64,000 bases of DNA from an uncultured Ruminococcus sp. (GCA_947176345.1 CAMWQI010000002.1:1-64000); one strand, 5' to 3'; shown: positions 1 to 64,000, counted from the first letter of the stretch. Translations and numbers: made by a program. The notes: generated by a model not told the origin, from the sequence alone.

Positions 1-56
1 ATATTATATCACTTATTCTTTTTAATTTCAATAGGAAAATCCAAAATATTATAAAA

Positions 57-80
57 AAGGACAGGTTTTCACCTGTCCTT
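57..80 (-). terminator. Rho-independent terminator of the APH-like kinase gene
   Basis: AAGGACAGG-TTTT-CCTGTCCTT hairpin followed on the minus strand by a T-run, just past the stop of the 89..844 ORF. Confidence 0.8.
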
Positions 81-88
81 GAAAAAAA

Positions 89-844
89 TCAGCTATAATC
101 AACAACATTTACCCACGAAAGTAAAATTTCCCGTTCCTTTTGGTTTTTCTTCACGGATTGTGACGCTGCTACTATCGGACACCATGACTGAACATATTTT
201 TTAGCTGTATTGCTTTTCTGGCAGAATAAATCAAGATATTTTTCTGCACCCTCTACATTGCCTTTGAGACAAAATCGTAAATAAGTCCTTGCAACGTCGG
301 CGGAGGCGTTACCTTGTGTGGCGTGTGACCAGTCAAGAATATACGGTGTGCCATCTGGTTTTATAATGACGTTTGACGGCGTATAATCTCCATGACAAAG
401 TTTATTGTGATTTGGTGTGCTTGCAAGCCGTGTATAGAGTTCATATTTTGTTGTGTCGTCAAGTTCAGTGAGGCTTATTTTTCTGTTCATTTTGTCTTTC
501 AGTTGACTTAAAAGCGGTGAACGCTTTGAATGTATTTCAAGCTGAATATCAACAAAAAGATTCATATATTCGTCGTATTTTGCCGGATTTGAGGCTATTA
601 AATCAGCTATATTATCACCTTCGATATATTCCATAACAATAGCCCACTTGCCGTCTATTCTGGTGACTTCATAGAGTTCCGGAATATTCAGTCCTGTTTC
701 CTCTGCCCGTGCGTGATTGAGTGCCTCATTGAGAACGTCTGCCCTTGAATAATCCTCATTGAAAAGCTTTATAACCTTGTCGCCATCACGATAGATTTTC
801 TTATTTATTCTTTCAGCGATTATATTTTCTGTATTCATATTCAT
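89..844 (-). CDS. Aminoglycoside phosphotransferase/choline kinase-like family protein
   Basis: HGDYTPSNVI catalytic loop and ILDWSHA metal-binding motif. Confidence 0.8.
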   Translation of the reverse strand: MNMNTENIIAERINKKIYRDGDKVIKLFNEDYSRADVLNEALNHARAEETGLNIPELYEVTRIDGKWAIVMEYIEGDNIADLIASNPAKYDEYMNLFVDIQLEIHSKRSPLLSQLKDKMNRKISLTELDDTTKYELYTRLASTPNHNKLCHGDYTPSNVIIKPDGTPYILDWSHATQGNASADVARTYLRFCLKGNVEGAEKYLDLFCQKSNTAKKYVQSWCPIVAASQSVKKNQKEREILLSWVNVVDYS

Positions 845-853
845 TACCTCCGG

Positions 854-3478
854 TCAGTTCACGGGATAGGACTTTTCTTCAAAAGTCTTTCCGTAATAGG
901 CATTAAGATATATCTGTTTTATCTCACTCATAAGCGGATAACGTGGATTTGCACCGGTGCATTGGTCATCAAAAGCCTGCTCTGTCATTTCGTCAAGCGT
1001 TTCAAGGAAAGATTTTTCTTCAATGCCATAATCTGCTATAGTGTCCTTTATGCAGGTTTTATGCCTGAGTTCACGTATAGCGTTTATGAGATTATCAAGT
1101 TTTTCAGTATCGGAGTTTCCGCCGAGACCGAGATAATCGGCAATTTCTGCATAGCGTGAAAGTGTATGCGGATAGCTATACTGTGAGAACGTACCCATTT
1201 TTGCGGGAGTTTCAGATGCATTGAAACGCATTACATCTTCAATCAACAGTGCGTTTGCTATGCCGTGTGGTAAATGGTGGAATGCTCCTAATTTATGTGC
1301 CATAGAGTGACAAACTCCTAAAAATGCATTTGCAAAAGCCATACCAGCCATAGTGGCGGAATTAGCCATTTTTTCACGGGCTACAATATCCGATGGGTTT
1401 TCATAGGCTATCGGGAGATATTCAAATATAATTTTCAATGCCCTAAGTGCAAGACCGTCTGTAAAGTCTGTCGCCATCATTGAGGCATAAGCTTCTATGG
1501 CATGGGTTACAGCGTCAATGCCCGATGCTGATGTAAGACCTTTCGGGGCTGACATATGGAAATCAACATCAATAATAGCCATATCCGGCAGTAATTCATA
1601 ATCGGCAAGCGGATATTTTATTCCTGTTTTTCCGTCCGTGATTACTGCAAATGGTGTTACTTCCGAACCCGTTCCGGCAGATGTCGGAATAGCCACAAAA
1701 GAGGCTTTTTCACGCATTTTCGGAAATTTATATACTCTCTTTCTTATATCCATAAAACGCATAGCCATATCCATGAAATCAGCTTCAGGGTGTTCATAGA
1801 GAACCCACATTATTTTTCCAGCGTCCATAGCTGAACCACCACCAAGTGCAATAATAACATCAGGATTAAATGATGTCATCTGTTTTGCACCGTTTTCAGC
1901 ACATTCAAGAGTCGGGTCGGGTTCGACATCAAAGAATGTCGCATACTGAATGCCCATTGATTCAAGCTTATCAGTGATAGATTTTGTATAGCCGTTTTCG
2001 TAAAGAAATTTATCGGTAACTATAAATGCACGTTTTTTATCTGAAAGTTCATCCAGTGCCAGTGGCAGACAACCACGTTTCATATAAATTTTTTCCGGTA
2101 CTCTGAACCACAACATATTTTCTCTCCTGTCCGCAACGGTCTTTATATTCAAAAGATGTTTCACACCAACATTTTCGCTTATGGAGTTCCCACCCCACGA
2201 ACCACAACCGAGTGTAAGTGACGGTGCAAGGTTGAAATTATATATATCGCCTATACCACCTTGTGACGATGGTGTATTAACGAGAATACGACAGGTTTTC
2301 ATTCTGCTTTGAAATTCCGCAAGTTTTTCAGACTGATTTTTTTCGTCAATGTAAATCGATGACGTATGACCATAACCGCCGTCTGCTATAAGTTTTTCTG
2401 CTTTTGAAAAAGCGTCCTGAATATCTGTCGCCCTGTACATTGCAAGAACAGGTGATAATTTTTCATGTGCAAATTCTTCAGAAAGTTCAGTACTTTCAAC
2501 TTCACCTATAAGAATTTTAGTTCCGTCCGGAACGCTTATTCCGGCAATTTCAGCGATTTTATAAGCACTTTGTCCTACAATTTTTGCATTCAATGAACCG
2601 TTTATTAAAATTGCCTTGCGAACTTTTTCAGTTTCTTCGTCGTTAAGGAAATAACAGCCTCTTGCGGAAAATTCAGCCTTTACCTTGTCATATACGGAAT
2701 CAAGGACTATAGTTGACTGTTCAGAAGCACAAATCATGCCATTATCAAAAGTCTTTGAATGAATTATAGAATTTACAGCAAGAACAATATCCGCTGAATC
2801 GTCAATAATAGCCGGAGTGTTTCCTGCTCCGACACCTAATGCCGGCTTACCACTTGAATAAGCAGCCCTTACCATTCCTGGACCACCAGTAGCAAGAATA
2901 ATATCCGCCTCACGCATGACAAGATTAGTCATTTCAAGGCTTGGAACATCTATCCATGCTATAATATCTTCCGGTGCACCGGCTTTTATAGCCGCTTCCA
3001 ATACAGATTTTGCGGCGGCAATAGTGGATTTCTTTGCACGTGGGTGAGGACTTATTATAATACCGTTACGGGTTTTGAGGGCAAGCAGTGTCTTGAAAAT
3101 AGCCGTAGAAGTAGGATTTGTTGTCGGGATTACAGCGGCAATAACTCCTATTGGTTCAGCAATTGTTTTAGTGCCGTAAGCTGTGTTTTCCTCAATAACA
3201 CCACAGGTTTTAACGTTCCTGTATTTATTGTAAATGTACTCTGAGGCATAATGATTTTTAATCACTTTGTCTTCAACAATGCCCATGCCGGTTTCTTCAA
3301 CGGCAAGTTTTGCAAGGGGTATGCGTTCCCTGTTGACAGCAGATGCCGCCGCAAGAAAAATCTTGTCCACCTGCTCCTGCGTATATGTTGAAAAAACTTT
3401 CTGTGCCTTGCGGACACGTTCAATAGCACTTTCGAGTTTTTCGACGCTGTCAACTATTTCATAGTTTCTGTTATCCAT
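854..3478 (-). CDS. adhE: Bifunctional acetaldehyde-CoA/alcohol dehydrogenase AdhE
   Basis: N-terminal aldehyde dehydrogenase domain (active-site Cys in GMICASEQS) fused to iron-dependent ADH domain (GGGSAMDAGKIMW, HAIEAYASMMATDFTD); RBS TGGAGGAA before ATG at 3478. Confidence 0.95.
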   Translation of the reverse strand: MDNRNYEIVDSVEKLESAIERVRKAQKVFSTYTQEQVDKIFLAAASAVNRERIPLAKLAVEETGMGIVEDKVIKNHYASEYIYNKYRNVKTCGVIEENTAYGTKTIAEPIGVIAAVIPTTNPTSTAIFKTLLALKTRNGIIISPHPRAKKSTIAAAKSVLEAAIKAGAPEDIIAWIDVPSLEMTNLVMREADIILATGGPGMVRAAYSSGKPALGVGAGNTPAIIDDSADIVLAVNSIIHSKTFDNGMICASEQSTIVLDSVYDKVKAEFSARGCYFLNDEETEKVRKAILINGSLNAKIVGQSAYKIAEIAGISVPDGTKILIGEVESTELSEEFAHEKLSPVLAMYRATDIQDAFSKAEKLIADGGYGHTSSIYIDEKNQSEKLAEFQSRMKTCRILVNTPSSQGGIGDIYNFNLAPSLTLGCGSWGGNSISENVGVKHLLNIKTVADRRENMLWFRVPEKIYMKRGCLPLALDELSDKKRAFIVTDKFLYENGYTKSITDKLESMGIQYATFFDVEPDPTLECAENGAKQMTSFNPDVIIALGGGSAMDAGKIMWVLYEHPEADFMDMAMRFMDIRKRVYKFPKMREKASFVAIPTSAGTGSEVTPFAVITDGKTGIKYPLADYELLPDMAIIDVDFHMSAPKGLTSASGIDAVTHAIEAYASMMATDFTDGLALRALKIIFEYLPIAYENPSDIVAREKMANSATMAGMAFANAFLGVCHSMAHKLGAFHHLPHGIANALLIEDVMRFNASETPAKMGTFSQYSYPHTLSRYAEIADYLGLGGNSDTEKLDNLINAIRELRHKTCIKDTIADYGIEEKSFLETLDEMTEQAFDDQCTGANPRYPLMSEIKQIYLNAYYGKTFEEKSYPVN

Positions 3479-3716
3479 ACTATTCCTCCAGTACATTTTT
3501 ATTATGCAGAGATTGTTATTTTTTTAACAACCGTTGTAATGAATAAAAATTAAATATTTTCAACATTTTTTATCTGCACTATGTATATTATAACATATTT
3601 TTCCGGTAAAATACAAGTTGTTTACTGTGGTTATCAGAAATTTTTTTATTGACAGTTTTTTATTTTTATGGTAAAATAAAATTTAACAAATAAAATTCGG
3701 CAGAGGTGTTAAAATA

Positions 3717-4178
3717 ATGGGAGTATCTGGAATGTTTTTAAGAAAAATAAATGGAGAAAAATTGTCTATAGTAAAAAAAGAAATCATCGATATATTAAAT
3801 AGTCTTCATTATAGCTATTATGACTGGAATGAAGATACAAATGGAGAAGATTACTGTTCAATAAGTGTTGATAAAAATGAAATTGGCTTTATAATGCATT
3901 TATATGGTCTTAATGACCGTAAAGAAAATTGGCATATAAACTGGATAGACAATAATTTAAATTGTGTAGTTGATATCGAAGAAACATGGAATTGTGAGGA
4001 AATAGTACTTGAAATTTTGCATAAATATATGCAACTTCATCCTGATACTATTTATTATGACGAAATGGACTGGTACTATACAAAAGAAGACATAGATAAA
4101 GTATATAATAGTAATGACCATGTACATTGGAAATACAAAACATTGAAATTAGATAAAGAGTTACAGCAGGGAGAATAA
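3717..4178 (+). CDS. Hypothetical protein
   Basis: 153-aa ORF. Confidence 0.6.
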   Translation: MGVSGMFLRKINGEKLSIVKKEIIDILNSLHYSYYDWNEDTNGEDYCSISVDKNEIGFIMHLYGLNDRKENWHINWIDNNLNCVVDIEETWNCEEIVLEILHKYMQLHPDTIYYDEMDWYYTKEDIDKVYNSNDHVHWKYKTLKLDKELQQGE

Positions 4179-4180
4179 AA

Positions 4181-4372
4181 TTGAAAGTAAAATATATAGG
4201 AAAAGACCTTGTTGCTATTCAACAGGGCAAAATATATGAAGTAATTTCCATTGAAAAAGGCTGGTATAGGATTATGACGGAAATAAATGAAGATTATCTG
4301 TTTCCACCTGAATGTTTTGAAATTATACTTTCAGAAAAAGAAAAAAATCAAAATAAAATCAACCATCCGTAA
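4181..4372 (+). CDS. Small hypothetical protein
   Basis: TTG-start ORF immediately downstream of the previous CDS with RBS-like gcagggaga. Confidence 0.5.
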   Translation: MKVKYIGKDLVAIQQGKIYEVISIEKGWYRIMTEINEDYLFPPECFEIILSEKEKNQNKINHP

Positions 4373-4404
4373 CTGGATAAATCTATTAAAAAGGAGCTAA
4401 TAAC

Positions 4405-5574
4405 ATGAAAAGAAAAATTTTGTCTCTTATATCAGCAGTAACTATGGCATTTACGCTTATGCCGACCGTTGCCGTTGCAGAGGAAGAAACAACTACCAAA
4501 GAAACTATTAAGATTATGCCTATAGGCGATTCAATTACACATGGCTATCAGTCATCTGGTGGCTACAGAAAATACTTCTGCTACTGGTTCGGACGAGACG
4601 AAGAATATAATTTTGATATGGTAGGTCCTAACTCTGACTATCCCGAAACTTTTGAATACCACGACGAAACTATGACTTATGACAGCGACCACTGTGGTTA
4701 CAGCGGTTATGCCATTCAGTACATGAACGGCACTGAAACAAGACAGGGTATTCTTGAAACCTTACAGGACGGTAACTATCTCCAAACATATGACCCTGAT
4801 ATTATAATGTTGCAGATAGGAACTAATGACATTCTAAGTGCATACAATGAAGGAATTACAGACCGTCTTGAAAATCTCATCAATTACATTTCCGACAACA
4901 CAAGAGATGAGACAGTTATATTTGTAAGTACAATCCCATATATTGATGCTGTAAAGGTCTATGACTGGTGCTGGGCTTACGGTGATGAAAAATTCAGCAA
5001 CACCCCCGAAGATTTCGACAAGATAATAAACAACTATGTCGATAAATATAATAAATCTATTCCGGTACTCGTTGACAAGCTTCAAGACGAGGGAAAAAAA
5101 GTTCAGTTTGTGGATATCTATGAACGCATAAAAAAAGATAAACATTTTGAAGACGGCGTACACCCTAACGAAAAAGGCTATACAGGAATAGGTATACTTT
5201 GGGCTTCATATATTAAATATTATTTTGACATTCAGAATGCTATTGATAAAATCGACTCAACAGCAGAATGTCCATACAGAGTATCTGACTTAGTATCACT
5301 TTCAAACTATGTTTTAGGACGTAAAAATCACCAAATTACTGAAGAAAACTATTCTTTATATGACGTAAACGAAGACGGTGTGCTTGACAGCTTTGATTTA
5401 ACACTGTTAAGGCAGATGTTTATAGAAAAAAATATGAAAACTGAAAAAGTTCAGTCTTCAAATTCAACAGCCTCTACGATTCATAAAGCCGTAAACAGTG
5501 CAACTACAGAAATCGATGAGGACGAAAACAAAAATACTATAGAATACAACGGTAAAGTAATATCAATAACATAA
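4405..5574 (+). CDS. Secreted SGNH/GDSL hydrolase (CE3-like carbohydrate esterase) with C-terminal dockerin-like module
   Basis: Signal peptide; IMPIGDSITHG block, GTND block, DGVHPNEKGY block; dockerin-like segment with DVNEDGVLDSFDLTLLRQM. Confidence 0.85.
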   Translation: MKRKILSLISAVTMAFTLMPTVAVAEEETTTKETIKIMPIGDSITHGYQSSGGYRKYFCYWFGRDEEYNFDMVGPNSDYPETFEYHDETMTYDSDHCGYSGYAIQYMNGTETRQGILETLQDGNYLQTYDPDIIMLQIGTNDILSAYNEGITDRLENLINYISDNTRDETVIFVSTIPYIDAVKVYDWCWAYGDEKFSNTPEDFDKIINNYVDKYNKSIPVLVDKLQDEGKKVQFVDIYERIKKDKHFEDGVHPNEKGYTGIGILWASYIKYYFDIQNAIDKIDSTAECPYRVSDLVSLSNYVLGRKNHQITEENYSLYDVNEDGVLDSFDLTLLRQMFIEKNMKTEKVQSSNSTASTIHKAVNSATTEIDEDENKNTIEYNGKVISIT

Positions 5575-5592
5575 AAATTTCGGATTTGGTGT

Positions 5593-6012
5593 GTGATTAT
5601 TTTGAAATTATCAAAATTCAAAAAAATTGTTTTAATTATTCTTAGCCTGTTTATTCTTTTCTTTGTTGCAACTGAAATGTGTATCTTGAAATACCTTAAA
5701 GAGTATGGATATGGAATCAGTAAACTTCCCGAAACAACACTTGTTTATTTTCATTTAAGAAACGGATTTACTGTGCATTGCAATAATAAAGATAATAGTA
5801 TTTTCATTGGCAGACATGACTATATATATGATGATATTTTTTCAGAAAATGGATATTCAATGACGAAGGAAATCTTTTTTTGTGAAGCCTTTTATTATAA
5901 AAATGATAATAATTCCAGTGATATTTTTTGCTGTTATTTAACTGATGACTGGTGTCATTGGTTCAGGATTTACGAACTAAGTCCAACATATAAAATCGAA
6001 GATTTTAAATAA
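5593..6012 (+). CDS. Hypothetical membrane-anchored protein
   Basis: N-terminal TM segment; GTG start possible. Confidence 0.5.
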   Translation: MIILKLSKFKKIVLIILSLFILFFVATEMCILKYLKEYGYGISKLPETTLVYFHLRNGFTVHCNNKDNSIFIGRHDYIYDDIFSENGYSMTKEIFFCEAFYYKNDNNSSDIFCCYLTDDWCHWFRIYELSPTYKIEDFK

Positions 6013-6042
6013 AATGTTTATATATATGAAAGGAGTATAACT

Positions 6043-6444
6043 ATGAAATTGGACGGTTTCGGATTGTTTGTTAATGACATGGCTGAAATGATTCGTTTCT
6101 ATAGAAATGTACTCGGCTTTGAAATTAAAGAAGATGAAAACACATCAAATGTATATCTTGTAAAAGATGGTACATTATTTTTGCTTTATGGAAGAAATGA
6201 TTTTGAAAAAATGACCAGCAGAAAATATGAATATCTTAAAGGCGTAAACGGTCATTTTGAAATTGCATTATATGTCGATACATTTGAAGAAGTTGACATT
6301 GAATATCATAAAGCAATCTCCAAAGGTGCAACGCCCATATTAGAGCCTGTAACAGAACCTTGGGGACAAAGAACCTGTTACATTGCTGACCCTGAAGGGA
6401 ATTTAATTGAAATAGGTTCATTCAACAAACATTTTGAAAGATAA
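6043..6444 (+). CDS. VOC (glyoxalase/bleomycin resistance) family protein
   Basis: GLFVNDMAEMIRFYRNVLGFEI and WGQRTCYIADPEGNLIEIGSF motifs; RBS aaaggag. Confidence 0.9.
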   Translation: MKLDGFGLFVNDMAEMIRFYRNVLGFEIKEDENTSNVYLVKDGTLFLLYGRNDFEKMTSRKYEYLKGVNGHFEIALYVDTFEEVDIEYHKAISKGATPILEPVTEPWGQRTCYIADPEGNLIEIGSFNKHFER

Positions 6445-6447
6445 TTT

Positions 6448-6484
6448 AAGCCCGAAAGCATTTTATCAGCTTTCGGGCTTTATT
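6448..6484. terminator. Terminator between VOC gene and cupin/trp operon
   Basis: AAGCCCGAAAGC-N9-GCTTTCGGGCTT perfect hairpin. Confidence 0.8.
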
Positions 6485-6504
6485 ATTTATAAGTATAATT
6501 TTTA

Positions 6505-6813
6505 TTATTTTACTGAAATTCCAATCATTACAGTTTCTACCTGAATATTGTTCCATACAGAGTGCGGAATTTTACCTTCAACTAAAAATGATTCGTCTTT
6601 TTTCACGATTACTTCATTGTCGGCAAGTTTAATTTTTGCCTCGCCTTTTGTCACGATAAACAGGTGATTATGTTCATGTGTATGTTGTTCTGTAGGACCT
6701 CCGCCGTTCAAATCGACATAAGCTATTGAACCGTCAATAATAGTACCCATTTCGCCAAACAGTTTCCTTGCCTTGAAATTAACATGGTTAGGTGGTGTAA
6801 TAAAATCGTTCAT
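6505..6813 (-). CDS. Cupin domain protein
   Basis: GGGPTEQHTHEHNHLFIVTKGEAKIKL cupin motif; 18 bp after trpA stop. Confidence 0.85.
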   Translation of the reverse strand: MNDFITPPNHVNFKARKLFGEMGTIIDGSIAYVDLNGGGPTEQHTHEHNHLFIVTKGEAKIKLADNEVIVKKDESFLVEGKIPHSVWNNIQVETVMIGISVK

Positions 6814-6831
6814 AATTACAAAACCTCATTT

Positions 6832-7602
6832 TCAGCGGATAGCATCTTTCATGCTTTTTATGTACTCTCCTACATATTTCGGAGAGTCTTTGCCGTATTT
6901 TTCGATAATCTTTATTATTGCCGAACCTACTATAGCACCGTCGGAAAGTCCAGCCATTTTCTTAGCCTGCTCCGGATTTGATATTCCGAAACCTACAGCA
7001 CATGGAACATCTGTATTTTCACGGATTACCGAAACTATATCGCCGATATTGGTTGTTATCTCACTTCTTGTACCCGTAACGCCGAGACTGGAAACTACAT
7101 ATATAAATCCCTCTGCTTCTTTGGCAATCATGGCTATTCTGTTTTCGGAAGTGGGTGCAACTAAAGAAATCATTTCAATTCCATATTTTTTAGCAATTTC
7201 CGTAAATTCGCCCTTTTCCTCAAACGGTATATCAGGTAATATAATACCGTCCATACCTGTTTCAACACACTTTTTCATGAAACGTTCCGCACCATACGAA
7301 AATACAACATTTGCATATGTCATAAAAACCATAGGTATTTTAACATCTTTGCGGAGTTCAGCGACAAAATCAAAAATTTTATCAGTAGTAACTCCGCCGG
7401 ATAATGCACGGATATTCGCACCTTGAATTACAACGCCTTCTGCCGTCGGGTCTGAAAATGGTATACCTAATTCAATTAAATCTGCACCGTTTGCGACAGC
7501 CTCACGGACAACTTTTCCGGTAGTCTCTAAATCAGGGTCACCGCACGTAATGAACGGTATAAATGCCTTGCCGTTTTCGAAAGCCTTTTTAATATTACTC
7601 AT
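6832..7602 (-). CDS. trpA: Tryptophan synthase alpha subunit
   Basis: [31 protein letters not shown]. Confidence 0.97.
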
Positions 7603-8779
7603 AAATATTCTCCCCTCTGTAACGTGCTATAGCTGCACAATCCTTGTCGCCACGTCCGGAGACTGTGACAATTATAATCTGTTCCTTGTCCATAGTGGGA
7701 GCGAGTTTCATGGCATAGGCTATGGCGTGTGCCGACTCTATAGCCGGAATAATTCCCTCAGTACGTGAGAGATATTCAAAAGCATTTACCGCCTCGTCAT
7801 CTGTAATGGGAACATATTCCGCACGTCCAATGTCGTGGAGGTGTGCGTGTTCAGGACCAACACCGGGGTAATCAAGACCAGCTGAAATTGAATAAACAGG
7901 TGCAATCTGTCCGTATTCGTCTTGACAAAAATATGACTTCATACCGTGGAAAATGCCTATTTTTCCAGTATTTACGGTAGCTGCTGTTTCAAAAGTATCA
8001 ATACCACGTCCGGCAGCCTCACAGCCTATAAGGCGTACTTTTTCGTCAGGTATGAAATGATAAAAACTTCCTATAGCGTTTGAACCGCCACCGACACAAG
8101 CAATTACAGCATCGGGAAGTCGTCCCTCTTTTTCCATAATTTGACTTCTTGATTCAAGTGAAATAACTGCCTGAAAATCACGCACAATAGTCGGGAACGG
8201 GTGCGGACCCATAACTGAACCCAGACAATAATGTGTATCACTTATGCGTGAAGTCCATTCTCTCATAGCTTCGGAAACTGCATCTTTGAGTGTTGCAGTG
8301 CCTGACTTTACCGGAATAACTTCTGCACCTAATAACTTCATTCTGTATACATTGAGTGCCTGACGTTTTGTGTCTTCCTCACCCATGAATACAACACATT
8401 CCATGTCAAGAAGTGCTGCCGCTGTAGCGGTTGCGACACCATGCTGACCTGCTCCGGTTTCGGCTATGAGACGGGTTTTGCCCATTTTTTTTGCAAGTAA
8501 AGCCTGTCCAAGAACGTTATTTATTTTATGTGAGCCGGTATGATTAAGGTCTTCACGTTTTAGATAAATTTTAGCCCCACCGAGTTCACGGGTGAGTTTT
8601 TCCGCATAGTAAAGCAGTGAAGGTCTTCCGGCGTAATTATCCAGTAATTCCCTTAATTCACGGTTGAAATCAGGGTCATATTTATAGTGATTATAGGCGT
8701 TTTCAAGTTCAATGACGGCATTCATAAGAGTTTCAGGAATATATTGTCCGCCATGAACGCCAAATCTTCCATTTGACAT
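7595..8779 (-). CDS. trpB: Tryptophan synthase beta subunit
   Basis: [28 protein letters not shown] lysine motif. Confidence 0.98.
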
Positions 8780-8780
8780 T

Positions 8781-9389
8781 TTAAATCAATCCTTTCTTTC
8801 TGATGGCTTCTGCAAAAGCTGTCATTTTGTTTAAATCCTTGTGACCGTCCGTTTCAAGTGAGGAACTGGCATCAACTGCATAGGGCTGTAACCTGCCGGA
8901 AATCTCTCCAACGTTTTCGGAAGTCAGTCCACCAGCAAGAAAATATGGACGGTTTATATTTTGTATAAGTGAGTGGTCAAAAGTCTTTCCCGAACCACTT
9001 CCGGAATCAAGAAGTATATAGTCCGCTGTTGACTTTATGGCTTTATTAATATCCTCCGGAATACAGACCTTAAAAGCCTGTATCACCGGAACAGTTATAA
9101 TTTTTCGGAGTTCGTTAATATATTCTTCGTCTTCCATACCGTGCAACTGTACTATATCAATAGTTTTATTGTTCACCAGTCCGGCTATGAAATCTTTTTC
9201 AGCATTAACAAAAACTCCCACCGGAATTATGTTTCTGTCAAGATTTTTCCGGAGTTCAAGGGCTTTTTCCGGCGAAACGTAACGTTTACTTTTTTTCGCA
9301 AACACAAAACCCACAAAATCCGGCATGACTTCATTTGCATAGTCAATATCACATGGACGACTTAAACCACACATTTTTATTTTAGTCAT
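8781..9389 (-). CDS. trpF: Phosphoribosylanthranilate isomerase
   Basis: [26 protein letters not shown]. Confidence 0.95.
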
Positions 9390-10168
9390 AAAATTCCTTT
9401 CAATTCAGCAAGTTTGGCGGTTTTATCGTCTGCACGCATAAGAGTTTCACCGATTAAAACAGCATCTGCACCGGCTTCACGGAGAAGTTTTATATCTTCA
9501 GCCGTTTTCACACCGCTTTCCGATACAAAAATTATATCTGCCGGAACTAATTCACGCATACGTCTACTGTTTCCGGTATCAACAGTAAAATCTTTTAAAT
9601 TTCTGTTATTCACACCAATAATTCTTGCACCGGAGTTTACAGCGGTTTTTATTTCGTTTTCGTCGTGTGCCTCAACAAGTGCGGAAATCCCCAGTTTATC
9701 GCATATCTTTATATATTCCTTAATCTGCTCTCCCGCGAGAATTGAACATATCAATAATACGGCTTTTGCACCGAGAATTTTAGCCTCATAAATCATATAT
9801 TCATCAACTGTAAAATCCTTGCGTATACAAGGTATTGAAACATTTTGTATTATTTCTTTCAGGTATTCGTCATGACCTAAAAACCATTTCGGCTCTGTAA
9901 GAACGGAAATGCAGTCTGCACCGGCTTTTTCATAGTCCTTTGCAATTTGCAGATATGGAAAATCCTCCGCAATAACGCCCTTTGAGGGTGAGGCTTTTTT
10001 ACACTCACATATAAATGACATACCATTTTTTTTAAGTGCCTTTTCAAACTCAAAATTCCCAGCCGGCATGGAAAGTGCCATAGCTTTTATCTCATCGGCG
10101 GAAATCTTCTGTTTTGCGATTTTAACACGTTCACGGGCGTGGTCGGCGAGTTTATCAAGAATTGTCAT
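9386..10168 (-). CDS. trpC: Indole-3-glycerol phosphate synthase
   Basis: FICECKKASPSKGVI, GVNNRNLKDFTVD, VSESGV; start set at MTILDKLADHARERV. Confidence 0.95.
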   Translation of the reverse strand: MTILDKLADHARERVKIAKQKISADEIKAMALSMPAGNFEFEKALKKNGMSFICECKKASPSKGVIAEDFPYLQIAKDYEKAGADCISVLTEPKWFLGHDEYLKEIIQNVSIPCIRKDFTVDEYMIYEAKILGAKAVLLICSILAGEQIKEYIKICDKLGISALVEAHDENEIKTAVNSGARIIGVNNRNLKDFTVDTGNSRRMRELVPADIIFVSESGVKTAEDIKLLREAGADAVLIGETLMRADDKTAKLAELKGIL

Positions 10169-10178
10169 ATTCCGCACC

Positions 10179-11207
10179 TCAACTATTGGAAACTTCAATA
10201 AGTTTTTCGAGTGTTTCAAATGCCTTGCCGGAGTCAATAAGTTCACCTGCAAGTTTTACGCCGTCTGCCATGCTGTCAGCCTTACCGCCGATATAAATTG
10301 ATGCACCAGCATTGAGTAAAACTGCATTACGCTTATGACCCTGAATTTCACCACTGAGAATTTTTCTTGTAATTTCAGCATTTTCCGATGGTGTACCACC
10401 TTTTAAGTCTTCTTTTGTACATCTTTCAAATCCGAACTGTTCAGGTGTGATTTCATAATTTTTAATCCAGCCGTTCTGATATTCGCATACTGCTGTGGGT
10501 GCACTCATGGAAATCTCATCAAGTTTATCTGTTCCATAAACAACCATTCCGTTTTTTGAACCGAGTTTCATAAGCACTTCCGCTACCGGTTCAACAAGTG
10601 ACCTGTCATAAACACCTAACAGGTGCATTTTAGGATTTGCCGGATTAGTCAATGGTCCTAAAATGTTGAAAACCGTTCTTATACCGAGTTCTTTTCTTAT
10701 CGGAGCGACGTATTTCATGGAAGTATGATACTTCTGTGCAAAGAAAAAGCAGAATCCTACTTCATTTAGGAGCTGACGGCATTTTTCAGGCTCAAGATTT
10801 ATATTCACACCAAGAGCCTCCAGACAGTCAGCCGTACCACACAGTGAAGAAGCGGCACGGTTGCCGTGTTTAGCAACAAGAACTCCCGACGATGCAATAA
10901 CAAGTGCAGAAGTCGTTGATATATTGAAACTTTGTGCATTGTCACCGCCTGTGCCGACGATTTCCAGTAAATCAAGGTCATTTTCAAACTTTACAGCAGC
11001 ATCACGCATAGCAGCGGCACAACCTGTTATTTCCTGAATAGTTTCAGCCTTTGTGCTTTTCGTGGATAGTGCCGAAAGAAATGCCGAATTTTGTGTGGGG
11101 GTAGTTTGACCGGACATTATTTCCGATACAACCTGATATGCTTCATCATATGTCAAGTCCTGTTTGTCAACGATTTTCATAATAGCCTCTTTAATCATTG
11201 AAATCAA
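10179..11207 (-). CDS. trpD: Anthranilate phosphoribosyltransferase
   Basis: [29 protein letters not shown]; exact start uncertain. Confidence 0.95.
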
Positions 11208-11772
11208 TCTCCTTTATAAAGTTTGCAAGCATAATTTTTCCGTCGGGTGTCATTATCGATTCAGGGTGGAACTGCACTCCGAAAATATTATAATCCCTAT
11301 GCTTTACAGCCATAATTTCACCGTCGTCGGCAACCGCTGTGACCTCCAGACAATCCGGAATCGTTTCAGAGTCTGCCGAAAGTGAATGATAACGTGCAAC
11401 AGGTGCATTTTTATCAATTCCCCTGAAAATAGGACAATTTTCATTGAAAGTTATCACTGACTGCTTGCCGTGCATGAGTTTTTTAGCATAAGTTATTTTT
11501 GTTCCGTATGCCGAACATATAGCCTGATGTCCGAGACAAACGCCAAGCGTGGGGATTTTCTGACATATAGTCTTTGCAACCTCAATGATAATTCCAGCAT
11601 CTTCCGGACGACCAGGACCGGGGGAGATTATAATTCTTTCGGGGGAAAGTTTTTCTATTTCCTCAATGGTCATTTCATCGTTCCGGATAACCTTTATATC
11701 CGGACAGATTTCACCGATAAGCTGATACAGGTTATATGAAAAACTGTCATAATTATCAATCAGTAAAATCAT
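11191..11772 (-). CDS. trpG: Anthranilate synthase component II (glutamine amidotransferase)
   Basis: [29 protein letters not shown]. Confidence 0.96.
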
Positions 11773-13238
11773 AAATCTTCCTCCTCTGCTATTTTCAAAG
11801 CATTAATGACGGCAGCTGCCTTGTTAATACACTCCTGATATTCTTTTTCCGGTACAGAATCAGCTACAATGCCCGCACCGCTCCGCACGAAAACTTTACC
11901 ATTTTTCTTGTATGCTATTCTGATAGCTATGCACGTATCAAGATTTCCTGTAAAATCGATATATCCGACTGCACCGCCGTAAATTCCGCGCTTGTTGTTT
12001 TCAAGTTCAGCTATAAGCTGGCAGGCTCTTATTTTCGGTGCACCGGAAAGAGTTCCGGCTGGAAGTACAGCACTTACTGCATCAAGGGCATCGAATTTAT
12101 CTTCTATGATTTCGCCCCTGACGGTTGAGCCAATATGCATTACGTGCGAATAGCGTTCTATGCTATGGAGCTTTTCAACCTGTACAGAACCGAATTTGCT
12201 TATTTTTCCTAAGTCGTTACGTCCTAAATCAACAAGCATATTGTGTTCAGCAAGTTCCTTTTCGTCGGCAAGCAGACCTCTTTCAAGTTCCATATCTTCC
12301 TGTTCAGTCTTTCCGCGTGGACGTGTGCCAGCCAGTGGGAAAGTATGAAGTACACCATTCTCCAGTTTAACAAGAGTTTCTGGTGATGCACCGGCAATTT
12401 CCACATCTGTTCCCGAAAAATAGAACATATACGGCGACGGGTTAATAGTACGTAGTACACGGTAGGTATTGAATAAACTTCCCTCAAATCCGGCACTCAA
12501 TCTGTTGGATAATACTATCTGGAAAATATCACCCTCATGAATATGATGTTTTGCTGTTTCAACCATTTCACAATATTTTTCCTGATTGAAAAGTGGTATT
12601 ACTTCACTTGTAAGATGTCCAGCTGGTTCTTTGGACTTCTCACCGTTGCGGAGAAGTTCCGCAAGCTGTTTAAGTTCAAGCTGTGCCTTTTTGTAGGACG
12701 TTTCCGGCTCATTGAGATTCATGTTAGCTATGAGAATTATTTTCTGCCGGAAATTGTCGAATGCTATTACCTTATCGAAAAGCATCAAATCAACGTCCTT
12801 GAAATTTTCCGTATCTTCCGTTTCAATACGTACAGACGGTTCGGAATAGCCTAAAAAATCATACGAAAAATAGCCAACAAGTCCGCCCGTAAATGACGGC
12901 AGATAGTCAAATTTAGGACTTTTATAAGATGACATAATCTGTCTTATCTGCTGGCGTGGGTCTTCGGATTTCATTTTTATATCGCCTATAGTTATTTCGT
13001 TTCCGGAGCAGGTAATTTCAAGTTTAGGGTCAAAACCCATAAAAGTATATCGACCCCATTTTTCCTTATCGGCAACGGATTCCAGCATATAGCAATGTGC
13101 GGAAATGTTCTTTAAAATTCTGACTGCCTCTATAGGCGTACAGATATCCGACATGATTTCACAGCTTACAGGGAGAATATCATATTTTCCAGTAGCTGTG
13201 ATTTCCTTTACCTTGTCAAATTCAGGTAAAAATTTCAT
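11769..13238 (-). CDS. trpE: Anthranilate synthase component I
   Basis: FQIVLSNR, PSPYMFYF, TLSGAPKIRACQLI; RBS ggaggtg before ATG at 13238. Confidence 0.96.
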   Translation of the reverse strand: MKFLPEFDKVKEITATGKYDILPVSCEIMSDICTPIEAVRILKNISAHCYMLESVADKEKWGRYTFMGFDPKLEITCSGNEITIGDIKMKSEDPRQQIRQIMSSYKSPKFDYLPSFTGGLVGYFSYDFLGYSEPSVRIETEDTENFKDVDLMLFDKVIAFDNFRQKIILIANMNLNEPETSYKKAQLELKQLAELLRNGEKSKEPAGHLTSEVIPLFNQEKYCEMVETAKHHIHEGDIFQIVLSNRLSAGFEGSLFNTYRVLRTINPSPYMFYFSGTDVEIAGASPETLVKLENGVLHTFPLAGTRPRGKTEQEDMELERGLLADEKELAEHNMLVDLGRNDLGKISKFGSVQVEKLHSIERYSHVMHIGSTVRGEIIEDKFDALDAVSAVLPAGTLSGAPKIRACQLIAELENNKRGIYGGAVGYIDFTGNLDTCIAIRIAYKKNGKVFVRSGAGIVADSVPEKEYQECINKAAAVINALKIAEEEDL

Positions 13239-13269
13239 AAATGCACCTCCAAAAAATTTATAAAACAAA

Positions 13270-13550
13270 AAGTCCCCGACAGATAATTAAAATCTGTCAA
13301 GGACGAATAATACTTTATCCGTGGTACCACCTTGATTCATGGTATAAACCATGCACTTTTACGGAGTACAAACATACCCCTGATAATTAACGCACATCGT
13401 AACGTCGCGGAATACTCTGATAAAATCATTTGACCACGCCCTCAGTGACCCATTTGATAATCTGTTTTTCACCTGACTCTCAGCAACACAGGCTCTCTGT
13501 AGAAGCATAACTACCTTTACTCTCACATCAACGGTTTAACTATATATTTT
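13270..13550 (-). promoter_or_regulatory. T-box leader (tRNA-Trp-sensing) upstream of the trp operon
   Basis: Minus strand: AGAGAG stem I element, AGGTGGTACCACGG antiterminator box, then GTCC..GACAGAT/ATCTGTC..GGAC terminator plus T-run; candidate specifier TGG at complement 13450..13452 (..CAAATGGGTCACTG..). Confidence 0.9.
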
Positions 13551-13678
13551 CATTATATCACATGAAAATGCATTTGTCAAGTAGCAGATAATTATTTTAT
13601 TTATTAACTTAATATCTACTTGAAAACATACTAAACCTATGGTATAATAATATTAACTTGATTGAAAGGAGAATAAAA

Positions 13679-14113
13679 GTGAAAATTACTACAAAAGGAC
13701 GTTATGCCCTTAGAATGCTTGTTGATATTACTTTACATCAAAGCGATGGTTATGTTTCATTGAAAGATATTTCTGAACGCCAGAATATTTCCAAAAAGTA
13801 TCTTGAACAGATAGTACCGTTGCTGAGTAAAAGTCAAATTATCAAGACATCAAGGGGAAATAAAGGCGGTTACAAAATAAACGGCGACCCTAAAAAACAT
13901 ACCATTGGTGAAGTTCTCAGGGCAACAGAAGGAAGTCTTGCACCTGTGGCTTGCCTTGAATACCAGCCTAATGAATGCGAACGCGTCAACGAATGTGTTA
14001 CTCTTCCTATATGGGAAAATCTCTATAAGCTCATTACTGATTATCTTGACGGAATAACTATTCAGGACATCGCCGACAAATGCATAGGCGGAAGCGACCA
14101 CTACTGCATATAA
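13679..14113 (+). CDS. Rrf2 family transcriptional regulator (CymR/IscR-like)
   Basis: MKITTKGRYALRMLVDI, ISKKYLEQIVPLL, RGNKGGYKI; GTG start after ggag RBS. Confidence 0.9.
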   Translation: MKITTKGRYALRMLVDITLHQSDGYVSLKDISERQNISKKYLEQIVPLLSKSQIIKTSRGNKGGYKINGDPKKHTIGEVLRATEGSLAPVACLEYQPNECERVNECVTLPIWENLYKLITDYLDGITIQDIADKCIGGSDHYCI

Positions 14114-14118
14114 ACATT

Positions 14119-14148
14119 AAAGACTGTCATTTCAGACAGTCTTTTTTT
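14119..14148. terminator. Bidirectional terminator between rrf2 and cysK
   Basis: AAAGACTGTC-ATTTCA-GACAGTCTTTTTTT. Confidence 0.85.
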
Positions 14149-14149
14149 A

Positions 14150-15076
14150 TTATGAAAACATGGGTGTTGAGAGATAGCGTTCACCGGTATCAGCAAGCAG
14201 AACAACAATATTTTTTCCCTTGTTTTCGGGTCTTTTGGCAAGTTCAATAGCTGCCTGAATAGCTGCACCAGAGGAAATTCCCACAAGTACACCCTCATTT
14301 TTTACTACTTCCCTGCCCTGTTTGAAAGCGTCTTCGTCGGTAACTTTTATAACTTCGTCAAAAATATTCATATTGAGAGTATCCGGAATAAAGCCAGCAC
14401 CTATGCCCTGAATGCCATGCCGTCCGGCTTTTCCGCCTGAAATAACCGGTGAACCAGCTGGCTCTACAGCAACTACCTTAATATCGGGGTTTTTAGATTT
14501 CAGATAAGCACCTGTACCGCTGATTGTACCGCCTGTACCTACAGCAGAAACGAATATATCAACTTTTCCGTCAGTATCTTCCCATATTTCAATACCTGTG
14601 GAGTTTTCATGTGCTTTCGGATTTGCCGGGTTTGAAAATTGTGATGGAATAAAGCTATTCGGGATTTCCTTTGCAAGTTCCTCTGCTTTTCTAATAGCTC
14701 CTGACATTCCGCTTGCCCCGTCTGTGAGAACAAGTTCCGCACCATAAGCCTTCATAAGATTACGACGTTCAATACTCATAGTTTCGGGCATAGTAATGAT
14801 AAGCCTGTAGCCTCTTGCCGCTGCTACAGATGCAAGACCTATACCAGTATTTCCACTGGTAGGCTCAATAATTACACTATCGGGTTTAAGTATTCCTCTT
14901 TCCTCTGCATCATCAATCATAGCTTTTGCCACTCTGTCCTTGACACTGCCTGCCGGATTGAAATACTCCAGTTTTGCTATAATTTTAGCATCAAGATTAT
15001 TGACTTTTTCGGTATTGACTAACTCCAATAACGGAGTTTTTCCGATAAGGTCAGTTATAGTTTTATATATTTTCAT
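14150..15076 (-). CDS. cysK: Cysteine synthase A
   Basis: [23 protein letters not shown] lysine motif, [12 protein letters not shown]. Confidence 0.95.
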
Positions 15077-15253
15077 AACAAACACTCCTTTATGTTTCAG
15101 AAATTATTCTATATTGCCTATATAAATAGTATGATTATATTATAACAAATAATTTCCGTTTTGTCAATGGTTTTTTCAAAAAAAACAAACGGAATTATCA
15201 ATTTTTTCACAGGACAGCGGAGGCATTTTTCAGCCTCCGTTGTTATTATTGAA

Positions 15254-16246
15254 TTATTCGGATTTTTCACCGGTCTGTGTGCTATTATTTGAAACTTCTG
15301 CAAATTCGCCGTCCGGTACACAGTTAACGACTTCAAGTGCATTACTGTCATAGTAGTACCACATAACAAGTGCTGCAAGTCCGGGATTATCTTTCATGTT
15401 GATAGAAAATTCTACTGTATCGCCCTGTTTGGCTGCTACATTGTCGCCATATACAGCGAAACCGTTCATTGACGACGGGTCAACAGCTTCTGCTGCGCCG
15501 TTGCCTACCTTGATAGAACCGTTTAAAATTGTATCAGGAACTATAGTTTTACCCTCAATAGATGAGAGGTCGGGACTCAATGAGATATTATAAATTCCGT
15601 CCGGTGCATCTTCCTTTACCTTAAAAGTAACCTTTATAATAGAGTCATTGAAATAGAAATCTTCATTTTTAGAAATATCAATCCACATCGCATACATTCC
15701 CTTAGTATTGGAAATATATTCAGATGCTGCTTCAGTTGCGGCGGTATTATTATTTTCACTGCCGGTGTTATCAGGAGTGCTGTTGTTATTGTTAGCGGTG
15801 TTATTGAGTTCGGGAGTTGCATTTGCAATAATTTTAACTTCCGTAACAGGCTGTCCGTCGGCTTCTGTAACTGTTTCGCCGTTTGCTTCAGTCACATTTA
15901 CCACTTCAGTAATAGGCTCACCGGCTATATAAGCCGTGGTATTTTCCTTATTTGTAGTTTCTTCATCTGTAGCCTTTGTAGCGTCTACATGGTCTGCTTT
16001 TACAGGGTCATCTTGATTTATATCAACACCATCAATAGTAAGACCGTCGTCTTCAGCACTTCCCCACCTGAAAGGAAGAGCTGTCATAGGCTCTATGTCT
16101 TCAGCCTGACTGCTTACATTTTTGTTTGATTTTTTACTGGTGTCGTCATCGCCTTCACTGTCTGCACATCCGGTAAATATTGAGAGTGCCACACAAGTAA
16201 GCGAAACAAGTGCAATAATTCTTTTTTTGAAATTATTCATAAACAT
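15254..16246 (-). CDS. Lipoprotein with cohesin-like segments
   Basis: Lipobox IFTGC; T/E/N-rich linker; KVTFKVKEDAPDGIYNISLSP (cohesin tail-like) then GDTVEFSINMKDNPGLAALVMWYYYDSNALEVVNC (cohesin head-like). Confidence 0.65.
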   Translation of the reverse strand: MFMNNFKKRIIALVSLTCVALSIFTGCADSEGDDDTSKKSNKNVSSQAEDIEPMTALPFRWGSAEDDGLTIDGVDINQDDPVKADHVDATKATDEETTNKENTTAYIAGEPITEVVNVTEANGETVTEADGQPVTEVKIIANATPELNNTANNNNSTPDNTGSENNNTAATEAASEYISNTKGMYAMWIDISKNEDFYFNDSIIKVTFKVKEDAPDGIYNISLSPDLSSIEGKTIVPDTILNGSIKVGNGAAEAVDPSSMNGFAVYGDNVAAKQGDTVEFSINMKDNPGLAALVMWYYYDSNALEVVNCVPDGEFAEVSNNSTQTGEKSE

Positions 16247-16634
16247 ATCCCTTTCACAAAAAATGCTTTTTTATCGGGTAATTACCCTTTACCTGATAAT
16301 AATTATACACGAATAAAACTGGTTTGTCAAGGCACTGAATAAATTGTAATCATTTATTTAACAAAAAAACACTTTTTCAACATTTTTCTGTCACAAATAT
16401 GATAATTTACACATATTGTCAGTAAGAGCATTCTTATCACCTTCAAGAAAATGGCGGTAGCTACTTGCACCGTTATCCATGTATTTCCCCTTTCCGAAAA
16501 TATATTTTCACTACTTAGTCGTATGAATTTTAAAATTGTTGCAGTTATTTTAAAAAATTTTTTCACTGAATTATTTTGCTGATATTACGTGAGTTCGAAG
16601 GAAAAAATCAGTCAAGCAGGCATAAAAAGCTCTT

Positions 16635-16841
16635 CTAAATATTAGAATCAGAACAAACAAAGGTCTTTTTAGGCAGAAATGAGTAAGCTACCAGGGCAGA
16701 AATTAGATTGACAAGGAAATTTGTTACACTGCGATATCTTGAAAGTTCTATATCACAGATATTTTTCAGAAAATCATTTACACAGGAGCTTCCAATTCCT
16801 CCGAAGAAGTCATATCTGCTTTGTGACTGCTGGTATGTCAA
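16635..16841 (-). pseudogene. Possible transposase C-terminal remnant
   Basis: 68-aa orphan ORF, YDFFGGIGSSCVNDFLKNICDIELSRYRSVTNFLVNLISALVAYSFLPKK, resembling transposase C-termini; no intact gene around it. Confidence 0.35.
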
Positions 16842-16968
16842 CGGAGAATTACTAAATCTCTTTTGTGCATTTTGACAAATCCGTTGTCGAAATGCTCATT
16901 TGAAACATTTAAATAAAATTTATATAATTTGTTAGTTTTTTTGTGTTATGCGTGTGACTTTTTTTAAA

Positions 16969-17002
16969 AACCGGCACAGGAAAAAAATTCCCGTGCCGTA
17001 TT
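16969..17002 (-). terminator. Terminator after terD operon
   Basis: CGGCACGGGAA..TTCCTGTGCCG hairpin followed by TTTTT on the minus strand. Confidence 0.75.
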
Positions 17003-17007
17003 TTTTA

Positions 17008-17595
17008 TCATGTAAATCTTTTTGAAAGGTCACTAATACTTGTGTCAGGTGTTCCCTGACCCATAGCATTGAATTTCCATTCATTGTTATATTTGTAGAT
17101 TTCACCGAAAATCATAGCCATACTTCCGGAATAGTCATCAGTGAGATTATAACGGCATATCTCATTATTATTGCGATTGTCAATTATCCTGATAAAAGCA
17201 TTGTTTATCATTCCGAAATGCTGTTTACGATTTACAGCCTGAAAAATATTGACAACAAAGACTATTCTGTTGACATTATATGGCACTCTTGTGAGGTCAA
17301 CTATAATCTGTTCATCGTCTCCGTCACCTGCTCCGGTGAGGTTATCACCTTTATGGATTACACTTCCGGAACTATGCTTTAAATGTGCAAAATAGACAAT
17401 ATCTTCTTTTGCAGTGAGTACATCATTTGTAAGGAGAATAGCAGATGCATCACAATCAATATTTTTTTCTTTTCTTGCAAAAAGTCCCCTTTTTTTCTGT
17501 GCTTCGTCCCAGCCAAGACCCACAGTCACGCTTGAAAGACCATCATTTCCTTTTGACAGACTTATTTTCTGTCCTTTCTGTAAACTAACAGCCAT
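17008..17595 (-). CDS. TerD family protein (third paralog)
   Basis: [50 protein letters not shown]. Confidence 0.92.
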   Translation of the reverse strand: MAVSLQKGQKISLSKGNDGLSSVTVGLGWDEAQKKRGLFARKEKNIDCDASAILLTNDVLTAKEDIVYFAHLKHSSGSVIHKGDNLTGAGDGDDEQIIVDLTRVPYNVNRIVFVVNIFQAVNRKQHFGMINNAFIRIIDNRNNNEICRYNLTDDYSGSMAMIFGEIYKYNNEWKFNAMGQGTPDTSISDLSKRFT

Positions 17596-17596
17596 A

Positions 17597-18178
17597 TCAT
17601 TCAACGTCCACGCCGTAAGCTCCGCACAGTGCAGCAAGTCCGCCCTGATAGCCACTGCCTATAGCATTGAATTTCCATTCTTCGCCGTGCTTATAGAGTT
17701 CACCGAAAACTGCCGCTGTCTCAATAGAAAAATCTTCACCGAGGTCATAGCGGAGAATTTCTTCTCCTGTTTCCTCATTGTAAATTCTGATAAAAGAATT
17801 GCTCACCTGACCGAAATTCTGTCTTCTTGCCTCTGCCTCATGGATAGTAACGGTGAAATCAATTTTAGTGATTTCAGCTGGAACTTTTGACAGGTCAATT
17901 TTTATTTGCTCATCGTCTCCGTCGCCTGCTCCGGTGAGATTGTCACCACAATGTGAAACTGCTCCAGACGGGTGATTGAGATTGCCATAAAATACAAAGT
18001 CTTCCTGCTTTGAAACTTTTCCGGCATCTGTGAGCAGAAATGCTGATGAGTCAAGGTCAAATGCTGAACCCGTGTCAAAAGCATTAACGTCCCAGCCAAG
18101 ACCTACAACTACTTTTTTAAGTCCAGGGTTGCTTTTTGTGAGACTGATTTTCTGTCCCTTGCTTAAACTAACTGGCAT
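17597..18178 (-). CDS. TerD family protein (second paralog)
   Basis: [54 protein letters not shown]. Confidence 0.95.
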
Positions 18179-18208
18179 ATGAAAAACTCCTTTTAAATTA
18201 TTTTTTAA

Positions 18209-18790
18209 TTATTCTGCATCTATTCCATAATGACCACACAATGCAGCAAGTCCACCCTGAAATCCGCTTCCTATAGCATTGAATTTCCATTCGTTGTTAT
18301 GCTTGTAGAGTTCACCGACTACTACAGCAGTTTCAATTGAAAAGTCCTCACCTAAATCGTAATGAATAAGTTCCTCGTTTGTATCAATATTCACAATTCT
18401 TATGAATGCATTTGAAACCTGACCGAAATTCTGTCTTCTGTTGTCTGCATCATAAATTGTTACAGTGAAAGCGATTTTTTCGATATTCTGCGGAATTTTT
18501 GAGAGGTCAATTTTAATCTGCTCATCATCGCCCTCACCCTCACCGGTGAGATTATCACCCATATGTTCAACCGCACCCGAGGAATGCTTTAAATTTCCGT
18601 AAAAAATGAAATCCGTATCCTTAGGACATTTTCCGTTAGCACCCGCCATAAAAGCGGCAGCGTCAAGGTCAAAAGCCGAACCGGAATCAAAAACATTAAC
18701 ATCCCAGCCCAGACCAACCATTATATTTTTGAGTCCGGGATTTGTTTTTGTAAGGTCAATTTTCTGACCTTTTGAAAGATTTATAGGCAT
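18209..18790 (-). CDS. TerD family protein (first paralog)
   Basis: [52 protein letters not shown]. Confidence 0.95.
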
Positions 18791-18833
18791 AATAAAAACT
18801 GCTACTCAAAATATGGAAAAACATATATATATT

Positions 18834-18868
18834 GAGAAAATTACCGTATAGCCTACGGTAAATTTCTC
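18834..18868 (-). promoter_or_regulatory. Strong hairpin in the 5' leader of the first terD gene
   Basis: 15-nt arms GAGAAAATTACCGTA / TACGGTAAATTTCTC (14 of 15 pair) around TAGCC; no T-run after it on the minus strand. Confidence 0.6.
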
Positions 18869-19044
18869 AGGTAGCTTTCTCCTTTCATAAATAATTGATT
18901 TTTATTTTCTGTTAAATTACCATTGACCAACTGCACCCGCAAGGTACTATCATGTTGTTATGTCGTAATATTTCAGCAGACAAGGGATTTATTTCCCCCG
19001 TTTTCCCCTCCTGTTCAATAACTGCTTATTAAGCAGTTATTTTT

Positions 19045-19560
19045 TTATCGGATTGTAAATTCACAAGATAAATTGTATGTGTCATAGTCCCAATCTTTCT
19101 CATTCTCAAAGAAAGAAAATTGTTTAATCAAACGATAGTGTCCGGCAGGTAGTTCTCCATAAAAACTTTTTACATCTGTTTCTAAGGTTAATCGTTCATT
19201 GGGTTTAATAATACAATCTGTTTCTTTATTCTTTGTAGGGTCATCAATCTGTTTGAGAGAATACCAAATACCGGATTGTTCAGCTTCTATTTCAAAATAA
19301 TTTGGTGAATATCGATACTCCTTATCAGCCATATTTTCGATTAGAAAAGAAAGTTTTTTCAAATCTAAGCCGTTTTCTGTACTTAATGAAATCTTTAAAT
19401 CTGTCAAAGTGTCGAGTTCTTCTTCGTTTCCATAAGGAGAAACCTCATATTCTTCGGAATAATCTGTTACTGACTGATTATCACTATCCTCTGTTTGATT
19501 GCACCCCACAATACATACCAATAGTAATGATGCAATAAAGAGACATATTAATTTCTTCAT
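19045..19560 (-). CDS. Lipoprotein, possible Ig-like fold
   Basis: Lipobox LLVCIVGCN; all-beta-looking C-terminus with LPAGHYRLIKQFSF. Confidence 0.7.
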   Translation of the reverse strand: MKKLICLFIASLLLVCIVGCNQTEDSDNQSVTDYSEEYEVSPYGNEEELDTLTDLKISLSTENGLDLKKLSFLIENMADKEYRYSPNYFEIEAEQSGIWYSLKQIDDPTKNKETDCIIKPNERLTLETDVKSFYGELPAGHYRLIKQFSFFENEKDWDYDTYNLSCEFTIR

Positions 19561-19573
19561 TTTTCACCTACCT

Positions 19574-20737
19574 TTAATGACCGTTTTTAGGCATACTGTA
19601 TCTCTTATTGTAGTTCTGCTTAATAAGTTCAAGTTTAGCTTTGTCCTCATTACGCTGTTTCCGTGCATCTTCCTGAATCTGATGTGTTTCATCGATACCG
19701 TCCATAATGGTCTGCCATGTTTTTTCAAGAGTTTCAATTTTTATCGAACTGCCTGAAGCCATTCTTGCTATCATTTTGGACTGCTCAACAGTATTCTGTG
19801 CATTTTTTATAAGCATCTCATTGGTTTTTGCATCAAGTGCAGACATAGCCTCAGCCTGAATTTTCTGTCTTTTCAGCATCATAGCCTGTGCGAGTGCCTG
19901 TTTGAATACAGGAAGTGTAACGATAAATGCGGAGTTGATTTTTCTGACAAGATTCATGTTGCTGAATGCCATCATCTTTATCATTGGCACGGACTGCATA
20001 GCAATACTTTCAGCAGTTCTTAAATCCTGTGTTCTCTGTTCAAGCATGGAAAGTGCCTGTTCAAGATTCTGAATTTCAAACTGTATAGTGTTATCACCTG
20101 TAGTTGCAAGGTCATTTCTGCGCTGTTCAAGATATGCCTCTATTTCCTGACAGCCCTGCTCACCGGCAAGAATATACTTTACAAGTTTATGATAGTATTC
20201 AACATTTGCATTGAACATCTGGTCAAGCTTTTTGTTAGCCTGTTTTATTTCGTCTTCATACTTGCGAAGCTGAACATAGATTTTATCAACTTCATCACCC
20301 ATAGTGTGATACTTACTGAGGATTTTTTCCAACTGCTTTTTAGCATTGCCAAACATCTTTTTAAAGAACCCTGGTTCTTCTTTGATTTCATCAATATCAA
20401 ACTGCTCCATAATTTTGGCAAGTGCCGTAAGCATCTGACCGGAGTCATTAATCTGTGTCATGCTCATGCTGTTGAGTACAACGTCTGATGCCTTTGAGAT
20501 TTCATCGGCAGCATCTGCACCGAATGAAACAATAGTGGTCAAATCATCAATAACAATCTGGCTTGCAAGTTTGTCAACTTCTTCAGAACCGACAAGCTGA
20601 TTATTCATCTGCTGTCTGTCAGCTACAATGTCATACTGCTGTACAACTTCAACTTCCGGCTGTACCGGTGCTGGTGTTGGTACTATTGCAGTAGTTTCGT
20701 TTGATTGTGGTTTTGCTCTTGAAAGGTCTATACCCAT
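19574..20737 (-). CDS. telA: Toxic anion resistance protein TelA
   Basis: TelA/KlaA family layout: DIDEIKEEPGFFKKMFG..., LRTAESIAMQSVPMIKMMAFSN, VTLPVFKQALAQAMMLKRQK; start MGIDLSRAK. Confidence 0.9.
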   Translation of the reverse strand: MGIDLSRAKPQSNETTAIVPTPAPVQPEVEVVQQYDIVADRQQMNNQLVGSEEVDKLASQIVIDDLTTIVSFGADAADEISKASDVVLNSMSMTQINDSGQMLTALAKIMEQFDIDEIKEEPGFFKKMFGNAKKQLEKILSKYHTMGDEVDKIYVQLRKYEDEIKQANKKLDQMFNANVEYYHKLVKYILAGEQGCQEIEAYLEQRRNDLATTGDNTIQFEIQNLEQALSMLEQRTQDLRTAESIAMQSVPMIKMMAFSNMNLVRKINSAFIVTLPVFKQALAQAMMLKRQKIQAEAMSALDAKTNEMLIKNAQNTVEQSKMIARMASGSSIKIETLEKTWQTIMDGIDETHQIQEDARKQRNEDKAKLELIKQNYNKRYSMPKNGH

Positions 20738-20738
20738 T

Positions 20739-23102
20739 TCAAACACCTCTTCCAAATAATTTTTTACGCTTATGTGATAAATCAGGCACACTCATATCAT
20801 AGCGATATTCGCCCATCTGATGTTCACTTATTATTGACCGGCTGTAATAATTTTCAACATTATTGTAGCCGGTTGGTATCATGAATAGCACATCAAAGCC
20901 CGCCATACTAAGAAATTCCATAACAATAGCCTGTTCTGTAGTTATGGCATTATCTCCTGTATTTATATAAATAATTTTCGGGTTCTTTTTTGTAAAATCA
21001 AAATTCTGCAATTTCCTTACAATTTCCTTGTCAAGATTAAGAATTGTGGAAATTATTTTGTATTCCATGCCGTTTTCAAAAGTTCCGTTTATGATACGGC
21101 TTTCAATTAGCATCTGTAATTTATCAAGTATATGATTTTGCATTTCTTCCCTTAAAACCTTATACTGATAATCGGGACTGTTTTTTATGGCTGTACGTTG
21201 CAGAGTATTGTTTTTCCAGAATGACACAGCACTTTGTGTGGAATTTTCCGGCTGATTATACGCTGAACTGCGTACATTTGCGGAATATGGATTTGCATTG
21301 CCAAGAGAATAGGGGTTCATAGCTCCAAGTGAACGTGTACCTATGTTTCCTCTTGAATAGGGGTTAGCATTTGTCCGCGAATGCGGATTAGCTGATGTAT
21401 TGACACGACCATTTATTATAATAGTGTCTTCGGTATTAAGTTTTCTGATATACTGCCAGTATGCCTTTTCGTTGCCGTCCTTTACACCGGAAATCTTCGC
21501 AAAGAATACCGGTATAATAACCTCTCCGGTATCTGTTGAAAAATTAGGTCTGTATTTGAGTTCCTCATTCCATAGCAGTTCGATTTCCTCAAACATTGTA
21601 TCAAGGACTATTGAAGAAGCTTTTGCATACTGGTGATTTCTGTAAATTCCGGTGTCCTGATACATTAATGTATCAAGTTCACGTTCCGCATGATATGCGA
21701 CTGTACCGGCACGCATTGAAACACCCTCCGGAAAAACGTCAATATCAAGCGAACTTTCATGTGTAAATTCCAATAAATTCACATTATTTATAGTGTATGT
21801 TTCTTTCAGTGCCGGATTGAGTATAACAACATCAACAGGAAGTGCTGAAAGTACCTCCAGAAAAGCAGACTGCATTTCATCTACACGGCTGTTGAAAAGT
21901 AAAAAACATGGTATATTATCTTTTTTCCAGTTAGAAAAAAGCTGTTTCTGCCACCTTTTCAGCCAGCAAAGAACATAAACACATATATTAACGAATTTAT
22001 TTACAGAACAATTACCCGAATATTTCGCCATTATTTGTGAAAATTCATAGCGTGCTGTCTGCTGTAATGCCGTATCAGAAATATTTATATTCCTTGCAAG
22101 TTCCGTTACAGCCATTACCGGTGTAGTATAATTACTTCGTTTTATAGCGGAAATCTCTTCATAAGTAGGTTCTGTTATCTTTTTGTTGACGATAACAAGA
22201 CTACGTTTTTGAGTATTCATGTTATTTCTGAAAGAAATCAGTTCATTCACATAGTCCGCACGATTATAAACACCGTTTATCTGATAAAATATATTGCATA
22301 TTCCATCAATATCTGCCCTGTTTTTCACAGGTATAAGAACATCATTAAGTCCATCGCCGTTAGCCCAGCTATTTGTGATGATATTATATGCTGACTTGTC
22401 ACCGCATACGCTTATGGCGTTGATTTTTTCAGCTACAGACTGTTGTAATTTTTTTATTGAAAAATCCGACGGAAAAGCCGTTCCGTTATCCGCCCATAAT
22501 TCCGAAAGTCTTGAATCAGGGTCAAATCCGCTGTACTGAGCATTTCCGGCTGTCTGTACAAGTACAATGTCACAGCCTGCTCCTGAAAGCATGGACAATA
22601 ACATCAGTTCATAGTGACTGCCTATGCCGTTACAGAATATTTTAGGTATATTGTCCTCACCTAAACGGCTCATCAGGCTCTCAAATCTATAGTAAAGCCA
22701 GCACATGAATTTTATATATGCATTTTTTAAAATATTCTGATTTTTTCCCTTTGATGCAAGTTCTGAAAGCACATCATACATTGAAGTGCTTATTTCATTA
22801 CGCTGAATAGCGTTCATTCTGGGAAGCCATTTCTGAAGACTTGTCATTATGAACTGTTTATCCATTGCAAAAGCCTCACCCATTATTTCATAATAATATG
22901 AAAGCTGGTTCTGGTCAACATTAGGTATTCTTCCGTCAATGATAACGCCATTTTTCCGTGCTGAATCGTAATATCTGCACAGAAAAGACCATATTTCCTC
23001 ACTGTATGAGTTTATTCTGTAAAAAAATACATTATTTCCGTTTCTCTGATTCAAATTTAAAAAATAATCATCAAGAGAACTTATTTTTATATGCTGAAAC
23101 AT
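20739..23102 (-). CDS. YceG-like putative component of the Ter/toxic-anion module
   Basis: Position directly upstream of telA as in the Bacillus yceG-yceH arrangement; large protein with two related halves and an Asn/Ser/Tyr-rich insert; start MFQHIKISSLDDYF with RBS aagaggtg. Confidence 0.7.
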   Translation of the reverse strand: MFQHIKISSLDDYFLNLNQRNGNNVFFYRINSYSEEIWSFLCRYYDSARKNGVIIDGRIPNVDQNQLSYYYEIMGEAFAMDKQFIMTSLQKWLPRMNAIQRNEISTSMYDVLSELASKGKNQNILKNAYIKFMCWLYYRFESLMSRLGEDNIPKIFCNGIGSHYELMLLSMLSGAGCDIVLVQTAGNAQYSGFDPDSRLSELWADNGTAFPSDFSIKKLQQSVAEKINAISVCGDKSAYNIITNSWANGDGLNDVLIPVKNRADIDGICNIFYQINGVYNRADYVNELISFRNNMNTQKRSLVIVNKKITEPTYEEISAIKRSNYTTPVMAVTELARNINISDTALQQTARYEFSQIMAKYSGNCSVNKFVNICVYVLCWLKRWQKQLFSNWKKDNIPCFLLFNSRVDEMQSAFLEVLSALPVDVVILNPALKETYTINNVNLLEFTHESSLDIDVFPEGVSMRAGTVAYHAERELDTLMYQDTGIYRNHQYAKASSIVLDTMFEEIELLWNEELKYRPNFSTDTGEVIIPVFFAKISGVKDGNEKAYWQYIRKLNTEDTIIINGRVNTSANPHSRTNANPYSRGNIGTRSLGAMNPYSLGNANPYSANVRSSAYNQPENSTQSAVSFWKNNTLQRTAIKNSPDYQYKVLREEMQNHILDKLQMLIESRIINGTFENGMEYKIISTILNLDKEIVRKLQNFDFTKKNPKIIYINTGDNAITTEQAIVMEFLSMAGFDVLFMIPTGYNNVENYYSRSIISEHQMGEYRYDMSVPDLSHKRKKLFGRGV

Positions 23103-23109
23103 TTTCGTG

Positions 23110-23700
23110 TCACCTCTTGATTTTATTTTCAGCAAAACCGAAGAATGAACCAACGATTCCGCCAATTATATGCGTCAGTTCTGAAATATCATTATCTTTA
23201 AATATACCACTATATACTTGCTGTCCTATATATATTACGGCAACAAGTATAAATGTAAGTGGTATTTTTCCATTCTGAAAACCTGTAATAGATGAAAGCA
23301 GTATGAATGCAAAAACCACACCGCTTGCTCCTAAAAGTTGGATATTCGGAAAAAATATGAAATTTATAAGCCCTGTGACAAGTGCTGTAACAGCAATAAT
23401 CATAACCATATCAGCCTTGCCGTATTTTTCCTCAAGAAGAGGACCTAAAAGCAGAATATATGTTATATTTCCCATGAAATGTTCCCATGAGGCATGACCG
23501 AATATATGACCAAAAAATCTGATATATGTCATGGGATTCACCATTGAAGAACGGTAAACGCTGAAAACAAGGTTATTGCTTGCTCCGTGTGTAAGTACGT
23601 TAAGGAGCAGAGACACAAGGCATATCATAGTAAAGCCAAGTATCACTGGTGAATTGAATGATATTCTCAAACTGGATTTATTTGAATTATTTTTACTCAT
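23110..23700 (-). CDS. Rhomboid family intramembrane serine protease
   Basis: HFMGNITYILLLGPLLEEKYG, catalytic LLGASGVVFAF, TM His in ELTHIIGGIVGSFFG. Confidence 0.9.
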   Translation of the reverse strand: MSKNNSNKSSLRISFNSPVILGFTMICLVSLLLNVLTHGASNNLVFSVYRSSMVNPMTYIRFFGHIFGHASWEHFMGNITYILLLGPLLEEKYGKADMVMIIAVTALVTGLINFIFFPNIQLLGASGVVFAFILLSSITGFQNGKIPLTFILVAVIYIGQQVYSGIFKDNDISELTHIIGGIVGSFFGFAENKIKR

Positions 23701-23789
23701 TTATATTTTCTCCGCATTCAGAAAATTGTACTCAAATTAATTAAATTATAACATAATTATGCAGTATTTGTCAAGTATATTTGAAAATA

Positions 23790-25601
23790 TTACCTGAAAA
23801 GCTGTGAAAACATATCTTTTATTACTTCATTGTCTCCAGTATCAGCCCCCGACAAATCCATTATATACGAAAACGGCTTTACGGATTTATTCATTTTTCC
23901 GGATATATCATGAAGATTGCATACCTGATTTTTCGGGGCATCTTTTCCGCATAGTATAATCATACCATCTATACTGTCTTTATCTTCAATCTCACTGACA
24001 GAAAACAGATATTTATAGACAAGTTCAGCAAGAAGTTCATTTTCAACGGTCTGCATAGAGCTGAATTTTGCGTCCATTATTATATATCTTGATGAGCCGT
24101 CACGACTTATTTTAAGAAGATAATCAGGTGTATAGATATTTCCCTTGTTACCGCCTGCCATGCTCATACTCCTGTTGCGGTAAAGCATAATGTCATTAGG
24201 TCGTGGATAGGATATATCCCCATATATTACCGGCTGAAAATAAAGTGTTATTTCGCTTCCGTCATTGCCCGTGAAAAAAAATGTATTGTTACAATAAGTA
24301 TTCTGAAGAGAATTTGTTGTTTTATATTCAAATCTTTCAGTCTTATACTCAACAAAAGTGCAGTTCATTTCCTCACGGATAGTGACCAGCATTTTTATAA
24401 GACAATAATATTCATAAATTATGCTTGTTGTTCTTCTTGTTGAAATGAAACCCTGCAACAACTGACTTTTTGCGGTGCTGTATCCCTCATCCTGATACCA
24501 TTCATATATCTTCTGATATACGGCTCTGTAAGGAACTACCAGTCGGAAAGTATCAGTATATTCCGGCAGAAAATCCATATAAATATCATTTACGCCTAAC
24601 ATTTTTCTATACCTGAAAAGCAGTATCTGCAAACGCTCCTTGCATTCCTCTACTGACATTGTATGCATACGATATATATATTTTGTCGACTCAATATAAT
24701 TTCCGTTTCTGTATACATTATCTTCATTCTCATCATATTTCATATTCTCAAGTGCCGCAATAAGAGTGGACAAAAACCCCGTTATTACGCGGTTTTCATA
24801 GACATCACTTGTATAGACCGTACTTGAAATAAGAGTATTTTCCGGCTGAAAATGTCTTTTTCCGTAAGATATTCCTGTATTGAAATCCACTTCATATAGT
24901 TCTTCGGGGTGGAAAGCTATATATTGTATCGTCTTTGGAGTCATGGAATCAAGCTTGTAAAATTTTCCAACCACCTCTCCGGAAGTTGCTCTTGTTTTCG
25001 GAGAGTGCTGAAAATATGACGAAAAATGCTCATATATTTCTATGACATCTTCTATGAATTTCAGTTTTGATTCAGCTTTTATATTGTCGTTATTGTCATT
25101 ATTTTCAAGACTTACATAATTTTCATACAGATAATCATTTCCTTTATCATATATGTAGTCAAGCATATTTGTTATGTTCTGATATTGTGTATCTTCAGTT
25201 ACCATTATCGAAATGCTATCTGAAACATAATATGTACCGGAAATCTTTACTTTTATCTGAACAATGCCGAAACAGTACATAAAAATCTTTTTGTAGTTTT
25301 TATTCTTTTCAGCGTTTTTATCAAATATAAACTGATATTCATTCTGATATTTATTTTTTTGAGATTTATTTAAAGATGTAATGCGATTTATTGTCTGTTT
25401 TTCGTCGTTTATATAAAACTCTGAAACAAAGCCGTCACTTCCCCTGAGAGAAAATGCGTTATATTCAAAATCATAGTATACAAATATTTTTTTCCCCATA
25501 GCAGACGCATTTTCATCTTCCTCCTTATAGAGTGGTATCCTTACAGATTCATTATTTTTCTGTGCTTTCAATAATAACTCCATATATACACTCCATGTCA
25601 T
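23790..25601 (-). CDS. DUF2357-type protein with PD-(D/E)XK nuclease domain (McrC-like partner)
   Basis: C-terminal IYTPDYLLKISRDGSSRYIIMDAKFS = D..(D)xK nuclease core; 4-bp overlap with the upstream AAA+ gene. Confidence 0.75.
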   Translation of the reverse strand: MTWSVYMELLLKAQKNNESVRIPLYKEEDENASAMGKKIFVYYDFEYNAFSLRGSDGFVSEFYINDEKQTINRITSLNKSQKNKYQNEYQFIFDKNAEKNKNYKKIFMYCFGIVQIKVKISGTYYVSDSISIMVTEDTQYQNITNMLDYIYDKGNDYLYENYVSLENNDNNDNIKAESKLKFIEDVIEIYEHFSSYFQHSPKTRATSGEVVGKFYKLDSMTPKTIQYIAFHPEELYEVDFNTGISYGKRHFQPENTLISSTVYTSDVYENRVITGFLSTLIAALENMKYDENEDNVYRNGNYIESTKYIYRMHTMSVEECKERLQILLFRYRKMLGVNDIYMDFLPEYTDTFRLVVPYRAVYQKIYEWYQDEGYSTAKSQLLQGFISTRRTTSIIYEYYCLIKMLVTIREEMNCTFVEYKTERFEYKTTNSLQNTYCNNTFFFTGNDGSEITLYFQPVIYGDISYPRPNDIMLYRNRSMSMAGGNKGNIYTPDYLLKISRDGSSRYIIMDAKFSSMQTVENELLAELVYKYLFSVSEIEDKDSIDGMIILCGKDAPKNQVCNLHDISGKMNKSVKPFSYIMDLSGADTGDNEVIKDMFSQLFR

Positions 25602-28600
25602 GAAAGATATTGACAGTATCCCATATTTCTTTCGGCATTTTTTATCATTTCATCAACTGCATTTTTTGTCATGTTAAGATGATTTTCAGTGCATATACTG
25701 ATAAGTTCATCAAAGAATTTTTTATATAAACTCAGACGGCAGTTTATTTTCGGGAGCAGTTTCTGCATAACTGCATAGTCAACGGCTATATATTCAGGCG
25801 TGATACCACCAACACCTTTCATCAATTCACGGGCTGAGGATATATAATTAAGCATACTAAGTCTTATTCGCGGACTTACTGTCATACCATAACTATGGAA
25901 AAGCTTTGATATTTTGTCAAGGAGTGGCACGCAGGTAAGCGGTACATCAGAATGCGACGAAAACGTTTCAATAAGATTTTTCCATAAAATTTTTTCAACG
26001 GGACGTGGTACTTCCGCATTTATATCAGAATCGGGAAGCTTTATAATCCATGCACGGTCAATAAGTCGAGGAGAGAGAGTTTCTGTAGTCTGGTCATTGT
26101 TGATAGTTGCCACAAAACGCAGTGTTTCAGGAATATATATATCATTTTCAAGACCTATATTTATATATGCATTATTGTCTTCAGACCTGTCAGCTAACTG
26201 CATAAAGTCCGCCCAGTAGTATTCCATAGGACTTAAATTAGCCTCATCAAGCAATACAAGATACGGAAACTGTGATTTTTCCTTTTCTTCATTGAGTATC
26301 ATAAGTGAATCATAAAGACGTCGGTTGCTCTTGTCGTATTTTTTAGTAAGCGGATTATAATAACCGATAAGGTCTTTTTTGGAAGACCAGCCCTTTTCTA
26401 CTGAAACAGGCACAAAACGGTTGCAGTTTACCGCCGAAATGCCAAAATCGGTAAGACCCAAACTGTTTCCGATTATATTGCAAACAGATGTTTTGCCAGT
26501 GCCAGGGAGACCGGAAAATATAGTAAGAAATCCCTGTGTGATACATATATACATATTAAATATATCATTTGTACTGTAATTTCTGTATTTTTTCATATAT
26601 CCGACAAGATATGTACAAAGTTGCTTTCTTTCCATATCTTTACATTCGCCAGCCTTATGCATGACATAATCAGCAACATGGCTGTAAATTTCATTTTCCT
26701 GTTTTCTGTGCCATTCGCTTGCGGATTCAAGCATGGTATTTGAAACATACGGGTCAAAAGCAATATTTACTTCGTTTGCCTGCTCCATAATAGTTGTCTT
26801 GATTTTTCTTTTTATTTCGGAATTTTTATGCTCAAGTATCGCATTATCTTCAAGCAAAGAAGCACGCTTGTTTTTAAGTTGTTTAACTTCCTCTGCAATT
26901 TCATTATAAGATTCAAGCATTGAATGCTTGTCTATAAGTTCCGATATTTGTTTTTCAAGTTCTTCAATTTCACCGTTTTTTTCGGCTATTTTGGTAGCCT
27001 TTACCTTTTCCACAGCAAGTTGTGCTTCAGACTGAGCAGTCTTTGTAGCCTTTGACTGCTTTTCAAGTTCTTTCTGAAGTTCTTTATACTCCGGACTTGA
27101 TTTTACCATTTCAGAAAAGACTTCTTTCATTTCGCTGTCATTATTATATGAGCGGAGCAAAGTCTGTGCAATTTGTCTCTGTTCGTTTGTATAATTCTGA
27201 ATATCTTTGAAAAGGTCATGTATTCTTGCAAGTCTTGAAATTTTCACTTCTTCAGGGAGACTTCCCGAAAGAAATGACGACCTGCCAAGCAACATAATAA
27301 ATTCATCAGGCTTTTTCTTTATCATATTAACAAAATCCTTTGATGTTTCAGCAAACATATTTTTTATGAGGATTTCGTCAGAAATAATATCTTTCTTATA
27401 TGTTGAGCCGTCGCTCAACACGGCAAACGGAATACAGACAGGGTCACAGCCAAATTCCTGTCTTTCACTCATTCCGAAACTAAGTTTGTCTTCCCTATGG
27501 CAGTTGAGGAGGTATCTTTCATCTGCTATTTTAGGCTGAATCATAGTTTTTCCGTCTCTCTTGTAAACCTTATACGGTCCTGAAATGTCAATAGTTCCGG
27601 CATTATCTGAAATTTTGTCTGTACGCTTTAAAAGAACAAGTTCATCTTTTGCGAAATCATCGCTTATTTCAATAGTGCCGTTTAAAAGTTCATTATCTGT
27701 AACAAGTTCATCTGTTTCAACTATCCTGAAAATTCTTAATTCACTTATTTTCTTGAAAAATTTAGTTGAGTTACGATTTTTGTCAAATTCATTCTGCAAA
27801 TTTATTTTCAGGTTTACATCTTCATGTTTTTCGTTAGTATTAGGTCTTATATTTTCCTCAAGATTATCTTCACTGAAAGCAATTGCAAAAGTATACTGCA
27901 AGTCCAGCCCTTCAAGTACTTTCTGGCTTTGTGAGTTTATTGCCTTGACATATGAAAGATTTATAGTACCGTTAGGCGGGAAAGTTTCGGCTACCTGATG
28001 CAGTTCAATAAGTTTTTTATTTTTACCATTATCCTCAATTCTATACTGTGGTGCAAAATTATAATAAGTTTCGCGTTTTTCGATATAGCCTATATAATAT
28101 GAAACACCCTTGTCTTTCGGCTTTTTCTTTGGCTGTACAGGTTCAGGTTTTTCAGGTATTATTTCCGGTATCTGCAAAAATGTTTCTTCCGGAATTTCGG
28201 GGACTTCTTCCGGTACGGTATTTATTTCAGGTACTTCCAATACAGGCTCATTTTCAGTATCAGGAATTTCAGTCATTTCATCATCATAATCTTCTTTGTC
28301 CGGAATATCTTCATTTCCTGCATCTTCAACATTATTGTTATAATCATCATCAAGTGTTTTCATAAACTGTTCAGATTTAATAAAATCTGACATTATTTTC
28401 TTTCCGAAAGAGCCATCATAACATTTTTTAAGTATAAGCACAGTATTCATGATACAGTTTTCATAATTATATGAATTAATAATATCTTCGTACTCAATAT
28501 CTGTTGAAAAAAGCATACTTCCACTAAGATACTGATAAATTCCGTCCGCAAATTTACTGGCAGACGAACTTTTCAGGGCTTCAATTATTTTATCATTAAA

Positions 28601-28765
28601 TTTCTTCTTATTCTCTGCTTTTCTTTTGTCAGGTCGGCTAAGTCCTTCAATAGCTTGGTCAATAATTTCTTCCGGCAACTTCATGTAAAACTGTACAACA
28701 AGTGATATTGTACTTTTATCTGACATTGAAGTGCTTCTGTTCATAGAATTTGCTCTTGGCGACAT
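25598..28765 (-). CDS. McrB-like AAA+ ATPase with long novel N-terminus and coiled coil
   Basis: Walker A GLPGTGKTS, Walker B YLVLLDEANLSPMEYYWADFM, FVATINNDQTTETLSPRLIDRAWII; Glu/Pro-rich linker; coiled coil upstream of the ATPase. Confidence 0.85.
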   Translation of the reverse strand: MSPRANSMNRSTSMSDKSTISLVVQFYMKLPEEIIDQAIEGLSRPDKRKAENKKKFNDKIIEALKSSSASKFADGIYQYLSGSMLFSTDIEYEDIINSYNYENCIMNTVLILKKCYDGSFGKKIMSDFIKSEQFMKTLDDDYNNNVEDAGNEDIPDKEDYDDEMTEIPDTENEPVLEVPEINTVPEEVPEIPEETFLQIPEIIPEKPEPVQPKKKPKDKGVSYYIGYIEKRETYYNFAPQYRIEDNGKNKKLIELHQVAETFPPNGTINLSYVKAINSQSQKVLEGLDLQYTFAIAFSEDNLEENIRPNTNEKHEDVNLKINLQNEFDKNRNSTKFFKKISELRIFRIVETDELVTDNELLNGTIEISDDFAKDELVLLKRTDKISDNAGTIDISGPYKVYKRDGKTMIQPKIADERYLLNCHREDKLSFGMSERQEFGCDPVCIPFAVLSDGSTYKKDIISDEILIKNMFAETSKDFVNMIKKKPDEFIMLLGRSSFLSGSLPEEVKISRLARIHDLFKDIQNYTNEQRQIAQTLLRSYNNDSEMKEVFSEMVKSSPEYKELQKELEKQSKATKTAQSEAQLAVEKVKATKIAEKNGEIEELEKQISELIDKHSMLESYNEIAEEVKQLKNKRASLLEDNAILEHKNSEIKRKIKTTIMEQANEVNIAFDPYVSNTMLESASEWHRKQENEIYSHVADYVMHKAGECKDMERKQLCTYLVGYMKKYRNYSTNDIFNMYICITQGFLTIFSGLPGTGKTSVCNIIGNSLGLTDFGISAVNCNRFVPVSVEKGWSSKKDLIGYYNPLTKKYDKSNRRLYDSLMILNEEKEKSQFPYLVLLDEANLSPMEYYWADFMQLADRSEDNNAYINIGLENDIYIPETLRFVATINNDQTTETLSPRLIDRAWIIKLPDSDINAEVPRPVEKILWKNLIETFSSHSDVPLTCVPLLDKISKLFHSYGMTVSPRIRLSMLNYISSARELMKGVGGITPEYIAVDYAVMQKLLPKINCRLSLYKKFFDELISICTENHLNMTKNAVDEMIKNAERNMGYCQYLS

Positions 28766-28919
28766 AAAAAATCACGTCCTTAATAAAATTTCAGGTGTCT
28801 GAAATACACACCTTAGAATAATTATATCACATTGAGCATGATTAGTCAAGAACAACAAAAACATTTCAAGATTTTTCTTTAAGATTATTTAAAATGTGAT
28901 TTTTCACCTGTCAAATATA

Positions 28920-28948
28920 GAAAGACCGCCATTTCCGGCGGTCTTTGC
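28920..28948 (-). terminator. Terminator after htrA-like gene
   Basis: AAAGACCGCC-ATTTCC-GGCGGTCTTT hairpin just past the htrA stop. Confidence 0.7.
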
Positions 28949-28978
28949 TATTTATATAATTAAAGGAAGGGGAAAAAA

Positions 28979-30223
28979 TTAGTTGTCTTTTTTGATTTCG
29001 TCAAGGGTGATTTCAGCGTTTTTTTCAATGCCATTTCTTACATATGTCACTTCTATAGTATCACCGGCAGAATGCATATTTTTCTGTGTATTGAGTTCCT
29101 CAGCAGTGGAAACTTCCACGCCATCAACGGCTGTTATTATATCTCCCGACTGCAAACCGGCTTTTTCGGAAGCACTGTTTTCTGATACATCTGTGATATA
29201 TACACCAATTGGCATATTATACATACGGGATATATTTTCTGTCACGTCCTGACAGCTTATGCCAAGCTGTGGCTTGCCAGTAACATAGCCATATGTTATA
29301 AAGTCATCAATAATCTTTGCAGTTTCATTTGACGGAATGGCAAAACCTATGCCCTCTATGCTTGTTTCATTGTAACTTGCCGACATTTTGGAGGAATTTA
29401 TTCCAATTACCTGACCATATTTATTAATCAATGGTCCGCCGGAGTTTCCGGAATTTATAGCCGTATCTGTCTGAATAAGATTCATAGCCTTGTCATTTAT
29501 TGTTATGTTTCTGTTCAGTCCGGAAACAATACCGCTTGTTACGGTATTCATTAAATCAAAACCAAGAGGATTGCCAATAGCTATAACAGATTCACCAAGC
29601 ATGAGGCTGTCACTGTCGCCAAATTCAGCGACTATAAGTCCGGAGGCATCTATTTTCAGTACAGCAAGGTCACAATCCGTATCATAGCCGATAACTTCCG
29701 CATCATAACTGTTATCGTCACTCATATGAACCGTGATATTTTCTGAAAGTCCTGCACCGTGTTCACTATCATATATAACATGGGCGTTTGTTACTATATA
29801 GCCGTCTTCCGTAATTACAACACCCGTACCCGTACCGATTGAAGTTGATGTTGCGGGCATTCCGAAACCATAATAGTAACCATTATTCATTGATGTAACT
29901 GTAAACTGTGATTCGACACCCACAACTGATGGTATAACTTTTTGTACAACTTCTTCAGTTGTGAGTGCAGTACCGGCATTTTCAGCGTTCTTTATGAGAC
30001 TTACTGTTTCGACTGAAAGTGATGATTTTTTGTCGGAATTTGTTTCAGTAGTTTCTGCAACGGCTGAAACAGGATTTTCAGCTATTTCATGGTAAACAGC
30101 TATTGAGCCACCGGAAACCATTACCATAGCCATAAGAAAAGCGGTAACTTTTCCGAAAGTGTTTTTTCTGTTTTTCTGTGAGTTGTTGTCATTGTCGAGG
30201 TTTATGTTATTATATTCATTCAT
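28979..30223 (-). CDS. HtrA/DegP-like trypsin-like serine protease with PDZ domain
   Basis: TM anchor; His in TNAHVIYD, Asp in DCDLAVLKI, Ser in TDTAINSGNSGGPL; PDZ SASEKAGLQSGDIITAVDG. Confidence 0.95.
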   Translation of the reverse strand: MNEYNNINLDNDNNSQKNRKNTFGKVTAFLMAMVMVSGGSIAVYHEIAENPVSAVAETTETNSDKKSSLSVETVSLIKNAENAGTALTTEEVVQKVIPSVVGVESQFTVTSMNNGYYYGFGMPATSTSIGTGTGVVITEDGYIVTNAHVIYDSEHGAGLSENITVHMSDDNSYDAEVIGYDTDCDLAVLKIDASGLIVAEFGDSDSLMLGESVIAIGNPLGFDLMNTVTSGIVSGLNRNITINDKAMNLIQTDTAINSGNSGGPLINKYGQVIGINSSKMSASYNETSIEGIGFAIPSNETAKIIDDFITYGYVTGKPQLGISCQDVTENISRMYNMPIGVYITDVSENSASEKAGLQSGDIITAVDGVEVSTAEELNTQKNMHSAGDTIEVTYVRNGIEKNAEITLDEIKKDN

Positions 30224-30454
30224 GATAAAATCACGTTCCTTTCAGGTGTTTGTTTGTGTTCTTTAGTATGATTGTATTATAAATCGGCACTGTGATATTA
30301 ATTTGCTTTTTGTGTATTGTTTTTTGGAATTTTTTGTGTGGATTTTTTCACCTGTCTGATAAAAACGTGAAAATTATTGTCATTTTTTTCACATTTAAAT
30401 TGACATTTATGGATAATTATATTATAATTGATATATAAATGCAAGGAGGTTTTT

Positions 30455-31135
30455 ATGAATATATCAGTTGTTATCGTTTGTGCCGGAAATTCAACAAGAA
30501 TGGGCGGTGTGAATAAAATATTAATGCCATTGGGTGAACGGCTTGTCATAGGTGTAACTATGCAGGCTTTTGAAAAATGTGAAAGCGTTTCTGAAATAAT
30601 AATTGTCGCCCGTGAGAATGACATTCCGGCAATACGTGAAGAAGCCAAAAAAGCCGGTATTTCCAAACTGAAAATATGTACTACAGGCGGTGAAACACGT
30701 CAGAAAAGCGTCATAAACGGCATAAAATGTATTTCTGAAAATACTGAACTTATTGCCATTCACGACGGTGCAAGACCGCTTGTCAAGCCTGAACATATCG
30801 AAAAAACTATAAAAGATGCATCTGTTTTCGGTGGTGCAACACTGGGTGTTCCCGTTAAGGATACTATAAAAACGGTTGATGATGGTCTGATTACTGATAC
30901 ACCACCACGAAAATTCCTCTATATTACGCAGACCCCGCAAATCTTTAAACGTAATCTTTATTTTGAGGGGATTGACTTTGCACTTGAACACGATTTGGAT
31001 TTCACGGACGATTGCCAGCTTGTTGAAGCTATCGGCGGAAAAGTCTGCATGACAACCGGCGACTACACAAATATTAAAATTACTACTCCGGAAGATATTA
31101 AAATTGCGGAGATACTTCTTGAAAGAGGTGATTGA
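30455..31135 (+). CDS. ispD: 2-C-methyl-D-erythritol 4-phosphate cytidylyltransferase
   Basis: VVIVCAGNSTRMGGVNK, AIHDGARPLV, TDDCQLVEAIGGKV; RBS aaggagg, ATG at 30455. Confidence 0.95.
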   Translation: MNISVVIVCAGNSTRMGGVNKILMPLGERLVIGVTMQAFEKCESVSEIIIVARENDIPAIREEAKKAGISKLKICTTGGETRQKSVINGIKCISENTELIAIHDGARPLVKPEHIEKTIKDASVFGGATLGVPVKDTIKTVDDGLITDTPPRKFLYITQTPQIFKRNLYFEGIDFALEHDLDFTDDCQLVEAIGGKVCMTTGDYTNIKITTPEDIKIAEILLERGD

Positions 31136-31615
31136 ATGTTCAGGATTGGTCATGGCTATGATGTTCATAAGCTCGTTGAAAACAGAAAACTTATTTTAGG
31201 TGGTGTGGAAATTCCGCATGATAATGGACTTTTAGGACATTCAGATGCAGATGTTATTGTACACGCCATTATGGATGCCATGTTAGGAGCGTTGGCTCTC
31301 GGTGATATAGGACATCTTTTTCCGGATACTGATGAACAATTCAAAGGTGCAGACAGTATGAAACTTATGTGCGAAGTCTGTCGCATAATCGACGAAAAAG
31401 GCTATACTGTTGGAAATATTGATGCTACTATTATTGCACAAGCCCCGAAACTTGCACCTTATATAAACTCTATGCGTGAAAATATTGCCAAAGTATGTTG
31501 TTGTGATATTTCACAGGTGAGTGTCAAGGCTACTACAGAAGAAAAACTCGGATTTACCGGTGAAAAACTCGGTATATCTGCACACGCTGTTGTACTTTTG
31601 GCTGAAAAAATTTAA
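31136..31615 (+). CDS. ispF: 2-C-methyl-D-erythritol 2,4-cyclodiphosphate synthase
   Basis: [45 protein letters not shown]. Confidence 0.97.
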
Positions 31616-31635
31616 CATACGAAACGCAAAAAATT

Positions 31636-31668
31636 AACCGTATACAATGTGTATACGGTTTTTTATTT
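31636..31668. terminator. Bidirectional terminator between ispF and sortase
   Basis: AACCGTATACA-ATG-TGTATACGGTTTTTTATTTATTTTTT. Confidence 0.85.
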
Positions 31669-32530
31669 ATTTTTTAGACAATAAATCAAATAACTGCTGT
31701 CCGGAGCGTTCAGATTTTTTCTTACTGGTTACTATCCAGAAACATATCAGCACCATCAAGAATGGCAGAGATATTGCAGGCACTGCAAGTAGTGGGTCTA
31801 CCTGTGCCGCATCAGCCACTACTTTTGCATCATAATGATAGGTTGTCTCTATACGGTGCGACCGGAGCAACATTCTATGTGAATTTATACCATAAGGTGT
31901 ACACGTCATCAAAGTTACATAGTCACCATCTGGAATTATTGCAAGCTTATCGACTTCTTCGGGCTTTACAATGAGAATTTCCTCAATTTCGTATGTAAGT
32001 ACCTCACCAAGTACGTTTATTGTGAAAGTATCACCTACAACGAGCTTATCAAGGTCTGTGAAGAGCTTTGCGGACGGCAAGCCACGATGTGCCGATATTA
32101 CTGCGTGTGTATTATTGCCACCTACCGGCAGTGATGAACCTGTGAGATGTCCGGCAGCTATATTCAGGACTTCTTCGCTTGTGCCGTGATAAATAGGCAA
32201 CTCAACCTTAATAAACGGTATAGATATATAGCCCATTATTCCAGTACCGGAGATATTCAGTATATCATTATATCCCGATATTTCTTCATAATTTGTAAGC
32301 GGTGCATATAACTTTGCAAGTTTTTCGTTGTAGTCGTGTGCCTCCTGTAGCATTCTTTCAGTTTCGCCGGTGTCAAGAGAGGCTACTGTTTCGTTATAGC
32401 TTGTAATTGAATGAGTAGCCATATTTTTATTCCACCAGTCGCTGAATGTCGGATAAAGCATTATAGCAAGTCCCGCAAGCAAGATAACTATCAATATAAT
32501 TGTTGAAACAACACCTGATTTTTTTCTCAC
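31667..32530 (-). CDS. Class C sortase (pilin polymerase)
   Basis: Catalytic TLMTCTPYGINSHRMLLRSHR, HRGLPSAKLFTDLDKL, C-terminal TM. Confidence 0.93.
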   Translation of the reverse strand: MRKKSGVVSTIILIVILLAGLAIMLYPTFSDWWNKNMATHSITSYNETVASLDTGETERMLQEAHDYNEKLAKLYAPLTNYEEISGYNDILNISGTGIMGYISIPFIKVELPIYHGTSEEVLNIAAGHLTGSSLPVGGNNTHAVISAHRGLPSAKLFTDLDKLVVGDTFTINVLGEVLTYEIEEILIVKPEEVDKLAIIPDGDYVTLMTCTPYGINSHRMLLRSHRIETTYHYDAKVVADAAQVDPLLAVPAISLPFLMVLICFWIVTSKKKSERSGQQLFDLLSKK

Positions 32531-32618
32531 CCGTGAGACCTCCTTTCCGGCAGATACTGCCGGCAGATTGCTCCACCGGCAGATTTGAATTATAAATTAT
32601 TGTTTGCTATACTGTCAA

Positions 32619-34379
32619 TTAGTTTTCGCTTTTGCCCATTCTCTTCTTTGTGATAAGGAATACACCTGCTACTGCTACCATAGCACCACCGCCGAGGTAG
32701 AATATTGTTGTACCGATACCACCGGTTGAAGGAAGTGAAGAACTGAATGAGTTTTCAACTGTATTAGCAGGAGCTGCATTTTCATCATTATTAAATGTAA
32801 GTACAGCAGCTGTTCCGCCAGTAACTTCTTTATGGTTTGCATCTACTTTGAATGCTGTGTTTTCATTACCACCAGTAGGCAATGCATAACCAGTTGGAGC
32901 TTTAACTTCTACAAGAGTGTAATTGCCTGCATCAAGACCTATGATATTGAATGTACCTTTCTCAGTATCAACAGTACTATCATTGGATACAAGATAATTC
33001 GTTACACCAGTCATAGATGGATTTTCTAAGCTATCACCTTCTGCTACTGTTGCATCCTGGTCAGCAACTACATAAGCCTTCTTAGTGGCGTTCCACTGTA
33101 ATTTAACAACAGCATCGCCTTTTTTAAGCTGGAATACAGCACCTGGAAGCTTAGTATTATTATCAGTAGCATCAACCTTTGTATCATCTACTCCGTATGT
33201 AAATGCCCATACGTAATCTTCTGGAGTTTCTTTAGTTTCTTCAGGTTTGCCTTTTCCATCGCCCGAATTTTCAGGATTGCTGGAGTATTCAAGAGATACC
33301 TTGTTTTCGTTTGTATCAGCTGTACCATTCTCATCTGTACCCTCTTTAAATACTTCTGCATTTTCATTAAGGTGTGCACTGTAAAGTACTTCAATTGTAA
33401 CTGCCTCTACACCCCATTTATCAGCACCTATCTGTGCCTTAATATCATTAGTTGTAACGTTAAATGTTCTAGTGTCATTAACATCTTTTGCATCTGTTGG
33501 TATAGTCCATAAAGTACTTGTATCATTAGATGTATCTTCATCAGTTGTATCAATAACAACATCACTACCAATTGTAATTTTGTCAATCTTTTCAAAAGTT
33601 ACACCTTCAGAGAATGTATCCTTGAAATTAAGATAATAGTAATCATAAGCCTTAAGGTCAGCATCTGCCGGAATAGTAGCAGTAAGCTTGAACTGGAAAG
33701 TTTCATTTATAGCGTGGTCAGCAGATTCATTAAAGCCAATACCGTCATAACCATCTACAGTTGCGGCTTCATTATCCTCAATCTTCTTTTCAACTGAAGG
33801 ACGGGATTTTTTAACAGTAATTTCTGCTGTTTCGCCACCTATAATCTGAACCATAATAGCAGATTTAGCATCATAAACTTCATTTCCATTACCATCTGAA
33901 CCTTCAACAGTACCACTGCCATTCGCAAGGTTAGTTGTGTCTACAATGTAGTAGTAACCATCTGCTAATCCACCTTCTACTGTAGCTGTTCCATTAGAAG
34001 ATGTCACTGTCGTAGCATTCGCATCATTTAATGTAAGCTCTGCAATGAAAGCCTTTATATTTGCTCTGTCAGTTCCTTCTCCCTCTGTTAAAATTTTATA
34101 AATAGCATCTGTAGGGTCAACAGCTCCTGATTTACCAGAAACACCATTACCCCATGTAAGACCTTCAAGTGTTGCACCTGAATCTTCTGTAGCTGCCTTA
34201 TAAGTACCAGTAAAAATCTGATAAATCTTATATTCGTGTTCTACACCATAATGTTCACCTTCAGGTACAGTAATTGTAGTAGCTGTAGCTGCGGAAGCGG
34301 TCATAGCCATGGGAGCGATAGAGCAAGCTGAGAGAGTGAGGGCAGCGATCATAGCTGCAAATTTCTTAGTGTTTTTCAT
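32619..34379 (-). CDS. SpaA-type major pilin with LPSTGG sorting signal
   Basis: Signal peptide; NNTKLPGAVFQLKKGDAVV and NYTLVEVKAPTGYALP; C-terminal LPSTGGIGTTIFYLGGGAMVAVAGVFLITKKR. Confidence 0.92.
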   Translation of the reverse strand: MKNTKKFAAMIAALTLSACSIAPMAMTASAATATTITVPEGEHYGVEHEYKIYQIFTGTYKAATEDSGATLEGLTWGNGVSGKSGAVDPTDAIYKILTEGEGTDRANIKAFIAELTLNDANATTVTSSNGTATVEGGLADGYYYIVDTTNLANGSGTVEGSDGNGNEVYDAKSAIMVQIIGGETAEITVKKSRPSVEKKIEDNEAATVDGYDGIGFNESADHAINETFQFKLTATIPADADLKAYDYYYLNFKDTFSEGVTFEKIDKITIGSDVVIDTTDEDTSNDTSTLWTIPTDAKDVNDTRTFNVTTNDIKAQIGADKWGVEAVTIEVLYSAHLNENAEVFKEGTDENGTADTNENKVSLEYSSNPENSGDGKGKPEETKETPEDYVWAFTYGVDDTKVDATDNNTKLPGAVFQLKKGDAVVKLQWNATKKAYVVADQDATVAEGDSLENPSMTGVTNYLVSNDSTVDTEKGTFNIIGLDAGNYTLVEVKAPTGYALPTGGNENTAFKVDANHKEVTGGTAAVLTFNNDENAAPANTVENSFSSSLPSTGGIGTTIFYLGGGAMVAVAGVFLITKKRMGKSEN

Positions 34380-34459
34380 AATTTTTCTCCTTTAAATAAA
34401 ATTTTTTGGAATTGGATTTAGTGGGGCTGGACTGATTCAACAGCCCCACAGCGTATGAA

Positions 34460-37400
34460 TTATGTCTTTTTTTTGCGTCGTATTTTAAGAATAAACATCG
34501 ATATGAACATTAATGACATGCCCATAATATAATACCGTCTTGTACCTACGCCACCAGTGGAGGGCATTGTTACGCCTTCTGATTCGTTCTTCTTGTTATA
34601 AACGGTGATTGTTGGTGGCTCATCCATATCAAGTATTACTCCGTTACCACAGTATGCAATAGGGATATACTTACTAGAACCGTCGTTTTGCTCAACTACA
34701 TAATAGTAAAGTTTATTACCGTTGTCATCAGTTAAAGGTAAGTTTTTAAGTTCACCTTGCCATGTGTCGCCTTGTTTTGCCACCATAATTGTGCCTACTT
34801 GTTTAGCACCCTTTATATTCGGGTTAATTTTGTCACAAAGCGTTAAATCAATTTCAGGGGTTGGCTCAGGTTCCGGAGTGGGTTCGGGTGCAGGTGTATT
34901 TATCAAGTTATCAACATTAGTATTATTGACAAATAATGTAAAATCACCATAATCATTATTATTAAGATTCAATGTAATATCAGTATCAGAAGTTATATTT
35001 AAACTAATTGATAAACCATCATCAACCTCAGATACACTAACACCATCAGGTAAACCATACATGCCATATTCTTTATTGTCAATTACAATATTCTTCGCCT
35101 GCCATTTATAAACATTCCATTGTGCATTTATTTTAAATGTAACATTACCCGAATCAATATCAAAAGATTTGCTTAAATTTTTTGCCTCTATACTATGACC
35201 AGTTGTAGTAAAATTAATATGCTTTTTACTGATTACAGGTGTGGTTGGTTCTTCCGGTGGTGTATTTCCACTTCCAAATCCTTCTGGATTATCTGGCTGT
35301 TCAAGCTTTTCAGTTGACGAATATACGATAAATTTAATTTTCTCATCATCATCTGGTTCAACATCAAGCCACTTTTTATCCACTTTAAGAGTACCGGTAG
35401 GCTTAACAGAATTTTTTATGGTAACAACCTGTTGTTCATCTGGTGTAGCTGATTCCTTTACTCCGCCTATACCGTTATTTCCATCGTAAGTTACGATATA
35501 ATTTGAAGTAACATTTCTGCCGGTTGTATCTGTTACCTTAAATTCTTTGAAATAGTAGAAAATTTCTCTTCCGTCTGGTTCATATGCTGGCAGGTCTTCA
35601 AGCAATGTATACCATTCACCAGTCTCTATATTGCGATTAAGTGATACTGTTCCAACACGTTCTGCACCTTCAGGTATCGGATTGTCTGACGGGGTAACAA
35701 CAGGAGTAGTATTACCACCTGTAGTAGTAAATGTACCATCTGAATTTACATTTTCACTTAATATACTCGTACCGTCTGTTAGTTCAATGACGTATTTTAC
35801 ATTATTCACACCGTTCCAAGAACCTACCATAAAACATGCAGTTGAACTTCCTTTAAAATCCACTTCAGCAGGATTTATTACTATAATGTCATTCTTCATT
35901 TGATAACCAGCAGGTAAAGCCCCATTATTGTTAACTTCCAACTTACCATTAATCAATTTCAAATCAGAAGTTACATAATTAGCATTATACTGACTCTCTC
36001 CAAAACCTACATTAATAATTGATTCATCGCCTTCAGATACTTGAACTAATACTCGTTTAATTTTACTTACATCAGTAAGGTTAACAAAATTTACTGTACG
36101 GTTTATTGTTATAGCATTGCCATCAACAATATCAGGTATGCTATTATCACTACCAGATGTAGACGGGTCAGGTGCTTTAGAGGTCTTCCATATTTCCACC
36201 TGTACGTTTGCTATGTCATTTGATACATCTAATTGTGTTGTACCATTTGACTCGGACCATTTCTTTTCAAGCTTTATCGGTGGTGTAATAGAATTAATGT
36301 AAGTATTCTTAAACTCTATAACACCTTTTTTGACACCCTCATTAGGGTAGGTCGGATAGTAATTATCAATTTGTTCTTCTTTTATAAAGAAATAATATGG
36401 GTTGCCTTTGTCATCAGTCAACGGGTTCTGGTCTGAATCCTTTGACTTGTCATAATCCGTCTGAAGCATATGTCTTAAAGTATCTTCTGTCCATTCAGCT
36501 TCCCAATCGCCTGTCGCTGTAGGAAGAATATATCTTCTGTCACCGACTTTATCATCATCTGTAAACTCAGTAGCATTTTTGTCTGTCGATTTGTAAAGCT
36601 GAACATAAATTCCGGACGGGCGGGCATTTTTATGACCCTCATCGTCCCAAGTCTTGCTGACTTTAAGATTTTGTGGATTGTAGGTATTTACTACCTGAAT
36701 AGAACCATTCGCTGTACCGTTTCCGACATAGTTTGCAATATATCCCTCTGGAACAGGTACTTCCTTTACAAAGTAATGATAAGGAAGTCCGTTATTGTCT
36801 CTTTCGGGTAATATGCTGTGGTCGGCGGTATTATCAGTAAATGAGTACTTCCAATAGTTGTCATCATTGAGAGTCTCTATCCAAGGCTCACCGTTTGCAT
36901 TGTTTACAGGCTCGCCCTCTATGCCTTCAGGGAGTACGTATTCCATTTCGTCGCCTGTAAGTTGTTTACCGTTAACAGAAACATAACGTGACATATAGTC
37001 TTCTAAAATACCTTCACTTAAATTGTCAACTACATGAACATCATATGTTATTGTTTCACCAGCTTCTGGCAATTTTCTGAATGAAAGATTTATTAACAAA
37101 TGAGCACCAGCATGTGCATCTTCATAAGTTACAAACGTATCTTTATTAAGAAAATCACTTATAGCTACACCATTTTCATAAATCCACGATTCATTACCTA
37201 TATAGTTGGAAACATATTGTCCACCTATCGAAAAAGTTGGAGATGCATCATTTTCAACATCAATATCAAAACAATACTTTTTACTTGAATACTCTGAATA
37301 TTCACTGTCTTTTTTATGATTATGCATATTTATTACAACATGAGCTTTTTTAGAATTTGTTTCTAATTGTTCAGTTGTCCTGTAAAGCTGAACTTTAACA

Positions 37401-40400
37401 TCTGGTGTTACACCATCTTCAGGTATATTCATCCATATTTTTTCAACTTCAATAGCACGTGGAGCATTTGTGATTGTAATCTTCTGATTAGAAATTTTCT
37501 CTAAGCTGTCTTTGGTAACGTCTGGAGGATACCTAAAGTCTGTGGGTAAAGTACCACCTTCAAAGTAATGAACTGCAGAATTTGCGTCTAAATAATAACC
37601 GGAAGGAGCACTTACTTCTGTCAGTCTGTATATGGTGTTACCATTAGTACCATCTTCATTTCCTAAAAGAGGAAGCGAATATATACCCAAGGAGTTTGTT
37701 GCAAACTGTAGAGCTGTTTCTCCGGCTTTACCCCATTCTGCCTGCTCACGTTGAACCTTTTCACCATCTTCACCATCTAATTCAATCGGTTTCTTGCCTG
37801 TCATAGGACGCCAATCTTTGCCATCCCATTTTTCCAGTTTAAATACGGCACGAGCAAGCTTGACATCATAATGCCCTTCTTCAACCTTTTCGATTTGAAT
37901 ATATGGCTGAATTTCAGCTGTTGCAGAGGCTGATGATTCTTCAAATTTTACATTGCTATGTAAATGAGAAGCAATCTTATTAATATTATTTATTGAAGCA
38001 GTATTAATAATTGATGCAACATCTGATTTTGAACCCGATACAATATCTAACATATATGCGTATTGAATTCGTATATGCATTTCGTCAGGAACAGTAAATG
38101 TCATTGTATTTGTAGTTGTCATCAAACCTGGTGCATTATTTAAACCACTGTTAACAGGAACTGATTCTATTTTATAATCAAATTTATATTTATCTCCTGT
38201 TAACGGAACGATAGTTCCATCATCATTAACCTGATATAATTTCAAACTATCCATTAACAATTTAATATCTAATGGTTGATAGCTGGTTTCTGTACCATAG
38301 TTTATTATGTCAGTTATTTGTAAACTATTGCTGTATGGGTCTAAATCCTTTTTATATGGGTTAATATCCAGGCTGTAAGAAAATTCCTTTGATACTGCTT
38401 TTTTGAAATTACCATCTGGCTCAAATTTAGCATCTGATGACTTGCTTATATCCTCAAGCCTATCTACTACTTTTTGAGTCTGTTTAACAGATTTTTCTTT
38501 TTCACAGCTCACTTCATTTTCAAAAGATACACCCTCTACACCACAAAGTTTTTTGAGTTCTGCCTTAGGAATTGTAACCTGATATTCAATCTCTACTTTC
38601 TTTCCTTTATGGACATCATGAGGGATTGTAATCTTTACTTCTGTCGGGTCTTCATCAGTTTTTGGTGCAGTAACTTTAACATCAAGCTTACTTGTTTCTA
38701 TATTTCCTCCATTGACTCTAACATTTGTAATGAATTTGTCTATATCAACATCAAGATGTGCAGGTATCTTATCAGTAATCAAAATATCTTCATCTTTACC
38801 ATAATTCTGACTTTCATTGACTACAAGTTTCCACTTCAATGTAGCAATATCACTTGTAAATTCAGTCAGCATATGAGTAGTATTGCTTGATTCGCTGTTA
38901 GCTACAAGGTCGTATTTCTGAATAGCTGCCTTTTTAGTTATTTCGTAATCTTTCGATGTTTTGTTTTCCTTAAATTCTGAATCATTACGGAATGTAAGTT
39001 TATCATTAATAGGCACTAAGTCACTATTAATATAATTCATGCCTTCACCGGTAGTTGTGTATACAAGCTTGAGTTCAGAATACTTATTCCAGTAGTCCTT
39101 ATTGGTAAATTCTATTGTAAAGCTTTTACCTTCTGCATCACGAGTAGCAGTATATTTTCCATCAGTATCAGTTAATTTAACTAATTCTCCGTCTGGTTCT
39201 TTGCCCCAGATTTCCATATCCTTTAACTGTTTGTCTGTAATATAGTGCTTAAGTTCAATTTCTTTACCATCTTCATCTTTAATCTCAATAGCCTTACCGT
39301 TTCTTATAAACAGACCTTCCATAGTATCTGTGTAAGTCTGATCTCCGAAAACGTTCTGCGAATATTTGAGAGATACTTCCCATGGTATTTCAATTAAATC
39401 TTCTTTAACTTCTGCACCATTAAGATAATTCTTTGTTAATTCTTCTCTTGGAGCAGTATTTACAGTTTTTTTCTTAGGTACATTATTGAATGTTGCTGTA
39501 TTTTCTTCGACATTCTTGTCGGGGTCTTTAAGAGTTACATATTCAATGACATATTTTTTGTAATTTGTGTCTCCTGTAAACGTAAACTTATTATCATTAG
39601 GTTTGGCATCTGTAATTACCGTTTTGTTATTAACAACATCATCATAACCATATACCTTAAAGCTTATAGCTTCACTCATCATTTCGTCTGTTACAGTTTT
39701 GTCACCACTCCATTTAGAAACAGGAATACTATAAGGGTTATTAATAATAATCTGCCATGTTACTATATTTTTTTCGGGATTAAATACAGCTGTCTTAGAA
39801 TCAATAGTCTGAAAATTATCAGGAACTTCCACTCTTACATCAGGAGTACCATTGCCATCAGAGTCACCAGCTTTATTTGTTATCCACTGTTTTGCATTAT
39901 TCAATGTTACAGGTTCATTATAAATAATATAGTAATCTTTTCCGTCTACAGCAGGGAATTTGTATGTTTTATCATCAAGCTTTCCACCACTAATGGGTTT
40001 ATTACCATCAGCATCTTCATAAAGCCTAACAGTATCATTGAATTTTTCATCTGTTACAGAATAGTCCTTTAAGTTTGCACCATACTGATTGCTTACATGA
40101 ACAACCCATCTGATATAAGCTGTACCATCTGAATTAACTACTAAATTACCATACTTGCTAAGACCTTGATTATGTTCAGGAACTGGAAAATTAGTAGTAC
40201 TTTTATCAATAGTTACCTCGTATTCTTTTAAAGTAACATCATTTACAATTGTCTCGCCTTTTTTGTCACTTACATTGGTTTTATATGTCAATGTAATAGT
40301 TTGATCTTTAATACTTTTATTAAAAGTAAGAGTATCACCATTAAGTGTACCATAATTAGAGAATGTATTACTCTCCAATTCTTTAAATGCTTCGTCAACA

Positions 40401-42265
40401 ACTGTAAAACCGTTAAGGTCACGACCATATGGGTTATTTATTTTAATAGTCCATTCTACTTCAGAACCATTATACTTACCTACAGTCTTTTCAACAGTTT
40501 GCTGTTTAGGCACATTAACAGTTTTTTCAGCCTTAATCTTGACATGATTCGGATTTTCCAAATTCGCAGTATTTTTTACATTGTTTCCATGTTCTTGGGA
40601 AGCATCTGTATAATACGTAATTGTATATGATTTTTCATTAGCACCCTCACCAAATGTATAAGTACCATTAGCATCAAAGCTACCCTTACCATCAGGATTG
40701 ATTGAGCAGCCTGTCACTGATAAATTATCAGATACTGTATAGCCACCTAAATTTATTCCACCAGGATTAGTAACAGTTACAGTCCATCTGATTTTATCTT
40801 TTTCGGCATCATATACACCATCTTTGGAGATATTTGCTTTAATGGTTTGATTAATACTTGCATTAGCATTTGCAGTTAACTTTTTGTCACTTACTACTAC
40901 TGCATTATTTGAATAAATAGTATTTTTTTCCGGATTACCTATTACATCAGGAAGTTTATCTTCTTTAACTCTTACAGGACATATCCACTCATACGATTCA
41001 CCTTGTTTCAAGGCTGGCAAATCGCTGATTACTGCCTGATTGCCATTGACGCTAACTGTTTTAGTAATTTCTTCACCGCTGGGCTGTTTTATTACAGTAA
41101 CTTCGTTTGCAAAATCAAATGTCATATCGTCATTACTTGACAAAGTATCGGTTATAGTAACCTTGTCGTTTGTACCATTAGTAGAGTTGACAACGATTTT
41201 ATATTGAGCCTTATATGTACCATCTTCCATATAAACTTGTTTGTCGTCTGATTGTTTTAATACTGATTTTGATACACCAATATCAGGCTTATGATTATAA
41301 TTATACACAGGAATTTCCACGTCAACTCCGCCAATATTTACTTTTTCGTTATCTTCATTATTCTCATTTTTTGACAGATTAGCTTTAAAATTAAAAGTAC
41401 CACTTATGTCACTCTTTTGAGTTTTAGCATCACTAATGAAATCTTCATAAAAAGTAATAGTAACATTGCCACTACCATCAATAACAAATGTACCTGCCTC
41501 TCGGCTACCACTATATACTACACCGTTTGTATTATACAGCTTAGACATATCCCATTTATCTGGCTTAAAGCCCATGTTAAATTTAAACGAATCGTATTCT
41601 CCATCAGCTTTACCAAAATCGTTAACAACAAATGCCCCATCAATTTTATATGTCATATTAAACTGTACAGCATATACATCATTACCATTGTTATCTGATG
41701 TTTTACCTGTAACTGTAGCCTTAGGATTTATAGTAATAGGAAGACCATCTTCCGGCACCTTTACAATACCATCACTAACCGACCTTGAAGCAGCATATGT
41801 TTCTGTTTCATCAGACAGTATAGATATCGAATCGTTATATAAAACTATTTCGTCGTTATATTCGTCCGCTTCTTCATCTTCCGATTCCAAAGAAACTATT
41901 TCGGCAGTAACACTCAGGTCACTGTCAATAATCGGAACATCAGGTTCTTCCTGATTTTCTTCATCGTTTTCAGTGCTCAATAACTGTAAATAGTTACCGG
42001 ATTCACTACAAGCCAGTGAATAGCAGTCATCAGAATGAACGTGTTCTTCCGATTCGTTGTTACATGAAATTTTATAACATTCATCAGAATGAATGTGTTG
42101 TTCAACTTTAATATCCTCTTCCGTCATACTGATAGCCGGCATAATAAGTCCTGCCGATACTCCAAACGAAACCAACATGGACAGAGCCAACACTGCCGCA
42201 AGATATTTCTTGTGCTTCTGGTGAACAGTTATGTATTTTTTAATTATTGACTGAAATCTCTTCAA
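34460..42265 (-). CDS. Giant (2601 aa) multidomain surface/pilus-tip protein with CnaB domains and MPSTGG anchor
   Basis: Signal/TM N-terminus; repeated (I/V)xW.(V/I).(V)(N/S)(P/Q)YG..L..(Y/F).V.DE modules; CnaB-type segments (LKVSKTWDDEG, IKLEKKWSE, LKVDKKWLDV); C-terminal MPSTGGVGTRRYYIMG..RRKKKT. Confidence 0.92.
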   Translation of the reverse strand: MKRFQSIIKKYITVHQKHKKYLAAVLALSMLVSFGVSAGLIMPAISMTEEDIKVEQHIHSDECYKISCNNESEEHVHSDDCYSLACSESGNYLQLLSTENDEENQEEPDVPIIDSDLSVTAEIVSLESEDEEADEYNDEIVLYNDSISILSDETETYAASRSVSDGIVKVPEDGLPITINPKATVTGKTSDNNGNDVYAVQFNMTYKIDGAFVVNDFGKADGEYDSFKFNMGFKPDKWDMSKLYNTNGVVYSGSREAGTFVIDGSGNVTITFYEDFISDAKTQKSDISGTFNFKANLSKNENNEDNEKVNIGGVDVEIPVYNYNHKPDIGVSKSVLKQSDDKQVYMEDGTYKAQYKIVVNSTNGTNDKVTITDTLSSNDDMTFDFANEVTVIKQPSGEEITKTVSVNGNQAVISDLPALKQGESYEWICPVRVKEDKLPDVIGNPEKNTIYSNNAVVVSDKKLTANANASINQTIKANISKDGVYDAEKDKIRWTVTVTNPGGINLGGYTVSDNLSVTGCSINPDGKGSFDANGTYTFGEGANEKSYTITYYTDASQEHGNNVKNTANLENPNHVKIKAEKTVNVPKQQTVEKTVGKYNGSEVEWTIKINNPYGRDLNGFTVVDEAFKELESNTFSNYGTLNGDTLTFNKSIKDQTITLTYKTNVSDKKGETIVNDVTLKEYEVTIDKSTTNFPVPEHNQGLSKYGNLVVNSDGTAYIRWVVHVSNQYGANLKDYSVTDEKFNDTVRLYEDADGNKPISGGKLDDKTYKFPAVDGKDYYIIYNEPVTLNNAKQWITNKAGDSDGNGTPDVRVEVPDNFQTIDSKTAVFNPEKNIVTWQIIINNPYSIPVSKWSGDKTVTDEMMSEAISFKVYGYDDVVNNKTVITDAKPNDNKFTFTGDTNYKKYVIEYVTLKDPDKNVEENTATFNNVPKKKTVNTAPREELTKNYLNGAEVKEDLIEIPWEVSLKYSQNVFGDQTYTDTMEGLFIRNGKAIEIKDEDGKEIELKHYITDKQLKDMEIWGKEPDGELVKLTDTDGKYTATRDAEGKSFTIEFTNKDYWNKYSELKLVYTTTGEGMNYINSDLVPINDKLTFRNDSEFKENKTSKDYEITKKAAIQKYDLVANSESSNTTHMLTEFTSDIATLKWKLVVNESQNYGKDEDILITDKIPAHLDVDIDKFITNVRVNGGNIETSKLDVKVTAPKTDEDPTEVKITIPHDVHKGKKVEIEYQVTIPKAELKKLCGVEGVSFENEVSCEKEKSVKQTQKVVDRLEDISKSSDAKFEPDGNFKKAVSKEFSYSLDINPYKKDLDPYSNSLQITDIINYGTETSYQPLDIKLLMDSLKLYQVNDDGTIVPLTGDKYKFDYKIESVPVNSGLNNAPGLMTTTNTMTFTVPDEMHIRIQYAYMLDIVSGSKSDVASIINTASINNINKIASHLHSNVKFEESSASATAEIQPYIQIEKVEEGHYDVKLARAVFKLEKWDGKDWRPMTGKKPIELDGEDGEKVQREQAEWGKAGETALQFATNSLGIYSLPLLGNEDGTNGNTIYRLTEVSAPSGYYLDANSAVHYFEGGTLPTDFRYPPDVTKDSLEKISNQKITITNAPRAIEVEKIWMNIPEDGVTPDVKVQLYRTTEQLETNSKKAHVVINMHNHKKDSEYSEYSSKKYCFDIDVENDASPTFSIGGQYVSNYIGNESWIYENGVAISDFLNKDTFVTYEDAHAGAHLLINLSFRKLPEAGETITYDVHVVDNLSEGILEDYMSRYVSVNGKQLTGDEMEYVLPEGIEGEPVNNANGEPWIETLNDDNYWKYSFTDNTADHSILPERDNNGLPYHYFVKEVPVPEGYIANYVGNGTANGSIQVVNTYNPQNLKVSKTWDDEGHKNARPSGIYVQLYKSTDKNATEFTDDDKVGDRRYILPTATGDWEAEWTEDTLRHMLQTDYDKSKDSDQNPLTDDKGNPYYFFIKEEQIDNYYPTYPNEGVKKGVIEFKNTYINSITPPIKLEKKWSESNGTTQLDVSNDIANVQVEIWKTSKAPDPSTSGSDNSIPDIVDGNAITINRTVNFVNLTDVSKIKRVLVQVSEGDESIINVGFGESQYNANYVTSDLKLINGKLEVNNNGALPAGYQMKNDIIVINPAEVDFKGSSTACFMVGSWNGVNNVKYVIELTDGTSILSENVNSDGTFTTTGGNTTPVVTPSDNPIPEGAERVGTVSLNRNIETGEWYTLLEDLPAYEPDGREIFYYFKEFKVTDTTGRNVTSNYIVTYDGNNGIGGVKESATPDEQQVVTIKNSVKPTGTLKVDKKWLDVEPDDDEKIKFIVYSSTEKLEQPDNPEGFGSGNTPPEEPTTPVISKKHINFTTTGHSIEAKNLSKSFDIDSGNVTFKINAQWNVYKWQAKNIVIDNKEYGMYGLPDGVSVSEVDDGLSISLNITSDTDITLNLNNNDYGDFTLFVNNTNVDNLINTPAPEPTPEPEPTPEIDLTLCDKINPNIKGAKQVGTIMVAKQGDTWQGELKNLPLTDDNGNKLYYYVVEQNDGSSKYIPIAYCGNGVILDMDEPPTITVYNKKNESEGVTMPSTGGVGTRRYYIMGMSLMFISMFILKIRRKKKT

Positions 42266-42308
42266 TGAAGCTCCCTCCCCTGAAATTTAATTCATACATT
42301 TAAAAATG

Positions 42309-42902
42309 TTATACCGTACCAATATATTTAAACGGCCAGAGTTTCAATACTACTCTGCCAATAACATACTCATCGGCGATACAGCCAACAGTAGTTGAAC
42401 GACTGTCAATAGACACTGACCTGTGGTCACCCATTACGAAAATTCTGTTATCCGGCACCTGATAAGGTAAAGATATATCACAAGTACCTAAAGCCTTTTC
42501 GTATACATAGGGTTCATCAAGGACTTCACCATTGACGTAAACTGTGCCGTCCTCTTTAATATCTATAACATCTCCGGCAGTCCCTATAACTCTCTTCAGC
42601 AGAATTTTATTGTTATAATAGAATGCCACAATGTCACCTGATTTAAAGTCACTTCTTTTAGAGCAGACAACAAGTTCATCATTCTGCATAGTAGGTGTCA
42701 TACTCGAACCCGTTACTCTCAGGATAGGCAACAGGAGCATTGCAACAAGTACCGCTATCGCTGCTACAACAATCAGCGATGATATTGTACTTCTTAATAT
42801 TCTTGCAAAATCCTTGCGATATTTTATTTGCCTCAGTTCCGAATCAAACTGTTCCGCTGTCGGCAGATTTTCCAATGAAATATCCAGTGAACGCCTGCTC
42901 AT
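42309..42902 (-). CDS. lepB: Signal peptidase I (pilus-locus)
   Basis: VTGSSMTPTMQNDELVV, LLKRVIGTAGDVI, VMGDHRSVSIDSR; start overlaps upstream stop as ATGA. Confidence 0.93.
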   Translation of the reverse strand: MSRRSLDISLENLPTAEQFDSELRQIKYRKDFARILRSTISSLIVVAAIAVLVAMLLLPILRVTGSSMTPTMQNDELVVCSKRSDFKSGDIVAFYYNNKILLKRVIGTAGDVIDIKEDGTVYVNGEVLDEPYVYEKALGTCDISLPYQVPDNRIFVMGDHRSVSIDSRSTTVGCIADEYVIGRVVLKLWPFKYIGTV

Positions 42903-43102
42903 ATATCGGACTCCTTTATATTTTCTTCGGGACATACCGCATTAAATATTTTTTCAAGAATTTCGCGGTTAGATTCAGAATTTTCAATCTGTTTTTTAAG
43001 ATTTTTATTTTCCTCCTGAAGTTCATCCAGTTCCTTACGCATATAAAACAGTAAATCTAAAAGCTCCAGACGTTTAAGCTTATGTAGTTCCTTATCAGTC
43101 AT
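42899..43102 (-). CDS. Small coiled-coil protein, translationally coupled to signal peptidase
   Basis: 67-aa Glu/Lys/Leu-rich ORF; stop overlaps lepB ATG. Confidence 0.65.
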   Translation of the reverse strand: MTDKELHKLKRLELLDLLFYMRKELDELQEENKNLKKQIENSESNREILEKIFNAVCPEENIKESDI

Positions 43103-43130
43103 TCACACAAACTCCTTTTTTCAGGAAAAA

Positions 43131-44474
43131 TTAATCATCTGATTTTCTTCTTGTTCTTATAACAAGACCTGCTGACAAACATAGCACACCACCTATTGAA
43201 AGTGGTACTACAGGCCACCATAACTGACCAGTCTGCGGAAGTTTTGTGCTGCTACCGCTGTTGTTTGATTTTCCGCCGGAGTTTCCTCCACTACCACTGT
43301 TGCTACCGTTACCACTGCTGACATTTGTAGTAGTAGTAGTAGTAGTTTCATTAGCAACACTTGTACTGCTTACATCTTCAGTAGATGCAGTTGTGGTACT
43401 TGTATCTTCCTGACGGGTAGTCGTATTATTAGTTTCTGTAACCGCACCGCTTTCTACTGCATTAGTTGTTGTGGTAGTAGTACGAGTATTTACCGCACTT
43501 GCATTCGAAACATTCGTTAATGCAGTTGTTCTTGTTCGAGACACCTTATTATTATCAGACGAAACGGTAGTAGCTGTTGTTGTAGAAACGCCAGTATTGA
43601 TTTGTCCCACTGAAATCGCAGTAGTTGTAGTAGTCGTTACAGTCTCAATCGGAACAGTTGTAGTGGTGAAAGGCACATCGTTATATGAATTTTGAATACG
43701 ATAGTTAGTATCATATTCAATATTTACTTCATAATTTTCCGGTGGGTTCTTTTCCATAACTATCCAGTTTGACATATCGCCACTTTCGGTCCATCTATAA
43801 CGCCATCTGTTTGCCTCATTGAGTGTAACAGTCTGATAATATTCTTCGTTTTTGTAGATGTCAACTATTACATGGTCAGGACGCATATCTAAGTGTTCTT
43901 CATCGCCGACCCATTCTTTATATACAACATGAGCACGGACTTCTCCGTTTGCCACCTCATATTCACTAAATTTAGGGTAAGCATTATATGCCAGATTAGA
44001 ATCGTCTTCCTTTAATTCAACAAGAGTTGTAGCAGGTTGATAATAGTGAGTTCCTATCTTCAGGAGTGTTCCGCTTAAAAGATATAGTCCGGAATCAAGA
44101 CCCGAAAACTGAACTTCACCACGTTCATTAGTAACGCCAGCCTGTAACGGTTGTATTCCGCTTGCTATAGCATAACTCTGAAAAGTCTGTGCAGCCTGCT
44201 GAATACGTTCAGGTGTCAGACGGCTCATATTTACCTGAATGCCTGAAAAATCACCGGTCTGAACAAAATTATTTTTGCTGGCTGTTCGCCGACCTACTTT
44301 GTAGATTTTCCAATTCATTCCGACAAGTATTGTATCATCACTAACACATACCAACGTAAGCGACCTCTCATTACTATCAGCCGATACATTTCTTGGAATC
44401 ATCAAAGAAAGAACCGATAAAACAGTAATCATACATACAACAATGCTAAATAACTTGGATTTTTTTAAAATCAT
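43131..44474 (-). CDS. SpaA-like surface protein/minor pilin with Thr-rich stalk and LPQTG anchor
   Basis: Signal peptide; CnaB-like VIVDIYKNEEYYQTVTLNEANRWRYRWTE; Thr-rich tract; LPQTGQLWWPVVPLSIGG..RTRRK. Confidence 0.9.
   Translation of the reverse strand: MILKKSKLFSIVVCMITVLSVLSLMIPRNVSADSNERSLTLVCVSDDTILVGMNWKIYKVGRRTASKNNFVQTGDFSGIQVNMSRLTPERIQQAAQTFQSYAIASGIQPLQAGVTNERGEVQFSGLDSGLYLLSGTLLKIGTHYYQPATTLVELKEDDSNLAYNAYPKFSEYEVANGEVRAHVVYKEWVGDEEHLDMRPDHVIVDIYKNEEYYQTVTLNEANRWRYRWTESGDMSNWIVMEKNPPENYEVNIEYDTNYRIQNSYNDVPFTTTTVPIETVTTTTTTAISVGQINTGVSTTTATTVSSDNNKVSRTRTTALTNVSNASAVNTRTTTTTTNAVESGAVTETNNTTTRQEDTSTTTASTEDVSSTSVANETTTTTTTNVSSGNGSNSGSGGNSGGKSNNSGSSTKLPQTGQLWWPVVPLSIGGVLCLSAGLVIRTRRKSDD
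43320..43680 (-). repeat. Low-complexity Thr-codon repeat (Thr-rich stalk)
   Basis: Repeated gta/tgt triplets on the + strand (e.g. gtagtagtagtagtagt near 43330) encoding TTTTTT runs. Confidence 0.75.
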
Positions 44475-44690
44475 AAAATTTCATCTGCCTTTCTTTAATT
44501 CTTTATTGGATTCTCCATACCTATATAGGTAGAAGATTCCCGCTTCAAACCAGTGATACAGACACACAGGATACAGTTTTTGTTCACTTTGTTTACTTAG
44601 AAGTGGGAGTTTTTTACAAATTTTCAGATAAATTATGAAAAATATAATCAAATTTTACAAATCCATGCTAAATAAAAAACTAATATTTTT

Positions 44691-45145
44691 TAATATTATT
44701 TACACTATTTTCTTTATCTTTATGATATCATATTTGTTGCTTAATTTCCATATTAATTTCAAGATAAAATCTGGTAAAAATCAGTGATTACATCGGTCAA
44801 TACATATGCCTTTTCGAACATCTTATTTAAACACGCACTATTTTCAATGGCATTATGATGGAACCCCAATTTTTAAAATCTGTCAATGTTTTATAATAAA
44901 ATTCATCGTTTTCTGCTAATATTATTTACATCTTTTTCTTTATCTTTATAATATCATATTTGTGGCTTAATTTCTACCCTAATTTCTAGACAAAATCCAG
45001 TAAAAATCAGTGATTATATCGGTCAATGCATATGTATTGACCGATATTTTCTTAATACATACGCACTATTCTTATCAACGATTATCATTATATCATAATT
45101 TCTCAAACTTGTCAATGTTTTATAGTAAAATTCATCATTTTTTAC
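44691..45145. repeat. Imperfect tandem duplication of a ~225-bp intergenic unit
   Basis: 44691..44916 and 44917..45145 share taatattattTACA..tttctttatcttta..atatcatatttgt.gcttaattt..., GGTAAAAATCAGTGATTA.ATCGGTCAAT.CATATG, TGTCAATGTTTTATA.TAAAATTCATC. Confidence 0.75.
45018..45045. terminator. Perfect dyad ATCGGTCAAT-N8-ATTGACCGAT, possible terminator
   Basis: 10-bp arms followed by ATTTTCTT on the + strand. Confidence 0.5.
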
Positions 45146-45326
45146 AATTACTCACGATACAGTTTATGCAATTCGATAAAAACAAATACATAAATGTCAT
45201 AAAAAGCCTTTAATGCTAATATCTTTTAAAAAAAGTTTAGGCAATATTGTTAAATCAATAAACTGTTACTGTCAAAATATGTGATTTTTTGACAATTATA
45301 TAAGTAAAAAATATGAACTTATTTAT

Positions 45327-46736
45327 TCACTTTAACTGTGATAGTATCATTTTTTTCATACTACATAAATCGAACACATCTATAATGTTATCATTATTAA
45401 TATCACCGGCTTTCCAGTCTTTAAGAATATCTTTGCCGATAATATAATTCTGTATTGAAACAACATCTGCAATATTGAACACTCCATCAGTGTTAACGTC
45501 TCCGGAAATCGTTTCACTGCCTTTATTTTCGGGCACAATCCAGCCACCGTCGTCAACTATAAGACATAACATTTTAATGGTATCACCAAAATAAACGTCT
45601 TCACCATAATTCACAACTGTTTCACGTACAGCATCGTGCCATTCTGTATTGTCACCACAAGCACCGGCAATCATGAAAGGTGCTGTAAAACATAAATCAT
45701 CATAATCTTCAATTGGTGTGCCGTCCAGCTTATATCCAGCTTTTATTTCGGAGGGGTCACCTTTTGTGGTTTCCGAAATGAAAGAAGTTATAGCATCAGC
45801 GAATTTTTTAGCGTCCTGATTACCATTTATAAGATAATCCATGCTTATACGCCACGGAGTACGGCAACTATTATAATAGTAGTAGCCGTCGTATTCGCTT
45901 TCAAGAAATTCAGGCGACGACGGAATAAATTTACCCGTTTCAGAATCCTTGATAATGAAATCCGGTAAAATTCCCGTTCCGTACTCATCAACTATACTAT
46001 TAATAATAGCATACGTGCTGTCATAAACATTCAGCCAACGTTCATCACCCGTCACCTCAGCGAAAACCGGCATATACTGCATAATAAAATCGGAGGCTCT
46101 TGTTGCTGAATAATCAGGATCACCGTTTGCAGTCCAATATGCCCAGTCACCTAACTGTAAAATCCAGTCTTCTTTATTGACTTCATACTTCATAATGTCG
46201 TTTATTATATCAATTGCCGACTGCTTATAATTTATATCACCATTACTTCCCCATACGCTGTCCGCCATGAGCAATGCATAGGCTATATCCATATCGCCGT
46301 CTGTGGCAGAGTCCGTACCAGACGAATTGACAATAGCCGAACCGTTGTCTTGTTGTTGCCACGCCATAAGATTAGGAGCTGTTTCGCTAAGGTGTGCCTT
46401 ATAATAGGCATACATACCATCAAAAATTTCTTTTGCATCGTTATCATATTCCGCCATAGATGCAGTAATCAGCATACCATAGCCATGTGCCTCCGAAACA
46501 GTAACTTCAACCCATTTATTATTGTCGGAATATGGTGTATCGCTGTACCATACATAATATTGTGTATCGTCCGTAACATATTTATCCTGAACGATATATT
46601 TTTCTTTCCAGTAATCATAAAAATCAATCGTTTCATTTGTAAGTTTTTCCGCATTGACATATGTGCAGTCTACCATTGAAATACTTGCCAGTGCGCAAAC
46701 AAATACAAGTATTTTTTTCAGGCAATTCATAATCAA
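45327..46736 (-). CDS. Glycoside hydrolase family 8 enzyme with C-terminal type I dockerin
   Basis: VSEAHGYGMLITA, TDGDMDIAYALLMAD, SCRTPWRISMDYL; dockerin GDVNTDGVFNIADVVSIQNYIIG + GDINNDNIIDVFDLCSMKKMIL. Confidence 0.92.
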   Translation of the reverse strand: MIMNCLKKILVFVCALASISMVDCTYVNAEKLTNETIDFYDYWKEKYIVQDKYVTDDTQYYVWYSDTPYSDNNKWVEVTVSEAHGYGMLITASMAEYDNDAKEIFDGMYAYYKAHLSETAPNLMAWQQQDNGSAIVNSSGTDSATDGDMDIAYALLMADSVWGSNGDINYKQSAIDIINDIMKYEVNKEDWILQLGDWAYWTANGDPDYSATRASDFIMQYMPVFAEVTGDERWLNVYDSTYAIINSIVDEYGTGILPDFIIKDSETGKFIPSSPEFLESEYDGYYYYNSCRTPWRISMDYLINGNQDAKKFADAITSFISETTKGDPSEIKAGYKLDGTPIEDYDDLCFTAPFMIAGACGDNTEWHDAVRETVVNYGEDVYFGDTIKMLCLIVDDGGWIVPENKGSETISGDVNTDGVFNIADVVSIQNYIIGKDILKDWKAGDINNDNIIDVFDLCSMKKMILSQLK

Positions 46737-46880
46737 AACCTCCTGTTAATATTTTTTAGTGAATTTTTACCAAAAACATTATATCATATTGGTTGGTTTT
46801 TGTCAAGATATTTTTCAAAAAATTATTGACTTTTCAGAAAATATGTGTTATTATGTAAACATAAGTGATTTTATATTTGT

Positions 46881-46956
46881 GGGGCATTAACGCAGTTGGG
46901 AGCGTGTCACACTGGCAGTGTGGAAGTCAGGGGTTCAAGTCCCCTATGCTCCACCA
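46881..46956 (+). tRNA. tRNA-Ala (anticodon GGC)
   Basis: Cloverleaf by hand: GGGGCAT/ATGCTCC acceptor with G3:U70 Ala identity pair, ACGC/GCGT D-stem, TCACA-CTGGCAG-TGTGG anticodon arm, AGGGG-TTCAAGT-CCCCT T arm, CCA encoded. Confidence 0.92.
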
Positions 46957-46970
46957 ATAAAAAGCATAGA

Positions 46971-47013
46971 AAAACAGGCATATTTCTTTATTTGAGAATA
47001 TGCCTGTTTTTTT
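46971..47013 (+). terminator. Terminator after tRNA-Ala
   Basis: AAACAGGCATATT..GAATATGCCTGTTTTTTT. Confidence 0.85.
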
Positions 47014-47075
47014 CTATGTTTATAAAATTTCATTGCCATATTTCTGTCGGGTAAAGTGAAGTGCATGGGGTTAGA

Positions 47076-47849
47076 TCATGTTTGACATGTTTCAGACGAA
47101 TATAAAATTGGATATGGCTTGGTTTTATCTTTGTAGTATAAATGACCATATTCATCTGACGAATAATACTTATTGTTTTCAGATACGATTATTTTTAAAT
47201 TTGGTAAACAATAATCAAAAACATTATCTCCTATAAATGTCACAGATTCCGGAATTTTTATCATTGTTAATGTTATACAATTACAAAAAGCTTTTTTTTC
47301 TATAATTTGTGTTTTCTCTGGTATAATATATGAACCCTCAAAGCCTATTGGACATTTTTTTAGAATCTCTTTATTTTTATCGAACAAAATCCCATTTATA
47401 TCTGAATAATATTCATTGTCTTTATCTACAATTATTCTTGATAAATTTAGACAGCCCCAAAAAGCATCTTCTTCTATCTTCAATACATTTTTTTGAATTT
47501 TTACTGATGTTAAAGCACAATTCAAAAAAGCATTATTTTTTATAGTTTCCACACCATCAGGTATTTCATATAAATTGCCTAAACCCATTGGATATTTTAT
47601 TAATGTTTTTCCATCTTTATCATAAAGAACGCCATCTATATCTGAATAATTTTCATTATTTTTAGATAAATTAATTTTTTGTAACTTCAACATATAACAT
47701 GCCATATCAAATAGATATCTTAAACAATCGTTATTATCTGAAATATCAATTTCTGTTACATTGGATAATGGGGCAAAATAAAGAGAATTGGGATAGAAAT
47801 ACCTGCCTCCTTCCCCAATGTTTTTTAATATATCATATTCCAAAACCAT
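47076..47849 (-). CDS. BspA-type leucine-rich repeat protein (LRR_5)
   Basis: Repeats IPDGVETIKNNAFLNC-ALTSVKIQKNVLKIEEDAFWGC-LNLSRI; RBS aggag upstream of ATG at 47849. Confidence 0.85.
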   Translation of the reverse strand: MVLEYDILKNIGEGGRYFYPNSLYFAPLSNVTEIDISDNNDCLRYLFDMACYMLKLQKINLSKNNENYSDIDGVLYDKDGKTLIKYPMGLGNLYEIPDGVETIKNNAFLNCALTSVKIQKNVLKIEEDAFWGCLNLSRIIVDKDNEYYSDINGILFDKNKEILKKCPIGFEGSYIIPEKTQIIEKKAFCNCITLTMIKIPESVTFIGDNVFDYCLPNLKIIVSENNKYYSSDEYGHLYYKDKTKPYPILYSSETCQT

Positions 47850-47974
47850 TTTAATCACTCCTGATATTTTATTAATTGCTATTATAACATAATATTTCCT
47901 GTAAGTCAAGAATTATTCTGTTGACTTTAAATTTTTTTCATGTTATAATACAAAAAATAAATGGAGGTCATAAT

Positions 47975-49216
47975 ATGTCAATAAAAATCTTAAATGAAAT
48001 AGATGTTTCAGAATATGAATGGTGCAATTCTGCCATTATGTTCAGGGTATGGAACGGAATGGCAACTATCACACACAAGTTCGGCAAGGAAGATGAGGAT
48101 TACGGTTATAATGCTCATCTGCTTATAAACGATAAACCGATATTACAAGAATATCTGCCTATTTGCCCTACCTGTACCGGATTACTTGCCACAGGTTACG
48201 GAATAGAAAATATAGACTGTCCGGAACTTAAAGCCGTCCGAAAGTGCCTGAACAGTAACTATATTGATATAAAGCATTCCGCTGAAATGCTGAAACCTCT
48301 TTTAAATCTTCTTAAGGACGGCTATTATCTGCTTGCGGACGTTCCTCATTACCCCACAGACAGTAATGATACTTTCTTCTGGTCTGTACCAAATGAAATG
48401 ACATACAATGATGCATTTTGTGATGAGTATTATAACTACGATTTCACCCGTCAGATTGTGAGTTTTCCGCAATATCTCTACCCTACACAGTCGGCAGATA
48501 TGTGCAATGAAAAACGTGTAAATGAATATGTTGAAATATTTAAAAATAGTCCAAATCCACCACGTGCTTTAGCATATCATGAATACGGCTTTATAAGTGC
48601 ATTGCTTGACGGTCATCATAAAGCTACGGCCTCCGCAATTCTCGGACAGCAAATAAACTGCCTTACTATAATCAGCATAAGCGGTTGTACTTTCGGAAAG
48701 GGTGTAAAGTATGTCAATAATGGCATAGAAATTGATAATGTCCAATTCAGTGGTATTAATGTTCCTGTACCGGCAGGAAGTCGTTATGGTGAATATTTCC
48801 CGCATCACAAAAAAAGTACTGAAGATGTAAAAATTACAAAATATAACCTCACAGGACGTAGTTTTCCGGAGGCTGAAAAAAATGCCTCACTGCTTTATCC
48901 CGATATAAAGGAAGTTGCTGATATATATTCAGCAAAACTTGAAAAGGCTGAATTTACAGAGGAAATACTCAATAACTTTATAGAAAAAGCAGAGTATGAT
49001 AAACTGGAATATTCGCTTGCTTATTTAATGGTCACCGACAGGGAAAGAGCTTATAATCTTGCCGCAAAGATAGTAAAATACTTTCCGCTTGAAAAGGCTT
49101 GGAAAACGCTTTTACAGTTTAAGGACGAAAAAACAGAACAAATTTTCATTGATTATATTGTAAGTCATGATAAAGGAAGTCTGTGTTGGGATATAGTCAC
49201 TTCATATTGGGATTAG
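47975..49216 (+). CDS. Hypothetical protein with ParB/Srx-like DGHHK motif
   Basis: RBS atggaggtc before ATG 47975; ALLDGHHKATASAILGQQINCLTII. Confidence 0.65.
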   Translation: MSIKILNEIDVSEYEWCNSAIMFRVWNGMATITHKFGKEDEDYGYNAHLLINDKPILQEYLPICPTCTGLLATGYGIENIDCPELKAVRKCLNSNYIDIKHSAEMLKPLLNLLKDGYYLLADVPHYPTDSNDTFFWSVPNEMTYNDAFCDEYYNYDFTRQIVSFPQYLYPTQSADMCNEKRVNEYVEIFKNSPNPPRALAYHEYGFISALLDGHHKATASAILGQQINCLTIISISGCTFGKGVKYVNNGIEIDNVQFSGINVPVPAGSRYGEYFPHHKKSTEDVKITKYNLTGRSFPEAEKNASLLYPDIKEVADIYSAKLEKAEFTEEILNNFIEKAEYDKLEYSLAYLMVTDRERAYNLAAKIVKYFPLEKAWKTLLQFKDEKTEQIFIDYIVSHDKGSLCWDIVTSYWD

Positions 49217-49847
49217 TATGCCTTGCCCATAACTTCTTTATCCAGCCTAAGACTATTCCCACAAGCAACGCTGCTATAACCGTACCTGCTCCGACACTGC
49301 CTAATGTATGAAGAACTATCAAACAGGTTACAAGTGATATAATAACCATGGTCACATCAAATGCAACCTTAACTTTTGAAAATTCTGTTTTCAGTGTATC
49401 GGCTACAGCCTGCATGACACCCTCACCGGCAAGTGGCATTATGTCCGCCGGAAGATACATAAATATTCCTATTGCAACAAGCACAACACTTATTAAAATC
49501 ATGCATATTCTTATAAAATAATTATCCGTTGACGGAAGATAGTCGGCAAGTGAGTTACAGAAAGTTGTAAAGTACCCGAAAACTATTCCCACCGGCAACT
49601 GCAACAGAGATTTTAATTTAAAGTTTTTTCTTAAAATAAGTATTTGTATTAATATAAGTACACAGTGAAATAATATAGTCGCCTTGCCCATTTCGATACT
49701 CCAGCAGACAGTAAGTGTATATGGTATTGAACTTACAGGAGATACACCTAAATCGGACTTAACGGATAATGCTATACCTATTGTCATTATGAATAATCCG
49801 ACAAAATAACACACAAGACGGTTAGTAAGAGTACGTTTATTTTCCAT
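49197..49847 (-). CDS. YczE/YitT-like multi-TM membrane protein
   Basis: FIMTIGIALSVKSDLGVSPVSSIPYTLT, multiple TM helices. Confidence 0.8.
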   Translation of the reverse strand: MENKRTLTNRLVCYFVGLFIMTIGIALSVKSDLGVSPVSSIPYTLTVCWSIEMGKATILFHCVLILIQILILRKNFKLKSLLQLPVGIVFGYFTTFCNSLADYLPSTDNYFIRICMILISVVLVAIGIFMYLPADIMPLAGEGVMQAVADTLKTEFSKVKVAFDVTMVIISLVTCLIVLHTLGSVGAGTVIAALLVGIVLGWIKKLWARHTNPNMK

Positions 49848-49852
49848 GATAA

Positions 49853-50272
49853 TCAGTCCTTTCCGTCAAGATTATGGCATATTTTCGTGAGAAGATTTTT
49901 AATTTCCTCAATCTCACCAGAGCTTATGCCCTCTATTGCCTGTTCGTCCGCCTGACTGAAAATATCATGCATTTTTTCACAGATTTCTTTTCCGTTTTCC
50001 GTGAGATACACAAACCATGACCGACGGTTACCGTTTTTCTGTCGGCGTTCGATTAATCCTTTCTGCTCCATTCTCAAAAGAATACTGCCAAGTGTTGCCG
50101 GTTCTATCTCACAGTAACCGGCTATTGTTTTCTGGTCACTGCCCTCATGTTCATAGAGATAGTCAAGAATTTTCGGCTGTCCGGACGTGAGACCGATTTT
50201 TTGTGCCTCTGAATAAATTTTCCTTTGCATGACGGAATGTGATTTCATTAATAAATAGTGCAGACTTTCCAT
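49853..50272 (-). CDS. MarR family transcriptional regulator
   Basis: wHTH: GLTSGQPKILDYLYEHEGSDQKTIAGYCEIEPATLGSILLRMEQKGLIERRQKNGNRRSWFVYLT. Confidence 0.93.
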   Translation of the reverse strand: MESLHYLLMKSHSVMQRKIYSEAQKIGLTSGQPKILDYLYEHEGSDQKTIAGYCEIEPATLGSILLRMEQKGLIERRQKNGNRRSWFVYLTENGKEICEKMHDIFSQADEQAIEGISSGEIEEIKNLLTKICHNLDGKD

Positions 50273-50348
50273 AAAATGCCTCCTAAATAATAAGAATTGT
50301 TATAATAATCATTCTTATTATAATACTTATTAATGTATTTGTCAAGAG

Positions 50349-50705
50349 TTATTTTACAGAAATTTTCCAGTAATAACGGCGGTTCGATTCAGGAAAATCA
50401 TCAAGGATATAATGTTCAGGGTCATAGAAAGTCCCGTCATAGTAAAGTGACCAGTGCCAACAACGTGGAGTTTCCAGACTTAACAGGCATAACTTCGGCA
50501 AATCTTCCTTATTCTGCGCTGAACATCTTATATCAGAAATTTCAAAACCGAAATTTCTTAAAGTCTGTTTCATTTCCTTGAGTGTAGTTTCCTTTTCATT
50601 ATCAAGATATTCAATAATTTCATTTACAGTTTTTCCAAGTATCATGGCAAGTACAGCCTGTCCACACTGTAAGTCTGTGGGTTCGTGTATGTAGTTTATA
50701 TTCAT
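50349..50705 (-). CDS. C39-like cysteine peptidase domain protein
   Basis: DLQCGQAVLAMIL (Q..C), CWHWSLYYDGTFYDPE (H..D) papain-like layout; RBS aaggagg upstream. Confidence 0.65.
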   Translation of the reverse strand: MNINYIHEPTDLQCGQAVLAMILGKTVNEIIEYLDNEKETTLKEMKQTLRNFGFEISDIRCSAQNKEDLPKLCLLSLETPRCWHWSLYYDGTFYDPEHYILDDFPESNRRYYWKISVK

Positions 50706-50873
50706 TTTCAAAACCTCCTTAAAATAAAAATATAATAGCATATATCAGTGCAGAAGTCAACATATTATTGTACAACATGACAATTATATAATTTTTTTGT
50801 CGTTTATGCTTGACAATGTGAAATTTATGTGATAAAATGATAAAAAACATTTTTTTACAGGAGGAGTTTATAT

Positions 50874-51551
50874 ATGGCATTTTGTTCAAAGTGTGGAAAA
50901 GAAATTCCAGATGGTGCAGTGTGTGATTGTCAAAGTGATAATAGTGTTTATCCGTCACCAGTGGTGGAAAATATCAAAAGTAAAAGTGCTGTAAATAAGG
51001 GATTTATAGTGATAGGTGCAGGATTGCTGGCGGTAATTGTTATAATTGCACTTATTGTTTCATCGCTCAGTGGTGGCTACAAAAAACCTTTGAAAAATTA
51101 CATCAAGGCTATAAATAAGTGCGATACAGCAAAAATGCTTTCTGTTACAGTTCCTAAAAGCAAAATGAAAGAACTTAAAAAAGAAATGAAAGACAGCATT
51201 ATTGACTATGATGCTTTCCTTGACAAAATGGACGATACGTTAGAAGATGCAATGGAAGAACTTGAAGACGATTATGGAAAGAATGTTAAGCTTTCTGCAA
51301 AAATCGTTGATAAGAAAAAGGTAAAAGGCAATGACCTTGACGAAATCAAGGAAGATTATGAAGATGAATATGATGCTGAAATAAAAAAGGCTTATAAAGT
51401 TAAAGTTGAAATGACTATCAAAGGTAAAGATGACAAGGACACAAAAGACGTTTCCATTTATGTCGTAAAAGTAAAGGGCGACGACTGGAAACTATATGAC
51501 TATGACAATGAAATGACCATTGGTAACTCTTTTGCTATGTCACTTTTCTGA
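50874..51551 (+). CDS. Zinc-ribbon membrane protein
   Basis: MAFCSKCGKEIPDGAVCDCQ zinc ribbon, single TM; RBS aggaggag. Confidence 0.85.
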   Translation: MAFCSKCGKEIPDGAVCDCQSDNSVYPSPVVENIKSKSAVNKGFIVIGAGLLAVIVIIALIVSSLSGGYKKPLKNYIKAINKCDTAKMLSVTVPKSKMKELKKEMKDSIIDYDAFLDKMDDTLEDAMEELEDDYGKNVKLSAKIVDKKKVKGNDLDEIKEDYEDEYDAEIKKAYKVKVEMTIKGKDDKDTKDVSIYVVKVKGDDWKLYDYDNEMTIGNSFAMSLF

Positions 51552-51554
51552 AAA

Positions 51555-51587
51555 TAAAAATGCTGTCCGTAAAAAGACAGCATTTTG
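51555..51587. terminator. Terminator between zinc-ribbon gene and fur
   Basis: AAAAATGCTGTC-CGTAAAAA-GACAGCATTTT. Confidence 0.8.
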
Positions 51588-52001
51588 TTATTTTTCTGCA
51601 CAATCGGAACATTTCCCATAGAAAACAGTCTGTGATGGGTCAACTTGAAAACCATGATGCTCAAATATATGACGGTCTATACCGGAAAGACGTTCGCAGT
51701 TAAGATGAATAAGTTTTCCGCATATGGTACATTTCAGGTGGAAATGCTCATGACAATCGCTGTCATTTTCTATGTATTGATAACAAGCACCTGTTTTGCC
51801 GTCAAAATTATACCGCCTTACCGTGCCGGAGTCAATCAGCTTGTCAAGCTGTCTGTATATTGTGGCTGTTCCTACCGGTGTACCTTCTGCCGTAAGGAAA
51901 GCACTTATTTCCTGTACATTTGTATGTTTTTCTTTATTCCTCACAAGATAATCAAGAATTTTTTCTTTCTGTCTTGTTTTATATCCGGAATCATTTTTCA
52001 T
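51588..52001 (-). CDS. Fur family metalloregulator
   Basis: GTATIYRQLDKLIDSGTVRRY, HEHFHLKCTICGKLIHL, CSDC. Confidence 0.93.
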   Translation of the reverse strand: MKNDSGYKTRQKEKILDYLVRNKEKHTNVQEISAFLTAEGTPVGTATIYRQLDKLIDSGTVRRYNFDGKTGACYQYIENDSDCHEHFHLKCTICGKLIHLNCERLSGIDRHIFEHHGFQVDPSQTVFYGKCSDCAEK

Positions 52002-52228
52002 ATCTGCCTCCGAAACTCATTATATTTTAATTTTAACATATTATTGCGGATTTGTCAATAGTCATAATAGGTTAAAAGATATTTATATTTATATGTCAAT
52101 ATCAACAAATAAGCCGGTTTTGCCATAAAAATCTATTGACATTTCGGGCTGTATTATGTATAATATTATAAGCAGATAGAATTAACAGACGGAGTACTTG
52201 AGTATTTCCGGAAAAGGAGTTATTAAAA

Positions 52229-52975
52229 ATGGCAAAGAAAAAAGTTCTCAATGTCGGAAAGATTATGGTGCTTTCCGGTGCAGTAATAATACTGATACTT
52301 GTTGCGTTGTGGTGTGGAAGTCTGCTGAAACTTACCCACGAACAGAAAAATTTTGACCCTAATGCAGTTACTACACAGTCCACAATATCCGTGAATGTAA
52401 TAGTACCACCTACTACAACTACTGTTACCGTAGCTACTGAACCCCCACAAGCAACAACCATTACAGAACCCCCTACAGATGAAAATGTTACATCTGAACT
52501 TACAGTAAAAGGCAACGGAGAATTTCAGGAGTATATTATAAAGCTTGCTAATCCGGCACTTGACATTCATTCTGAACCGTCATACAGTAGTATGATTACA
52601 GGAAGTATAACCGACAGGGGAAGTTATACAATCACTAAAGAAACTATTGACGACGACGGCAATAAATGGGGTCTTGTTGATATTGAAACGTCTTTCGGCT
52701 GGATAAACCTCATGGACGCAAGAAAAGCTGACCCGAATGATGTGGGCAGTGCAACGGAAAGTACTACCGAAAACAACAGTAATACTGATGATACTTTACA
52801 TAACAATAACAGCTATGGCGGTGACGGAAATCTTACCGGCGTTGATGCCGACGGCGATGGTTGGGACGATGGCTGGAATCCGGACGCATGGTGCATAATC
52901 TGTGGTTATGACTCATACTGGAATAATGAAGATAGTTGTTATTACTGCTCACAGGGACACGCATGGAATTATTAA
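52229..52975 (+). CDS. Membrane-anchored SH3b-like protein with Cys-pair C-terminus
   Basis: N-terminal TM; Thr/Pro linker; LDIHSEPSYSSMITGSITDRGSYTI...WGLVDIETSFGWINL; CIICGYDSYWNNEDSCYYCSQGH. Confidence 0.7.
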   Translation: MAKKKVLNVGKIMVLSGAVIILILVALWCGSLLKLTHEQKNFDPNAVTTQSTISVNVIVPPTTTTVTVATEPPQATTITEPPTDENVTSELTVKGNGEFQEYIIKLANPALDIHSEPSYSSMITGSITDRGSYTITKETIDDDGNKWGLVDIETSFGWINLMDARKADPNDVGSATESTTENNSNTDDTLHNNNSYGGDGNLTGVDADGDGWDDGWNPDAWCIICGYDSYWNNEDSCYYCSQGHAWNY

Positions 52976-53109
52976 TTTAATGTTTAAAGCTGATAACTTC
53001 TGCAATTATGTAGTAGTTATCAGCTTTTTATGATATTTTTTGGATTTGGCGTGTTATATTACAACAACAAAATCTTCAAATATATCTGTATATGAAATAT
53101 TACCTTATA

Positions 53110-53139
53110 AAAATGGACGTTCCTAAGAACGTCCATTTT
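53110..53139 (-). terminator. Probable original tRNA-Thr terminator displaced by the element
   Basis: AAAATGGACGTTC-CTAA-GAACGTCCATTTT directly distal to the displaced tRNA 3' end. Confidence 0.65.
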
Positions 53140-53186
53140 GTTGGAGCTGATGATCGGACTTGAACCGACGACCTACGCCTTACCAA
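53140..53186 (-). repeat. Distal att site (displaced tRNA-Thr 3' half)
   Basis: gttggagctgatgatcggacttgaaccgacgacctacgccttaccaa identical to 61115..61161. Confidence 0.93.
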
Positions 53187-53302
53187 AGTGTATACAAGCA
53201 TTCTGATAATGTATATTAGCCCTTTTCCCTATACTTAATAGATGATTTATTTTCATTTTTTGAAATAATAAGAACTAAATAAAGTACAAAAACTATTGTA
53301 CA

Positions 53303-53331
53303 TTGACTTTAACTTCCTTTCATGATATAAT
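53303..53331 (+). promoter_or_regulatory. Consensus-like sigma-A promoter for the Mor cassette
   Basis: TTGACT - 17 bp - TATAAT. Confidence 0.75.
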
Positions 53332-53338
53332 TATAGTA

Positions 53339-53399
53339 TACTCCGGATATATCAATAAAAATTCAAAAGTGTAGCCGATAGTTCAATAAATCCGGAGTA
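53339..53399. promoter_or_regulatory. Dyad just downstream of the Mor-cassette promoter
   Basis: TACTCCGGAT (53339..53348) and ATCCGGAGTA (53390..53399), perfect 10-bp arms. Confidence 0.5.
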
Positions 53400-53476
53400 C
53401 AGATTTTTAAGAACTTTTTAAATGCTATTATAATATCATTTTAAGGGTATTTAAATATGGATTGTGGAGTTAAGAA

Positions 53477-53764
53477 ATGGATAAAAATATAATTCTTAAA
53501 TCTGATAATAATATAGTTATTGAGCTTGTTGACAATTTCGGGTTGGAAACTGCATACAAGTTTATTGAAATATTCGGCGGAAGTCAAATATACATTCCAA
53601 AAATTGACAATATTTCAAGAGAATACAGAGACAGTGAAATATATAAAGACTATATAGACGGATTAAGTTACAAAAAATTAGTAATCAAATATAAACTCAG
53701 TGAAAAGACAATAAGAGTTATTGTAAACTCCGAGACAGAAAAAAGAAAGTCAATCAAAAGATGA
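53477..53764 (+). CDS. Mor transcription activator family protein (Mu Mor/C-like)
   Basis: FGGSQIYIPKIDNISREYRDSEIYKDYIDGLSYKKLVIKYKLSEKTIRVIV matches Mor family layout (IYIPK..., HTH with LSEKTI). Confidence 0.75.
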   Translation: MDKNIILKSDNNIVIELVDNFGLETAYKFIEIFGGSQIYIPKIDNISREYRDSEIYKDYIDGLSYKKLVIKYKLSEKTIRVIVNSETEKRKSIKR

Positions 53765-53807
53765 ACGGAAACACGGAGCAGGTACAGAATTAAGGACGGT
53801 GAATATT

Positions 53808-54137
53808 ATGAATATTGAAAAAATTCAGAATGATATTAAAAACAGCAGTTTCTTTCATATGAACGGCACAATATTAAGGACGTTGAATGTCATTGAAAAC
53901 AGCCGATGCGGATTGTCAAGCCTTGAATTTGTTTTCAGACAGACAACCGACCACAATTTATTTATTGAAAGTATTCGCTACTTATACGAAAGCGGATATA
54001 TAAGGCTTACAGACTGTAACAGCGGAAATCCTGTTGACCTGAAAGAAGATAAATTCAGAAATACTGAAACAGCACTTACAGCAAAGGGGATTCAGGTATT
54101 AAGAGGAATTATTGAAGATAACTGCATAGACGTGTGA
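53808..54137 (+). CDS. Phage winged-helix-like protein (Mu-like gene-block type)
   Basis: ILRTLNVIENSRCGLSSLEFVF...ESIRYLYESGYIRL...ALTAKGIQVLRGIIEDNCID. Confidence 0.55.
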   Translation: MNIEKIQNDIKNSSFFHMNGTILRTLNVIENSRCGLSSLEFVFRQTTDHNLFIESIRYLYESGYIRLTDCNSGNPVDLKEDKFRNTETALTAKGIQVLRGIIEDNCIDV

Positions 54138-54150
54138 CAGGGGGAACGAT

Positions 54151-54714
54151 ATGGGAAAGCATACAAGAAAACATTATGCCATTGACAAATTACCGCCTGA
54201 AATCAAGGGAACTGTTGACGAAATGATTAAAGCTGATTTTACATACCGTGAAATAGTAGAGTATATCAAAGAATCCGGAAACAGTGTGTCAATTTCAGCA
54301 GTGCAGAGATACGCCGCCAATTTAATGCAGTCAATACAGAGTATCAGAATGACACAGGCAAATTTCAGGGCAATCATGGACGAAACGGAAAACTATAACC
54401 ACATTGATTTTACAGAACCGCTTACACGTTTGCTATGCGGTCAGCTTCTTGAACAGATTAACAACCTTTCGGGCGAACAGTTACAGGAAATCGGAATAGA
54501 TGCTATCATAAAAAATACTATTGCTTTAACAAGAGCCGTCGCATACAAAAGAAATATTGAAATAAAAAATAAATCCATACTTGAAAACGGTCAAGATGAA
54601 TTTATGTCAACACTATTTGAAATAATGTCAGAAGATAATCCGAAACTTTACAGAGAACTAAAAAAATTCATAAAAAACCAGCAGAAAGAGTTAAACTGCA
54701 AGCCGTCTGAATAA
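54151..54714 (+). CDS. DUF3486-like phage protein (Mu gp27-like, putative small terminase)
   Basis: HYAIDKLPPEIKGTVDEMIKADFTYREIVEYIKESGNSVSISAVQRYAANL matches DUF3486 N-terminal HTH pattern. Confidence 0.65.
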   Translation: MGKHTRKHYAIDKLPPEIKGTVDEMIKADFTYREIVEYIKESGNSVSISAVQRYAANLMQSIQSIRMTQANFRAIMDETENYNHIDFTEPLTRLLCGQLLEQINNLSGEQLQEIGIDAIIKNTIALTRAVAYKRNIEIKNKSILENGQDEFMSTLFEIMSEDNPKLYRELKKFIKNQQKELNCKPSE

Positions 54715-54732
54715 TTTCAGACGGTCTTTTTT
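54702..54732 (+). terminator. Terminator of the Mor-wHTH-DUF3486 operon
   Basis: CCGTCTGAA-TAA-TTTCAGACGG-TCTTTTTT overlapping the stop codon. Confidence 0.8.
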
Positions 54733-54847
54733 ATTGCCTGAATGCCTTTAGAATTTTTCTGAAAACCTGCTTTTATTGTCAATAAGCGTATTGTCCCACA
54801 GAATCCCACTTTTATTTTAGCAGATATTTTCCCACCAAAATAACCGG

Positions 54848-54896
54848 ACGGAGCAGGGCGACAATCAAAATGTTTATTTAAATTCACCTGCTCCGT
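54848..54896. repeat. Inverted repeat ACGGAGCAGG...CCTGCTCCGT
   Basis: Perfect 10-bp arms at 54848..54857 and 54887..54896. Confidence 0.6.
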
Positions 54897-55107
54897 GTTT
54901 GTTGGGCGTGCATCACAAAGCAAGCACGGCAGTCAGAGCGAGAGCCAAGCAAGGCACTAACACACTTTTATGTAACTATCAGTAAGAAAAATTCTAACTT
55001 TGGAATTGCTCCGGAATGATTTTTTATTTCTGAAAAGTGTATATCACAAAAGTGCTAAACGCAAAAAAGCGTATATCAAGTATCTTAAAAATTGAAAGTG
55101 GGAAAAA

Positions 55108-55340
55108 ATCCGCCCGACGATATGCAGAACGGAAACAGAAATACTCTTGCTTATCCTGCTCCGGAGAGAGTTTTTTATTTTTTGTTTCTAAAAATAGTGA
55201 ACTTTTGTTACTTTTGCTTTTTAAGCCTTTGAATTTGCCTGTTTCAAGGCATTTTTTGCGGTTCAATAGTGATTGTAACTATTGTGAACTGCATTGAACT
55301 GTAGTGAACTTTTGCAAAAAATATCCGCCCGACGATATGC
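55108..55340 (+). repeat. 18-bp direct repeat ATCCGCCCGACGATATGC, two copies
   Basis: Exact copies at 55108..55125 and 55323..55340. Confidence 0.9.
55154..55312 (+). repeat. Left arm of long inverted repeat with TGAACT iterons
   Basis: CCTGCTCC..GTGAACTTTTGTTACTTTTGCTT..TTGAATTTGCCTGTTTCAAGGC..GTTCAATAGT.. TTGTGAACTGCATTGAACTGTAGTGAAC; reverse complement recurs at 59493..59638. Confidence 0.88.
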
Positions 55341-55361
55341 CGGACGGATTTCTTTTATTTG

Positions 55362-55793
55362 TTATGCTGTCTTGTTTTTTTCTGTGAGTTCGGCAATAAG
55401 CGTGATAACTTTTGCCTTATCGGCTAATGTCATACTTTGAAAAGCATTGAGAACCTGTTCTGCCGTCTCATCAATAGTATTATTTCTTAATATTGCAGTA
55501 TTTATGTTGGAGCTATTCTCAACATTTCCGTTTACTATGTTACTTCCAGTTATTGCAGTGTTATTATTTGTTTGTACTTTGAGATTGTTGGTGCGTCCTA
55601 AAAGATAATCAACAGAAACATCAAGATAATCTGCTATTTTTCCCATAATCTCAACAGAGGGCGTATAATCACGTTTTTCCAAATCATATATAAAACCTTT
55701 GCGAATAACACAATCTTCAAGTAATTTAGAAACAGGGACTTTTTTTGTTTTGCATTCGTCTTTGATGTTTTGTGCGATTTGTGCATTATTCAT
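55362..55793 (-). CDS. XRE/Cro-CI family regulator (candidate element master repressor)
   Basis: HTH: KVPVSKLLEDCVIRKGFIYDLEKRDYTPSVEIMGKIADYLDVSVDYLLGRTN. Confidence 0.88.
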   Translation of the reverse strand: MNNAQIAQNIKDECKTKKVPVSKLLEDCVIRKGFIYDLEKRDYTPSVEIMGKIADYLDVSVDYLLGRTNNLKVQTNNNTAITGSNIVNGNVENSSNINTAILRNNTIDETAEQVLNAFQSMTLADKAKVITLIAELTEKNKTA

Positions 55794-55853
55794 AACTACA
55801 CCTCCTAAACGTTGTGTAAATACACGAATTTACGAAAATTTGCTTGAATTAAC

Positions 55854-55882
55854 TTGACTTTTCGTAAATAAGCGTATATACT
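55854..55882 (+). promoter_or_regulatory. Promoter of the rightward xre-primase operon with overlapping operator-like repeats
   Basis: TTGACT - 17 bp - TATACT; TTTACGAAAA (upstream) and TTTTCGTAAA (in spacer) form a dyad. Confidence 0.7.
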
Positions 55883-55981
55883 GTAATTGTAACCGGCAAG
55901 GCTACATCTTTATTTTAGTATACCATAAGGCACGCTAAAAGTCAAGCATCTTGAAAATAAAATAGAAAGAGGTGAATAAAA

Positions 55982-56197
55982 ATGTCAATTGGTAAAGCCA
56001 TTAAATCTGAAAGACAGAAGCACAACATGACACAGGCAGAATTATCGGATGCGATAGCCGTCAATCGTGTAACGCTTGCAAGATATGAGAACGGAACAAA
56101 AAAGCCGTCACTTGATACGCTGATTGCCTTAGCGGACGTTCTGGATTGTTCGCTTGATGGACTTTTAGGCAGATACCAATATATCAGAAAGGACTGA
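55982..56197 (+). CDS. XRE family regulator
   Basis: HTH: MTQAELSDAIAVNRVTLARYENGTKKPSLDTLIALADVLDCSLDGLLG. Confidence 0.93.
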   Translation: MSIGKAIKSERQKHNMTQAELSDAIAVNRVTLARYENGTKKPSLDTLIALADVLDCSLDGLLGRYQYIRKD

Positions 56198-56401
56198 CAG
56201 CGGGAACACAAAGAAACCACTAAACGTTTGAGAACTGAAATTTTTTAAAAATAATGTACAAATAAAGGACAATTTTCTTTTTTCGGTAGCAGAACGGTAA
56301 GTGTGAGAGTGACACAAGCTGAAACAAAATATTGTACCAAAATAGCAATAAAACAACAAAAAGTTGTATATTTACAACACTAACTGAAAGGAGTGATTAA
56401 A

Positions 56402-56812
56402 GTGAAATTCAAAGACGAATACCACGAAATTTTATTCTGGATAATCATGCAGAAAATGAACTGTAATGATGTGTACAGTCAGTCTGTTGCTTATTTGATT
56501 GCCCTTGACGATGTATGCAGAAATCACATTGAAGAAATATTCGACTTCAAGGAAAACCTTATCAGGCGTGAAAGTCTTCACAAAGGCTGGCAGACTGGAA
56601 CAAGCAAGAAAACAACCCGTTTAACATTCAATCTTTGGAATGGTTGTTGCACTGATGGCGAAATCTATACGGACAAAAATGGCGACAAGAACTATTTACC
56701 GAGCGGACGTTATTCAGTATCAGACATTTTCTGTTGTTCCTATGCTCCGTACTACTGGGAAGCCGTGAAAATCCGTTATCCAGAGTACGCCGACACAGAC
56801 GAATGGGAATAA
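56402..56812 (+). CDS. DUF6075-like protein
   Basis: KDEYHEILFW...VAYLIALDDVCRNHIEEIFDFKENLIRRESLHKGWQTGTSKKTTRLTFNLWNG; GTG start after aaaggag. Confidence 0.6.
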   Translation: MKFKDEYHEILFWIIMQKMNCNDVYSQSVAYLIALDDVCRNHIEEIFDFKENLIRRESLHKGWQTGTSKKTTRLTFNLWNGCCTDGEIYTDKNGDKNYLPSGRYSVSDIFCCSYAPYYWEAVKIRYPEYADTDEWE

Positions 56813-56833
56813 AAAAAGAATGGTGGTGAGAAT

Positions 56834-57103
56834 ATGACGGAGCAGGAAGAAGATTTTATGAAATATCTGCTTGACAATCCACAAGAGTATTTTTGTGATG
56901 ACGTTGCAAGAGAGTTTCTTTATGATTATTTTGAAGAAGATAAAGACTGCATTTTTGATGAGTACCATTGTAAAGAGTGTAGCTATTATCCGGATTGTCG
57001 TTATAATGAAGATTGTGCAGAAGCAGAATGGGAGTTACAGCAACAGTTCATGAACATTGAAGCAAATCAGCAAAAAAAATATATTAACAGCAGGCATATT
57101 TAA
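56834..57103 (+). CDS. Small acidic Cys-containing hypothetical protein
   Basis: ORF with CKECSYYPDCRYNEDC; in line with primase operon. Confidence 0.55.
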   Translation: MTEQEEDFMKYLLDNPQEYFCDDVAREFLYDYFEEDKDCIFDEYHCKECSYYPDCRYNEDCAEAEWELQQQFMNIEANQQKKYINSRHI

Positions 57104-57141
57104 ATATGTGTCTGCTGTTTATTTTAGGAGGAAAAAAGAAA

Positions 57142-59487
57142 TTGAACGAAATAAAAGAAAAAATCAAGACTTTTCTGCCTGAATACGTGCAGGAAATTAC
57201 AAAGAAATCAAGCGGAAAAAATCAGTATATATGCCCGTTCTGCAACAGCGGTACAGGTAACAACCATTCCGGAGCGTTTACAGTTTATCCGGATAGTAAC
57301 ACATATTTCTGTTTTGCCTGTCAGCAGTCCGGTGATATTTTCAGCCTGTACGGAGCAATGAACAATATCAGCGATTTCAAGAACGTTCTGAATGAACTGT
57401 CACGCAAATACGGCATAGCTACAGTAACCGAAAGCAAGGACTATACAAAATTCTTTGCATTTGCAGAAAGTAACCTTTACAAAACAGATTATCTCACAAA
57501 ACGTGGAATTTCCATGGAAATGCAAAGAAATTTCCGTTGTGGTTACGTACCGGAATACAAGTATCAGGAAGACAAATCAACGCCGGCTGTGATAATTCCG
57601 ACATCTGACACGTCTTTCATGTGGAGAAGTACCACCGAAAACATCAAGCAGAAACGTGGAATTACACGTCTCCTGAATGCCGTTGCACTGAAAGACAGAT
57701 ATTGTTTTGTTGTTGAGGGGGAAATTGACTGCATGAGCGTTGTGGAATGCGGTTTTTCGTGTATCGGTTTAGGGTCAACAAGCAATATCAGAAAAATATT
57801 TGATTATGACACGTCAAAGACCGTTTTAATAATCGCTATGGACAATGACGGAGCAGGTCAGAAAGCTACAAACGAACTTGAAAAACTCTGCATCACACAC
57901 AGAACGGCTTTTATTACAGCTAATCCGGATGTGTGGAGCGGTTGCAAGGACGCTAACGAATTACTTATAAGCGACCGCAAAAGGCTTACAGAGAACTTAA
58001 AGAGCCTTGTTGCACGTGCGGAAAATTTTGACCGTGCAGAATTTCTGAATAAAATTTCAAGAGCAGATGAGACGGAAAAATGGGGTATTCCGGAAAGTTT
58101 CGACAGCCTGAAAAAGCCTGTTCCGTTCCCGATGCAGAGCTTACCGCCGTTACTCCGTGATTATCTGCAAGCAGTATCAGATTATGTACAAGTTGTGCCG
58201 GAAATGTCAGTATTGCCGTTGCTGTCGGTACTTGCTTTATGCGTACAGGGAAAAGCACTGATAAAACACGCCGGAAACAGCCACACAGAGCCATTGAACC
58301 TCTATACAATCACGATAGCCGCACCGGGTGAAAGAAAATCCGGAAGCCTTAAAGAATTTATGCGACCTGTAGAAGAATTTCAGGAAAAATATAATAAAAT
58401 ACACGCTCCGGAAGTCGAGGAATACAAGACGGAGCGTGCATATTTGGAGAATAAAAGAGCAAAGGCACTGAAAGCAGATTTGCAGGCGGCAAAAACCTAT
58501 ACAAAACAGCTTGCAAGCCTTGAAAAAAAGTATGAATTAGTATTGAATGCCAGTGATGCAACGCCAGAAGCACTTGCAATGGAAATATACAGGCAGGGCG
58601 GCAAGATTGGCATCATAGACGACGAGGGCAGTGTATTTGATGTTTTAAGTGGTATTTATTCAAACGGTCAGGCGAATATTAACATCTTTCTGAAAGCCTA
58701 TGACGGTGCAAATTACACCATTCTGAGACGTACCAAAGAAAATATTGAATTGAAAAAACCATTGCTTACTATGGGACTAATGGTACAGCCGGAACACTTT
58801 ACAGATGCTATGAACAACAGGCAGTTTGTAGGACGTGGATTTATTCACCGCTTTTTGTTTTCGTTTCCTGAAAGCAGAGCAGGATATTTGAAAATGAGCA
58901 GTCCAGATGTACCGCCAAAGCTTCAGAAGCAGTACAGCGACTTAATAAACCGTCTGCTTCGTTTGCCGTCAACGCCTGATATACCTGTTATAGTGTGCGA
59001 CAAAGAAGCAGAATTGTTATTTTCTGATTATCACGACCACTTGCAAAAGGAAATCAGGGACGGTGGAACGTTCGAGAACCTGAAAGAATGGGCATCAAAA
59101 CAATTCGGCAGAGTATTGAGAATAGCCGGTATCTTTCATTTATGCGAACACGAACCGGCAGAACGTCTTACAGGTCAGACCGCCATTAATTCAATAGCAA
59201 TAGCGACATGGGCGGAAAATCATGCTTTGAATGCGTTGTCTGGCACTGCATCAGAGCCGACAGAAATAAGAAACGCTAAATACATACTGAAAAAATTAAA
59301 AAAAGCTGAAAAAGATATGCTGTCAAAACACGAATTACTTGTTTTATGTCGTCCGCTTTTAACAGCAGATTGTATTGAACCGCTAAACCTTTTAGAAGAT
59401 ATGAATTATATAAAGCGTGAAAAAGTTTTCCGTGCCAATGGTGGAAATCCAAAAGAAACTATTAAAATCAATCCGCTGATATTTTAG
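57142..59487 (+). CDS. CHC2 zinc-finger/Toprim primase fused to DUF3987-like helicase domain
   Basis: YICPFCNSGTGNNHSGAFTVYPDSNTYFCFACQQSGD; Toprim CFVVEGEIDCMSV and LIIAMDNDGAG; ITIAAPGERKSGS P-loop-like; TTG 57142 preceded by AGGAGG. Confidence 0.85.
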   Translation: MNEIKEKIKTFLPEYVQEITKKSSGKNQYICPFCNSGTGNNHSGAFTVYPDSNTYFCFACQQSGDIFSLYGAMNNISDFKNVLNELSRKYGIATVTESKDYTKFFAFAESNLYKTDYLTKRGISMEMQRNFRCGYVPEYKYQEDKSTPAVIIPTSDTSFMWRSTTENIKQKRGITRLLNAVALKDRYCFVVEGEIDCMSVVECGFSCIGLGSTSNIRKIFDYDTSKTVLIIAMDNDGAGQKATNELEKLCITHRTAFITANPDVWSGCKDANELLISDRKRLTENLKSLVARAENFDRAEFLNKISRADETEKWGIPESFDSLKKPVPFPMQSLPPLLRDYLQAVSDYVQVVPEMSVLPLLSVLALCVQGKALIKHAGNSHTEPLNLYTITIAAPGERKSGSLKEFMRPVEEFQEKYNKIHAPEVEEYKTERAYLENKRAKALKADLQAAKTYTKQLASLEKKYELVLNASDATPEALAMEIYRQGGKIGIIDDEGSVFDVLSGIYSNGQANINIFLKAYDGANYTILRRTKENIELKKPLLTMGLMVQPEHFTDAMNNRQFVGRGFIHRFLFSFPESRAGYLKMSSPDVPPKLQKQYSDLINRLLRLPSTPDIPVIVCDKEAELLFSDYHDHLQKEIRDGGTFENLKEWASKQFGRVLRIAGIFHLCEHEPAERLTGQTAINSIAIATWAENHALNALSGTASEPTEIRNAKYILKKLKKAEKDMLSKHELLVLCRPLLTADCIEPLNLLEDMNYIKREKVFRANGGNPKETIKINPLIF

Positions 59488-59492
59488 CCAAT

Positions 59493-59638
59493 TGTTCACA
59501 ACAGTTCAATGCAGTTCACAACGGTTACAACAACTATTGAACTGCAAAAGCTGCCTTAAAACAGGCAAATTCAACATTAAAATAAGCAAAAGTAACAAAA
59601 GTTCATAATTTTCAGAAAAAAAATTCTGGAGCAGGTAG
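59493..59638 (-). repeat. Right arm of long inverted repeat with TGAACT iterons
   Basis: Reverse complement of 55154..55312, high similarity over ~115-150 bp. Confidence 0.88.
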
Positions 59639-59641
59639 AAA

Positions 59642-59677
59642 AAACGCCGTCCGGTTTAGGTAGGTGGGCGGCATTTT
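59642..59677 (+). terminator. Terminator downstream of primase
   Basis: GCCGTCC-N13-GGGCGGC hairpin (one G-U) followed by ATTTTT. Confidence 0.65.
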
Positions 59678-59757
59678 TCAGGAATATGGTATAGCTTAAT
59701 TCCACTTATGATTATACCATATTCCCACAAAAAAATCAAGGGGGGAATTTTTAAATA

Positions 59758-60987
59758 ATGGCAAGCATAAGAAAACAAAAAAACGGTTATTTATTCCGTG
59801 TGTCGTGCGGATATGATACTAACAGAAAGCAAATTGTAAAATCAATGACATGGAAACCCGATAAAGATATGACAGCCAAACAAGCGGAAAAAGAAGCAGT
59901 CAGACAAGCGGCAATCTTTGAAAACCAGTGCAAGAACGGCATGACAGGCAATCACCGTAATATAAAGCTGTCTGAATTTTGCATTATGTATCTCGATATT
60001 AAAAAGGACGTTCTCGCTCCACGAACATGGCACGATTACAGCAGAGCTATTGATAATCTGATAGTCCCTTTACTCGGTCACATGAAAATGTCGGACATAA
60101 AGCCGTCACACATACAGCAGTTTATTCACTACTTACAAGGCAATGTTAAACTCAAAAAAGATGGTTCGTTAGACACTGAAAGTCCTAAACTCTCAAATTC
60201 AACAATTAAACGAAAACTTACTATTTTACAATCAATATTCAGACAGGCAGTTAAACTTGATATTATTTCAAACAATCCGGCAAATGCTGAAAAACTTACT
60301 ATTCCAAAAACAATAACACCAAAAATTGAGATATTCAGCAAGCAGGAAGCAGCGGAAATGCTGTCATGTTTAGAAAGTGAACCGTTACAGTTTCAAGTGC
60401 TGATACAACTTGCAATAATGACTGGTTGCCGATGCGGTGAACTTGTCGGACTAAAATTCAGCGACATTGACTATCAGACAAACAAAATCACTGTTGAACG
60501 TTCTGCCTATAAGGTATCAGGACAACCGACGGAAATTAAACCGCCGAAAGATTATGAAGTCAGAACCATAACGATAAATAGCTACTGTATTGAACTTATT
60601 AGGCTTTTAAAAGCCGAAAAAGAACAACAGGCTATTGAGCAGGCGGAAACATGGCATAATGAAGATTGGTTATTTACTCAGCACAACGGCGAAATTATGA
60701 ACCCTCAGACACCTACAAAGCAATTCAGCAAGTTCTTGAAAAAGCATGGACTGAAACACCGCAAATTTCATAGCTTACGTCATACTTCCGCAACCCTGCT
60801 CCTATATGGTGGTGTTAATCTCAAACAGGTTCAGGAACGTCTCGGACATGGTGACATATCAACAACAAACAAGTATTTACACTGTATAGCAGAAGCCGAT
60901 GAGGAAGCAGCTAACGTTTTACAGAATATGCTTATCACGAAAAGGCACGTTGAAGCAGTGGAAAAAATCAAGGAAAAAACCGGCTGA
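59758..60987 (+). CDS. int: Tyrosine recombinase / phage integrase
   Basis: Arm-binding N-term, SAM-like core, ATMTGCRCGELVGLKFSDID-type Arg box (IMTGCRCGELVGLKFSDI), HSLRHTSATLLLYGGVNLKQVQERLGHGDISTTNKYLH. Confidence 0.96.
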   Translation: MASIRKQKNGYLFRVSCGYDTNRKQIVKSMTWKPDKDMTAKQAEKEAVRQAAIFENQCKNGMTGNHRNIKLSEFCIMYLDIKKDVLAPRTWHDYSRAIDNLIVPLLGHMKMSDIKPSHIQQFIHYLQGNVKLKKDGSLDTESPKLSNSTIKRKLTILQSIFRQAVKLDIISNNPANAEKLTIPKTITPKIEIFSKQEAAEMLSCLESEPLQFQVLIQLAIMTGCRCGELVGLKFSDIDYQTNKITVERSAYKVSGQPTEIKPPKDYEVRTITINSYCIELIRLLKAEKEQQAIEQAETWHNEDWLFTQHNGEIMNPQTPTKQFSKFLKKHGLKHRKFHSLRHTSATLLLYGGVNLKQVQERLGHGDISTTNKYLHCIAEADEEAANVLQNMLITKRHVEAVEKIKEKTG

Positions 60988-61063
60988 AAGCAACGAATTA
61001 CAGCAGAATTTTATGTTTTTCTGAAAACAATGTATAAATAAAGGATAATTTAATATAAATCAA

Positions 61064-61105
61064 AAAAACAGGCACTTTCTACAAGAAAGAAAATGCCTGT
61101 TTTTC
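61064..61105. terminator. Terminator between integrase and tRNA-Thr
   Basis: AAAACAGGCA...TGCCTGTTTTT. Confidence 0.8.
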
Positions 61106-61116
61106 GTTCTTTTCGT

Positions 61117-61192
61117 TGGAGCTGATGATCGGACTTGAACCGACGACCTACGCCTTACCAAGGCGTTGCGCTACCGACTGTGCCACATCAGC
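61117..61192 (-). tRNA. tRNA-Thr (anticodon GGT), reconstituted attachment site
   Basis: GCTGATG/CATCAGC acceptor, ACGCC-TTGGTAA-GGCGT anticodon arm, GTCGG-TTCAAGT-CCGAT T arm, CCA encoded. Confidence 0.93.
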
Positions 61193-61320
61193 AATCAACA
61201 TATATTATTATACACTGCTTTTCAGAAAATGTCAATAGTTTTAAATTATTTTTTTGTTTTAACTATTAAAAAGCCTTGACAATCTTTGCAGTGTATGTTA
61301 TTATAATACCATAAACTGTG

Positions 61321-61548
61321 AACGGATAAAACCTGTTGAAATACTTGTGCAGAGAGACTTCGGACGGTGCGAGAAGTAGAAGTATAACAGGAAATTACAT
61401 TCGGGAGTTTCTGCATTGAAACTAAGTAGGTGCGGACGTTCAGACGCGTTATAGTCTTTCGAGGTCAGAATATTTATATTCTGATAAACTGAGGTGGTAC
61501 CACGAATTAATTCGTCCTCAGACGGTTTTCATGCCGTCTGAGGATTTT
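61321..61548 (+). promoter_or_regulatory. T-box leader (tRNA-Tyr-sensing)
   Basis: AGAGAGACTTCGG stem I, candidate specifier TAC at 61396..61398, GAGGTGGTACCACGAA antiterminator, CCTCAGACGG/CCGTCTGAGG terminator + T-run. Confidence 0.92.
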
Positions 61549-61568
61549 TTATTTAAGGTAGTGAATTT

Positions 61569-62126
61569 ATGAAAAATCATGTCAATTTTAAAAAAGTAAT
61601 GCATACTCTTTCTTTCGCGTCTACATTGTTAACTATAATCTTATTCGCTTTAAATAACTTTATTAATTCCGGAATTTTATTAGCATTAGCAGTAACTTCT
61701 ATGACTTCTGCCTATCATTTTGATATAAGACTTATTATAGGTTATATTATTCCCTTATTCAAAGGAAAAATAAATGTTGACAGCAGATATTTTAAAGTAT
61801 CAGAAACTGAAAAAAATATTTATAAGAAACTAAATGTAAAAAAATGGAAATCAAGAGTTCCTACCTATAACCCCGACGAATTTGATATAAAGAAAAATTC
61901 AATTCAGCAACTTATAATAAATTGCTGTAATTCTGAAATTGTACATACTGCAAATATTTTTGTAAGCTATATACCAATATTATTCAGTATCTGGTTTAAT
62001 TCACTGTTCGTATTTATTATAACGTCAGTTCTAGCAAGTATTTATGATTTGCAGTTTGTCATATTACAGCGATATAACAGACCAAGATTGATAAAATCTG
62101 CATATAAGAAAGAGGAAAACTTATGA
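61569..62126 (+). CDS. Membrane protein resembling glycosyl-4,4'-diaponeurosporenoate acyltransferase (CrtO-like)
   Basis: SRYFKVSETEKNIYKKLNVKKWKSRVPTYNPDEFD and ILQRYNRPRLIK. Confidence 0.55.
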   Translation: MKNHVNFKKVMHTLSFASTLLTIILFALNNFINSGILLALAVTSMTSAYHFDIRLIIGYIIPLFKGKINVDSRYFKVSETEKNIYKKLNVKKWKSRVPTYNPDEFDIKKNSIQQLIINCCNSEIVHTANIFVSYIPILFSIWFNSLFVFIITSVLASIYDLQFVILQRYNRPRLIKSAYKKEENL

Positions 62127-63022
62127 AGATACTTGTAACAGGTGGTACTGTTTTTGTAAGCCGTTATACTGCGGAGTATTTCGTGAAAAAGGGGCATGAT
62201 GTTTATGTACTCAACAGAAATACAAAACCACAGCCCAAAAATGTAACTCTTATAAACTGTGACAGGCATAATATAGGTGAAAAGCTGAAAAATATTTATT
62301 TCGATGCAGTTATTGATGTGACCGCATACAACGAAACTGATATAAAAGATATTTTAAATTCTCTTGGCGATTTCGGCAATTATATAATGATAAGTTCAAG
62401 TGCCGTATATCCTGAAACGAATCTACAGCCATTTACAGAAAATCAGGAATATGGATTTAATATTCACTGGGAAGATTACGGCATAAATAAAATAAACGCT
62501 GAAAAGTATCTTCTTGAAAAACTTCCTCATGCTTATATTATTCGTCCGCCTTATCTTTACGGCAAAATGAATAATCTTTACAGAGAAGCATTTGTATTTG
62601 AATGTGCTGAAAAAAATATGCCGTTTTTTGTACCTGAAAACAAGAAAATGAAATTGCAGTTTTTTGATATTGAGGATTTATGCTTATTTATTGAAAAAAT
62701 CATTGAAAGTAAACCTCAAAATCATATTTTTAATGCAGGCAATCCCGAAACCGTAACCATAGAAGAATGGGTTAAAATCTGTTACGGAATACTCGGCAAA
62801 GTTCCCGATATAAGATGTGTAAAGCCTGAAATAAATCAGCGTATGTACTTCCCATTCAGGAATTATGAATATATACTTGATGTTACAAAGCAGATGGAAT
62901 TGATACCCGATGTCAAACCTCTTGAAATAGGCTTAAAACAGTCTTATGAGTGGTACATAAATAACCGTGAGCTGATAGTCCGCAAGGATTATTTACAGTA
63001 TATAAAAGATAATTTAATATAA
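62123..63022 (+). CDS. NAD-dependent epimerase/dehydratase family protein
   Basis: MKILVTGGTVFVSRYTAEYFVKKGHDVYVLNR Rossmann; IRPPYLYGKMN; 4-bp overlap with upstream gene. Confidence 0.9.
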   Translation: MKILVTGGTVFVSRYTAEYFVKKGHDVYVLNRNTKPQPKNVTLINCDRHNIGEKLKNIYFDAVIDVTAYNETDIKDILNSLGDFGNYIMISSSAVYPETNLQPFTENQEYGFNIHWEDYGINKINAEKYLLEKLPHAYIIRPPYLYGKMNNLYREAFVFECAEKNMPFFVPENKKMKLQFFDIEDLCLFIEKIIESKPQNHIFNAGNPETVTIEEWVKICYGILGKVPDIRCVKPEINQRMYFPFRNYEYILDVTKQMELIPDVKPLEIGLKQSYEWYINNRELIVRKDYLQYIKDNLI

Positions 63023-63034
63023 AGGAGAAAAATT

Positions 63035-64000
63035 ATGACGACTTTTGAAGAACTTAAAAGACGTGGTTTGCTTGCACAGCTAACCGACGAAAAAGAAATT
63101 GAAGAACTCATCAACAAGGGCGAAGCTACTTTTTATATCGGTTTTGACCCTACAGCCGATAGTCTGCACGTCGGTCACTTCATGGCATTGTGCCTTATGA
63201 AAAGACTTCAGATGGCTGGAAACAAACCTATTGTACTTCTGGGCGGAGGTACTGGCATGATTGGTGACCCCTCCGGAAAAACCGATATGCGTAAAATGCT
63301 TACACCTGAAACTATTCAGCATAATGTTGACTGCTTTCTGAAACAAATGAGCCGTTTTATTGACTTTTCAGACGGCAAGGCTATAGCTGTAAATAATGCT
63401 GACTGGCTTATGAACCTGAATTACGTTGAACTTCTCCGTGAAGTCGGTGCTTGTTTTAGTGTAAACCGTATGCTTACTGCCGAATGCTATAAGCAGAGAA
63501 TGGAACGTGGACTTTCGTTCCTTGAATTTAACTACATGATTATGCAAAGTTACGATTTCTATAAACTTTTTCAGGAATACGGCTGTAATATGCAGTTTGG
63601 TGGTGATGACCAGTGGAGCAATATGCTTGGTGGTACTGAACTTATCAGGCGTAAACTTGGAAAAGACGCTTATGCTATGACAATAACCCTCCTCCTCAAT
63701 AGTGAGGGTAAGAAAATGGGCAAGACCGAAAAAGGTGCTGTATGGCTTGACCCTGAAAAAACATCACCTTATGAATTTTTCCAGTACTGGCGTAATGTTG
63801 CAGACGCTGATGTTATCAAGTGCCTTAAAATGCTTACATTCGTACCGATTGAGGAAATAGAGGAAATGGAAAAAACTCTTGAGGGAGCAGGTTTCAACAA
63901 GGCTAAGGAACTCCTTGCCTATGAACTCACAAAACTTGTACACGGTGAGGAAGAAGCCGAAAAAGCAAAGTCTGCCTCTAAGGCACTTTTCGGCGGAAGT
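63035..64000 (+). CDS. tyrS: Tyrosyl-tRNA synthetase, truncated by the window end
   Basis: My translation (absent from ORF track because no stop): [22 protein letters not shown]..., [16 protein letters not shown] (HIGH), [18 protein letters not shown] (KMSKS); RBS aaaggag. Confidence 0.97.

Follow-up and report, generated by a model that had tools for sequence, protein, structure and literature searches.

What is the role of the two long inverted repeats that enclose the regulatory and primase genes of a satellite-like island in an uncultured Ruminococcus sp.? The original prediction for this locus offered two answers, paired replication origins or recombination sites that could invert or mobilise the enclosed 4.2-kb core. 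The window, that is, the whole stretch of DNA that was analysed, comprises 64,000 nucleotides, and all coordinates are counted from its first base. Within it the island spans ~8.0 kb (53130..61192) and is integrated at tRNA-Thr(GGT), with an att-type direct repeat of 62 nt (53130-53191 and 61105-61166, 92%) whose right copy overlaps the tRNA-Thr gene (61117-61192). No capsid gene was found in the island, which looks like a phage satellite with putative helper dependence; for packaging by a helper, the terminase-like gene is at most a hint. Its features are given here in order; a small phrog_25462 protein is encoded between the first two.

53477..53764, plus strand, Mor-like transcription activator (Pfam Mor, 3e-14; PHROG late activator)
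54151..54714, plus strand, small-terminase-like protein of the Mu gp27 type (Pfam Phage_Mu_Gp27, 7.5e-15; phrog_426 terminase small subunit, 1.8e-24)
55180..55328, plus strand, left arm, candidate origin module flanked by the terminase-like gene and the repressor gene, whose 3' ends converge on it; inverted repeat with 59475-59623
55362..55793, minus strand, XRE/CI-like repressor (HTH_3, 1e-4; phrog_8, 8.5e-13)
55982..56197, plus strand, Cro-like XRE regulator (HTH_3, 9e-18)
56393..56812, plus strand, DUF6075 protein (Pfam, 1e-40)
56834..57103, plus strand, small Cys-rich ORF without a family match
57106..59487, plus strand, primase-helicase and putative initiator (DnaG-type zinc finger, Toprim, DUF3987 helicase, C-terminal winged-helix-like region)
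59475..59623, minus strand, right arm, candidate origin module directly 3' of the primase gene; inverted repeat with the left arm
59758..60987, plus strand, tyrosine integrase (Pfam Phage_integrase, 1.9e-28)

The start of the primase-helicase is provisional, 57106 lying 27 nt upstream of the likely ATG/TTG starts. The genes enclosed by the arms (repressor, Cro-like regulator, DUF6075 protein, Cys-rich ORF, and primase-helicase) are those originally named.

In a repeat search, the inverted repeat formed by the two arms greatly exceeded all others of the region in length (149 nt, 83% complementary, with 4146 nt between them). Their gapped alignment is identical in 126 of 151 columns and contains 4 gap columns. 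Local alignment of the pair scores 165, compared with 30-31 for the best shuffled controls (z ~59), which keep base composition within 60-base blocks, not dinucleotides. The predicted repeat is therefore real, although its bounds, first placed at 55154-55312 and 59493-59638, are slightly shifted relative to those found here. The arm pair has no further occurrence in the rest of the host assembly (2.78 Mb searched). A 31-nt direct repeat (90%; 55103-55133 and 55318-55348) lies on both sides of the left arm, and its second copy is terminator-like (ATCCGCCCGACG...GGACGGAT); the two copies may delimit an origin cassette that can be exchanged.

Each arm is an iteron array, a property that the original prediction missed. 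About five TGAAC-type iterons per arm surround a conserved core (TTTGCCTGTTT(C/T)AAGGCA), and the pattern [TG]TGAAC[TC] has 8 matches in the arms (298 bp), compared with 0.18 expected from the rest of the window. From the outer end, both arms consist of an AT-rich flank, an outer iteron, the core, an iteron in the opposite orientation, and three inner iterons at 10-bp spacing, which point toward the enclosed genes.

55196..55204, plus strand, outer iteron of the left arm, AGTGAACTT (from the sequence)
55234..55251, plus strand, core of the left arm, TTTGCCTGTTTCAAGGCA (motif recovered across modules)
55260..55268, minus strand, opposite-orientation iteron of the left arm (from the sequence)
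55283..55311, plus strand, three inner iterons of the left arm at 10-bp spacing, TGAACTGCAT TGAACTGTAG TGAACTTTTG (from the sequence)
59494..59521, minus strand, three inner iterons of the right arm (from the sequence)
59535..59544, plus strand, opposite-orientation iteron of the right arm (from the sequence)
59552..59569, minus strand, core of the right arm, TTTGCCTGTTTTAAGGCA (motif discovery)
59600..59608, minus strand, outer iteron of the right arm (from the sequence)

The first iteron of the right arm (GTTCAC from 59494) begins 6 nt past the primase stop codon (TAG, 59485-59487), and it is for this iteron that the 6-bp distance first reported for the arm is true. Motif discovery in 24 modules, taken from the window island and its relatives, recovered the core (score 342 versus 209 shuffled); since these modules were picked by position and iterons and in part by eye for the core, the motif is supporting rather than independent evidence. 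The same search found no core motif in the modules of one island from another genus (L113). A hand-made palindromic core pattern had no match even in the window's own arms, and motif discovery was used instead.

The right arm has the character of a satellite origin. In phage-inducible chromosomal islands (PICIs), the origin lies immediately 3' of the initiator gene and always has two iteron sets around an AT-rich region (PMC6092414). The right arm likewise lies directly 3' of rep with two iteron sets flanking an AT-rich region, and the window island shares with PICI/SaPI elements the use of element-specific iterons and, with PICIs, site-specific integration (the 62-nt att repeat at tRNA-Thr and a tyrosine integrase). 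Many islands with a related primase or helicase also have their own iteron cluster directly 3' of rep. Unlike PICI/SaPI elements, however, the window island has a second copy of the origin module beyond the repressor. The PICI order of int, divergent repressor, rep, ori, and then terS and interference genes is also not found here: int is found downstream of rep, past the right arm, and the terS-like gene beyond the repressor, to the left of the left arm. The Rep of related satellites is VapE-like, and the window helicase belongs to a different family.

Inverted arms around repressor and rep recur in three further islands. Two of these encode primases 52% identical to that of the window, with iterons of the TTAGTGAAA (L053) and TGTCA (L054) types; the third (L113) belongs to another genus, has a helicase 33% identical to that of the window, and uses the iteron TGTCAAG. 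In L054 and L113 the left arm stops 1-2 bp short of the 3' end of the repressor gene and the right arm starts 3-7 bp past the rep stop; the right slot of L054 also contains an extra short inverted match. A matrix of left versus right arms gave high scores only within an element (165, 81, 52, and 103), and scores between elements were at the shuffled level, except for the window versus L051, an island that has the window's iterons. The iterons are thus unrelated among the four bracketing elements, in which pairing, position, and inverted orientation are kept. Such behavior, in which both arms change together and keep their place and orientation, is expected of two sites for one element-specific protein. 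Gene conversion between arms could be an added contributor to their similarity within an island. Bracketing cases number only four and come mostly from fragmented metagenome assemblies. Order- and class-level searches, and a search of the genus of L113, found no further bracketing elements. Among the viral contigs scanned, the window primase had no match, one alignment (A1) recovered distant primase relatives only, and another (A2) recovered eight distant DUF3987 relatives, none with a strong bracketing pair.

These comparisons bear directly on the proposal that the arms are recombination sites that invert or mobilise the 4.2-kb core. Inverted repeats of 149 nt and 83% could recombine, and a tyrosine integrase adjoins them. 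However, the repressor-rep core is oriented alike in the four bracketing elements found, arm sequence differs wholly between elements in which the genes are conserved, the att repeats are at other positions, and the arms have the structure of iteron arrays; in addition, a single slot contains two neighboring inverted iteron sets in some relatives. We therefore regard this half of the original prediction as unsupported and very improbable. Arm conservation in related elements, which the original prediction took as a criterion, extends to pairing, position, and orientation, but not to sequence.

The primase-helicase was compared by structure and among relatives. Its predicted structure (mean pLDDT 75) ends in a helix, a strand, two helices, and two strands (residues 719-788), and the C-terminal region (about residues 713-793) is predicted to be winged-helix-like. 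In a Foldseek search the N-terminal part resembled the DnaG core (E 3.5e-5), and the helicase part weakly resembled MCM (E 1e-3 or worse); at the sequence level, a profile search yielded no relative of solved structure. In the close relatives L050 and L052 the helicase domain is 92-93% identical to that of the window and the winged-helix core only 46-48%, and the iterons of L052 differ from the window's. In L051, whose iterons are as in the window, the winged-helix core is 80% identical (Fisher p for the domain contrast, 3e-13, 1e-14, and 0.11 for L050, L052, and L051, respectively). The low identity in L050 and L052 and the high identity in L051 show that the region that putatively reads DNA is exchanged when the iterons are.

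The VapE-type satellite Reps, an independent family, carry the same message that the C-terminus changes with the iterons. Among 15 such Reps from the same genus (L063-L071, L075, L077-L079, L082, and L088), identity over the last 16 compared residues is 87.5% between those with the same iteron and 49% between those with different iterons (permutation p 1e-4), whereas over the preceding 60 residues it is 73% and 71%, respectively (p 0.23). At the 3' ends of these genes the last ~16 encoded residues vary with the type of iteron in a nearly one-to-one manner, as in KTEWIKPYGNVK with GAACCAA, KVERLNIYGLQR with GTTACAA, and KKIRLDIYGVQW with GGAACA, a correspondence that is possibly a recognition code.

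The identity of the co-replaced region also speaks to a reading of the arms as operators for the repressor or the Cro-like protein rather than as Rep sites. The arms do lie near the regulator genes, but both are at gene 3' ends, outside the divergent promoter region (55794-55981), and the protein region that is replaced with the iterons is the C-terminus of the primase, which makes operators very improbable. The interpretation of the arms as origin modules, by contrast, is well supported by sequence comparison, through their iterons, the position 3' of rep, element-specific iterons common to both arms, and the co-replaced rep C-terminus; to this extent the original suggestion of paired replication origins stands. 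That both arms act jointly is what we infer from their arrangement.

A two-site arrangement of this kind is found in P4, with which the island was compared on the basis of the annotated record (X51522) and PMC4234260. The layout is P4-like in that iteron sites bracket a primase-helicase and a repressor in both. The P4 annotation places crr (4291-4590) 46 bp past the alpha gene, on its 3' side, and ori (9086-9809) on the far side of cI; both contain the same type-1 repeats, and together they bracket alpha, ORF106, ORF151, epsilon, cI, and ORF88. In P4, as in the window island, the iteron sites of one initiator are found at two places around the primase-helicase and the cI repressor, one of them directly 3' of the primase gene, and the distance in P4 is ~4.7 kb. 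The alpha protein binds the origin repeats via a winged helix and then unwinds and primes (PMC4234260). Like the window protein, it combines a zinc finger and Toprim primase with a fused helicase and a C-terminal DNA-binding region, which is putative in the window. The helicases differ, being of the D5_N/Pox_D5 type (SF3) in alpha and DUF3987 (MCM-like by fold) in the window protein. Further, the similarity between ori and crr of P4 is mostly confined to the 8-bp repeats (inverted score 41 versus 30 shuffled), whereas the window arms are long near-identical inverted copies; crr itself is a double 120-bp repeat. With these differences, the window island is a member of neither the P4-type nor the PICI family. 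To our knowledge, the need of P4 for a second cis site (crr) besides ori is not fully explained.

Iteron plasmids such as R6K also have the iterons of one initiator at separated sites, which engage in looping and handcuffing. The window island resembles them in this separation, but their initiators belong to another family and they lack the inverted bracketing of the initiator gene. Copy control by spare iterons is established for these plasmids, and the same iterons are present in both arms of the window island; one arm might accordingly be the origin and the other a control site for handcuffing or incompatibility that titrates Rep and limits copy number or over-initiation. We consider this division of labor rather unlikely, as both arms contain the full module including the core, not iterons alone.

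The distribution of modules among relatives is informative about whether two are required. The window island has one module in each of two slots, 3' of the repressor and 3' of rep, and its slot 3' of the repressor (171 bp) has no internal inverted partner. In the close relative L052 no arm follows the helicase gene on its 3' side, but the slot 3' of the repressor holds an iteron array of a type other than the window's, and L083, L084, and L085 have yet other iterons in a slot with similar flanks (a CTCCGGA...TTTTTTA stretch and the same terminator). In these four islands the slot is 290-389 bp long and contains inverted iteron sets that are significant relative to shuffles. Of the islands whose only slot is 3' of rep, eight have side-by-side inverted sets of at least 60 bp, and the rest have shorter inverted sets or none. 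The simplest reading of these sequences is that the usual set is two inverted modules, placed together in one of two slots or one per slot. In L050, which is 85% identical, the right arm is absent and the left slot falls outside its contig. As many relatives have a single origin region, some without a clear second set, the second module is perhaps not essential.

Several observations on individual loci accompany this survey. In L056, an intermediate, near-identical inverted origin-like copies (7816-7937 and 8400-8520, as oriented) lie ~460 bp apart; both follow rep on its 3' side, and the interval holds no clear gene. The L052 helicase is preceded by ATGACGA repeats that resemble iterons; these were rejected because they are coding. 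Three islands from different genera (L110, L111, and L247) have a TGCATTT repeat region directly 3' of rep and a 26-30 nt inverted copy of it inside rep, ~585 nt from the frame start. The last 60 bases of L083 (G116:C73; CTTATACACATCTCCG...) resemble a sequencing-adapter remnant, and the join beyond this contig end is therefore not to be trusted.

The arms could also be two independent, redundant origins, each complete and PICI-like, with the second copy a duplication that has no joint function. Iterons lie on both sides of the core in each arm, as described for PICI origins, and one slot suffices for many relatives. A mere duplicate, however, should often be direct or decayed, and in each of the four bracketing cases the arms are inverted and sit at either end of the repressor-rep module; two inverted sets are also still frequent in one-slot relatives. 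Redundancy is thus possible, but we find it unlikely. In our judgment, the island probably carries its own Rep-binding origin module in two inverted copies, the arms, which together constitute a split or two-site origin.

How such an origin might operate can be outlined by analogy with P4 alpha acting on ori and crr. The island would be derepressed and then excised as a circle, and the primase-helicase would bind both arms via its C-terminal winged-helix-like region. Looping over the 4.2-kb repressor-primase module would bring the inverted arms together, after which the AT-rich part would melt and the helicase would be loaded and prime; pairing of the arms may also restrict copy number. From the comparisons above we infer that Rep binds the arms, that they act as an origin, that looping pairs them, and that copy number is controlled. 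As a tentative generalization, for which we would claim plausibility rather than probability, one origin may consist of two inverted half-origins with free spacing (tens of bases to 5 kb) that are active only when the initiator pairs them, that can flank a whole repressor-replication module, and that are exchanged with the winged-helix region as one specificity unit. The same bracketing with a different helicase and unrelated iterons suggests a general design. Relatives with iteron sets together or apart offer ready-made constructs on whether origin halves must pair, and the exchange of the initiator C-terminus with the iterons provides a tractable recognition code for satellite replicons.

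Two further observations concern the biology of the satellite. The genes for the Mor-like activator and the Mu gp27-like terminase subunit are neighbors (53477-53764 and 54151-54714), which suggests a helper phage whose late control or packaging is Mu-like. The host assembly (G000) contains at least eight further satellite-like loci (contigs C234, C196, C229, C150, C186, C110, C53, and C197) with a primase N-terminus ~60% identical to that of the window, and their relatives have a VapE-like helicase where the window protein has DUF3987.
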